Part shown: positions 1 to 33,501 of the stretch, one piece after another | Numbering within the stretch: position 1 is the first letter of the stretch | How the letters are laid out: the number at the start of each line of letters is the position of its first letter | IMG/VR virus record: IMGVR_UViG_3300030382_004256 | Location: 1-33,501 of that record | Source of the DNA: a virus | Reading direction: 5' to 3' (one strand) | Length of the DNA: 33,501 bases | Made by a program: the position numbers and the translations under genes | Notes under the pieces: model-generated | The model's input: only the letters and a program-made list of their open reading frames with translations | Told to the model about the DNA's origin: nothing | Databases searched by the model: none

Positions 1-1985
1 GGATCAATTATCTTTTCATGAAGAAGCCTGTCTGCCGGACTTGACAAAATGCCAATGATAGATTTGTCTATAGACTTCTCCCATTGAGCAATTGTCAAAC
101 CAGTAAGTATTTTAACATCTTCGTCGTTTCTATACTTTTTCCTTAATTGACTAATTAGAAAACTTCTAAAAGCATGAGTATTATTTTCAATTTGATGTCT
201 ATTCCAAACTCTCGTTAAATAGTTGCCATTGTTCCAAGCGTCTTCTCTCTTAGCTGCTGCTTCAGCGGTATCGAGAGGGCCCTTTCCGTGTATGAATTCA
301 TAAAGCTCTCTTACATCTTCGTTGTGTTTTGAATAAAACTTGTTGATGTCATCAGACAGTTTCTGAACAAACTCACCAGCATCACCAAGATCTTCTTTGT
401 TGATAGCTCCACGATTAAGCATGACTGCTTTTTCTTCAAACTCTTCAATATTTAAAAAGCCTTTAGGCGTAGTTATATTTGAATAATTAAGGTTCTCGCC
501 TCGCAGAACGTTCTTACCTGCTTGGGCAATTCCTCTAAAAAACACCCCTGTTCTTCCAGCACCAAGCTCTCCCATTTCACCAACGTTTCTTCCTATATAA
601 GATTGATAATTTGAATAGAGCGAAGTTTGATACTCTTCTATATTGTTAATACGAGCAGAGGCTATTTCTTGTTCAAGAGAGACAGGCGCTCTTCTTCCAT
701 ATTGAACTTGATTTGTAGTAAGATAAGGAACCTCAAATATCTCAGTTGCAAGTTTCCTGATTTCAGGAAAGGGACTGGATAAGAGGTTGTTGAGAACAGA
801 AGTTATACCGGAGGCTTTCCCTAAAACATGAGAAGAACCAAATATGCTATCTATCTTGCTTGCGTCTTCACTGAACTCAAGTAGATCATCAACAAAAAGC
901 CTTGCTTTAAGAAGTCTCTTGGACTCCTGGGGGAGTCCAGCGAGACTCATTGCGTCAAGGTCGTCAGCAGTCATAGGTGTTTTTTCAAACATTTCTCTAA
1001 TATTTCTGACGAAAATCTCTGCTCTTTTTTTTCCTAGTCCATGGATCTTCAGAGCCAATAGACTCTCTATGGTAATTGTACTTACATCTAGTGCAGTAGC
1101 CCCGCCTTCAGGAAGGTAGTCATTAACGTTCATGACTACTTTTCTTATGGCTTCCGATTCGCTGAGATAGCCTTCTATTTGCTCAAGCTGACCCCTTTGG
1201 TGTCGAGCACTTTTGCTTAAGTAACCACCAATTCCTGCGTGAATAACCGCAGAGAAGGCCATAGTGGCTGCAGAATCGCCCCTTGTTCTATTTGGATCGG
1301 CAGCATGAAAAGCAAACTCTTCAGCGCCAGCAATGATTGCTCCATATCCCATAGCCTTGGAAACAGCTCTAGCTGTAGAAATCTTTCCAAAGCCAGCAAG
1401 GGGAAGAGCTGCCCAATTCTGAGGCTCGAATAGAGACATGAACATCGCAGCAGCAATGGTTGAGGCAGGAGCAGCAGCTAGGGTTCTCTCGACTTTCCTG
1501 TTGTGAATTATGTTTCTTAAGTTTCTTGCGTACTCTTCGGGGGTTCTTGCATTGTATAAGTACGCTTGATCCTTTCCCGTCAACTCTCTATACCCGTAAA
1601 ACCTCGCTTCGTCTTCAAGCTTTTCGAGATCAGACTTTACTATTTGGGGAAAGTTAGCCTTCCAATTGGCATCTTCGTCAGCCTTAGGCATGTAGCCCAA
1701 GGCTCTCATCTCTTCAGGGTCAACAGAGTCAAACGTTCTATATATACTGGATATGGCAGTAAGTCCTGCGGCAGCATGGAAGATATCTACAAAATTAGGA
1801 TCTTGCTTTATCGTTTCGAGTAGATGTGGTTCTCTTCTTATAATTTCATTGCCAAGAATATCAGTAGCAATATTTTGCTGCTTCGGTCCATAACGAGGAC
1901 GTGCGTAAGGATTATCAGGCGCGATCCCGGTCGCCCCTTCAGGGGGGACAGGAATCGCTTCGGGAATTGTGGGCTTAACTACCAC
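1..1985 (-). CDS. Large internal virion protein, C-terminal part cut by window edge
   Basis: An open minus-strand frame of about 661 codons runs from a GTG at 1985 to the left edge without a stop, so the 3' end is missing. It follows the 1363-residue virion protein directly, the position held by gp16 in T7-type phages, where this protein is ejected with the DNA and helps cross the envelope. The N-terminal region is proline-rich (IPVPPEGATG), then comes an alanine-rich hydrophobic stretch near residues 155-190 (AAAPASTIAAAMFMSLF). A short segment (LKIHGLGKKRAEIFVRNI) resembles a helix-hairpin-helix. I see no transglycosylase motif in the visible part. A GGGG run about nine bases before the GTG could be its ribosome site. 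The frame is the same as the upstream gene's, separated only by TGA and one codon. The role is inferred from position and size. Confidence 0.75.
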   Translation of the reverse strand, partial: MVVKPTIPEAIPVPPEGATGIAPDNPYARPRYGPKQQNIATDILGNEIIRREPHLLETIKQDPNFVDIFHAAAGLTAISSIYRTFDSVDPEEMRALGYMPKADEDANWKANFPQIVKSDLEKLEDEARFYGYRELTGKDQAYLYNARTPEEYARNLRNIIHNRKVERTLAAAPASTIAAAMFMSLFEPQNWAALPLAGFGKISTARAVSKAMGYGAIIAGAEEFAFHAADPNRTRGDSAATMAFSAVIHAGIGGYLSKSARHQRGQLEQIEGYLSESEAIRKVVMNVNDYLPEGGATALDVSTITIESLLALKIHGLGKKRAEIFVRNIREMFEKTPMTADDLDAMSLAGLPQESKRLLKARLFVDDLLEFSEDASKIDSIFGSSHVLGKASGITSVLNNLLSSPFPEIRKLATEIFEVPYLTTNQVQYGRRAPVSLEQEIASARINNIEEYQTSLYSNYQSYIGRNVGEMGELGAGRTGVFFRGIAQAGKNVLRGENLNYSNITTPKGFLNIEEFEEKAVMLNRGAINKEDLGDAGEFVQKLSDDINKFYSKHNEDVRELYEFIHGKGPLDTAEAAAKREDAWNNGNYLTRVWNRHQIENNTHAFRSFLISQLRKKYRNDEDVKILTGLTIAQWEKSIDKSIIGILSSPADRLLHEKIID

Positions 1986-1988
1986 GAA

Positions 1989-4900
1989 TCATTTCCCCTT
2001 TTTTCCAACGATACCCTCATTTGTATCAAAAGAAGAGTCGTAAATATCCATCTTGGGAAAGTTCTCAGGATTTTCATTTTGCCAAAACTTTACAAGCTCA
2101 AGTAGTTGAGTTCTGTAAGCATCAACAGTCTCATGAGTCACTGGGTCATCAGTTGCCCAACCTGGAAGCTTGGTAACAAACCTGTGTTCCAACTGTCCTA
2201 AACCAAGCTTGATAGATATTTCAGCCCAATCCATTTGATTGCCTTGTTCATCTTCAGGGCCAAGCTTGATATCAATTAAATCTCTACCGAAGGTGCCTTT
2301 TTCTCCACTAATTACGATCGTAGTTGCTTCGCCAGAAGCATTTAGCATTGCGACAAGGAAACGAGTGGCTTCTACTCCTCCAACTTCGTCGTAAGGACGC
2401 TTGCCTCCACCTCTTCGGTGATTTTTATCATATACCTCCGCAGCATCTAAATTCTTAATACGTCCAGTAGACTCTATGTAATAAGTATTACCTTCTGTAT
2501 CTTCGATCTGAATTAACTGCTCTGTAGTATCTGCATCCTTTACTACCGTAATAACTCCCTTGCCAATTGTCCCATCGACATTCTTAATGTTTACCTTCAT
2601 TCCACCCTCGATCTTCCCATCAAGGAAAGGACCAAGAACCTCAGGTAAACTTATGTTTGTATCAATTGGCGTTTCTGAATAAACAGGAATCCCATTTCCA
2701 ACGCCTTGAGAAACTTCGATAGCTCTATCCAAGGTTTCTCTTACTGTTTCTTGACCATTCCAAGGTACTTGAAGGACGTTATAGGACTTTAAAGCTTCCT
2801 TTCTAATCTTATCATTGACTTCATTTGCAGACATGAAGTAACCAAGGCCACTAGTCCTATCTTTTATCCATTGGTTTGCTTGTTGTCTGAAGACTTCATT
2901 TCGTTTTTTAGATGGACCCAACCTGGGAGTTGGATTTCCTTGAAGCCTTGTCAATAAGTCACCAGAAGAAATATCTTCAACAAAAGCTTCTGCGTATATA
3001 GCTCCTTGTATAAAATGGGTTGTTGCACTTCCTAAGATTCCAGAAAGAGAACGAGGCACAACGCCCTGATAATCATTGATGCCTAAAGCACTAAGCATAT
3101 CTATTTCATCAGAATCATCTCCATTGCGTTTTTGGTCTTTGTATATTTCTTGAATTACTTGCCCAACTGAAATTATACCATCATGCTTGTCTGCCCACCC
3201 TGGATGATTAGCTAAGACAGCACTAGTAAAAGCAGCAACAGTACGAGACTGAGCGTCTAAAAGAGCCCTTCCTGTCAAGAATTCATTTCCTACTAGCTGA
3301 TCTGTGGCTAAAACAAAACTCGCTCCAGACGGAGTTTGTGCAAGAAAATTTCTTACTTCTGGATTATTAAAAACAATGTCTAAATGTTCTTCGTTTGAAG
3401 GATTGAATTTCTCATCTATCCAATCAATTACAAGAGGCTCTCCAGTATTTTCATTTATTAAAGAGGATATAGTAGTCCCAGCTACGCCTTCCTCGCTTCT
3501 TATAGTGAATCCGCTGTCTTCTGGGGGTGGACCATAGGCCCTGGGGCCCATGGTAACATCGAGAACTGACCTAAATGTACTAGACATAGGTTTGAGATCA
3601 TATTCTTCTCTTTTCGCGCTTGGAAAAACAGTTTCCCAAATTGTTAATGCTGTCTCTTCTGATACGAAACTAGTAGAAACGGCCCAGTCAATGGCATCGC
3701 TCTTTACTTCATCAAGGGCTAACCCAGGTAAATAACCTACATCATCTCCAACAGAGCTAGCAGCATCTATTGCTGATGCGAAGTAATGTCGGAAATAAGC
3801 TTCATTTTCTCTAGGTTTGATTGCTGAAAGAAGTGGATGATTTCTTACATAAGCCCAATTGTCTTGATCAATATTTGCAATAACTGATGAATCAGTAAAT
3901 AAAGGATTATTAGATAAGTCTATGTTTCCTTCGTAATTGCCATAATATAAAACTTTAAAACTATCATTTGATAGTTGCTCAAAGTCTAAGCTTGTTTCAA
4001 GATCTAATCTTTCCTCATTCGTCATTTCGTTAAGCTGTTCGACGGTGGCAATGTTAAGATTGGCAGCTATTTGAGTAAGAAGTTGACTACTAGCAGCATT
4101 TGTTTGCCAAGAGGCAGCAGGGACTTGATTCATTCTCGAACGTACTGGATTGAGAGTAACTTTTCCTCTTTCGTCTTTAATAAAACCATACCTTAAAGCA
4201 AATTCACTTTTATTAAAGTCTTCTTCCTTTAAAGCTTTTTTAAAAGATTTCATCTTCCATTCAGAATCTTGGACAGTACCCCTTGCAAAGAATTTATTAA
4301 CTCCTGATATCTGTGCGGCTGTATAGCCTCGTCTATGCAGAGTATCTTGAGTTTTTGCGTAAAGGTTCGCTCCTCCTCCTCTCGTTATTTCTGAGTAAAT
4401 AGATTCATTTGAAAGAGCAATGACAGCCATTCCAAGCCCGTCTCGTCCGTCCTCCAAAGCTTCAGAAAGACCTATGTGGATATTTCTACGATCACTTATC
4501 ATTTTATCAGAATACCCAAGGTTCATTTCTGGTGGAAATATTACCCGAGCAAATCCCATCTCTCGATTGCCCCAGCCAATCCCAGATCCAGATCTAGAAC
4601 TAGAGCCAGAGCCAGAGCCAGAGCCAGAAGAAATCGAAAGACCTCTGTCTCTTCTTAATTGATCAAGTTCATGGATTATTTGCTGTGGTTGTTTAGACAT
4701 TGGGGAATATTCACCTTCCCCAAATTCACCCTCGGGTCGCCTACCAAAAGCCTGATCTACATAATGAAAATAGGGATCTTGTATATCTTCAGATATAATA
4801 GCTCCCTGCTTTCTGAGGTGATGACCTAATCGAGCAAGACCAATCGAAAGACTATAACCATTTGGAGTCTTTCCAGTTGAATCTACCTCACTAAGTATCT

Positions 4901-6080
4901 CTTCCATTCTCAGGCTTATCTGAAACCACCCTTCTTTTGTTAATCTTACTTGATCATTAGGATCGTTGATAACAGCATCAACAAAAGTTGAAAAAGCATT
5001 CTTTCCACCAACACCAAGCTCTTTATTAGCTATTGCCGCATCTGCAATAGCTATGCGTGTTCGCAATTCTCTATCGTGAGCTTTGTTTAATTGATTTTCA
5101 GTAGGATTCTCGATAAGTATCCTTTGCTTATTAAAGTTCCTTAAGGCAGCGCCAACCTCAGCATTTTCCCTAAGCCAACGGTGAGCATTAAGTCCAGCTT
5201 CTATCTTTTCTGATAAAAATGTTGATTCTTCAATGACTCGATCTAAGCGTTGAAACGGATCAATTTTGGATAAAGCTCCTGTTGCCGAGTCTATGCTTTT
5301 GGTAAATTTAGTTACAGCAGCATTGTAAAAGTGAGTGCGATAACTTTCGTACTCACTTTTACTAATGTTCAATTCTTCTGGTTCAAACTCGCCTAATTGA
5401 GCGTAGGAATGAGCAGGTTCGGCTTTTTCGTTTACAATAGAATGAAAAACAAATTCAGCAAAAGTTGCTATTTCATCTCCTGTATTAATAGAGGATGAAA
5501 TAGGCTTTCCATCAGCAGAAGTAATAATATATTGAGAGTCAACGATAGCCATCGCAGCGTCCCAACCCGCTTCTATTTCTTTCCTGTCAGCTCCTTCTGA
5601 AATAGACGATTTTAACTCTAATAAATCAGAGTTGACTTCTTTTATTATTCTTTGTTCTTGAAATTTTATATCCCAATCTAATTCGCTTTCAATAGAAGAT
5701 GAATGTACAGATTCTCTTAGGTTCTTATTTATGGAACCAAGATGAGTGGCCCAAGTTTCATCTTTGTAATTCAAATTTTCCAGGTTACTATAGTCGGGAA
5801 CTGCCGACTCAAAAGTAGTCCTTGCAAGTTCTCTTTCCTGTTGGACCTGTTCAAGATTCAGATTTCCTAACTCGTCATCAAAATCACCCGCATCCATTTT
5901 TTGTCTAATATTTTTAAGGCTTAAATTAAAGTCAGTGACTGCTTTGCGAGAAGCTGATTTTAAATTAGCCTGATCTAATATCTGTGCTTTTTGAGCCTGC
6001 TCTTCTAACGGTTTATTTACGAATTGCTCAGTCAATGCCCCAAGGGCAAGTTTAGAAATATTATTAAATGCAGAAGACAT
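1989..6080 (-). CDS. Internal virion protein, gp15-like by position (1363 aa)
   Basis: A very large soluble-looking protein between the short gp14-position protein and the next large virion protein. In T7-type phages the proteins at this position form the ejected internal core. The ATG at 6080 is preceded by AGGAAC at good spacing. The N-terminal 130 residues are charged and probably helical. Near residues 475-510 there is a serine/glycine linker (SGSGSGSGSSSRSGSG), encoded by a tandem hexanucleotide repeat, that probably separates two domains. I recognise no enzyme motif with confidence. It ends at TGA (1991-1989), and the next large protein continues in the same frame. The role rests on position and length, not on sequence similarity I can verify. 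Confidence 0.8.
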   Translation of the reverse strand: MSSAFNNISKLALGALTEQFVNKPLEEQAQKAQILDQANLKSASRKAVTDFNLSLKNIRQKMDAGDFDDELGNLNLEQVQQERELARTTFESAVPDYSNLENLNYKDETWATHLGSINKNLRESVHSSSIESELDWDIKFQEQRIIKEVNSDLLELKSSISEGADRKEIEAGWDAAMAIVDSQYIITSADGKPISSSINTGDEIATFAEFVFHSIVNEKAEPAHSYAQLGEFEPEELNISKSEYESYRTHFYNAAVTKFTKSIDSATGALSKIDPFQRLDRVIEESTFLSEKIEAGLNAHRWLRENAEVGAALRNFNKQRILIENPTENQLNKAHDRELRTRIAIADAAIANKELGVGGKNAFSTFVDAVINDPNDQVRLTKEGWFQISLRMEEILSEVDSTGKTPNGYSLSIGLARLGHHLRKQGAIISEDIQDPYFHYVDQAFGRRPEGEFGEGEYSPMSKQPQQIIHELDQLRRDRGLSISSGSGSGSGSSSRSGSGIGWGNREMGFARVIFPPEMNLGYSDKMISDRRNIHIGLSEALEDGRDGLGMAVIALSNESIYSEITRGGGANLYAKTQDTLHRRGYTAAQISGVNKFFARGTVQDSEWKMKSFKKALKEEDFNKSEFALRYGFIKDERGKVTLNPVRSRMNQVPAASWQTNAASSQLLTQIAANLNIATVEQLNEMTNEERLDLETSLDFEQLSNDSFKVLYYGNYEGNIDLSNNPLFTDSSVIANIDQDNWAYVRNHPLLSAIKPRENEAYFRHYFASAIDAASSVGDDVGYLPGLALDEVKSDAIDWAVSTSFVSEETALTIWETVFPSAKREEYDLKPMSSTFRSVLDVTMGPRAYGPPPEDSGFTIRSEEGVAGTTISSLINENTGEPLVIDWIDEKFNPSNEEHLDIVFNNPEVRNFLAQTPSGASFVLATDQLVGNEFLTGRALLDAQSRTVAAFTSAVLANHPGWADKHDGIISVGQVIQEIYKDQKRNGDDSDEIDMLSALGINDYQGVVPRSLSGILGSATTHFIQGAIYAEAFVEDISSGDLLTRLQGNPTPRLGPSKKRNEVFRQQANQWIKDRTSGLGYFMSANEVNDKIRKEALKSYNVLQVPWNGQETVRETLDRAIEVSQGVGNGIPVYSETPIDTNISLPEVLGPFLDGKIEGGMKVNIKNVDGTIGKGVITVVKDADTTEQLIQIEDTEGNTYYIESTGRIKNLDAAEVYDKNHRRGGGKRPYDEVGGVEATRFLVAMLNASGEATTIVISGEKGTFGRDLIDIKLGPEDEQGNQMDWAEISIKLGLGQLEHRFVTKLPGWATDDPVTHETVDAYRTQLLELVKFWQNENPENFPKMDIYDSSFDTNEGIVGKKGK

Positions 6081-6093
6081 GATGTTCCTAACT

Positions 6094-6606
6094 CTAAGCC
6101 CAAGGATTATGGTATGCAGAAAAAGTGCTTATAATAGCACCCTTTTCAGTCATTATAGTGTGACCAGTAGGCACTAAAGGAGTTGCTATTTTTTCAGGGG
6201 GAGCAAGCGAAGTAAGCTTAGCTGCCTCAGCTTTAGCGTCTGCAACTCCAGCACCACTCATGGCTGCTGTTGTGGCAACATCAATCCATGCTTGTTCTAT
6301 TTGTTGATTTGCTTCATGCTTTACTATATTTCTTTCGTATGCAGATTCCCATTTGGCTTCTTCTTCTGCTACAAAAACATTTTGTACATTAGTTTGAAAA
6401 GCATCCGAAGTGCTTCCTTCTTGAGCTAAAGCAACATTTAAATTTGAAAAAGCTTCCCTGTCTATTCGCCTTTGATTTATTTCGTTTTGTGCATCAGCTA
6501 CATCTTTAGCCCCTTCAGCTTTAACAGTTGCAGAAGCAGCACTAACAGTAGCTGATGTCGTCGCGACAACTCCGAGTATAATTGATGCTGTTACTGGGTC
6601 AGCCAT
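6094..6606 (-). CDS. Internal virion protein, gp14-like by position (170 aa)
   Basis: An alanine-rich protein with a hydrophobic N-terminus (residues about 4-28, ASIILGVVATTSATVSAASA) followed by a long helical region rich in Ala, Glu and Gln. This is typical of the small pore-forming ejection protein that precedes the gp15/gp16-like pair in T7-type podoviruses. The ATG at 6606 follows GGAGAACTGGG and overlaps the end of the upstream gp13-like gene by eight bases, suggesting coupled translation. The family is assigned by synteny and composition. The alternative is another small membrane-active virion protein. Confidence 0.65.
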   Translation of the reverse strand: MADPVTASIILGVVATTSATVSAASATVKAEGAKDVADAQNEINQRRIDREAFSNLNVALAQEGSTSDAFQTNVQNVFVAEEEAKWESAYERNIVKHEANQQIEQAWIDVATTAAMSGAGVADAKAEAAKLTSLAPPEKIATPLVPTGHTIMTEKGAIISTFSAYHNPWA

Positions 6607-7027
6607 CCCAGTTCTCCTTCGGCAAATAGTAAATCACATGATCTCCCGAGTCCTCGGGGTCATAGTCATGCAAAATACCTTCTTCTACAAAGCCAAGCAT
6701 TGAAGCCCAGTCTTTTCCGCTTTTGAAATCGTTTCTTACGGTTATCTCGACCCGCCTTATGGCGGGGGCGAATAACCGAATATTGCCCAACATCGCCTTT
6801 ACTGTCTTCGTGTACAGAATAGGCTTTTGCTTTCCTTCGTTTCCAAGAATAATAAAAAGCCTATGAGTACCGTTGTTGATAAGAATAGAACCAAAGATTG
6901 CTAGCAGTACCTTATCTTCTAATAGTGTAAAACAAAGTTCAGACGAATCAAAAGGATTTAGTTTATCAACATTTGAGTACTTAATTTTTTCAGCATCATT
7001 TGATTCTGATTTTCTTATTTCAATCAA
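6599..7027 (-). CDS. T7 gp13-like protein with GNAT-type fold (142 aa)
   Basis: The start MIEIRKSESNDAEKI, the middle strand LAIFGSILINN and the C-terminal part (VEITVRNDFKSGKDWASMLGFVEEGILHDY) follow the pattern of GNAT acetyltransferase-like proteins. In that fold the 'W-LGF' segment is the end of the domain. T7 gp13 and its relatives, encoded between tail tube B and gp14, are of this type and are needed for morphogenesis. The acetyl-CoA binding loop (Q/RxxGxG/A) is not obvious, so catalysis is doubtful. Translation starts at TTG (7027), which shares bases with the TGA of the tail gene (TTGA), and AGGAG lies nine bases upstream. Confidence 0.7.
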   Translation of the reverse strand: MIEIRKSESNDAEKIKYSNVDKLNPFDSSELCFTLLEDKVLLAIFGSILINNGTHRLFIILGNEGKQKPILYTKTVKAMLGNIRLFAPAIRRVEITVRNDFKSGKDWASMLGFVEEGILHDYDPEDSGDHVIYYLPKENWDG

Positions 7028-10000
7028 GGTCGAGTACTCCTTTCTCCTCTGATATTTAGAACTCGTAGGCGGAATGGATATCCAGACTCAGGATAAAAAG
7101 TAAGCTTTCCTTTTGTATCCTCCTCTTTCTGCTGAATAGATACTGTGTATCTACCCTCAGCCCTTACGGCATCCTGATCCAAAGTGGTAATAGCGGGAAG
7201 ATCATCAATAATTTCATATTCATTAGCAACAGAATCCCCGAAGTGTCTAACTCTTATTTGATGAGAATCAGATACTTGAATTGTTGCAGAAGTAACAGAG
7301 GTGTAATTCAAGTCCATGTCGCCTAGCTGATTATTAAGAACCGGAGGCAGGGAAGAAAAGTAGATATCTTGCTTGAAACCTATAACAAACAAATGACCCT
7401 GCGTAGAGGCAGGAGTGTATGTAGTCTCAGTTGCGTCAAATATAGTGGCTTCAGAGACTGGTTTTACAGGAATGATACTAACGCCATCTGCACCATTCGC
7501 GTGGTCTGAAGAAATCATTTTATAATCTAAAAACTTAAGACCTCTTTCAAAAAAAGTTCCGTTGAATCTAGGATCGAAATAACCAGCAATTTCTGTATTT
7601 GCGGCATTTGAGCCTATAGCATTAGCTCCTACATAGCCAATACTAGAATTCCTAGCCAAAACTCGTCCGCTTTTAATGAACGGATGCCTTGTTCCAATGT
7701 GATATGATGTTGATGACTCAGTAGTATTTTCCAAAGAAGCAGGATCTTGTCTTACATCTGAATAAAATAGTTTGTTTTCAGAAGCATTATCAGCGACGTA
7801 AAGAGAACCATGATTAAGATAAGAAAGACCACCTTTTATAGATATAATCATTGCTGAAGAAGCATCAGCAATTCCATGATTTTCTTTTGTTTCAATTTTT
7901 AACTGATCAGTTAATTCATTGTCAGACCCTACATCAAGGTCAATAATTTCATCAGCACTAGTGCCAAGTCTTCTTATTTCAGAATTGTAAGAAACTGATA
8001 AATCTAATCCTACAAATTCTTTAGCGTCATCAAGGTAAGGACTGTATTGAGTCAATACTTCTATTGTGTTGAAATTTCCGTTAGAATCTGCTGAGTCTGG
8101 AGTAATGTTGTCACCTATAGTAAGCCCTCGCTCTACGCTCATCCATAACTGGTCAAAGCTTTTATCATAAGAAGGTATTACGGCGATAGAATTTACTATA
8201 GAATTTCCTCTATTGTAATAAGCCGGACCGGCAAGTCTATGTCTAAATAAAGCTTTTTGCTCTTCGGAGTCAAGCATTACAGCAGAAACAAAATCCCCAT
8301 TATTCAAAATCAACCAAAGTACTTGAATGGGAGATCTTGCAAATGCCATAGATCGAATGCCATCTTTAAAGAAGTGTTCACTAAGGATGGATTCTATAGT
8401 TGGTTTAAACGCATCAACTTCAACGGAGTACTTGAGACTTAAAAGCTTATCGCCTCTAGAATTAACGTAATAAATCTTTCCGTCTATGTATTCAGGTAAT
8501 ACAGAGTTGGCACCCTCTTCAGAGATGAATTTCATCCTCCAGTTGTTAGGACCGTAAGTTTCGTTCTGCTTAGGCTTATCGCTCATATAAATGCCATTAG
8601 CGGTAGCAACGACCAAACCTTGAGGGATTGCCTTCATCCATTTTATTGGTCCAGAAATTCCTTCCTGAAGCGAATAGGTAAATGAGTCAGTAGCAAAAGT
8701 TCTGGGATTCTGAGTTCCCAAAGGTGCCCAATGAGAGTCGAGTTCTGGATTCTGAACACTAGCTACAGAAGCCGACCCTCCGTCATCAGGATAGAAATTA
8801 TTAAAGTCTCCCTTTGCTGAAGCAGCCATCATTGTCGGAAGTTCGTTATTAGAAGCAAAAAATAATCTATTGTCGAATATAGTCACAGTTCCAGGCCAGC
8901 CTCCAGTACCATCAGACAGGGGCTCTTCAAAAAGATATCCAATCTTCGTCCTGCTACTAGGTTTAAGCCATACCCAAGCTTCTTGATCACTACCTTCTAA
9001 AGAGGTAAAAGCAAAAGGTTTAATGATTTTAATTCTAAACTGTCTTGTTGGATTCGTGTGCTTTCTGAGTACTGCTTTTAAGATGCCTGCAGTCTCAGCA
9101 ACAGAGGTGTAGCTTCCACTAAATTCTTGACCGTCAACGCCTATTTTTGCAAATGAATCACAAATATACGCCCTAGTGTCATCGTAAATAGTATGAATAT
9201 AAAATTGATTCGTATCTAAAACATTGGGTTCTGTTGCGCTTTTGGGAACTGCAGTATGCGTAGGTAGATCGCTTCCAGAAAACTCAATAATATCACCCGG
9301 AGCAAGAAAGGTATTTGATCCAGTATATAACAAACCCGGATCATCGGAAGTAAATAGTCTAATCAAATTCCCTTTGGCAGTTACGTTTAATGTTTCGGGT
9401 TCTATATGTCTTTGTTTTTCAATTTGACCTTCTGCCCAGATAAAAGTAGAAGAGTCAAAAGAACTAAAGCCAGTAAAAGCTCCTTCTTCATTAAGTATAC
9501 CATTGACCGACGAATTTTCTCCAGAAACTGATCTTCGTTCTGGTTCTAAATCCAGACTGACAGACCCTAGATTAGTGAATCCTGTACCTTGTCCAATATT
9601 AAAAGATATTCTTACTTTCCTATTAATCCAAGCGTCGTCTGCAATAAATCCAGAAGCTGAAGTAGCTATGCCTGGAGACAATTCAGATAGATGGATATGT
9701 GTTATAACACCACTTTCATTTAAATTTTTTCCATCAGTTCCGTCATTTCCATCCCATTGAACTTCACCGTTTGTATGAAAAGGAAAGCTTCTGCCTTGTG
9801 CTGCTGTGTATAGAATTCCGTGTTTGGACTCAGGTATTCCTGCTTTTGCAGCACCTTGCCATACTTCTCCATAAGTAGAAGATTCTCTCCATGGGCCACC
9901 TTCAAAATAAAATTTAGTAAATCTGAAATTATCTGCACCCGTTCTGACAAGCCTCATTGGTTGGTGATTTCTGTGTACTAAAAAAAGAGAATCTACAAAG

Positions 10001-10947
10001 GAATCGAATTGAATTTCATCTAGTTCTGATTCAGTATATGGAGAAACAAAGTAATCCAAATCTACACTACTACTTACTGTAGATGTATTCGACGTAAAAG
10101 TTATTGATTTGTTTTCAAACATCCATCTAAAGTCAGTTAGGCTTGTGACTGCGCTTACTTTTAATTCAGCTCCTTCGATTCCTACATTTTGGTACTCATC
10201 GGTTATTCTTACAATATCGCAAAACTGCTCTGCTAATTGAGCCCCTCGGTCGTTTATTCCGTCCGCAGCAGCGGTTGGGGCTAACTGGTTTCTTTCTACA
10301 GAATGAATCCAAAATCTATTAGATGTACTTGCAGCGTGAGAAGAATCGAATTCGGTCGAAGTTCCTTTCCCTGGAGCTGAAGTGTTTACTGTTTCAAATG
10401 AAATCTCCGCAGCATTATTTTCGGTAGGAACGTTTGCATATTGACTACCGTTATAAACAGATTGATCAAAATCAAAATAAAAAGGACCGTCTCCTTCATC
10501 GTATGGGAATTTGTTTGGTCTTATGAATGTAAATCCAGAATCGGGGGTTTCGAGAACAGTTCCCATATCAGCAGCAGCATTTGACTTTACTGGAGCCATC
10601 GACCTCGATATTGCAATTGTGTCAGTAATCCCCTGAAGAGGCTTTTCGTCTTTGAATATCTTCATTCTCCCATCAGTGAATTCAAGCATATATGAATTTT
10701 CATCTGATATTTTAAAAGGAATCAATCTAGCCTTTTTAGGGGCTCTGGCATTCACTGTATCTATCTGACTGGTTAGCGAAACGTATTCTGTTCCAGGGCG
10801 AGGAATCAAATCGCCCTTATTGGTACACATTACGTTTAAGCTAGTGCTTAAACCCTTAGAGTAAACTTTTAGATCAGTCCTTCCCTCTAGGTCAGGGCTG
10901 ATCTCTCCACCAGAAAAGTTTTTCTGTGAAACATTTACTTGAGTCAA
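7024..10947 (-). CDS. Tail tubular protein B-like (gp12-like), enlarged (1307 aa)
   Basis: The N-terminus carries the recognisable podovirus pattern: a Phe, then GEISP-x-LEGRTDL-x-x-Y-x-x-G, then N-V-x-x-x-x-x-G-D-L-I-P-RPGTEYV. This is seen in tail tubular protein B / stabilisation proteins that form the tail nozzle. A later segment (GWPGTVTIFDNRLFFASNN) is the second landmark of the family. At 1307 residues it is considerably longer than T7 gp12 (about 800), so it has inserted or added beta-rich domains, possibly host-contact modules. It starts at TTG (10947), overlapping the TGA of the upstream gene as TTGA. The nozzle function is well supported. The roles of the extra domains are unknown. 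Confidence 0.9.
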   Translation of the reverse strand: MTQVNVSQKNFSGGEISPDLEGRTDLKVYSKGLSTSLNVMCTNKGDLIPRPGTEYVSLTSQIDTVNARAPKKARLIPFKISDENSYMLEFTDGRMKIFKDEKPLQGITDTIAISRSMAPVKSNAAADMGTVLETPDSGFTFIRPNKFPYDEGDGPFYFDFDQSVYNGSQYANVPTENNAAEISFETVNTSAPGKGTSTEFDSSHAASTSNRFWIHSVERNQLAPTAAADGINDRGAQLAEQFCDIVRITDEYQNVGIEGAELKVSAVTSLTDFRWMFENKSITFTSNTSTVSSSVDLDYFVSPYTESELDEIQFDSFVDSLFLVHRNHQPMRLVRTGADNFRFTKFYFEGGPWRESSTYGEVWQGAAKAGIPESKHGILYTAAQGRSFPFHTNGEVQWDGNDGTDGKNLNESGVITHIHLSELSPGIATSASGFIADDAWINRKVRISFNIGQGTGFTNLGSVSLDLEPERRSVSGENSSVNGILNEEGAFTGFSSFDSSTFIWAEGQIEKQRHIEPETLNVTAKGNLIRLFTSDDPGLLYTGSNTFLAPGDIIEFSGSDLPTHTAVPKSATEPNVLDTNQFYIHTIYDDTRAYICDSFAKIGVDGQEFSGSYTSVAETAGILKAVLRKHTNPTRQFRIKIIKPFAFTSLEGSDQEAWVWLKPSSRTKIGYLFEEPLSDGTGGWPGTVTIFDNRLFFASNNELPTMMAASAKGDFNNFYPDDGGSASVASVQNPELDSHWAPLGTQNPRTFATDSFTYSLQEGISGPIKWMKAIPQGLVVATANGIYMSDKPKQNETYGPNNWRMKFISEEGANSVLPEYIDGKIYYVNSRGDKLLSLKYSVEVDAFKPTIESILSEHFFKDGIRSMAFARSPIQVLWLILNNGDFVSAVMLDSEEQKALFRHRLAGPAYYNRGNSIVNSIAVIPSYDKSFDQLWMSVERGLTIGDNITPDSADSNGNFNTIEVLTQYSPYLDDAKEFVGLDLSVSYNSEIRRLGTSADEIIDLDVGSDNELTDQLKIETKENHGIADASSAMIISIKGGLSYLNHGSLYVADNASENKLFYSDVRQDPASLENTTESSTSYHIGTRHPFIKSGRVLARNSSIGYVGANAIGSNAANTEIAGYFDPRFNGTFFERGLKFLDYKMISSDHANGADGVSIIPVKPVSEATIFDATETTYTPASTQGHLFVIGFKQDIYFSSLPPVLNNQLGDMDLNYTSVTSATIQVSDSHQIRVRHFGDSVANEYEIIDDLPAITTLDQDAVRAEGRYTVSIQQKEEDTKGKLTFYPESGYPFRLRVLNIRGERSTRP

Positions 10948-11963
10948 GTTTCTCGCCCCATTTCATTTGCCCAAGTAGAATGAAAATCGCCTATAGAACC
11001 GTTTTCTTGGGCATCAATTGATTTAGCTTGAGAAAGAGCAACTTGAAATTCTTTTTGTATTTCATTGGTAACAGAACTTGTTTTAAGAAGCATTTCTGAA
11101 AGCTTATGAGCAATCTTGAGCGAAAGACATTCCATAAAATTTCTATCAAATTCATATTCGCCCATTGAAATATCTTCAATGAATTCAATATTAATCATAT
11201 TATTGATATTGCAAAGTAAGATTTTATCAATTGCGGTATCTGAAGAATGGTCTCTTCTTTCCAACCTGTACTCATCGCCTTCGGGAATTTCCCTAACATT
11301 TAGCAATCTAATTATTCGCCTTGGCACATTGTACTCATAATTAAACTGAGACTTTTCAAACGTGTTTACTGTTCCAGTTTTATATTGGTTATCAGAATCC
11401 CAAGTAATTGCACTTTCACCACTAGTGCTTTCAGAATTGCCAGTAGAAGCAACTCCATTAGGAGGAATCGTTCCGTTATTTAGGAGTTTTTTAAAAAGTG
11501 TAATGTGATTGGTTGTATTAATTCTATTACTTCCAGATCCATCATCGTGACCTCTGAAAACGTAATATTTATTGTTGTTTAAATTTGTATATAAAGTATT
11601 TCGTATTTCAACAACTTCATAATCGTAAAGATTATGATCATATTGAGCTTGATTGTCAGAAGGCGTTACGTCAACCACTACTGGATCAGAGTGGCTTATT
11701 TCTTTAATCACTATTGATCCAGGGTTAGTATTTATAGGATTGATAAGGGTCATTCGACTAGTTGCAAAATTCCAAGGGTGGCTTCGCAGTAACTCTTTCT
11801 TCCACTCATTAAAATGAATATTGAGAAGATTTGTGCTGTTCTTGCTATCTCCGTTGGTAATTGCAGAAGCAAAAGTCATAGGGTCATCATTAGCAGCAGT
11901 AATAGTTTGTAGCCCTAATCGTATTAAAGCTCTATTTGCTACATCAACTTCTGATTGAGCCAT
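10944..11963 (-). CDS. Tail tubular protein A-like (gp11-like) gatekeeper (339 aa)
   Basis: The N-terminus (SEVDVANRALIRLGLQTITA, then a stretch ending NIHFNEWKKELLRSHPWNFATSR) is the signature of the podovirus tail tubular protein A / adaptor family. This protein sits between portal and nozzle. The length is greater than T7 gp11 (about 196 residues); the middle section (Asn/Gly/Ser-rich, about 120-200) looks like an insertion. The ATG at 11963 follows AGGAAG at suitable spacing. The gene is followed without a gap by tail tube B, the usual pair order. Confidence 0.88.
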   Translation of the reverse strand: MAQSEVDVANRALIRLGLQTITAANDDPMTFASAITNGDSKNSTNLLNIHFNEWKKELLRSHPWNFATSRMTLINPINTNPGSIVIKEISHSDPVVVDVTPSDNQAQYDHNLYDYEVVEIRNTLYTNLNNNKYYVFRGHDDGSGSNRINTTNHITLFKKLLNNGTIPPNGVASTGNSESTSGESAITWDSDNQYKTGTVNTFEKSQFNYEYNVPRRIIRLLNVREIPEGDEYRLERRDHSSDTAIDKILLCNINNMINIEFIEDISMGEYEFDRNFMECLSLKIAHKLSEMLLKTSSVTNEIQKEFQVALSQAKSIDAQENGSIGDFHSTWANEMGRET

Positions 11964-11981
11964 TTTGCTTCCTAACTTAAC

Positions 11982-13025
11982 CTAGAGATCTTTATAATCT
12001 ACGGAAGCAGACAATCTGCCGTTTGTTGCTCCGACATCAAAAGTTGCTGCTTGCAAAAGCGTAATTCCTAAATATACATAATCTTCAGGGTGAACTAATC
12101 TGGGGGAATTGTTAGGAGTGGTGATGTTCTCCGAAACAGTGTTATTAAATTTATAATATTGTTGTGGATAGCAAGCAGAACTAATAGTTCTTCCTGCAAA
12201 ATTCCATTGCAATACTTCTGCAGATGCAAGTGCTGACGGAGTATACTCTTCTAAGAAATCGTCATTATCAGGTCTTGTATGGTCAGCGTGATTTCCGAAG
12301 TCGAAAAGGTTAGCTGCCGCAGAATTTGCAAGATGACTAATAGTTGCAGCAGCTCCAGTTACTGCGGATTCACCGTCATGAAAATCTACATCATCGCCAC
12401 CATCCCCTTCTGTTAAAGTAAAAGAAATAGTTTGATCACTCGGTCTTGTAACATTTACAGCAGTATAGTTAGTAGAGCTGTTTAAAGATGCTACTGTCGT
12501 TCCTGAAAAACTAAGAACATCTCCAGTTCTTATTTGTAGATGCGAAAGATTTCCTGTAAGCGTAAATAGGGTCCGATCATTTCCAGAATCATCAGAATAA
12601 GCAAATGTATTTGAAGAAGTTTCAGTATGAGTGTCATATATATCTGGAACTAAAGTTTCTTGGTTACAAGTATAGATATAACCATTCCCAACTATGCTTG
12701 CAAAACCCCCATCAGTCATAAGCTTTACTGAAGTTATAGCTGAAGAGGCTTTTAATTTTGCAAAAAGAAAAACATCTTTATATCTTTCCCAAGGCTGACT
12801 TTCTAATATCGTGATTGCAAAAGAAGATTGATTTTTTAAATTGCTAGGTTGATAATCTAAGTTTTGTCTAAATTCAAATTCTGGACGATTTATCCAGGTT
12901 GTATGCTTAAAAGTTTGCTTGCTGTATCGTTCGTCTGTTTCTTTCCAATTTCTATTAGGAGGTGCAACATTACAAATGGCAGATCCTTTTATAATATTAC
13001 CGCTTCCAGCTAGCCAATCGCCCAT
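11982..13025 (-). CDS. Probable structural protein of unknown function (347 aa)
   Basis: I do not recognise the family. It lies between the capsid region and the tail tubular genes. It looks beta-rich with many Ser, Thr, Asn and Asp residues (FTLTGNLSHLQIRTGDVLSFSGTT), as expected for a virion surface or fibre-like protein. I chose the ATG at 13025 rather than the one at 13031. The Shine-Dalgarno AAAGGAGT directly abuts the 13031 ATG, which is too close, and is about seven bases from the 13025 ATG. The N-terminus MGDWLAGSGNIIKGSA is glycine-rich. Candidates are head fibre, decoration or tail-associated protein. Confidence 0.75.
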   Translation of the reverse strand: MGDWLAGSGNIIKGSAICNVAPPNRNWKETDERYSKQTFKHTTWINRPEFEFRQNLDYQPSNLKNQSSFAITILESQPWERYKDVFLFAKLKASSAITSVKLMTDGGFASIVGNGYIYTCNQETLVPDIYDTHTETSSNTFAYSDDSGNDRTLFTLTGNLSHLQIRTGDVLSFSGTTVASLNSSTNYTAVNVTRPSDQTISFTLTEGDGGDDVDFHDGESAVTGAAATISHLANSAAANLFDFGNHADHTRPDNDDFLEEYTPSALASAEVLQWNFAGRTISSACYPQQYYKFNNTVSENITTPNNSPRLVHPEDYVYLGITLLQAATFDVGATNGRLSASVDYKDL

Positions 13026-13062
13026 GATCATACTCCTTTAAAATAGTTATAGAAACAAGTCA

Positions 13063-13100
13063 ACACACAGGGAGGTGGCTCAAGCCACCCCCCTGTGTGT
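13063..13100 (-). terminator. Strong hairpin, possible partial terminator or processing site
   Basis: Two 18-base arms (13063-13080 and 13083-13100) pair along their whole length with a single non-Watson-Crick pair, capped by GGC-TTGA-GCC. It lies in the gap between the 175-residue protein gene and the 347-residue protein gene. No clear T-run follows on the minus strand; a short TTTG follows on the plus strand. It may act as a leaky terminator lowering tail gene expression relative to capsid, or as an RNA-stabilising or RNase III site. Confidence 0.55.
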
Positions 13101-13109
13101 TTGTATTAA

Positions 13110-13637
13110 TCAGTCGCCAGCGGTGTAATAACAAAAGGAACCCATGTCAAAATCTGCAGCATTAATTAAACCACTCGTAACCATACATACAGCCCATTCG
13201 TTTCCAGTACAAGAAACGCCGGTCAGTTCACCAAGCGTTTGCCCGCGAGAACGACCAGTAACAGCGGCTTCATCGAAAACAGAAACTGCGTTTGCAGCAG
13301 TTGAGCCGATTGTTAAAAGCGATGCAAATTCATCTGCATCGGCAACTGCACCAAGGCCAGTCTCAGAAGACCATTGGTAAACACCTACGTTTATCGTAAT
13401 GCTTGATTCTTCGTCTCCACCAAAAGCAAATAAATCCCAAACTCGATCAGTATCTCTAAGGGTATAAGCAACAATAACAGCAGAACCGGCAACAGTTGTT
13501 ACGTCAGAGCCATTCGTCCAATTGCCACTAGCAATCCTTAGACGACTGCCTCTTTTAGATTGATCGCCCTTGAACTGACTGCTCCAAGTAGAAGTAAGCT
13601 GATTGGAAGCCATCGTATCACTATAAAAAGTAGCCAT
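13110..13637 (-). CDS. Probable capsid-associated (decoration-type) protein (175 aa)
   Basis: A small protein encoded immediately after the major capsid protein and bracketed by two strong hairpins. The composition (Gly, Ala, Ser, Thr, short hydrophobic strands such as AVIVAYTLRDTDRVWDLFAFGG) suggests a compact beta fold. The ATG at 13637 has AGGAGA eight to ten bases upstream. It is expressed from its own small transcript segment between hairpins, like capsid accessory proteins needed in many copies. I do not recognise the family. The decoration role is inferred from position only. Confidence 0.7.
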   Translation of the reverse strand: MATFYSDTMASNQLTSTWSSQFKGDQSKRGSRLRIASGNWTNGSDVTTVAGSAVIVAYTLRDTDRVWDLFAFGGDEESSITINVGVYQWSSETGLGAVADADEFASLLTIGSTAANAVSVFDEAAVTGRSRGQTLGELTGVSCTGNEWAVCMVTSGLINAADFDMGSFCYYTAGD

Positions 13638-13683
13638 TTTTTATTTCTCCTCTAGTACGTCCCCGCACTAGAAAGGGTGAGAA

Positions 13684-13717
13684 AGAGTCCCCGGAACGAC
13701 TCCGCACCGGGGACTCT
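13684..13717 (-). terminator. Hairpin after the major capsid gene, likely terminator
   Basis: Arms 13684-13694 and 13707-13717 pair perfectly over 11 GC-rich bases around a 12-base loop. On the minus strand the hairpin is followed by a T/C-rich tail (TTCTCACCCTTTC). It is 14 bases beyond the capsid stop codon. A leaky terminator here would raise capsid mRNA above the downstream virion genes, as in T7 after gene 10. The tail is not a pure U-tract, so strength is uncertain. Confidence 0.6.
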
Positions 13718-13730
13718 ACTCATTTAATTA

Positions 13731-14642
13731 TTACGGAGCGTCATCACCCACGTAAATGAGAGTGACCTTAGCCTCTTCCATTCGCGTAGATCCAAACGAA
13801 GCAGAATAGTAAATCTGCGTCGAATAGCTCTTATCCGCACGCTCAGTGATTCGAGCAGACGAACCGCTCTCGCCAACTCCTGTCGAAAGAAGAAGTCCGC
13901 TCTTCTTGTAAACAGGAACGATGCGAATATCACCACTAGTGACAGCTCCCGCCGTACCGCTGTGCATCGGAAGGATGCTGCTTGCAACCTGAACGAACCT
14001 GAAACCCATGAAGGTATCAATCTGTCCAGAAGCGAGGGCTCTTACCGTGTTGTAATCAGCACTACTTATTTTCTCATCATTGAGAAGCTGTGCGATCTGG
14101 TAAGCCGAACAGACAACAGTTGCCTCTTCGTCACTATCATCTTCAAGGTTTAGGATAGTCCTAGCCTCTAGAAGATTTGAAATGCTCAACGCTGCGTGCT
14201 GATCGTTAGCATTGACAGTAGTCACGTCACTAAGGCTCGTCGAGCCAGTACCCGTCTCGCCTGTCGTCGATGTGCCCGTGACCGCAGCAAGGATAAGCTC
14301 ATCCTTTTTGCGACCCATAGCAAAAGCGGCGTTTGTAGAGTAAGCATTGCCCGGATCATTTAGGACGCGAAGTCGATCCTGTCGATCAATCAGATCCGCC
14401 CATTCATAATCATTGAGCGTGACGTTTCGTCTTGAATGGGGCGTATTGACGATCGGCGTATCGCCGTGTCGGCTCGTTCGCTGAACAACAGTAGTCGAAC
14501 CAATCTGATCATAGTGATCCTGCTTGGACGCCTGCATCTCATTTCGGACAGTGTTCTGGAGTTTGGAGCCCTTTTGCTGGGTAAGAATGTCGATACCCTG
14601 CTTGAACCCCTGAATAAAGGAAGTTGTAATTTGGGTAGACAT
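13731..14642 (-). CDS. Major capsid protein (303 aa)
   Basis: It lies between scaffold and tail genes. The sequence has the usual coat-protein features: an N-terminal helical arm (QITTSFIQGFKQGIDILTQQ), a segment R-HGDTP-VNTPHSRR-VTLNDYEWADLID, a repeated 'AFAMGRKKDELILAAVTG' helix, and the late segment MGFRFVQVASSILP. These match the HK97-fold coat proteins annotated in many podoviruses ('phage capsid protein'). The length fits. Base composition looks richer in G+C than the tail genes, consistent with codon optimisation of a highly expressed gene. The start at 14642 has a perfect AGGAGG five bases upstream, held inside a hairpin. Hairpin terminators follow the gene. Confidence 0.88.
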   Translation of the reverse strand: MSTQITTSFIQGFKQGIDILTQQKGSKLQNTVRNEMQASKQDHYDQIGSTTVVQRTSRHGDTPIVNTPHSRRNVTLNDYEWADLIDRQDRLRVLNDPGNAYSTNAAFAMGRKKDELILAAVTGTSTTGETGTGSTSLSDVTTVNANDQHAALSISNLLEARTILNLEDDSDEEATVVCSAYQIAQLLNDEKISSADYNTVRALASGQIDTFMGFRFVQVASSILPMHSGTAGAVTSGDIRIVPVYKKSGLLLSTGVGESGSSARITERADKSYSTQIYYSASFGSTRMEEAKVTLIYVGDDAP

Positions 14643-14647
14643 AGCTA

Positions 14648-14678
14648 CCTCCTGTTTTTAACTAGATTTAACAGGAGG
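14648..14678 (-). promoter_or_regulatory. Hairpin enclosing the capsid gene Shine-Dalgarno sequence
   Basis: On the minus strand the arms 14678-14670 (CCTCCTGTT) and 14656-14648 (AACAGGAGG) pair perfectly over nine bases around a 13-base AT-rich loop. The whole AGGAGG ribosome site of the capsid gene lies in the 3' arm, five bases before the start codon. Folded, this would hide the strongest ribosome site in the operon. Opening it by translation, a protein or temperature would switch on capsid synthesis. The pairing is seen directly; the control is inferred. Confidence 0.65.
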
Positions 14679-14787
14679 GGCTGCCCAACTATGGACCCTT
14701 TCCCTACAGTATTTACGCCTCTGCGACGGGGCTCTTTACCCAAGCATCGGACCCCCGAAGGGGCTATCCGAACACCTAAGGATTGCA

Positions 14788-15639
14788 TTAATCTTCAGGA
14801 TATGCAAATGATAGCAATCTTTCTCTTTCTTTGACAAGTTCATCCTTTGAGGGATGAAATTCTTGGCTAAAAAGTATTTCTGACTTTTCCGGGTCAGCCA
14901 TGATTTGAGAAAGCTTACTCTTGGCTTCATCAGGAGACATTGTGGAGGTGTTAATAGACTCTCCGTTAATCAAGCCTCGCTCTTGGAATTGCTTTCCAAT
15001 GCTCGACATAGCCTTAATAAAGTTTGAATTGTTTCCAAGCATAGTTCCATCAGCAAGAGCAACTTCTGCTAAAGCCTCTGGCTTACCATCGGTGACATGC
15101 GAAAGAGCGGATATGCCGATATTGACATTCGCTTCGTAAGCAGCACCCCATTCTTTTTTTAAGACACTTTGGCTTTGCTCAAAAGCTTCTTCATTAAAAG
15201 ACTCGACCTTTTCTACACTATCAGAAAGATTTGCAGCATAAGCGTTTAAAAGTCCCGAGAATTGAGTGTCATTAATATTTAACTTATGTGCTGCTTCAGC
15301 CATAGAAACTTCAAAGTCTGAATCCCAACCAATATCAGAAGGAGCTTCAAAATCTTTCTTGCTGTAGTTCTCATGCGAGTCAGGAATTCCCATGTCCTTG
15401 CGAAAGCGAGTCCAAGCTTCTGAACCATCCTCTTCCGTAGGTATAATTACGCCTTTTCTGCCAAGTAAAGACTGAAGGTTTACATGCTCTTTGGCTAGAT
15501 CATTAACACTTTCAAATTTAGATACAGAAGGATCATTCCTGTACTGATCTTCTACGGTGTCTAGAAAAGAATTGCTAGAGGAAGCTCCATCGTTAGAGTC
15601 AACTACAGGCTCTTCAGAGTTGGCGATCTCTTCATTCAT
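14788..15639 (-). CDS. Capsid scaffolding protein (283 aa)
   Basis: An acidic, helical, low-complexity protein immediately upstream of the major capsid gene, the normal place for the podovirus scaffold. The N-terminus is disordered (EEPVVDSNDGASSSN). The central part follows a pattern seen in many phage scaffolds (GRKGVIIPTEEDGSEAWTRF, then a helical region 'AHKLNINDTQFSGLLNAY'). The C-terminus is charged (HPSKDELVKERERLLSFAY), as expected for the coat-binding end. It starts at ATG (15639), overlapping the end of the upstream gene by eight bases. Between its stop and the capsid ribosome site there are about 110 non-coding bases with small GC hairpins. Confidence 0.85.
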   Translation of the reverse strand: MNEEIANSEEPVVDSNDGASSSNSFLDTVEDQYRNDPSVSKFESVNDLAKEHVNLQSLLGRKGVIIPTEEDGSEAWTRFRKDMGIPDSHENYSKKDFEAPSDIGWDSDFEVSMAEAAHKLNINDTQFSGLLNAYAANLSDSVEKVESFNEEAFEQSQSVLKKEWGAAYEANVNIGISALSHVTDGKPEALAEVALADGTMLGNNSNFIKAMSSIGKQFQERGLINGESINTSTMSPDEAKSKLSQIMADPEKSEILFSQEFHPSKDELVKERERLLSFAYPED

Positions 15640-15895
15640 TAATTAGTTCCTCTTTTCGATTTTCTTTTCCCATGTCTAATACATGGCTCTTGTTGACAAA
15701 GCTTAGTATACGCAACAAAACTCGCCTTTGGCCTGCTGCGTATGCAGTTGTGTATGGATCGTTTGGTACAAAAGTGTCTGCCATAAAACCAGTAAACCCA
15801 ACTAAGTCGTCCAGAACTTCTCTTCCGTTTTTGTTGTCAAAAACAGAAGCGTAAAGATTAGCTTTTTCTTTATTGGTAAATTCTTTTTGATTCAA
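15632..15895 (-). CDS. Bbp19-like small phage protein (87 aa)
   Basis: The pattern 'VFDNKNGREVLDDLVGFTGF ... DPYTTAYAAGQRRVLLRILSF' matches the small Bbp19-like family encoded between portal and scaffold in many podoviruses: a residue repeated after 'GR-VLDDL', then 'D-x-x-TA-x-x-GQR-x-V-LRI'. The function of the family is not known to me. Translation begins at a TTG directly after the portal stop codon; GAGGT lies about ten bases upstream, so expression is probably coupled to portal translation. Confidence 0.72.
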   Translation of the reverse strand: MNQKEFTNKEKANLYASVFDNKNGREVLDDLVGFTGFMADTFVPNDPYTTAYAAGQRRVLLRILSFVNKSHVLDMGKENRKEELINE

Positions 15896-17524
15896 TTAGA
15901 TATTACCTCTGAGTTGATTAAGAACTTCAGCGGCTTGCGCCTGACCTTCAGGGGTAGCCATCGCTGGAGATTTCGCAGCAGTTTCAATCATCTGGCTTTG
16001 TTGCTCTGCTTGCTGTTGTGCTTGCTGGGCTTCTTGTCGCTGCCTTCTAACCATTTTTACATCCTTCTCTGATTTCAGAATAGAAGGATCAGCGGCAAAA
16101 TCATTGTGTATTTGCCTAGCCAACTTATCAGCATCGTAGTTATCAAGTATTTCTGGGTAAACCTGAGATAATGCAATTATTCTCTCAACAGCCCGCATTG
16201 TCGCTTCTGCCTCCTGCGCCTGATTGGCTCTTTGGGCAGGAGAAATATAAACAGTCTTTATGCCTTTAGAAGCAAGGCTCTTGGGTGGAGAAGAAATTAT
16301 GTTGTTTTGTATTGCGAGTCTTAAAGCTCTCTGAACCATCGGTTGAATCAACTCAACCTTAATTCTTTGAAATACAGGGGCGATCCATTGTTGCGCTCTT
16401 TGGGTAAGCTCTTGAACATGGAATGCAGTTAATTCTTTACTGTCAGTGATTTGAAGTATGTCGTGATGGTACGCTTTCCTAATTGAATTCTGTAGACGCT
16501 CAATTTCAGCGTTTGCAACGCTGAAATTAGCTCCACTGAGAAGTGGTCTGATGGGCTCTGTTGAACCTGGAGAGTAAGAAGTTACAAAGTTGATTGAACC
16601 TGGGGTGGTCTTTGGTCCCTGTATTACTCCATCATCAGCTACAAGAAGCGGAGGGTCAACAGACTTTTGAGCCTGTTTGATCCACGTCTTTACGACTTCA
16701 TTTAGGGTACGAGCAAAGGGATCCGCAACAACCCCGGGTCCACGTCCATAAACTTCACCTGCATCAGTTCTCCAGCGGGCGATATGAATTGGCATTTCAG
16801 TGTACTCATCAGAGGTAACAAAATCACTATCCCCATCTTCAAGTAATGTATAAGAAATGAATACATTAGACTTTTGGTGATGCTCTGAAAAAGTCTGTAA
16901 CCAAAAGTGTTCTTCGCTGCCTTTACCTGCTTTTGCAGCTTTCTGCACTACATCTGGGGTCGAACTCCCGTAAATACGAAGAGCGTCTTCATTTTTTAAA
17001 GAGAATCTGCGAATAATCTTATTCACATTTCCTTTTTCGTTTTGATCAATATAGATTTCGGGTATTGGACGAGTATTAAAACAAAGCGTGTGCATATTTG
17101 GGTCATAGGTGCTGTGAATGGCGCAATAGCCGTAGGCTGTAAGGTCGCCTAGAGCTTCATTCATTTGCGTGGGAAACCTTGAGGCATCTGATCTGAATAT
17201 GCTAAGAAGGGTCTTGCTCGCGTAATCAAACCAGAGAACTTCTTCGTCCGTAAGCTTATCATCAAGAACAGTATCAAAATAGATCCAATTAGTTTCTGTG
17301 TTTACAAGTATTGCCTGTATTGCATTTGTAAGCATAAACCATGAGTCCATCGCTGTACCATCGTATATTTTAGAATCTCTTGGTGACTGGTTTTTATTTA
17401 TTGTTTGAAAATCAGATCTTGCAAGCTGAAAATCGGATATCGACTGATACTTATTTTCCCAATTAGATCTTTTGCTTCTTAGGTTTCCAAATTGCTGCCT
17501 GCATTCTTTTGCTGTTTTAATCAT
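15896..17524 (-). CDS. Portal protein, podovirus head-to-tail connector (542 aa)
   Basis: Length and sequence fit the podovirus portal (head-to-tail connecting protein) family. The N-terminus has the typical WENKYQSISDFQLARSDF followed by KIYDGTAMDSWFMLTNAIQAILVN. The core has ALGDLTAYGYCAIHSTYD, and a later segment VYGRGPGVVADPFARTLNEVVKTW is diagnostic. The C-terminus is a long glutamine-rich region (QRQEAQQAQQQAEQQSQM) that probably forms the barrel or crown helix. The dodecameric portal is the DNA gate and terminase dock. The start codon overlaps the stop of the preceding gene (TAATG). Confidence 0.95.
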   Translation of the reverse strand: MIKTAKECRQQFGNLRSKRSNWENKYQSISDFQLARSDFQTINKNQSPRDSKIYDGTAMDSWFMLTNAIQAILVNTETNWIYFDTVLDDKLTDEEVLWFDYASKTLLSIFRSDASRFPTQMNEALGDLTAYGYCAIHSTYDPNMHTLCFNTRPIPEIYIDQNEKGNVNKIIRRFSLKNEDALRIYGSSTPDVVQKAAKAGKGSEEHFWLQTFSEHHQKSNVFISYTLLEDGDSDFVTSDEYTEMPIHIARWRTDAGEVYGRGPGVVADPFARTLNEVVKTWIKQAQKSVDPPLLVADDGVIQGPKTTPGSINFVTSYSPGSTEPIRPLLSGANFSVANAEIERLQNSIRKAYHHDILQITDSKELTAFHVQELTQRAQQWIAPVFQRIKVELIQPMVQRALRLAIQNNIISSPPKSLASKGIKTVYISPAQRANQAQEAEATMRAVERIIALSQVYPEILDNYDADKLARQIHNDFAADPSILKSEKDVKMVRRQRQEAQQAQQQAEQQSQMIETAAKSPAMATPEGQAQAAEVLNQLRGNI

Positions 17525-17748
17525 TACATACCAAGCTTTGCTTTAGGGGCAGAAGAAACAGGTGCATTGGTTGATTTAGAAGCATTATCACGATTTGACA
17601 TCATTAGATTTGTGGTAGTCGTCTTTTTAGCAGCAGTTAGTCCACCAAGGGCTTTTCTTGCAGCAGATGCCGCACGTCTTTGTTCTTCCATATCAGCTTG
17701 AGATTGCTGATCCTTTGGTTTTTTCGGCTTTGAAAACATTGCACTCAT
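17524..17748 (-). CDS. Small basic, low-complexity protein between terminase and portal (74 aa)
   Basis: A lysine-, alanine- and serine-rich protein without obvious fold (KPKKPKDQQSQADMEEQRRAAS ... KKTTTTNLMMSNRDNAS). Small disordered proteins at this site are common in podoviruses, but their role is not known to me. The ATG at 17748 follows GAGGTTCGC. A second ATG four codons later is possible. Stop and portal start overlap as TAATG, which supports it as a translated gene. Confidence 0.7.
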   Translation of the reverse strand: MSAMFSKPKKPKDQQSQADMEEQRRAASAARKALGGLTAAKKTTTTNLMMSNRDNASKSTNAPVSSAPKAKLGM

Positions 17749-17756
17749 TGCGAACC

Positions 17757-19163
17757 TCAGTGGTAAATCGGGTTGTAATCCATACCCGTATCAGTAGGCA
17801 TTATTCTTTTCATACTCGTAGAAGCAAATCTTCTCATCATCCAGGCGTATCGAGTGGATGATATAACATCATCGTACAATTTTACAATCTTACCTGCTTT
17901 TCTGTGATATTGACCTATTTCATCAAACAAAGGTTTTGCTGTAGAGAATACTTTAAATTTCCCAGTAAGCATTGCCTCAAGCATTTCTTGAATAGGTGCT
18001 TCTATACCAAATCCGCCACCTATATTTGTTGCGTGATCAGGAAGCATCTTTAAGCCATGCTGTCTATACAACAAAGAAAGCTGATCCCCTGAAGACTGAT
18101 CATGCTTATAGCCATCGTGAGGCCATGCTACCGGATAATTCCCCCACGCCTTGATAGCCGCTGCGTGTATTGCGATAACTTCTCTGCGCTGCTTGTAAGT
18201 GGCAATAACATAAAAACAATCATCATCCCTATCCCAAGCGCAAAGAGAAGCAGCAGTAGGATGATCCCATCCAAAATCCACTCCAATAATTCGAGCCCAA
18301 TGGTCAGGCACTTCAAACGGATTGACAATGATTTCTGACTCAGGGATGGTGAAAACCAGTCCTTCCCCAAGCATAGGCTTGCCTTGAGTTCTTGCTTCAA
18401 CTTCATGAGCTGGAGTTTTAGCAATAATTTCCTCAATTTGCTTAGGAGTAAAATGGCCCGCATCATAAATAGTCATCGTGACGAGGCCTTTAGCCTCGTC
18501 CACGACTTCAGGATAAAAGAGACGAACGACGTGAGTCATTCCCATTAGAGGCGTAGCCGTGATGTAGGTGATTCCCTGGGTCGCATTAGTACGGGTCACA
18601 CCCTCTGAATACACGTCCATAGGCGGCTCCTCATCGAACCACACAACGTGAATAGGAACACCCTGCCACTTCTCGCGACCTTGATCGTATGTCTTGAATT
18701 TGAGGGTAGAAACGCCTCCGCTGGAGTGTCGGATGGTAATAATATCCGCTGCGTCACTCACCCCTTTAGCTCGCTTTACTTCGAGGATTGAGGAGGCTGG
18801 GAGGGAACCAGTTCCCCATTGCTCCGGCGAATCACCGAGCAGCACCCTTTGGGGATTGTCGCGTGTGGTCTCGGAGGAGTTACCTGAGGCCCAAGCTCGA
18901 ATTGGATGAGTGAATTTGTGGCCCTGCCACCATTCGGGGTAATTACCCGTCAGGTGCATTGCCATCTCCATGCCACCGCTTAGAGTCTTACCTAGCTGGT
19001 TTCCAGCCATGAAGCACCGTTCTCGTTTAATGCTTCCTTTCTGATGGAATTCCATTTGCTTCAGATAAGGCTTGTAGTTCTCCAGTTTCCGGCGTGATAT
19101 CTCTCGCAGAATCTGAGCCTTGCGTTGGAGATTCTTGTATTCCCCCTGCTGATCCAAATTCAT
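17757..19163 (-). CDS. terL: Terminase large subunit, ATPase and nuclease (468 aa)
   Basis: DNA-packaging motor and headful or terminus nuclease. Walker A is at residues 53-60 (AGNQLGKT), Walker B at 174-179 (VWFDEE) with catalytic Glu, and the coupling motif ITATP at 201-205. The C-terminal RNase H-fold nuclease shows its first Asp in VDFGWDHPTA (296), a second in PHDG (350) and the late DDVISSTRYA (431-440). The N-terminal KPYLKQMEFHQKG before the Walker A is typical. The start needs care: GGAGG abuts the ATG at 19163, while an in-frame TTG at 19157 has ideal spacing. Either way the gene begins inside the small-subunit gene, an unusually long overlap of about 130-137 bases. Confidence 0.96.
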   Translation of the reverse strand: MNLDQQGEYKNLQRKAQILREISRRKLENYKPYLKQMEFHQKGSIKRERCFMAGNQLGKTLSGGMEMAMHLTGNYPEWWQGHKFTHPIRAWASGNSSETTRDNPQRVLLGDSPEQWGTGSLPASSILEVKRAKGVSDAADIITIRHSSGGVSTLKFKTYDQGREKWQGVPIHVVWFDEEPPMDVYSEGVTRTNATQGITYITATPLMGMTHVVRLFYPEVVDEAKGLVTMTIYDAGHFTPKQIEEIIAKTPAHEVEARTQGKPMLGEGLVFTIPESEIIVNPFEVPDHWARIIGVDFGWDHPTAASLCAWDRDDDCFYVIATYKQRREVIAIHAAAIKAWGNYPVAWPHDGYKHDQSSGDQLSLLYRQHGLKMLPDHATNIGGGFGIEAPIQEMLEAMLTGKFKVFSTAKPLFDEIGQYHRKAGKIVKLYDDVISSTRYAWMMRRFASTSMKRIMPTDTGMDYNPIYH

Positions 19164-19626
19164 CCTCCAACATCTTTACTTCTAAACGAAGTTCCTCGAT
19201 GGATCTGTTCGCCATCTCGTTTTTAGTATCGGATTCTGAAAATAGACCAAAAATCCTAGCAAGGCTATCAAGGTATCCTTTGTGATCCTTGTATCGGTTC
19301 ATTTCCCTAGCGTTGCGGACTCCCCATGCGTATTCATCGAGAATGTTTTTCTCGGTCAGCAGGGAACGGTTGATTACCATCTCGGCCCGCTGTACGGCAA
19401 TGTGTCCTATGCGAACGCGAACGTCCTGACGCTTTGCTAACGCCGAAGGTCGTCCCCCTACCTGTCCCCCCTCGGGTATTCCAAATGCGGTACGGTAAGA
19501 ATCTTGAAGGCTTCGTCCAGTTGCTACATGAACGGAAAAGATCTCATGCCGCATGTTGTCCAGCGGATTCCCGAGCTTCTCTTGATCCGTGAGGTTTTCA
19601 TACTCTTCAAGAATCTCATCAATCAT
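19027..19626 (-). CDS. terS: Terminase small subunit (199 aa)
   Basis: It precedes and overlaps the large subunit. The region from about residue 25 (MRHEIFSVHVATGRSLQDSYRTAFGIPEGG) followed by GRPSALAKRQDVRVRIGHI looks like the DNA-binding helical domain of small terminases, which resembles 'A-Y-x-A-G' helix-turn-helix terminases. Then follow a long helical oligomerisation region (EEYAW... type: ILDEYAWGVRNAREMNRYKDH) and an acidic tail. It recognises the packaging site. It starts at ATG (19626), sharing ATGA with the upstream small gene. The last 45 or so codons are read in another frame as the TerL N-terminus. Confidence 0.85.
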   Translation of the reverse strand: MIDEILEEYENLTDQEKLGNPLDNMRHEIFSVHVATGRSLQDSYRTAFGIPEGGQVGGRPSALAKRQDVRVRIGHIAVQRAEMVINRSLLTEKNILDEYAWGVRNAREMNRYKDHKGYLDSLARIFGLFSESDTKNEMANRSIEELRLEVKMLEDEFGSAGGIQESPTQGSDSARDITPETGELQALSEANGIPSERKH

Positions 19627-19862
19627 TTATATCCTAGCTTTTCAAGCAGAGCCCGTTCTTTAAGTGTTAGATTCTTACCAGTCCTCGCTTTAGCTAAAAC
19701 TCTTCTTTCGGCAGCAGTTGGTGCCCCTGGACGATTGGGATTACTGGGCCTTTCAGGTTTACTGCTTTTCCAACCACTAGCGGTTGGCGTGAGAGCGGTC
19801 CTTGGCCTGTACTCCCTGTTGTTTCTAGACCCAGGAGCGAGGGTGTTATATCTGTCGGGCAT
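19623..19862 (-). CDS. First gene of the virion operon, small basic protein (79 aa)
   Basis: A short basic protein (MPDRYNTLAPGSRNNREYRPRTALT ... TAAERRVLAKARTGKNLTLKERALLEKLGYK) whose C-terminal helical part is conserved-looking. I do not recognise it. A longer reading up to 20045 is possible but would begin inside the promoter and cross a leader hairpin. The ATG at 19862 has GGGAGAGGAG just upstream, so I use it. It ends in ATGA with the small terminase gene, so it is the promoter-proximal member of the packaging operon. Confidence 0.65.
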   Translation of the reverse strand: MPDRYNTLAPGSRNNREYRPRTALTPTASGWKSSKPERPSNPNRPGAPTAAERRVLAKARTGKNLTLKERALLEKLGYK

Positions 19863-19929
19863 ACTCCTCTCCCGTAGTTGCCATAAGAGCGCAGTTGTAC
19901 TTAAGTGTTCTGAGAGAACCCAACCATTG

Positions 19930-19964
19930 ACTGCCATCGACCCGCCTAAGCGGGACGAGGCAGT
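19930..19964 (-). promoter_or_regulatory. Two-tier hairpin in the leader of the virion operon
   Basis: Outer stem 19930-19935 with 19959-19964 (6 bp), an internal loop (5 and 4 bases), inner stem 19941-19945 with 19950-19954 (5 GC pairs) and a four-base loop. It sits about 30-65 bases downstream of the predicted start site of the leftward promoter and before the first ribosome site. A role as attenuator, protein-binding leader or transcript stabiliser is possible. No U-run follows. Confidence 0.5.
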
Positions 19965-20000
19965 ACGATCTCTTTTATACTTATCGTTTCGTCCCTCCTC

Positions 20001-20030
20001 AATATAAGAGCCTTTGTATAGGCTTGTCAA
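20001..20030 (-). promoter_or_regulatory. Near-consensus sigma70-type promoter for the leftward operon
   Basis: Minus strand: -35 TTGACA (20030-20025), 18-base spacer, -10 TATATT (20006-20001). The -35 is a perfect match and the -10 matches five of six. The predicted start of transcription is near 19994. It faces the whole packaging and virion operon, so host RNA polymerase can probably transcribe it. The spacer itself contains a small inverted repeat (AGCC ... GGCT) that might bind a regulator. Confidence 0.75.
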
Positions 20031-20103
20031 GGGAAATATCTTCATTATATGGTTCTATTATAAGAGGCGAACATGCTCCCAGACTGAGGATTCGATATTT
20101 ACT

Positions 20104-20198
20104 TGTATCTCGAAAGCGAAAAGTGGGGGTGACCCTCCCCCGAAGGTTTGAGCTGACAAGTAACGTTGGGCGATCGACGCATGACATGGACGCCCTGC
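20104..20198 (-). repeat. Left copy of outward-facing inverted element
   Basis: Read on the minus strand this element has a 31-base block (20198-20168) and a 26-base block (20129-20104) separated by 38 bases that can form a G5/C5 hairpin. The same two blocks, in the same order, occur on the plus strand at 23910-23998: 25 of 31 bases match in the first block and all 26 in the second. The pair brackets the G+C-rich island, and each copy faces an outward operon. It could be the end of a mobile segment, a promoter or operator recognised by a phage factor, or a replication element. Confidence 0.8.
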
Positions 20199-20300
20199 CT
20201 ACGCCTCAACGCTATACCCCATAGATCTATTTTGCTGAAGTCGAACACGGACGATTAGAGTTGTAAGACTTTCATTTCAACCCCAAGAGTCACAGTAATT

Positions 20301-20609
20301 ATGTCACACATACGAGCGACACCTCATGACCTAGTGCAATTCAGGAAGAAACATGCTCTTTCCCAAGCACAGTTAGCCAGCGACCTCGGGGTAACGCGCC
20401 AATCCGTATCACGATGGGAGAACGGACACGTGAGGATACCGTCCATCATGCCAGTAACGCTGCGTGGCCTAGCCCACATCTACCAATCAAGACGCACCTC
20501 CAAGCGGGCACACGAACGCAAGCGCCTCGTCCGACAACAGAACCTTGAAAGGCAGCGAGCCACCGCACTAGACCACATGCCTGACCACATCAGACGACTC
20601 TTCGAGTAG
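20301..20609 (+). CDS. XRE-family helix-turn-helix regulator (102 aa)
   Basis: Residues about 8-62 form a classic Cro/CI-type HTH: LVQFRKKHALSQAQLASDLGVTRQSVSRWENGHVRIP, with the recognition helix around TRQSVSRWE. The C-terminal third is very basic (RRTSKRAHERKRLVRQQNLERQ) and may add DNA or RNA contact. It is the first plus-strand gene after the divergent region, so a role in switching the divergent promoters is likely. No convincing Shine-Dalgarno precedes the ATG, so it may be weakly translated or leaderless. Upstream, 20199-20300 holds no other gene that I can see. Confidence 0.85.
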   Translation: MSHIRATPHDLVQFRKKHALSQAQLASDLGVTRQSVSRWENGHVRIPSIMPVTLRGLAHIYQSRRTSKRAHERKRLVRQQNLERQRATALDHMPDHIRRLFE

Positions 20610-20662
20610 CTCAATGGCTTGCCCACCCCTCGGGTAGCGCGGGGTGTTCTCGCCCACTCGAA
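20601..20662 (+). other. Hairpin spanning the stop codon of the XRE gene
   Basis: TTCGAGT at 20601-20607 pairs with ACTCGAA at 20656-20662. Inside, CACCCC (20624-20629) pairs with GGGGTG (20641-20646). There is no following T-run, so this is not a standard terminator. It leads directly into the structured non-coding region and may be its first helix or a separator between the mRNA and that region. Confidence 0.5.
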
Positions 20663-20869
20663 GTAGTAAGTGTGAAAGAGGCGTCCTCCGAAGACTACGG
20701 AGCGCGTGCGGGCGTTAACAAAGTAACGCCGTACCAAAGCATATGGCTTAAACAGCGAACCTCGTTATCTGCAAAAAGATTTGCTTTACGTAAAACACGC
20801 CCTGTAGTGACGTAAAACAGAAAGACCGCGTAACGCCGCGGACGCACTTTTGCGAGCAAGCTCGCCTGC

Positions 20870-21047
20870 ATTGGTTACGGGCGACAGGCCATGGCTGCCA
20901 GGGGTGCGGGAATCCTTTTGTCCATGAAGACATGGATGATTCCCTGATGGAAAATGCTCCTGCTTCGCGAACTTGGTTCCGCCGTAACCAATACAGGTGG
21001 ACTCCTTGGACCCCATCGAGGGGTCCGTTCGTCCAATTAAGTTCGCG
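20870..21047 (+). other. Long-range pseudoknot in the candidate RNA
   Basis: ATTGGTTACGG (20870-20880) is perfectly complementary to CCGTAACCAAT (20982-20992), 11 bp. CGCGAACTT (20966-20974) is perfectly complementary to AAGTTCGCG (21039-21047), 9 bp. The four strands alternate, so both helices together make a pseudoknot; otherwise they are exclusive neighbours in alternative folds. The region between the last two strands holds a separate 7-bp GC hairpin (21008-21014 with 21020-21026) extended by GGAC/GTCC (20999-21002, 21031-21034). Confidence 0.6.
20908..20944 (+). repeat. Bulged hairpin motif, copy 1
   Basis: Basal stem GGGAATC/GATTCCC (20908-20914, 20938-20944), U-rich 5' bulge CTTTTG, apical stem TCCATG/CATGGA with loop AAGA. 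The pair next to the bulge is G20920-T20937, a wobble only if the plus strand is RNA; copies 2 and 3 have A-T there. It lies inside the 11-bp helix of the pseudoknot domain. Confidence 0.75.
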
Positions 21048-21110
21048 TTTTGCCAACAATTGGATGCAGGATAGCATCCAATCACGGCACGGCTCCTTGA
21101 CAATCACCAC

Positions 21111-21152
21111 GACGCTCTCTCTTTTATCCATGAAGACATGGATGAGAGCGTC
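21111..21152 (+). repeat. Bulged hairpin motif, copy 2
   Basis: Basal stem GACGCTCTC/GAGAGCGTC (21111-21119, 21144-21152), 5' bulge TCTTTT, apical stem ATCCATG/CATGGAT with loop AAGA. The apical part and bulge match copies 1 and 3, but the basal stem is entirely different in sequence and still fully paired, which is compensatory change. Confidence 0.75.
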
Positions 21153-21157
21153 TAAAT

Positions 21158-21195
21158 CCGCGCTGTTTTCATCCTTGCGGACAAGGATGGCGCGG
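21158..21195 (+). repeat. Bulged hairpin motif, divergent copy
   Basis: Basal stem CCGCGC/GCGCGG (21158-21163, 21190-21195), 5' bulge TGTTTT, apical stem CATCCTTG/CAAGGATG with loop CGGA. It has the same architecture as copies 1-3 but different sequence apart from the U-rich bulge, so it is a structural rather than sequence repeat. Confidence 0.65.
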
Positions 21196-21276
21196 AATGG
21201 CGATTGTCGTTCGCCTAAAACGCGATAGTACCCCACCACACACAACAGATTACTTACAGGGTATCACAGAGTGATC

Positions 21277-21313
21277 GGGAATCACTTTATCCATGAAGAC
21301 ATGGATGATTCCC
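21277..21313 (+). repeat. Bulged hairpin motif, copy 3
   Basis: Basal stem GGGAATC/GATTCCC (21277-21283, 21307-21313), 5' bulge ending CTTT, apical stem ATCCATG/CATGGAT with loop AAGA. It is nearly identical to copy 1, about 370 bases away, indicating duplication. It is preceded by a small ATCAC/GTGAT hairpin and followed by the CAGAGCC/GGCTCTG helix. Confidence 0.75.
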
Positions 21314-21432
21314 TGTCAGAGCCTTGGAGAAGGCTACTAATCATTCGAGACTCTTTCCCGACGGCTCTGGATCATGTTTTTCGCCACTAATCGGTCCCAA
21401 CGATGTTTTAACTAAGTTGAGGACAACTTACT

Positions 21433-21462
21433 CGCCCTCTTTTTCCACTTCGTGGAAGGGCG
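21433..21462 (+). repeat. Bulged hairpin motif, short variant
   Basis: Basal stem CGCCCT/AGGGCG (21433-21438, 21457-21462), U-rich 5' bulge CTTTT, apical stem TCCAC/GTGGA with a UUC loop. It repeats the design of the other copies: U-rich bulge on the 5' side, apical stem opening with TCCA. It is immediately preceded by a separate 7-bp hairpin with AGGA loop (21413-21430). Confidence 0.6.
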
Positions 21463-21508
21463 ACCCTAAAGGGTTAAAAATCTTATGGCCCCTCAATTGT
21501 CGAAAACC

Positions 21509-21579
21509 GGCCAAGCAAGCCACTGCCAGAAAGAATCCTCTCCCTACAGTGGGAGAGGCTGGCACAAGCTTGCAGGGCC
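21509..21579 (+). other. Long interrupted helix in the candidate RNA
   Basis: Four stacked helices: GGCC (21509-21512/21576-21579), GCAAGC/GCTTGC (21515-21520/21568-21573), TGCCAG/CTGGCA (21524-21529/21559-21564) and CCTCTCCC/GGGAGAGG (21537-21544/21551-21558). They are separated by internal loops of 2x2 and 3x3 bases and a seven-base 5' bulge, and capped by TACAGT. Twenty-four pairs in 71 bases with regular interruptions is typical of functional RNA. Confidence 0.65.
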
Positions 21580-21686
21580 TACACGCGAAAGGATATTCGC
21601 GCTCTGAGCTATCCGTGTAAGTTATCTGTTGCGTGCGATGCGGGCATGGTGCCTAAGGCGAGTATGCGACTCAGAGGAGAACGAGC

Positions 21687-21902
21687 ATGACCGAGATTTT
21701 CGCGCAAATATGGTTTCGGGAGGCACGACGCCTTGACCGAGAGTTGGACCGACCCGAAGGCAATGCCGAGACCACCTTCCAGCTTCTCATGGCTGCCCGA
21801 AATCATGCGTGGCGCATGAAGTGGGCGTATAACGATTACGGGCAGGATCATTACGTCCGACCCTGCTGCTCATGCTTACAGTGCTTGTCGCAGGGCTTTT
21901 AG
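21687..21902 (+). CDS. Small helical protein, paralog 1 (71 aa)
   Basis: The N-terminus (MTEIFAQIWFREARRLDRELDR) shares the pattern I-x-Q-x-W-x-x-E-L with the next two genes, but the C-terminal half is different and contains a cysteine cluster (CCSCLQC, residues about 60-66) that could bind metal. The ribosome site AGGAGAACGAGC before the ATG is repeated word for word before the next two genes. No known function. It directly follows the structured non-coding region, so its expression may depend on that RNA. Confidence 0.65.
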   Translation: MTEIFAQIWFREARRLDRELDRPEGNAETTFQLLMAARNHAWRMKWAYNDYGQDHYVRPCCSCLQCLSQGF

Positions 21903-21972
21903 AACGCCTTGATCGCATCGGGGTATTGTGCCCCGGTGCGGTCGAAGACGACCGCATTTAAGGAGAACGAGC

Positions 21973-22182
21973 ATGATCGACGGATTGATTCAAATTTGGG
22001 AGCGCGAGCTTGATCAGGCGAATGCCGAGGTTGAGCGGTATTCCGACCAGTATTACGAAGGTGGTACCTACCTCGAAGGAGACTGCGACCGCTACTGGGA
22101 GCTTCCAGAGGTCGAAGAGGCAGACGGACGCCTTGCCATCGCAGAAGAAACGCTTGAGCAATTGACGAAATTCACCTCATAA
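21973..22182 (+). CDS. Small helical protein, paralog 2 (69 aa)
   Basis: MIDGLIQIWERELDQANAEVERY at the start and RLAIAEETLEQLTKFTS at the end match paralog 3 closely. The middle is acidic and aromatic (YYEGGTYLEGDCDRYWELPEVEEAD). The true start is the ATG at 21973, which has AGGAGAACGAGC upstream; an in-frame ATG at 21928 has no such site. It is probably two helices forming a hairpin or oligomer. Family and function unknown. Confidence 0.75.
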   Translation: MIDGLIQIWERELDQANAEVERYSDQYYEGGTYLEGDCDRYWELPEVEEADGRLAIAEETLEQLTKFTS

Positions 22183-22194
22183 AGGAGAACGAGC

Positions 22195-22410
22195 ATGTAC
22201 GATATCAACGGATTTATTCAAACTTGGGAGCTTGAGCTAAAAAGGGCTCAGTTGGCATTGGGTACGAGCTACTGCCAGTGGATAGTCGATTGCGGAACAG
22301 ACGCGACGAATAAGGGGTGGGACCGCATGTTGGCGAAAGACGCACGACTGGCCGAAATGTACCTTCGCGTTGTTATCGCAGAAGAGACGTTGACGAAGTT
22401 CACCTCATAG
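22195..22410 (+). CDS. Small helical protein, paralog 3 (71 aa)
   Basis: The ends match paralog 2 (FIQTWELELKRAQLAL at the start, VVIAEETLTKFTS at the end) while the centre differs (SYCQWIVDCGTDATNKGWDRML). The gene begins 12 bases after paralog 2 and has the same ribosome site, so it arose by tandem duplication including the leader. Conserved ends with variable centre could mean a shared oligomerisation frame with changing specificity. The function is unknown. Confidence 0.75.
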   Translation: MYDINGFIQTWELELKRAQLALGTSYCQWIVDCGTDATNKGWDRMLAKDARLAEMYLRVVIAEETLTKFTS

Positions 22411-22422
22411 AAGGAGATGGAA

Positions 22423-23145
22423 ATGCAAGATCGTTACTATGCACGACTCGAAGCCATCAAGGATGCCATGCTTGCATCACTGGGGGCACAGTACAAACGG
22501 GATCGCGGCGCAGATAACCGCTGGTTCAGCGACCTCGCAGGACGCACGTTATGGGTTTCAGACATCCCTACTAACCCGGACGCAGAGCAGGAACGCTCTG
22601 ACCGCTACGCCGTAGCATGGACACGCAAGTTCGCAGATGTCAGCGACCACCTTTCAGACCTCATGAGAGAGGCCGACGCCTGGAACAGAGAGCCTGACGA
22701 GCAGCAATCGCTACTCCGAGCCATCTCTCGATCGCTCCAAGATGCTTGGCTACGGGAGCAGGAGGCTCGATGTTGTCAGGCCTGTAAGACGCACCTCTTC
22801 GACAGATCCAGAGTCCTTTGCCACGACTGCGGCCAAGCGTTTAACGAGCGAGCGTTCGAGTTTGAATCCGAAGGCTTTGACTCACCCAATCAGCTTTACG
22901 CTGAGTCCGACGGCTTTGCTTGGGACTACCGCTTCAGTAAAACCGACGAGGATGGAGCGACCCTCATCGACGAATTCGGAAAGCCCGAAGTCATAGACGA
23001 AGGGAGCTACATCGAAAGGCTTCGCCAGATCGAGGAGCTGAAAGAACGACTCGCCTTGCTCGAAAAGAAGTATCTGATCGGAGAAATAAGCTTCGACGTT
23101 TATGAACTTGAGCAGAACGAACTCCTAGCTGAATTTCGAGATTAA
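22423..23145 (+). CDS. Zinc-ribbon and coiled-coil protein (240 aa)
   Basis: It carries two CxxC pairs, C118-C121 and C133-C136 (CQACKTHLFDRSRVLCHDCG), a treble-clef or rubredoxin-type zinc ribbon. The N-terminal half is helical and charged. The C-terminal part (about 195-240) is a coiled coil ending in KKYLIGEISFDVYELEQNELLAEF, which resembles the 'short C-terminal' SHOCT-like helix found at the ends of many bacterial proteins. I prefer ATG 22423 because AGGAG lies six bases before it and only abuts the ATG at 22417. It is the last of the paralog operon. Nucleic-acid or protein binding is a guess. Confidence 0.75.
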   Translation: MQDRYYARLEAIKDAMLASLGAQYKRDRGADNRWFSDLAGRTLWVSDIPTNPDAEQERSDRYAVAWTRKFADVSDHLSDLMREADAWNREPDEQQSLLRAISRSLQDAWLREQEARCCQACKTHLFDRSRVLCHDCGQAFNERAFEFESEGFDSPNQLYAESDGFAWDYRFSKTDEDGATLIDEFGKPEVIDEGSYIERLRQIEELKERLALLEKKYLIGEISFDVYELEQNELLAEFRD

Positions 23146-23155
23146 GATGCACAAC

Positions 23156-23193
23156 GGGCCGTTCTCCCCCGCCGGGGCGAGGGGGGGCGGCCC
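23156..23193 (+). terminator. GC-rich hairpin, possible terminator
   Basis: GGGCCG (23156-23161) pairs with CGGCCC (23188-23193), and CCCCC (23166-23170) pairs with GGGGG (23181-23185). It lies 11 bases after the stop of the zinc-ribbon gene. The tail is CTACTTAAATTTT rather than a pure T-run, so termination is probably partial. Confidence 0.55.
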
Positions 23194-23212
23194 CTACTTA
23201 AATTTTAAAATC

Positions 23213-23227
23213 GGACCACCGTGGTCC
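23213..23227. promoter_or_regulatory. Perfect 15-base palindrome, operator-like
   Basis: GGACCAC and GTGGTCC flank a central C. It lies 20 bases upstream of the next start codon and just after an AT-rich tract (TTAAATTTTAAAAT) that could supply a -10 box. The XRE protein of the island is the obvious candidate ligand. In RNA it would be a 5-6 bp hairpin near the ribosome site. Confidence 0.45.
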
Positions 23228-23247
23228 CTGAAAATGGAGAACATAAC

Positions 23248-23712
23248 ATGAGCGAAATGATGAGCATAGAGAACCTGATGGACAGTACCGCGAACCCCAA
23301 CGCCCTGAGCGAAGGTCAGCACTTGGTCACGATCAAACGTGCCTCGATGAACGAGGCTACGCACTCCAAGCATGGCAAGTATCAGTACCTGCTGCTGCAC
23401 CTCGAAGATGAAACGGGGATCGAACATGGCCCCCTTAAGATCAACGCAGGCGTCACGAAGCTTGAGCTTGCCAAGTTTGCTGCTCTCTGGTCCGCGACTA
23501 TGGGAAAGGCCCCCTTGTCGAAGGCCAGCAAGGTAGCAGGTCCGAGCGGACTCCCTGCCGGTAAGCTTGAGTGCTTGAAGGGGAAACGCGTCATTGCGAA
23601 TCTTCTCTGCATTCAGGACGATCCGAACGCCTCGTATACGGACTCCAAGGGCTGGAAGAACGAGTTCGCGATTCACATGGCTAAGTCGATCCCGACCTTC
23701 GGATCGGAGTAG
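23248..23712 (+). CDS. Possible OB-fold / ssDNA-binding-like protein (154 aa)
   Basis: The order of strands (EGQHLVTIKRASMNEATHSKHGKYQYLLLHLED-ETGIEHGPLKI, later GKRVIANLLCIQDDPN ... GWKNEFAIHMAKS) resembles DUF669-type and other phage OB-fold DNA-binding proteins: a first strand, 'SKxGKYQYLxLxLED', then a downstream 'GKRVxANL' strand. This is an impression, not a confirmed match. The ATG at 23248 has GGAGA eight bases upstream; an ATG at 23221 lies inside the palindrome and has none. The gene ends just before a strong terminator, so it is the last gene of the island transcript. Confidence 0.6.
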   Translation: MSEMMSIENLMDSTANPNALSEGQHLVTIKRASMNEATHSKHGKYQYLLLHLEDETGIEHGPLKINAGVTKLELAKFAALWSATMGKAPLSKASKVAGPSGLPAGKLECLKGKRVIANLLCIQDDPNASYTDSKGWKNEFAIHMAKSIPTFGSE

Positions 23713-23727
23713 GCCAAGCTCAGTACC

Positions 23728-23773
23728 AGGGTGGTGCAGGTTGCTAGCGCAGCTTGTACCACCCTTTTTTTTT
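23728..23773 (+). terminator. Rho-independent terminator
   Basis: Arms 23728-23738 and 23755-23765 pair over 11 positions (one G-U) with a 16-base loop, followed by an uninterrupted run of Ts through 23773. It is the clearest intrinsic terminator in the window. It closes the island transcript, 16 bases after the stop codon. Confidence 0.92.
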
Positions 23774-23789
23774 CATGTGTGAAAAGGCG

Positions 23790-23835
23790 CGCTCAAAGAT
23801 ATGAGCGTCCAAGTAACAAGGGGCAGACCCCTTGT
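23790..23835 (+). other. Two hairpins between terminator and right inverted element
   Basis: CGCTCA (23790-23795) pairs with TGAGCG (23802-23807), loop AAGATA. ACAAGGGG (23816-23823) pairs with CCCCTTGT (23828-23835), loop CAGA. The stretch 23774-24019 holds no gene I can support. Apart from these hairpins and the right inverted element, I see nothing else in it. Confidence 0.5.
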
Positions 23836-23909
23836 ATATCCCCCCAGTGCGTAACTAGCACAACGCCAGGTAAACCCCCACGAAGACACATCGAGCAAGA
23901 ACCGGCGAG

Positions 23910-23998
23910 CCAGGACGCCCATGCCATGCACCGATCGCCCCCTCAACCGAAACACGTTCCCAAAAACGAACGCCCCCACTTTTCGCTTTCGAGATACA
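23910..23998 (+). repeat. Right copy of outward-facing inverted element
   Basis: The first block 23910-23940 and second block 23973-23998 match the left copy (20198-20168 and 20129-20104) on the opposite strand; the second block is identical over 26 bases. The 32 bases between them are different in sequence from the left copy but also form a hairpin (CGTTC ... GAACG). It ends 21 bases before the ATG of the first gene of the rightward accessory operon. No good sigma70 promoter is visible here, so the element itself may carry the start signal. Confidence 0.8.
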
Positions 23999-24019
23999 CG
24001 GAGAGTCTCAAAACATCCA

Positions 24020-24391
24020 ATGATCAAAATAATTACTCGACACGATGAAGTAGTAAACCAAATTTTCACATTCAATAACAAATGGACAGTATCCGTTTCA
24101 ATAGGACGCGGAAGCTACTCACACCCCAAGGGTCATCAAGGACTCAACCCTGAACGCAGCTCAGTAGAAGTTGCAGTCTTTGATAACAACGATAATTTTG
24201 AAACTTGTTGGGTATACGAAAATCTCTTTAACCGTGACATCGGAGATGATATTGTCGGTGGAGTAACTAGCAATGAGCTTGCCAAGGTGATGAACTTCGT
24301 TGCAGACATGCCAATCATCGACCTTGAAAAAGGTATGCCAATCATCGAAAGGGCATCACAACATGATAAAAACACTAAAACAAATAGCTAA
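24020..24391 (+). CDS. Hypothetical protein (123 aa)
   Basis: I do not recognise it. The protein is a small mixed alpha/beta type (MIKIITRHDEVVNQIFTFNNKWTVSVSIGRGSYS ... SVEVAVFDNNDNFETCW) with GRGSYS and NPERSSVEVAV segments, and ends in a charged tail. A reading from 23921 is open but its extra residues lie in the inverted element, so I use the ATG at 24020. It is the first gene after the right inverted element. AT-rich codon use returns here, unlike in the island. Confidence 0.65.
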   Translation: MIKIITRHDEVVNQIFTFNNKWTVSVSIGRGSYSHPKGHQGLNPERSSVEVAVFDNNDNFETCWVYENLFNRDIGDDIVGGVTSNELAKVMNFVADMPIIDLEKGMPIIERASQHDKNTKTNS

Positions 24392-24560
24392 TACAGCAGC
24401 AGAATTTTCAACAAAAGGCAAAGTCCAAGCCTTAATCGCATCACCAGTAGCAACAATTGCAATCCTGGGAATTAAATCATCCGAAATCACAGAAGACATA
24501 AAACAAATCTGGGACGGACAAACATACAAAAACAAAAACAGCAGAAAGCCAACTAAATAA
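24363..24560 (+). CDS. Small protein with one hydrophobic segment (65 aa)
   Basis: Overlaps the end of the previous gene by 29 bases. Residues about 22-38 (VQALIASPVATIAILGI) are hydrophobic and could span or touch the membrane; the rest is charged (SEITEDIKQIWDGQTYKNKN). AAAGGG lies about nine bases before the ATG at 24363. Its stop overlaps the next start (TAATG), and the next product is also membrane-type, so the two may work together. Function unknown. Confidence 0.65.
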   Translation: MIKTLKQIANTAAEFSTKGKVQALIASPVATIAILGIKSSEITEDIKQIWDGQTYKNKNSRKPTK

Positions 24561-24877
24561 TGTCTGCGCTGATCGGAAACATCGTAATTGTTCTAATTTG
24601 TATAGTGATATTTCAAAAAATCACAGGAGCAAGTACAAACGTATCATCAAAAGTAAGAAACACGATCAAGAACATCGACGACACACTATCCCAGTCAGAG
24701 CAAAAACTAAACAGAAACAGAAATCCTCAAGACTTCTGCAACTCAGCAGAATTTCTGTTAATCTCATCAATGATTTCACACCCAAGAGCCTCACAAATCA
24801 GGGACCAATTCGACATAACTGAAGCTCAAGCAAAAAGACTATCACGAAAAATGCTAAAAGAAATCTCATACAGATAA
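24560..24877 (+). CDS. Membrane-anchored small protein (105 aa)
   Basis: The N-terminal segment MSALIGNIVIVLICIVIFQKI is a clear transmembrane anchor or uncleaved signal. The remainder is cytoplasmic-type: a Ser/Asn-rich helix and a C-terminal region (LLISSMISHPRASQIRDQFDITEAQAKRLSRKM) that looks like a small winged-helix or HTH ('ITEAQAKRLSRK'). A membrane-tethered DNA-binding domain would be unusual. Start overlaps the upstream stop. Function not recognised. Confidence 0.65.
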   Translation: MSALIGNIVIVLICIVIFQKITGASTNVSSKVRNTIKNIDDTLSQSEQKLNRNRNPQDFCNSAEFLLISSMISHPRASQIRDQFDITEAQAKRLSRKMLKEISYR

Positions 24878-24894
24878 GCATATGGAGAAAACCC

Positions 24895-25089
24895 ATGAGT
24901 AGCATGAAGAAGGCCATAATCCAGGCCAAGATCAACAACATCCCCAATATGACCCAGGAAGAAATCCTTAAGGATCTTCACAAGATCTGGCAAGAAGAAG
25001 CTACCAAGGAAGTCATCGCAGAAGCCCTTGATCGCATCAAGACATTCCGCCTGTATAGATCTGACCGTCTGTATCAATCTGATACTTGA
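24895..25089 (+). CDS. Hypothetical helical protein (64 aa)
   Basis: A short, probably all-helical protein (KAIIQAKINNIPNMTQEEILKDLHKIWQEEATKEVIAEALDRIKTF) without recognisable motif. The ATG at 24895 has ATGGAGA upstream at good spacing, the best support for it being expressed. It is followed by 180 non-coding bases with RNA structure and tandem repeats, so it ends this small operon. Confidence 0.65.
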   Translation: MSSMKKAIIQAKINNIPNMTQEEILKDLHKIWQEEATKEVIAEALDRIKTFRLYRSDRLYQSDT

Positions 25090-25100
25090 GTCAGCGTAAA

Positions 25101-25185
25101 TCCATAGTACGCAACCTATGGAGCGGCTTGGATGTTAGACGTAAACGCCAAGCCAGTTAAACGTCCGAGTGGGTGAAAGGCCCAC
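25101..25185 (+). promoter_or_regulatory. Hairpin plus H-type pseudoknot, riboswitch-like leader
   Basis: Three elements in 85 bases: a hairpin TCCATAG/CTATGGA (25101-25107, 25116-25122); GGCTTGG (25125-25131) with CCAAGCC (25148-25154), interleaved with GACGT (25138-25142) and ACGTC (25161-25165), forming a compact H-type pseudoknot; and GTGGG/CCCAC (25169-25173, 25181-25185). It lies between two genes on the plus strand. It resembles no riboswitch class I can name. A protein-binding or frameshift-type element, or a small RNA, are alternatives. Confidence 0.5.
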
Positions 25186-25209
25186 ATCCCTTTACTTTAA
25201 CCAAACCCG

Positions 25210-25263
25210 AGTCTCAAATTGGTACATAGTCTCAAATTGGTACATAGTCTCAAATTAGTACAG
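25210..25263 (+). repeat. Three tandem 18-base repeats (iteron-like)
   Basis: AGTCTCAAATTGGTACAT occurs twice without gap (25210-25227, 25228-25245), followed by a third copy with two changes (25246-25263). The array ends eight bases before the next start codon. The word AGTCTCAAA also occurs upstream of the DUF932 gene (25519) and just before the gene at 24020 (24004). Possible roles: cooperative repressor or activator sites, or iterons of a replication origin. Confidence 0.85.
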
Positions 25264-25270
25264 GGGAAGA

Positions 25271-25516
25271 ATGACAGAAGATAAAATTGAACTAATAATT
25301 AAAATAGGAGAAAATATAATCGAAAATTCTCAAAACCATAAAGAAAGGGACTCAATATTAAAAATTCTAGAATTAGACAGCCTGACATCCTTCATGCTTG
25401 GTGCTTCTTTAATCTTTCATGGAATAGATGAGAACCCAAAAGCCTGCAAATCTTTAGTAAACAAAAGCCTTTCAATTCTTGAAGAACTTCAAGAAGAAGT
25501 TAAATTTTACAACTAG
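25271..25516 (+). CDS. Hypothetical helical protein (81 aa)
   Basis: An acidic, probably helical protein (MTEDKIELIIKIGENIIENSQNHKERDSILKILELDSLTSFML ...). No recognisable family. CAGGGGAAG before the ATG is a reasonable ribosome site. Directly downstream of the 18-base repeats and 9 bases before the DUF932 gene, so it is likely the first gene of the transcript that the repeats control. Confidence 0.65.
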   Translation: MTEDKIELIIKIGENIIENSQNHKERDSILKILELDSLTSFMLGASLIFHGIDENPKACKSLVNKSLSILEELQEEVKFYN

Positions 25517-25525
25517 GAGTCTCAA

Positions 25526-26596
25526 ATGCACAATGTAGAAAAAATGATGTTCACTGGTAAAAAGCCTTGGTGGTATGGAAACAAGTCACAAGGTACAGCA
25601 GTAGGCGTTGACCTCGGAAACGGTCCAGTCACTTCAGCAGAAGCAATCGCAGCAGCAGGCCTTGATTGGGATGTAGATAAATCACCAGCCTACATCAAAA
25701 ATAATGAAGGTGAGTTCACTGAAGTAAATAACGAAAAGTTTCTTATCCGCACATCTGATCAAAGCATCCTCGGTCGATGCACAGATCAATACGAACTATT
25801 CCAAAACAGGGAAGCATTCACGTTCTTGGACAGCATAGTGAATGAAGGAGACCTTCTCTATCATACTGCCGGATCGCTTGAAGAAGGGAAACGAGTCTGG
25901 ATTCTTGCTCAGACCCCAGACTCTTGGCAAGTGCGTAGGATGTCTGGAGTAAATAATACTCATCATGCCTTCCTTCTTACTGCAATTGGTCACGATGGAA
26001 AGTCCTCTATCAATATGATGCCCACGGATATTCGCGCAGAATGCGCGAATACCGTAGGGTACGCTGAAAGCATTGCTCAAAAGCAAAGCTTGATGTTTCG
26101 CATTCCTCATAAGGGTGCGATTCTTGAAAAGCTTGAACTTGCAGCTACTGCAATCGAAGTAATGCGTGGTGAAACTGAAGAGCGAAGGCGCATCCTTCAA
26201 GAATTTGCAAACAATTCAATGAGTACTGATGAGTTTATTGATTTTGCTCTTGAAGTTTTCCTGAACCTCGATGGCCCTAAGTCGAAGGTAAAAAAGGAAG
26301 TAAGCTTGTTCTACGAAGAGGCTGGAAATCGAAGCCAGGTGATGATGAAGAACAAGGTGGAGAAGGCCACAGACCTCTTCCATAATGGGTTCGGAAACGA
26401 GGGCAATTCGTCATATGACGCGCTACAAGCCTTCACAGAGTACTTTGACCACTTCGACCTTAACCATGTAAAGGATAAGATTACCAAAGGCAAGAGGGCA
26501 GCTAAAGCCGTTCAGAATAGCTGGATGGGCGATGGTGCTGCCAAGAAGAACTTAGCGTACAAGAAACTCGCAAAGCGAGTCAAGGTACTTTCATAA
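25526..26596 (+). CDS. DUF932 phage/plasmid-like protein (356 aa)
   Basis: The full-length pattern of DUF932 proteins is visible: an N-terminal 'PWWYGN' region, 'WDVDKSPAYI', 'SILGRCTDQYELFQNREAFTFLDSIV', 'KRVWILAQTPDSW', 'NNTHHAFLLTAIGHDGKSSINMMPTDIRAECANTV' and a C-terminal helical part ending before 'NSWMGDGAAKKNLAYKKL'. These proteins are common on phages and plasmids and often lie near recombination genes. Their biochemical role is not established. The gene is more G+C-rich than its neighbours towards its 3' end. It is a single-copy, intact member of typical length. Confidence 0.9.
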   Translation: MHNVEKMMFTGKKPWWYGNKSQGTAVGVDLGNGPVTSAEAIAAAGLDWDVDKSPAYIKNNEGEFTEVNNEKFLIRTSDQSILGRCTDQYELFQNREAFTFLDSIVNEGDLLYHTAGSLEEGKRVWILAQTPDSWQVRRMSGVNNTHHAFLLTAIGHDGKSSINMMPTDIRAECANTVGYAESIAQKQSLMFRIPHKGAILEKLELAATAIEVMRGETEERRRILQEFANNSMSTDEFIDFALEVFLNLDGPKSKVKKEVSLFYEEAGNRSQVMMKNKVEKATDLFHNGFGNEGNSSYDALQAFTEYFDHFDLNHVKDKITKGKRAAKAVQNSWMGDGAAKKNLAYKKLAKRVKVLS

Positions 26597-26603
26597 ACAA
26601 ATT

Positions 26604-26660
26604 TAGTAGGGGCATGGTGAAGATGGATTCTTCTTTCTGTCAGAAACCATGTCCCTACTA
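26604..26660 (+). other. Structured intergenic RNA with 15-bp closing stem
   Basis: TAGTAGGGGCATGGT (26604-26618) pairs with ACCATGTCCCTACTA (26646-26660); the only non-standard pair is one G-U, valid if the plus strand is RNA. Inside, GAAGA/TCTTC (26619-26623, 26629-26633) forms a hairpin and TTC/GAA (26635-26637, 26643-26645) a weak third arm. The 3' arm abuts the ribosome site of the next gene. No U-run follows, so it is not a usual terminator. Confidence 0.65.
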
Positions 26661-26674
26661 GGAGAAAATAAATA

Positions 26675-26902
26675 ATGCCTACTATTAAATTTACTGTTGC
26701 TCAGATTGAGAAGATGCTTATTACTCGCGCCCGAGATGCCGCTAGTTGTCTTGGTGTCCAAGATATTATAGACCCTAATAAGGGTTACTCTGTTCGTTCT
26801 ACTTGGAATCATTTTGATTCCGATGACAATAACAGTAAGGAATCCGAAAACTTCAATTCTTATCGCTCTTGGATTGAAATCACTTTTGACGAGCGATATT
26901 AG
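26675..26902 (+). CDS. Hypothetical protein (75 aa)
   Basis: Not recognised. Short alpha/beta protein (MPTIKFTVAQIEKMLITRARDAASCLG ... NSYRSWIEITFDERY) with a helix then strands. AGGAGAAAATAAATA precedes the ATG. Codon use is T-rich at third positions (GCT, GAT, TCT), different from the preceding gene, which may reflect different origin. It lies 8 bases upstream of the following gene. Confidence 0.7.
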   Translation: MPTIKFTVAQIEKMLITRARDAASCLGVQDIIDPNKGYSVRSTWNHFDSDDNNSKESENFNSYRSWIEITFDERY

Positions 26903-26910
26903 GAGAATAA

Positions 26911-27402
26911 ATGGCTGACAACTGGTCGGAAAGACTCAAGAATTTCGCAGATAATGCAGCAGAATCTGGAGTCTATGAACTTATACAATCTGTTGGCAAT
27001 ACTAGATCAGCAAAGTCTACCGTCTATCAGTTGTCTAAACGTTTCCCTGAATTCCTTTGGGAATACAAGGGAAACTGTATTCACGTATTCATTCCACAAG
27101 AAGAGCCTCTAGAAAAGAAAGCTATCAAAAAGTGGAAGCTGGGTGCGGAAGAGCGGGGCTTGCCAAACGCTTGGCCTCCTGATTTGAAGACCTTTCAAGG
27201 TAATCCTTATTTAGATTCACTTGAAGAACTTGCAGATCTATATAATTACATTGTAGTAGCAGAAGCGTTTCAAGCAATAACGAAAAAGAATGCTAATAAA
27301 ATTATTCATAGCACTCAAGCCTTGTATAACTTAATTAGAAGAAGCTTTGAGGTAGAGAATGTCGAAGGTGTCGGACGAGCAAATCAAACTGATGAGGGAT
27401 AA
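26911..27402 (+). CDS. Hypothetical protein (163 aa)
   Basis: No family recognised. The centre (SVGNTRSAKSTVYQLSKRFPEFLWEYKGNCIHVFIPQEEPLEKKAIKKWK) has strand-like hydrophobic stretches, and the C-terminal half (YLDSLEELADLYNYIVVAEAFQAITKKNANKIIHSTQALYNLIRRSFEV) is helical. AGGAG lies about five bases before the ATG. Its end overlaps the next gene by 44 bases in another frame. Confidence 0.7.
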   Translation: MADNWSERLKNFADNAAESGVYELIQSVGNTRSAKSTVYQLSKRFPEFLWEYKGNCIHVFIPQEEPLEKKAIKKWKLGAEERGLPNAWPPDLKTFQGNPYLDSLEELADLYNYIVVAEAFQAITKKNANKIIHSTQALYNLIRRSFEVENVEGVGRANQTDEG

Positions 27403-27547
27403 CTTCAAAGATGATTTTGATTTGCTTTCACTTGTAACTAACTTCATGTTTGAGTTATCAAAGGCAATCAAAGACTTTGAATTTGAGCTTGATGCCCTAA
27501 TGAAAAAGCAAGTTGCCCTGGAAGACACTGAGAATTTACCAATGTAG
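27359..27547 (+). CDS. Hypothetical small acidic protein (62 aa)
   Basis: A probably helical protein (MSKVSDEQIKLMRDNFKDDFDLLSLVTNFMFELSKAIKDFEFELDALMKKQVALED) without motif. The ATG has GAGGTAGAG just upstream inside the previous gene. The 44-base overlap suggests translational coupling. Followed by a structured non-coding stretch. Confidence 0.65.
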   Translation: MSKVSDEQIKLMRDNFKDDFDLLSLVTNFMFELSKAIKDFEFELDALMKKQVALEDTENLPM

Positions 27548-27566
27548 AGTCCTCCAAGTGTACTGA

Positions 27567-27655
27567 GCGGGAGCAGTTCCTAGATCGAAGTAGATGAAGT
27601 GGTGTTCTACATTGGTATTCCACTCACGTGTTCACCCAATCTATTTCACTCCCGC
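27567..27655 (+). other. Structured leader with nested long stems
   Basis: GCGGGAG (27567-27573) pairs with CTCCCGC (27649-27655). Nested inside, GAAGTAGAT (27587-27595) pairs with ATCTATTTC (27639-27647), nine pairs with one G-U. Inside that, ATTGG (27611-27615) can pair with CCAAT (27636-27640). ATTTTTAT follows the outer stem, so it may act as an attenuator or terminator between the two flanking genes. The next start codon is 40 bases downstream. Confidence 0.6.
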
Positions 27656-27694
27656 ATTTTTATACCTATTTATGAAATACTTAAAGGATATACG

Positions 27695-28042
27695 ATGGGA
27701 CTTGACCAATTCCTAGTAGCCCAAAAAGGCGAAGCAGTTGAGCAGATCGGTCTCTGGCGAAAGCACGCAAATCTCCAAGGATATATGGAGCAACTAGCCC
27801 TCAAAAGAGGGGTTGTGGATGATATCAAAGAATTCAGTTGCGTAGATTTGCCATTGAATCTTCAAGACATCCTTGATGTTAAAAAAGTAATCGGAGAAGA
27901 CATGCTTCCCTATACAACTGGTTTCTTTTACGGCAAATCGGATTGCGACGATGCCGAAAAGAATCAAGACCTTTTGATCTTTGATGAAGCAGAATCTTAT
28001 TGCCTGATGGGCTGGAACATTGCCTATAGTGCTTGGTGGTAA
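27695..28042 (+). CDS. MGLD-family phage protein of unknown function (115 aa)
   Basis: The start MGLDQFL with 'IGLWRKHANLQGYM' and later 'LLPYTTGFFYGKSDCDDA'-type segment (here MLPYTTGFFYGKSD) fits a widespread phage family that begins MGLDxYL and contains 'WRK-N' and 'LP-xxGFFFGS' blocks. It is sometimes labelled 'phosphoglycerate kinase' in databases without real support. The function is unknown to me. The ATG at 27695 has AAAGGAT upstream; the longer in-frame reading from 27599 runs through the structured leader and is rejected. Confidence 0.75.
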   Translation: MGLDQFLVAQKGEAVEQIGLWRKHANLQGYMEQLALKRGVVDDIKEFSCVDLPLNLQDILDVKKVIGEDMLPYTTGFFYGKSDCDDAEKNQDLLIFDEAESYCLMGWNIAYSAWW

Positions 28043-28056
28043 TGAGAAAGGGATCT

Positions 28057-28254
28057 ATGCTTGATACAGAATTATTCGTGATATACGATGGAAACGTGAT
28101 GCGATGGTTCGCAGGCAACCGATCCGGCTCCGATCCTGTTGGGGAACTATCCAAAGAAAAAGCAATCGAGTGGGCTGAAAATAAGATGACCACCTTCGGG
28201 TGCTTTCATCTTAATTTCACTATGGGCGATTGGTTGGTGGTAACGGGAATGTAG
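28057..28254 (+). CDS. Hypothetical protein overlapping a tRNA (65 aa)
   Basis: A small protein (MLDTELFVIYDGNVMRWFAGNRSGSDPVGELSKEKAIEWAENKM ... WLVVTGM), not recognised. I use the ATG at 28057 with AAAGGG upstream; an ATG at 28042 overlapping the previous stop (TAATG) is an alternative. The last codons and the TAG are part of the tRNA-Leu acceptor and D-arm junction, so CDS and tRNA overlap by ten bases and processing of the tRNA would truncate the mRNA. Confidence 0.65.
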   Translation: MLDTELFVIYDGNVMRWFAGNRSGSDPVGELSKEKAIEWAENKMTTFGCFHLNFTMGDWLVVTGM

Positions 28255-28320
28255 CCCAATGGCAGAGGCAGGGGACTTAAAATCCCTCTAGTGTGGGTTC
28301 AAGTCCCACCATTCCCACCA
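28245..28320 (+). tRNA. tRNA with Leu anticodon UAA, unusual short variable loop
   Basis: Acceptor GGGAATG/CATTCCC (28245-28251, 28310-28316), D-stem GCC/GGC, anticodon stem GGGGA/TCCCT with loop CTTAAAA (anticodon TAA at 28278-28280), five-base variable region, T-arm GTGGG-TTCAAGT-CCCAC, discriminator A and an encoded CCA. All canonical landmarks are present. It would read UUA/UUG codons. Bacterial tRNA-Leu normally has a long variable arm; here there are five bases, so charging identity is uncertain. Confidence 0.9.
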
Positions 28321-28321
28321 A

Positions 28322-28398
28322 TGGCCCATAGCTCAAAAGGTTAGAGCACACGTCTTATAAGCGTGCGGTTCCGGGTTCAAGTCCCGGTGGGCCGACCA
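28322..28398 (+). tRNA. tRNA-Ile (anticodon UAU)
   Basis: Acceptor TGGCCCA/TGGGCCG (28322-28328, 28388-28394, first pair U-G), D-arm GCTC/GAGC, anticodon stem CACGT/GCGTG with loop CTTATAA (anticodon TAT at 28356-28358), variable CGGTT, T-arm CCGGG-TTCAAGT-CCCGG, discriminator A, CCA encoded. It reads the rare AUA codon. One base separates it from the preceding tRNA, so both are probably cut from one transcript. If processing starts at 28323, the acceptor has six pairs. Confidence 0.93.
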
Positions 28399-28410
28399 AT
28401 TTGGAGAACC

Positions 28411-28740
28411 ATGACAAAAAATAAAATAAAGGAAAGCGATTACGAACAAACCAAGTGTCCTGTTTGTTTGGGTGTTGGATCAATCTCTCCAAGGGGGGAA
28501 ATATTCAAAGCAGCAAGAGAAGTTTGCAGACTATCAAGACAGGATCTTGCTGATTGCATAGGTGTTTCCCACGTAACTATACGCAATATAGAACAAGGAT
28601 TAACCAGGCCACAAAGAGGAACCTTGGAATTACTCCTTGAAGAATTTAAATCTAGAAATGTAGAACTAGATATTTCTGTATTAAGCAAAGACTTGCAAGT
28701 AGAAAGGATAAAGCTGGGTGGTTCTGGGGAACATATCTAA
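28411..28740 (+). CDS. XRE-family HTH protein with CxxC (109 aa)
   Basis: Residues about 30-80 form an HTH_3-type domain (IFKAAREVCRLSRQDLADCIGVSHVTIRNIEQGLTRPQRGTLELLLEEF). A CPVC pair near residue 16 precedes it. The architecture resembles small phage regulators related to MqsA/HigA-type antitoxins (Zn-like CxxC then HTH), but no second CxxC is present and no toxin gene is adjacent. The ATG at 28411 has TTGGAGA upstream. A strong hairpin follows the gene. It may regulate the accessory operon. Confidence 0.8.
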   Translation: MTKNKIKESDYEQTKCPVCLGVGSISPRGEIFKAAREVCRLSRQDLADCIGVSHVTIRNIEQGLTRPQRGTLELLLEEFKSRNVELDISVLSKDLQVERIKLGGSGEHI

Positions 28741-28758
28741 CTTTATCACTTGCAGGTA

Positions 28759-28791
28759 AGGAGGGGGGCCAGAAGTTCTGGCTCCCCTCCT
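28759..28791 (+). terminator. 15-bp GC-rich hairpin after the XRE gene
   Basis: Bases 28759-28773 pair with 28777-28791 without a bulge (one G-U) around a three-base loop. It begins 19 bases after the stop codon. No T-run follows, so it may be a transcript stabiliser or a partial terminator. The next small gene starts 20 bases later. Confidence 0.55.
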
Positions 28792-28810
28792 GTACCAATG
28801 GAGTTACCGA

Positions 28811-28963
28811 ATGAACGAAAAAACAATCCGAAGGCTAGACACTCTCTATACGAGAGAAATGAAGAGCGAAAGCCCAAATTGGAAGCGCGTCGAATCCCTC
28901 TTGAAGCGATATGTCAAAGCAGTTAGAACACTCCACCGGATGAAAGAGTCAACCCGGAGATGA
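28811..28963 (+). CDS. Small basic helical protein (50 aa)
   Basis: Fifty codons from ATG 28811 (MNEKTIRRLDTLYTREMKSE ... YVKAVRTLHRMKESTRR). GGAG lies seven bases before the start. Its TGA overlaps the next ATG (ATGA). Basic and probably helical, so it may bind nucleic acid; unknown. It is too short for many gene finders, but the ribosome site and overlap support it. Confidence 0.6.
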   Translation: MNEKTIRRLDTLYTREMKSESPNWKRVESLLKRYVKAVRTLHRMKESTRR

Positions 28964-29052
28964 GGTTGAGAGTCGAGGTCGAGGTTAAAATAATCCTGAT
29001 GGGAATGGCAGTAGCGATATTGGTCGTCACTCTGTTTTCGTTGTGGAAATGA
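28960..29052 (+). CDS. Tiny membrane protein (30 aa)
   Basis: MRLRVEVEVKIILMGMAVAILVVTLFSLWK: a short charged N-terminus then a single transmembrane segment of about 18 residues. ATGA overlaps on both ends (with the 50-residue gene and with the next gene) suggest a coupled chain. Such tiny membrane proteins in phages include lysis regulators and host-toxin-like proteins, but nothing more specific can be said. Confidence 0.55.
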   Translation: MRLRVEVEVKIILMGMAVAILVVTLFSLWK

Positions 29053-29264
29053 TGGATAAAGAAAGCGAGGAAATCATGAATGACTGGTTAATTACTTGGA
29101 GAGTAAACGAAACTGACGTTACAGCAGAGTACAAAGAAGAAAGACAGTATATTGCCGATGCTCTTTATCTTCTTCAAAATGAAATCCTTCCTGTAGAAGG
29201 ACTTATTGATGTAACGATCGAACCCATAGGATTTGACCAAAAATATGCCCCGAATCGGAGATAA
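29049..29264 (+). CDS. Hypothetical protein (71 aa)
   Basis: Not recognised (MMDKESEEIMNDWLITWRVNETDVTAEYKEERQYIADALYLLQNEILP ... IEPIGFDQ). ATG 29049 overlaps the previous stop (ATGA). An alternative ATG at 29076 has GAGGA upstream at better spacing and would give 62 residues; an upstream GTG at 29043 is also in frame. The strand-helix-strand pattern hints at a small alpha/beta fold. Confidence 0.6.
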   Translation: MMDKESEEIMNDWLITWRVNETDVTAEYKEERQYIADALYLLQNEILPVEGLIDVTIEPIGFDQKYAPNRR

Positions 29265-29409
29265 TCTATCACTTGAACCTTCTCTTGAAGAAGAAGAATA
29301 CATTCACGAAACTAATGATGATTTTGAAGAAGATTGCGAACTAAAGCACAAGGATCGAGAAGAAGAAAGACAAAGAATTTTACTCTTTAAACTTTTGGAG
29401 AAATTTTGA
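29245..29409 (+). CDS. Very acidic small protein (54 aa)
   Basis: MPRIGDNLSLEPSLEEEEYIHETNDDFEEDCELKHKDREEERQRIL ..., overlapping the previous gene by 20 bases in another frame. The Glu/Asp-rich centre could mimic DNA. No motif recognised. No strong ribosome site; translation may depend on the upstream gene. Its stop overlaps the following TTG start (TTGA). Confidence 0.5.
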   Translation: MPRIGDNLSLEPSLEEEEYIHETNDDFEEDCELKHKDREEERQRILLFKLLEKF

Positions 29410-29741
29410 GCAAAGGAAATAGCAATGTTTTGGATCATAATACATTTGACGAAATCTATCTTAGGGGCATTCAAGCCGGTGAACGCATGGCTTCTTCCCC
29501 TGATCAACGTTACCATTACTTCAAGGGTTTTAATCAGGCAATTATCCTATTTGATCAGTATATTCTTGAAGAACAGATCCCGTACTCAGAAATTAAGCTT
29601 CGCCTAAAAGCCATCATGGAAGTGATGCAATCTGATGGAAAGCCGAATAAAAATAAAAACGGTAACTTTGGAGGAAGACGAGCACCTCTAAAGAAACAAC
29701 CAGAGAGACTTCCTAATGGCAGGTTCAAGCTTAAAAAATGA
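29406..29741 (+). CDS. Hypothetical protein with basic tail (111 aa)
   Basis: It starts at TTG (29406), sharing TTGA with the upstream stop; GGAG lies five bases before. Helical body (TFDEIYLRGIQAGERMASSPDQRYHYFKGFNQAIILFDQYIL) and a strongly basic, disordered C-terminus (KPNKNKNGNFGGRRAPLKKQPERLPNGRFKLKK), a typical nucleic-acid-contact tail. The gene precedes the nuclease, so a role in recombination is possible but unproven. Confidence 0.65.
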   Translation: MSKGNSNVLDHNTFDEIYLRGIQAGERMASSPDQRYHYFKGFNQAIILFDQYILEEQIPYSEIKLRLKAIMEVMQSDGKPNKNKNGNFGGRRAPLKKQPERLPNGRFKLKK

Positions 29742-29767
29742 TTTGATAAGGACCGAAAGGGGTCTGT

Positions 29768-30643
29768 GTGATACTAACAAATAAATATAAACTCCCCAAA
29801 GCATTTGAGAAGTTTTCAAAAAATGACGAATACTCTAGAGGTGATGCTGATATTTCAGTCACATCGCTAATTGACAGTCCGCAAGTATTTAGGTTGCGAA
29901 CTAAGCATGATTCTGAAATTACGGAAGACGTTTCTGATCAAATATTCTCCTTGCTTGGAACCGCCATTCACCTAGTCCTAGAAAGAGGTGCAGACGAAAA
30001 TGCCATTACGGAAGAAAGACTATACATGAAATGCCCTGGGCCTGGAAATCTCAGGCTTTCCGGTGCGATTGATCTCCAGACACCCTCTGAAGATGGTTGG
30101 ATCTTGAGCGACTATAAGACATGCAGTACCGCAACCTTGATGCACTCATCTAAACCCGAATGGCATAAACAATTAAATTGCTATGCAGAGCTAGTTGAGC
30201 AAGCCAAGGGTGAGACTGTCGCATCGCTGGAGGTCATCGCTATTTGTCGAGACTGGTCTGCATTTAGGCGCAAGCAGAAAGGATATCCTGCTTCCCCAAT
30301 TGTCAAGGTTGACATTCCATTGTGGACAAGTGAAGAACGTAGAGAATACATTTTCAATAGGATTCAGGCCCATGAACTGCAAAAGCTTTGTAATGCTCAG
30401 GATAGATGGTCTAAACCAGGAAGATTTGCCGTAATGCGCGAGCACCGTGTTAGAGCGATAAAAATCCTAGACACAAGGAAAGAAGCTGAAGATTATATTC
30501 AATGTCTGAAACCGGCGGGACGAGGAGGAGGGTATTTCGTAGAGTACAGGCCCTCTAAGAATATACGTTGTGAAAATAACTACTGTCAAGTCTCTAACTT
30601 TTGCGAGCAATGGAGCAAAATCTATCAAGATACCTTTTTGTAG
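29768..30643 (+). CDS. PD-(D/E)XK nuclease, Cas4/RecB-like exonuclease (291 aa)
   Basis: The motif order fits the RecB-family fold: GTAIH (His 68), SGAIDL (Asp 102), SDYKT (Asp 115, Lys 117) and a later Q-x-x-x-Y (KQLNCYAEL, about 135-139). Three cysteines near the C-terminus (268, 273, 279; RCENNYCQVSNFC) suggest a metal or Fe-S site as in Cas4/AddB-type nucleases. A fourth ligand is not obvious. A phage exonuclease of this type degrades one strand so that the ERF protein can anneal. It starts at GTG with AAAGGGG upstream. It ends tail-to-tail with the Fn3-like gene, overlapping by 19 bases. Confidence 0.8.
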   Translation: MILTNKYKLPKAFEKFSKNDEYSRGDADISVTSLIDSPQVFRLRTKHDSEITEDVSDQIFSLLGTAIHLVLERGADENAITEERLYMKCPGPGNLRLSGAIDLQTPSEDGWILSDYKTCSTATLMHSSKPEWHKQLNCYAELVEQAKGETVASLEVIAICRDWSAFRRKQKGYPASPIVKVDIPLWTSEERREYIFNRIQAHELQKLCNAQDRWSKPGRFAVMREHRVRAIKILDTRKEAEDYIQCLKPAGRGGGYFVEYRPSKNIRCENNYCQVSNFCEQWSKIYQDTFL

Positions 30644-30930
30644 AAAATAAGTAAAAAAAGAACACCAAGAATAAGCCCGACTATCACGTCGGGTTCAGGC
30701 ACTCGCATAGGAAGGGACCAGTCCGATACTGACCCGCTCGGAGTAACCGAGCGGGCCCTGTAGTAAAAGCCTTCTTGTTCTTCATGAACAAAAGCCGTGA
30801 AGCATGTTAAGCATTGAGAAGCATCACTCACACTCTCAACGTAATCCCAAGAATCAGAATCTGCACTCTTCTGGAATTCCCAAGAATCAATGCTTTCAGG
30901 TTTAGCTTGCTGCCAGTAGAGATCGGGCAC
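30625..30930 (-). CDS. Fn3-like membrane-anchored small protein (101 aa)
   Basis: A beta-type domain (DLYWQQAKPESIDSWEFQKSADSDSWDYVESVSD ... YYRARSVTPSGSVSDWSLPM) with the Y-R-A-R and S-x-W-S marks of fibronectin type III, followed by a C-terminal transmembrane segment (VIVGLILGVLFLLIFYKK). It has no signal peptide, so how the domain would cross the membrane is unclear. It begins at GTG five bases after the ERF stop, with no clear ribosome site. Two GC hairpins (30677-30694, about 30741-30763) lie inside it and could act as terminators for the facing genes. Confidence 0.6.
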   Translation of the reverse strand: MPDLYWQQAKPESIDSWEFQKSADSDSWDYVESVSDASQCLTCFTAFVHEEQEGFYYRARSVTPSGSVSDWSLPMRVPEPDVIVGLILGVLFLLIFYKKVS

Positions 30931-30935
30931 TATTG

Positions 30936-31559
30936 CTATGATTCAAGAAACTTATTAGCCTTAGAAATCATAGAGGATTCCATAGCGCCAAGTCTTTCGA
31001 TTCCAAGATGAGCGATTAGGGCCTTGCCAATACGCATGTATTCAGCTAAAGCCTTTTTTTCATCTTTTTGGAACTTGTTATCAGCCATAGCCCTACACTT
31101 TGTAAGGAATCTCTGAGACTCATCTATTGTTATGTATTGTGGAAGGTCTGCTTTCTTCTCCTTTGCTGATAATCGTTTCTTTGTTGCTGCCTTACCATCG
31201 TCGTCTCCTTCCGTAAGGAGTCCGAAAATTGCCAAAGCGTAGCGACGACTATACGTGATAGCACTTCCTGCTTTCTGGGGGTCGCCATCAACCATCGGGA
31301 GCATGAGAGTGCCGTCACGCGAAGTGCCGGATTCAATATGAATGGCAGAGTAAACAACGCCAGCCCGCCCATCGTCTGTACAGTGGGGTTCTGTAATCCA
31401 GACAACACCTTCTCTTTCGAGAAGTGGGTCAAGTGCTTCATGGCAATCCTTTAAGTCAGCATACTTATAGTTGTATCCCTTTCGAGATTTATTAACAGCA
31501 GCAATATCTCTTCTAATATTGAAGAGAGCAGCATTTATATCAGAAAGGGGCTTCGTCAT
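30936..31559 (-). CDS. erf: ERF-family single-strand annealing protein (207 aa)
   Basis: ERF signature: 'YADLKDCHEALDPLLEREGVVW' followed by 'ESGTSRDGTLMLPMVDGDPQKAGSAITYSRRYALAIFGLLTEGDDDG'. This is the conserved core (Q-x-x-GSAITYxRRYxL, then a D-D-D-G). It anneals complementary single strands for phage recombination. The C-terminal half is charged and helical. I use ATG 31559 (MTKPLSDIN), with GGAG nine bases upstream; it overlaps the SSB end by 20 bases. An open frame upstream to 31598 reads only MEMEME-type residues from the SSB tail. Confidence 0.9.
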   Translation of the reverse strand: MTKPLSDINAALFNIRRDIAAVNKSRKGYNYKYADLKDCHEALDPLLEREGVVWITEPHCTDDGRAGVVYSAIHIESGTSRDGTLMLPMVDGDPQKAGSAITYSRRYALAIFGLLTEGDDDGKAATKKRLSAKEKKADLPQYITIDESQRFLTKCRAMADNKFQKDEKKALAEYMRIGKALIAHLGIERLGAMESSMISKANKFLES

Positions 31560-31914
31560 TATTGTCGTCTCCATCTCCATCTCCATAGTCAAGTGCAATC
31601 ACCTTTCCATCAAAACCAATATTGATATCGGTCGTATAGACCTTTTGTCCATCCTTTTCATATGAGCCGTATGTCAACTCACCTTCAACAAACACAGGGT
31701 CGCCTTTGGCGAGCGTGCCGACGAAATCGGCAACGCCGCCAAACACCGTACAACGGTGAAACTGACGACTAGATTGAACTTCCCCCTCTTTGTTTTTCCA
31801 TTTCTTAGAAGTAGCTATTCGGAAGTTTGCCACCTTTGTACCATTCTTAGTATTACGAACAGTGGGATCTTCGATGACGTTACCAAGGAGAGTTACACGA
31901 TTAACATTTAGCAA
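31540..31914 (-). CDS. ssb: Single-stranded DNA-binding protein (124 aa)
   Basis: The OB-fold pattern of bacterial SSB is clear: NRVTLLGNVIEDPTVR, VANFRIATSKKW, QFHRCTVFGGVADFVGTLAKGDPVFVEGELTYGSYEKDGQKVYTTDI. It ends in an acidic tail and NDEAPF, close to the DDDIPF tip that docks partner proteins. It starts at TTG (31914), with AGGTGA at good spacing. It is co-transcribed with ERF and reads away from the ATPase gene. Confidence 0.92.
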   Translation of the reverse strand: MLNVNRVTLLGNVIEDPTVRNTKNGTKVANFRIATSKKWKNKEGEVQSSRQFHRCTVFGGVADFVGTLAKGDPVFVEGELTYGSYEKDGQKVYTTDINIGFDGKVIALDYGDGDGDDNNDEAPF

Positions 31915-31933
31915 AGCTTATCACCTGTAAAAA

Positions 31934-31957
31934 TCGAGTTAGCAGTATTGCTCTCGA
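31934..31957. promoter_or_regulatory. Imperfect palindrome in the divergent SSB/ATPase gap
   Basis: TCGAG (31934-31938) and CTCGA (31953-31957) with AGCA/TGCT inside around GTAT, one arm with an extra TT. The 95-base gap between the divergent ssb and ATPase genes must hold promoters for one or both. I cannot pick convincing -35/-10 boxes. The dyad is a plausible operator. Confidence 0.4.
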
Positions 31958-32009
31958 CGAATTTTCATATTAGCTTGCCTGCTCCCCTGATCAACTGAAA
32001 AGGTCTTCA

Positions 32010-33110
32010 ATGTCAGGAATTAAATCCATCAAAATGAAACCCTATATCTACAATGGTGAAAGAGCTATGGAATTAGCGTCAAGTCCGCCGCCTACTGCGG
32101 TAGTAGCTGGATTGCTTCACAGAGGCCACGTAACGGTCCTGAGTGCCCCTCCGTACTCAGGCAAGAGCTGGTTTGCACTTAATATTGCAAGTGCCGTAGC
32201 GTCCGTAGACGAGGCCAAAGTCCCGGCTCCTTGGCCTGGAGCAGTACTTGAATGCCCTGGCACCAAAGTAGTTTACCTCTCTCCTGATTTCCCAGCCTCC
32301 GAGCTTGCTAGGCGACTTAAGAAATTAGATCAAATGAGAGCAGATCTTGTGAGGAAGGATTCTTACTGGGATAATGTCTATCTCATCGGTGATGCCCCAG
32401 GGGTTTTATTGCCTCGGGGTATCTACGCAATGGACTCCGAGGGAGCCCTAAGGCTCATCGAGGAGGCCATGCCAGAAGGCGCAAGCCTTCTCGTCATTGA
32501 CACTCTTGCAGCATCTTTACCTGACAGCACATCAGAAAATGATAATGCGGGAATGGCAAAGGTAATGAATAATATTCAAAAGATTGCATCAAAATGCAAT
32601 GTTGCAGTATTGCTAATACATCACACAGCGAAGCCTACTCAGGGAAAATCTGAAACAGAGGTCTGGAGCAGCGTTCGTGGAGCTGGTGCTATCTCTGGTA
32701 GCGCATCAAGTAACGCATTGATTGAGCAGATGGATGATATTGATCATTCAAACATCAGAAGATTGCGAGTAGTCTCAAACGTATCGAGCGGTATGCCTAC
32801 TACGTTCTTTGAGATCAGACCTCCGCATTACGGTGCTGACGAAATCCTTTACTTTAGACCAGTCACAGACCCCGATATTTCAGACATAGAATCAGTACAG
32901 AATTTAAAGCCCTGGGACATTCTACAGCCTGATGTAGAATACAACAAAGATGATGTAGCTACCTTGCTAGTACCTTCTAAGATACCGAATTTGGATAGAG
33001 CTAGAATAGCAGCTTCTTATTTGATGACAGAATGGTATCAATCCAATAGTGTTAGTAGAATCAAGAAGGGTAGGAAAAGCAAGATCATCTTCAGCAACGA
33101 TATGATGTAA
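32010..33110 (+). CDS. RepA-like P-loop ATPase (366 aa)
   Basis: RecA-fold ATPase of the AAA_25/RepA type: Walker A APPYSGKS (46-53), Walker B LLVIDT (160-165), then LLIHHTAK (201-208) and the RGAGAISGSASS segment (223-234), all usual for plasmid RepA-like hexameric helicases and phage replicative ATPases. The C-terminus (about 300-366) looks like a winged-helix. It probably loads or moves on phage DNA at replication. The ATG follows AAAAGG at good spacing. Together with SSB, ERF and the nuclease it makes the DNA module. Confidence 0.88.
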   Translation: MSGIKSIKMKPYIYNGERAMELASSPPPTAVVAGLLHRGHVTVLSAPPYSGKSWFALNIASAVASVDEAKVPAPWPGAVLECPGTKVVYLSPDFPASELARRLKKLDQMRADLVRKDSYWDNVYLIGDAPGVLLPRGIYAMDSEGALRLIEEAMPEGASLLVIDTLAASLPDSTSENDNAGMAKVMNNIQKIASKCNVAVLLIHHTAKPTQGKSETEVWSSVRGAGAISGSASSNALIEQMDDIDHSNIRRLRVVSNVSSGMPTTFFEIRPPHYGADEILYFRPVTDPDISDIESVQNLKPWDILQPDVEYNKDDVATLLVPSKIPNLDRARIAASYLMTEWYQSNSVSRIKKGRKSKIIFSNDMM

Positions 33111-33112
33111 AG

Positions 33113-33156
33113 ATAATGATCGTTAGAACCCCTTGAGGGGTTCTAACGATCATTAT
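33113..33156. terminator. 20-bp perfect hairpin after the ATPase gene
   Basis: 33113-33132 pairs with 33137-33156 without any mismatch, with loop TTGA. It begins two bases after the stop. No T-run on either side. A very stable mark: possible bidirectional terminator, RNase III site or DNA cruciform. It is followed by another gene on the same strand. Confidence 0.7.
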
Positions 33157-33183
33157 ATTATCTGTCAACAGAAAGGTCAGGAA

Positions 33184-33492
33184 ATGAATAAGTTTGATGT
33201 TACCCACAGACCTATGTACGGATTCATGTCAGACGAAAAGTGGTATGAGGACGTTGGTCATATTGTTATCGGATTTGCCCCAATGATTGGCTGGCTAAGA
33301 GAAAATGAGCAATGGCCTCCTGCTAGTGATAATTATCCACCTGAGTACAATACATCTAACCCGCAGAATGAACTCTATTTCCATTCATCAAGAGTAGAAG
33401 ATGCTTACAGGGACTTCCTTGGCTATGCAATCGGTGATACGTTAAGAACGCTTACCCTTATAGGAATCATTATTAAATACGCTTTCTCGTAA
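33184..33492 (+). CDS. Hypothetical protein (102 aa)
   Basis: Not recognised. Aromatic- and proline-rich (MNKFDVTHRPMYGFMSDEKWYEDVGHIVIGFAPMIGWLRENEQWPPASDNYPPEYN) with a hydrophobic end (TLRTLTLIGIIIKYAFS) that could be membrane-associated. AGGTCAGGAA precedes the ATG. A longer in-frame reading from 33133 starts inside the hairpin and is rejected. It is complete, nine bases before the window end. Confidence 0.65.
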   Translation: MNKFDVTHRPMYGFMSDEKWYEDVGHIVIGFAPMIGWLRENEQWPPASDNYPPEYNTSNPQNELYFHSSRVEDAYRDFLGYAIGDTLRTLTLIGIIIKYAFS

Positions 33493-33501
33493 AAACCTGG
33501 G

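Follow-up and report, generated by a model that had tools for sequence, protein, structure and literature searches.

Between a Cro/C1-type HTH gene and an operon of small proteins, the genome of an uncultured phage carries about 1 kb of DNA, and this locus raises the question of whether that DNA specifies a large folded RNA, on which strand such an RNA would lie and whether it belongs to a known class. The stretch analysed (hereafter the window) is the whole viral record IMGVR_UViG_3300030382_004256, 33501 bases in length. The original prediction had proposed a structured noncoding RNA here, recalling GOLLD and ROOL, with crossing long-range helices, repeated loops and a repeated hairpin design, and lying directly before the operon. 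To our knowledge, very few RNAs of such size and complexity are known.

Setting and extent of the region

The HTH gene occupies 20301-20609 on the plus strand, and the whole structured region, a candidate noncoding RNA assigned to the minus strand, extends from its stop codon to the start of the small-protein operon (20610-21686); gene and RNA would be convergent if the RNA is on the minus strand. The structure placed earlier at 20681-21676 is real, but its edges are better set at the HTH stop codon and the ribosome-binding site of the next gene, the latter forming the edge of the region in all three phages compared below. The tandem genes for small acidic proteins (21687-22410, plus strand) are without RNA structure and repeat their ribosome-binding site, the sequence AGGAGAACGAGCATG being common to several small-protein genes. 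Three tandem diverged copies of the gene are present with identical ribosome-binding sites, and in the middle copy variation between phages is spread almost evenly over the three codon positions; three other genes further along, taken as a control, show the usual third-position excess. That the small-protein gene forms part of the RNA was considered and rejected, as neither strand is structured there (z about 0 over the second gene). We read its product as a fast-evolving protein, because its DNA lacks RNA structure, despite the even codon-position variation.

Several other features of the locus were noted. From about 20045 downwards the minus strand carries the late genes (terminase, portal, capsid), with a sigma-70-like promoter ahead of them at 20030-20001 (minus strand, 11 of 12 matches); by eye, a near-consensus sigma-70 promoter stands on the minus strand before the late genes in the window and in the related loci L002, L005, L006 and L088. 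G+C content across 18000-24000 is 0.49-0.54, against mostly 0.34-0.47 elsewhere in the record. At 28245-28398, 6.6 kb from the candidate RNA, genes for tRNA-Leu(taa) and tRNA-Ile(tat) stand side by side, and the DNA of this pair is 90% identical in L088. The block formed by the HTH gene, the candidate RNA and the small-protein genes is flanked by inverted repeats 2.9-3.8 kb apart (20104-20129 with 23973-23998 and 20168-20200 with 23908-23940 in the window; 4043-4086 with 6985-7028 in L088), whose arms are complementary in each phage though their sequence differs, the mismatches being mostly A.C on the plus strand. Further downstream, about 100 nt of noncoding DNA (25082-25182) are 85% identical to L002 1488-1589; hairpin stems in this element seem by eye to covary, a pseudoknot on the plus strand is possible, and Rfam held no match for it. 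Ahead of a gene, 25210-25263 contains AGTCTCAAATTGGTACAT in three tandem copies, and the core of this repeat, AGTCTCAAA, is found again near 24010, where it follows the flanking inverted repeat's 3′ arm, and in the relatives too.

Folding and coding potential

The stretch 20610-21686 is by far the most structured of the record. The MFE of 20681-21676 is -415.1 kcal/mol, against -308 ± 9 kcal/mol in dinucleotide shuffles (z -11.9 on the plus strand and -11.2 on the other), and for the whole region z amounts to -11.5 on the plus and -16.0 on the minus strand (40 shuffles), which bears out the dense structure over about 1 kb that had been predicted. In 200-nt windows along the plus strand of the whole record, mean z is -3.8 inside the region and -0.9 outside. 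A strand-neutral fold of the region holds 36 helices of at least 5 bp, and of perfect Watson-Crick stems 8 bp or longer there are 14 (7.1 in shuffles), or 5 when only local stems are counted (0.9 in shuffles).

None of the region's reading frames recurs in the homologs. The best piece, 40 aa at 52% in the block termed R2 (74% DNA identity), is no more than its DNA identity alone gives, whereas the neighbouring HTH protein, used as a control, was readily recovered at 51-54% amino acid identity (E about 1e-31 or better). The view that no credible gene lies here is thus upheld, and in neither of the two homologs was a conserved reading frame found.

Comparison with known RNA families

A cmscan of the full window against all of Rfam 15 returned no match for the region at E up to 1, and when the region was scanned by itself with E raised to 10 there was nothing but sub-threshold noise; two homologs likewise gave only noise against Rfam, and no family was matched at its gathering score. 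The GOLLD model (RF02032, cut-off 150 bits) found nothing in the window and no more than 8.4 bits elsewhere in one relative. The ROOL model (RF03087) also found nothing in the window, and as control genomes were negative with it too, it is the whole-Rfam cmscan that carries weight. Whether the region belongs to a known class had been left undecided by the prediction, and the absence of any Rfam match speaks against it.

Counterparts in related phages

A terminase search led to seven close relatives in IMG/VR, in six of which the HTH gene was located and in four of which the gap was readable. Two of them have a clear counterpart in the same gap between HTH and small-protein genes, one of 711 nt in G006 (locus L088) and one of 1142 nt in G005 (locus L006), the contigs that carry them being IMGVR_UViG_3300020460_000006 and IMGVR_UViG_3300020473_000065; the search of viral metagenomes for homologs thus yielded two. 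By blastn, a block at 20682-20803 is 75% identical to L088 over 123 nt, and a hairpin block at 21414-21466 is 85% identical to L088 over 54 nt and 77% identical to L006, while L088 and L006 have 308 nt in common at 87%. The counterparts are structured as well (z -7.65 in L088; -3.9/-4.4 in L006). The gap of L002/L004, similar in size, has no sequence similarity and weak structure (z -2.4), and was not counted as a homolog.

Wider searches returned little else. An 18-nt hairpin core matched, among viral contigs, only L001, by chance and inside a gene, and two more DNA patterns retrieved nothing beyond chance matches and the relatives already known. At the protein level, the small protein alone and the HTH gene alone gave nothing; the terminase, an HTH alignment and a DUF932 gene as queries led to the same few close relatives only, and bacterial genomes offered distant terminases only. 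Neither the 50,697 phage records nor the 72,556 plasmid records searched contained a usable DNA match to the region. Models of the two conserved parts, R1 and R2, detected no further homologs among the collected loci, nor did R1 in 289 alphaproteobacterial genomes, where its lone match (E 8.6e-4) combines 74% GC and a high bias term, and was taken as chance.

Helices, hairpins and covariation

The features below are given in coordinates of the window and are placed on the minus strand. All three phages share just one part, a domain closed by P1, a long-range helix of about 30 bp whose 5′ arm on the minus strand (21613-21643) pairs with the 3′ arm (21231-21261); among inverted repeats spaced 150-450 nt apart, the two arms form the strongest of the 33.5 kb. 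Inside P1 lies a conserved branch, R1 (21371-21510), made of two adjacent hairpins on a common stem; the window scores 104.7 bits with the R1 model, a value to be read with the window's own part in building that model. Both an A-bulge hairpin (21432-21463; a U-bulge on the plus strand) and a hairpin with a GUCCUC loop (21413-21430; GAGGAC on the plus strand) have counterparts in all three phages.

The A-bulge design, consisting of an outer stem, a bulge (U-rich on the plus and A-rich on the minus strand) and an inner stem, recurs in five hairpins. Copies 1 (20907-20946), 2 (21113-21152) and 3 (21276-21315) are near-identical to one another, the A-bulge hairpins that they represent being bounded at 20908-20944, 21111-21152 and 21277-21313, and a further one at 21157-21196 has a UCCG loop on the minus strand, so that the repeated hairpin design noted earlier was recovered. 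The repeated loop sequences were found also, as GARGAC-loop hairpins (GUCYUC on the minus strand), with four in the region and one more at 21935-21958, against 32 in 2.0 Mb over all loci compared. A three-way junction at 21099-21208, closed by 21099-21109/21198-21208, surrounds two A-bulge hairpins, and a long helix at 20865-20997 (20865-20880/20982-20997, 16 nt, 94%) encloses copy 1, its core being the 11 bp between 20870-20880 and 20982-20992. This helix is crossed by one of 9 bp at 20966-21047 (20966-20974/21039-21047) and may form a pseudoknot with it. The predicted crossing pair can thus be located in the window, but neither homolog has a counterpart of it and the pseudoknot is unconfirmed. 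A second conserved domain, R2 (20675-20811), is shared with L088 only and is placed on the minus strand with its strand not settled.

In L088 and L006, the arms of P1 occupy the same positions, differ greatly in sequence and are again mutually complementary. Cognate arms in the three phages give duplex energies of -45.6, -51.7 and -43.1 kcal/mol, compared with -20.1 to -35.5 kcal/mol for mixed, non-cognate arms. In the fold of the L088 and L006 domain, 4 pairs are changed on both sides and 6 on one side, and in the three-phage alignment of the branch 7 pairs are changed on both sides and 13 have at least one row unpaired. With three sequences, covariation supports the P1 domain well and any other pairing only weakly. 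The long-range pairing of P1 is hence kept in the homologs despite sequence change, and of the marks of a large structured noncoding phage RNA, structure well above chance with covarying pairs and the lack of a conserved reading frame are both seen, in a set of three homologs.

Strand

Watson-Crick helices are alike on both strands and only the wobble pairs differ. In the strand-neutral fold of the three phages, mismatches within helices on the plus strand comprise 10 A.C and no G.U, which makes them G.U pairs on the minus strand; the same kind of fold of the syntenic L002 gap has 1 A.C and 5 G.U on the plus strand. For the conserved domain, z on the minus and plus strands is -9.8/-6.8 in L088 and -7.0/-3.4 in L006, alifold of these two gives -114.4 on the minus against -98.4 on the plus strand, and P1 is more stable on the minus strand by 9-13 kcal/mol, although these measures are not independent, since each of them draws on the same set of wobbles. 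The P1 domain is thus likely to be read from the minus strand, and for the RNA as a whole this strand appears moderately supported.

Two observations temper this assignment. Strand-biased mutation could mimic the wobble bias, and the distant inverted repeat, which is not obviously RNA, shows the same bias. In addition, the unpaired bases of the R2 domain are A-rich on the plus (49%) and U-rich on the minus strand (45%), which points to the plus strand there. No promoter or terminator was recognised for a minus-strand transcript; as the start codon of the small protein lies no more than about 45 nt from the presumed 5′ end, a promoter on this strand would have to sit inside a gene. The strand call matters for structure probing, as otherwise the wrong strand would be transcribed.

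A separate hairpin motif

The counterpart in L006 contains a 90-nt hairpin motif, R3 (L006 4552-4649), which is reported separately because it is absent from the window and L088. Intergenic copies occur in MH572438.1 (2713-2765, Microviridae) and KT264808.1 (1611-1664, Gokushovirus), a copy is present in a further phage scaffold (MT839809.1 2282-2325), and further copies are found in MZ127829.1 (13760-13846 and 14217-14306) and PP496355.1 (22046-22129 and 21414-21501), the motif being shared with two dsDNA phages. In Sphingopyxis phage VSN-002 and Microcystis phage Mvi-Yong1342-1 it lies within annotated genes, and in two phages it forms inverted pairs at both ends of one gene. Over six sequences, 98.8% of cells are paired and double changes affect 7 of 14 pairs, neither value being reached in any of 500 shuffles. 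The R3 model matches 18 of 289 alphaproteobacterial genomes; the motif adjoins an ArdC anti-restriction gene in four of the eight contexts read and is not in Rfam. It is possibly a single-strand initiation site, a promoter or a mobile palindrome. R3 was considered as proof of the minus strand and dropped, as both orientations occur inside genes of other phages.

Discussion

Taken together, the comparisons give a little better than an even chance that the region is a large noncoding RNA on the minus strand, about 0.7-1.1 kb in the three phages, that would act as a folded RNA. It would extend from a 5′ end near 21650-21690 to a 3′ end at about 20610, close to the stop codon of the HTH gene. The 5′ half would form a domain closed by the helix of about 30 bp and containing the paired hairpins, of which one has a 3′ bulge rich in A, and the remainder would be a changeable set of accessory hairpins and junctions. 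An RNA so oriented heads for the HTH gene, leaving the small-protein operon behind it, and would therefore be an independent transcript, not a leader.

The main rival, which we consider unlikely, holds that the minus strand is structured as single-stranded DNA, for example as a replication or priming site of many hairpins for which no stable RNA is needed. G.T wobbles pick one strand in DNA folds too, so that the pairing bias would be shared, and the hairpin at 21432-21463 and its counterpart in L088 have C-GAA-G loops, which are favoured in DNA as well. The covarying inverted repeats 2.9-3.8 kb apart that flank the block would also suit such a site. Single-strand initiation sites consist of a single or double hairpin, and the priming sites known to us are less than a 1-kb fold with three-way junctions and a closing helix of about 30 bp. 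These sites, like single-stranded promoters of the Frpo type (PMC11541004), are conserved hairpins acting when DNA is single-stranded; R3, which is part of the L006 counterpart, is found again in ssDNA microviruses and ahead of ArdC genes, but this shared module is missing from the window itself and from L088.

Next after this comes the possibility that the plus strand encodes a very long structured RNA, a leader or an intercistronic one, controlling the small-protein operon, again an unlikely reading. That the region ends at the operon's ribosome-binding site in three phages and that unpaired R2 bases are A-rich on the plus strand would be expected of it; however, the helices hold no G.U against 10 A.C on that strand and the comparative folds are better on the minus strand. 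The earlier placement of the element directly before the operon, by implication as its leader, is disfavoured by the same pairing evidence. A parallel, put of HK022, is a structured phage leader RNA of under 100 nt that acts on its own transcript; it resembles the region in having paired hairpins beside an early phage operon, but the region is about 1 kb and probably on the opposite strand. Quite improbable is a pile of palindromic mobile repeats of the REP or Rickettsia palindromic element kind with no coherent function, as P1 and its inner branch keep position and pairing under sequence change, which insertion of repeats does not predict, even though the window repeats hairpins in near-identical copies, the set of modules differs from phage to phage and R3 lies within annotated genes in two phages. 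Highly improbable, finally, is a divergent GOLLD or ROOL RNA, given that there was no Rfam match even at E of 1 to 10 and that neither model finds the window, despite the similar size, phage setting and complexity and the conserved and variable halves that GOLLD also has (PMC12286853).

For the favoured minus-strand RNA, the best reading is a new class that may resemble GOLLD and ROOL in its working without belonging to either; of the likeness first proposed, size, complexity and phage setting stand, and membership finds no support in the Rfam scan or the two models. GOLLD and ROOL form homo-oligomeric cages, and the function of the phage-encoded RNAs with solved cages is open (PMC12286853). 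GOLLD is often over 800 nt, with one half well conserved and the other variable (PMC12286853). Like GOLLD (RF02032), the candidate is large, phage-encoded and rich in helices, with one conserved and one variable half, but it has no model match at a useful score, its conserved half would be 5′, provided that the minus strand is correct, and the tRNA genes beside which GOLLD often lies are 6.6 kb away. With ROOL (RF03087) it has in common a length of about 0.6-1 kb, a phage setting, a complex fold and a possible pseudoknot, and differs in the lack of a model match. As the size, junctions, closing helix and repeated hairpins resemble those of GOLLD and ROOL, the folded RNA may serve in the infected cell as a scaffold or self-assembling particle and not as a message, and antisense transcription could also switch between plus-strand genes. 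A large ornate phage RNA class, antisense to its neighbours and defined by a closing helix of about 30 bp and A-bulge hairpins, that assembles into a multi-copy particle during infection is accordingly put forward only as a tentative and rather doubtful proposal. If the class is indeed new, it would offer a fresh case for structure determination, and its independent presence in a different group of phages would tell whether phages resort repeatedly to large folded RNAs.

Follow-up and report, generated by a model that had tools for sequence, protein, structure and literature searches.

The window analysed here is the whole 33,501-nt stretch of the IMG/VR record IMGVR_UViG_3300030382_004256. 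Its source is an uncultivated marine podophage with pelagiphage-like head genes that infects bacteria; the capsid protein most resembles that of HTVC010P-group pelagiphages (about 42-46% identity), and the terminase that of Rhizobium phages (about 50% identity). The largest gap within the window is a non-coding segment of 1,077 nt (20610-21686; ~1 kb, 3% of the virus record), with a GC content of 52% against 42.8% for the window overall. This gap separates the late gene block from the divergently oriented early block, lies close to the terminase gene and is flanked by an HTH gene (20301-20609) and by small early genes (21687 on)—all on the plus strand. The late structural genes run leftward and reach about 20.0 kb; a near-perfect sigma-70-like promoter on the minus strand (20030-20001; TTGACA, 18 nt, TATATT) marks the start of these genes, and the true start of the ORF at 19623-20045 may be near 19863. 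On the early side, three small tandem genes (21687-22410) resemble paralogues, with AGGAGAACGAGCATG as their common leader and N-termini that are related. We also observed a DUF932 protein (25526-26596, Pfam E = 1.6e-35), for which DNA-level similarity is present in relatives, and a long near-perfect hairpin with a 15-bp apical stem just past the helicase gene (33111-33163, minus strand). No ORF inside the gap gave a credible Pfam match. A cmscan of the whole window against Rfam 15 returned, at the gathering threshold, only two tRNAs (tRNA-Leu and tRNA-Ile, 28245-28398, about 6.6 kb away from the gap), and a search of the gap alone up to E = 10 yielded only two unrelated chance matches. Additionally, phage and plasmid records searched with the whole gap and a wider region returned nothing, and searches of the open-access literature turned up no large non-coding RNA described for these phages.

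The initial annotation had drawn attention to a sequence, TCCATGAAGACATGGA, repeated in hairpins within the gap. Its three copies are exact and lie at 20921, 21127 and 21290, as claimed; even with 3 mismatches allowed, three matches arose in only 4/100 shuffles. The basal stems are also fully paired as described, with GGGAATC/GATTCCC in copies 1 and 3 and GACGCTCTC/GAGAGCGTC in copy 2, and the junction pair above the bulge, G-U in copy 1, is A-U in the other two copies. When stability was compared with dinucleotide-shuffled controls on the plus strand, copies 2 and 3 fell far beyond chance (z = -6.2 and -3.9, respectively; 0/200 shuffles for each), but copy 1 was marginal (z = -1.8; 11/200). 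The within-molecule covariation that had been proposed is likewise real, but it draws on two independent basal stems rather than three—copies 1 and 3 count once because they form a 40-bp duplication with 93% identity.

An architecture scan, defined on the plus strand as an apical stem, a U-rich bulge, a basal stem and a small loop, gave five matches in the gap and none on the remaining plus strand of the window, with 0 matches in 10 whole-window and 200 regional plus-strand shuffles. We number these hairpins 1 (20908-20944), 2 (21111-21152), 3 (21157-21196), 4 (21277-21313) and 5 (21432-21463); hairpins 1, 2 and 4 correspond to copies 1, 2 and 3, while hairpins 3 and 5, whose stems and loops differ from those of the other three, had been overlooked, as had the structure extending across the whole 1.08-kb gap. 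The minimum free energy of the gap departs strongly from that of 40 shuffles (z = -15.8 on the minus strand and -11.5 on the plus strand), and in 200-nt windows the fold signal falls within 20801-21700.

Six IMG/VR contigs encode a terminase with 84-86% identity to that of the window. Two of them, G005 and G006, have the same order of HTH gene, gap and small early gene, and parts of the gap are common to all three phages. The gap of G006 has z values of -7.3 (minus) and -6.2 (plus), while that of G005 is, as a whole, mildly structured (-3.0 minus, -4.3 plus), with a left half that does not align with the window. The best-kept part in these relatives is the orthologue of hairpin 5 (GCGCCC-bulge-GTCCAC...GTGGAC-GGGCGC) together with its neighbour, a GUCCUC-loop hairpin (21413-21430), which on the minus strand follows hairpin 5 immediately on its 3' side. 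In a three-phage alignment of both hairpins (62 columns), 4 of the 20 predicted pairs have changed on both sides; the loop of the GUCCUC hairpin is invariant and its stem altered with compensation, with one outer pair lost in the window. The initial annotation had looked to the basal stems of homologs as a test of its claim, and in the one orthologous hairpin, hairpin 5, the stem is kept with a compensatory change. Moreover, a domain of about 300 nt compared between G005 and G006 contains three compensatory double changes and four one-sided changes, none of which breaks a pair. The selection on RNA structure that had been suggested is borne out by the gap-wide z values, the extra hairpins with unrelated stems and the compensatory changes in the two relatives.

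RNA helices tolerate G.U but not A.C pairs, and reading the other strand swaps the two. In helices that the minimum-energy folds of the two strands have in common, we counted, among interior non-Watson-Crick positions, 14 G.U pairs on the minus strand against 1 on the plus strand (p = 0.001 if pairs are independent); pair counts are not fully independent, and per distinct helix the ratio is about 8 to 1, with p near 0.04. All 4 of the one-sided changes between G005 and G006 stay G.U on the minus strand and would be A.C on the plus strand, while the three double changes keep pairing on both, and the consensus energy of this domain is -115.8 kcal/mol on the minus strand as against -99.6 kcal/mol on the plus strand. 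The sole counter-example among the hairpins is the junction pair of copy 1, which is G-U on the plus strand. Because wobbles run 14 to 1 and the one-sided changes are all G.U on minus, the RNA strand is very probably the minus strand. The strand choice of the initial annotation is probably wrong, with wobbles, one-sided changes and fold energies all favouring the other strand; on the minus strand, its U-rich 5' bulge becomes a 3' A-rich bulge, AAA(A)G, accompanied by a UCYU loop.

Read on the minus strand, the A-rich-bulge hairpins are GGGAATC-A-TCCATG-TCTT-CATGGA-CAAAAG-GATTCCC (hairpin 1), GACGCTCTC-ATCCATG-TCTT-CATGGAT-AAAAGA-GAGAGCGTC (hairpin 2), TCCGCGC-CATCCTTG-TCCG-CAAGGATG-AAAACA-GCGCGGA (hairpin 3), GGGAATC-ATCCATG-TCTT-CATGGAT-AAAGT-GATTCCC (hairpin 4) and TCGCCC-TTCCAC-GAA-GTGGAA-AAAGA-GGGCGA (hairpin 5, orthologous in the two related phages). 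The 5' part of the module comprises a basal stem ending in C-G, a step of 0-2 nt and an apical stem starting N-UCC; its 3' part runs from GGA-N through the A-rich bulge, AAA(A)G(N) or, in hairpin 3, AAAACA, into the basal 3' arm. The loops are UCUU (three copies), UCCG and GAA, with UCCU in G005. The bulge, the adjoining UCC/GGA pairs and commonly the loop are constant and the basal stem is variable, with the constancy of UCC/GGA in hairpins 1, 2 and 4 confounded by common ancestry. In the window's gap, the minus strand carries five GUCYUC motifs (0.55 expected), four of these exactly at hairpin loops, and G005 has four. Most are G(UCYU)C loops, among them that of the GUCCUC hairpin next to hairpin 5. 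A covariance model (R1) built only from orthologues of the hairpin 5 domain matched, always on the minus strand, hairpin 2 (E = 7e-4 in a small search space) and, weakly, hairpins 1 and 4, so that the hairpins plausibly belong to one family. In addition, a second hairpin of G005 (L213, 7467-7509), GTCCATGCCC..CCATG-TCCT-CATGG-ATGAAGA-GGGCATGGAC, with its UCCU loop and 3' purine-rich bulge, is a looser form of the module.

The hairpins are thus real, but they appear as modules of an RNA of ~1 kb and not as the free-standing elements first described. On the minus strand, a long-range helix that closes the domain of hairpin 5 and its neighbour joins a 5' arm at 21616-21646 to a 3' arm at 21229-21258, and both G005 and G006 have helices of different sequence at the equivalent position. 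A 15-bp helix with one G.U on the minus strand encloses hairpin 1 (5' arm 20982-20996, 3' arm 20866-20880), and a separate helix surrounds hairpins 2 and 3 in a three-way junction (5' arm 21197-21208, 3' arm 21099-21110). A candidate intrinsic terminator at 20812-20841 (minus strand), CCGCGGCGTTACGCGG followed by TCTTTCTGTTTT, may provide the 3' end; a T-rich tail is absent beside the G006 version of this hairpin. The 12-nt hairpin core GCGTAACGCCGC (20826-20841) is identical in three phages, and its position varies relative to the neighbouring conserved block. A block at 20682-20803 is 74% identical to G006, only weakly structured and carries the palindromic TTTACGTAAA and CGAACCTCGTT; it possibly serves the HTH protein as a control region in the DNA. 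At the other end, no sigma-70-type promoter was found on the minus strand near 21690, the expected start of the RNA, and a minus-strand start there would abut the ribosome-binding site of the early gene.

Among the related records compared, only a narrow group carries the element. At the same place, G001 and G003 have a different gap of 0.7 kb, and that of G001 showed on examination neither the module nor clear sequence similarity. R1 did not detect the element in the remaining terminase relatives, nor in the pelagiphages HTVC010P, Lederberg and Baldr. An IMG/VR pattern scan for the apical hairpin had no match, a scan with a 14-nt core gave many unrelated matches, and scans for the conserved blocks yielded nothing beyond the two known relatives and chance matches embedded in other sequence. 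Protein-based searches gave a similar picture: no relatives of the small downstream protein were found, the HTH alignment search recovered the same phages and one distant partial match, and the terminase scan of genome contigs only distant relatives. A G005 protein included in alignment A1 was rejected as not a true homologue (20% identity), and the alignment was left unused.

Taken as a whole, the evidence suggests, with a probability of about two in three, that the gap (20610-21686) encodes a single large non-coding RNA, structured, about 0.9-1.1 kb long and founding a family of its own—a putative leftward, minus-strand transcript of this marine podophage with its 5' end near 21690. We infer that the gap is transcribed, and as a single RNA; the plus orientation of the flanking genes counts against a minus-strand transcript. 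That same orientation would suit a plus-strand leader of the early operon, in which the hairpins would be repeated binding sites for a phage or host protein or for RNA polymerase, serving put- or nut-like antitermination or the control of translation. The gap indeed ends at the ribosome-binding site of an early gene, repeated hairpins with one constant part are well suited to protein binding, and the junction pair of hairpin 1 is a G.U on the plus strand. However, wobbles at 14 to 1 and 4/4 one-sided changes favour the minus strand, whose fold is also the more stable in both the window and G006, and put and nut sites are far smaller than a 1-kb leader. Since such sites act from within the nascent RNA of the operon under their control, they would be expected here on the plus strand, although sites of this type on a leftward transcript are conceivable; we consider a leader of this kind unlikely. 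A role of the gap as DNA, i.e., as a replication origin or packaging site whose palindromes act as DNA hairpins or protein sites, seems less probable still. Its place between the two divergent gene blocks and close to the terminase gene, its strong inverted repeats on both strands and the conserved palindromes of the left block, TTTACGTAAA for example, are all compatible with that role, yet duplex sites predict no bias of G.U over A.C such as the 14 to 1 seen, and long-range helices, with arms several hundred nt apart, stay paired despite sequence change.

The two remaining explanations centre on the hairpins themselves. The UCYU loops, which are complementary to AGGA/AAGA, could pair with ribosome-binding sites of target mRNAs, somewhat in the manner of the redundant UCCC-loop hairpins of staphylococcal RNAIII, and G(UCYU)C loops do recur in different stems and are enriched on the minus strand. 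Nevertheless, at the 34 gene starts inspected, GARGA lies upstream of 6 and the full GARGAC partner upstream of none (0/34), the loop is no more constant than the A-rich bulge, and in hairpin 5 it is GAA; a regulatory RNA of this type is thus highly improbable. We give slightly less credence again to mobile palindromic repeats (REP/BIME-like) gathered in a neutral gap, to which the 40-bp duplication of hairpins 1 and 4 and the higher resemblance within each genome than between genomes would correspond. REP/BIME repeats are numerous, near-identical and dispersed over intergenic regions, whereas all hairpins here lie in one gap and none was found outside it in the genome; the module also persists on different stems and, in three phages, at an orthologous position, and the remaining gap is structured too.

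If the gap does encode a large structured RNA, the A-rich bulges and UCYU loops would most likely serve as repeated contact points, engaged through A-minor or loop docking either within one RNA or between RNA copies; a bound protein would be an equally compatible partner. Under this proposal, the basal stems would only set the position of bulge and loop, and their sequence would be free to vary because they merely position the contact surfaces. As standardised docking modules, the hairpins could let the RNA fold or self-assemble, in the course of infection, into a scaffold or cage free of protein—a putative function that we put forward tentatively and hold to be rather doubtful. Known large structured RNAs of phages are very few, and what they do remains poorly understood (PMC12286853). 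Against this background, the locus offers, in a small marine phage, a putative RNA outside every Rfam family in which one module is repeated internally with varying stems. The changing stems reveal which parts matter (bulge, loop and junction), and the repeats provide short constructs for docking, binding or assembly tests.

Several known RNAs invite comparison with the proposed gap RNA. RNAIII of S. aureus carries redundant hairpins with pyrimidine-rich UCCC loops in one long RNA, and the gap RNA resembles it in having several pyrimidine-loop hairpins within a long RNA, but differs in its UCYU loops, its A-rich bulge, the lack of an Rfam match and the lack of target support. The A-rich bulge of group I introns (P4-P6 domain) is a known docking element and, like the bulge described here, an asymmetric A-rich bulge between two helices; the gap RNA has no other intron feature, and the likeness is a lead only. 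The phi29 pRNA, of about 174 nt, is a phage-encoded structural RNA as well, and one that forms multimers; its Rfam model was not matched by the gap, and nothing here points to a role in packaging. Phi29 is also named among natural RNA homomers (PMC12286853). For GOLLD, ROOL, OLE and the other large RNAs of Rfam, membership was rejected, with no covariance-model match up to E = 10. GOLLD and ROOL typically adjoin tRNA genes in phages or prophages, unlike the gap RNA with its distant tRNA genes, and form homo-oligomeric RNA cages. The likeness lies in size class, extreme fold stability, many hairpins, long-range helices, a non-coding nature and pairing that is conserved while sequence is little conserved; large, heavily paired non-coding RNA with covariation support, a trait of both families, is found here in only three genomes. 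GOLLD and ROOL, which are large ornate RNAs found in bacteria and phages, are described as having extensive A-minor contacts together with kissing loops (PMC12286853), and in large ornate RNAs A-minor and loop interactions operate both within and between molecules (PMC12286853). The best reading of the locus, by analogy, is a large phage RNA that appears comparable in kind to GOLLD and ROOL while standing outside both families.
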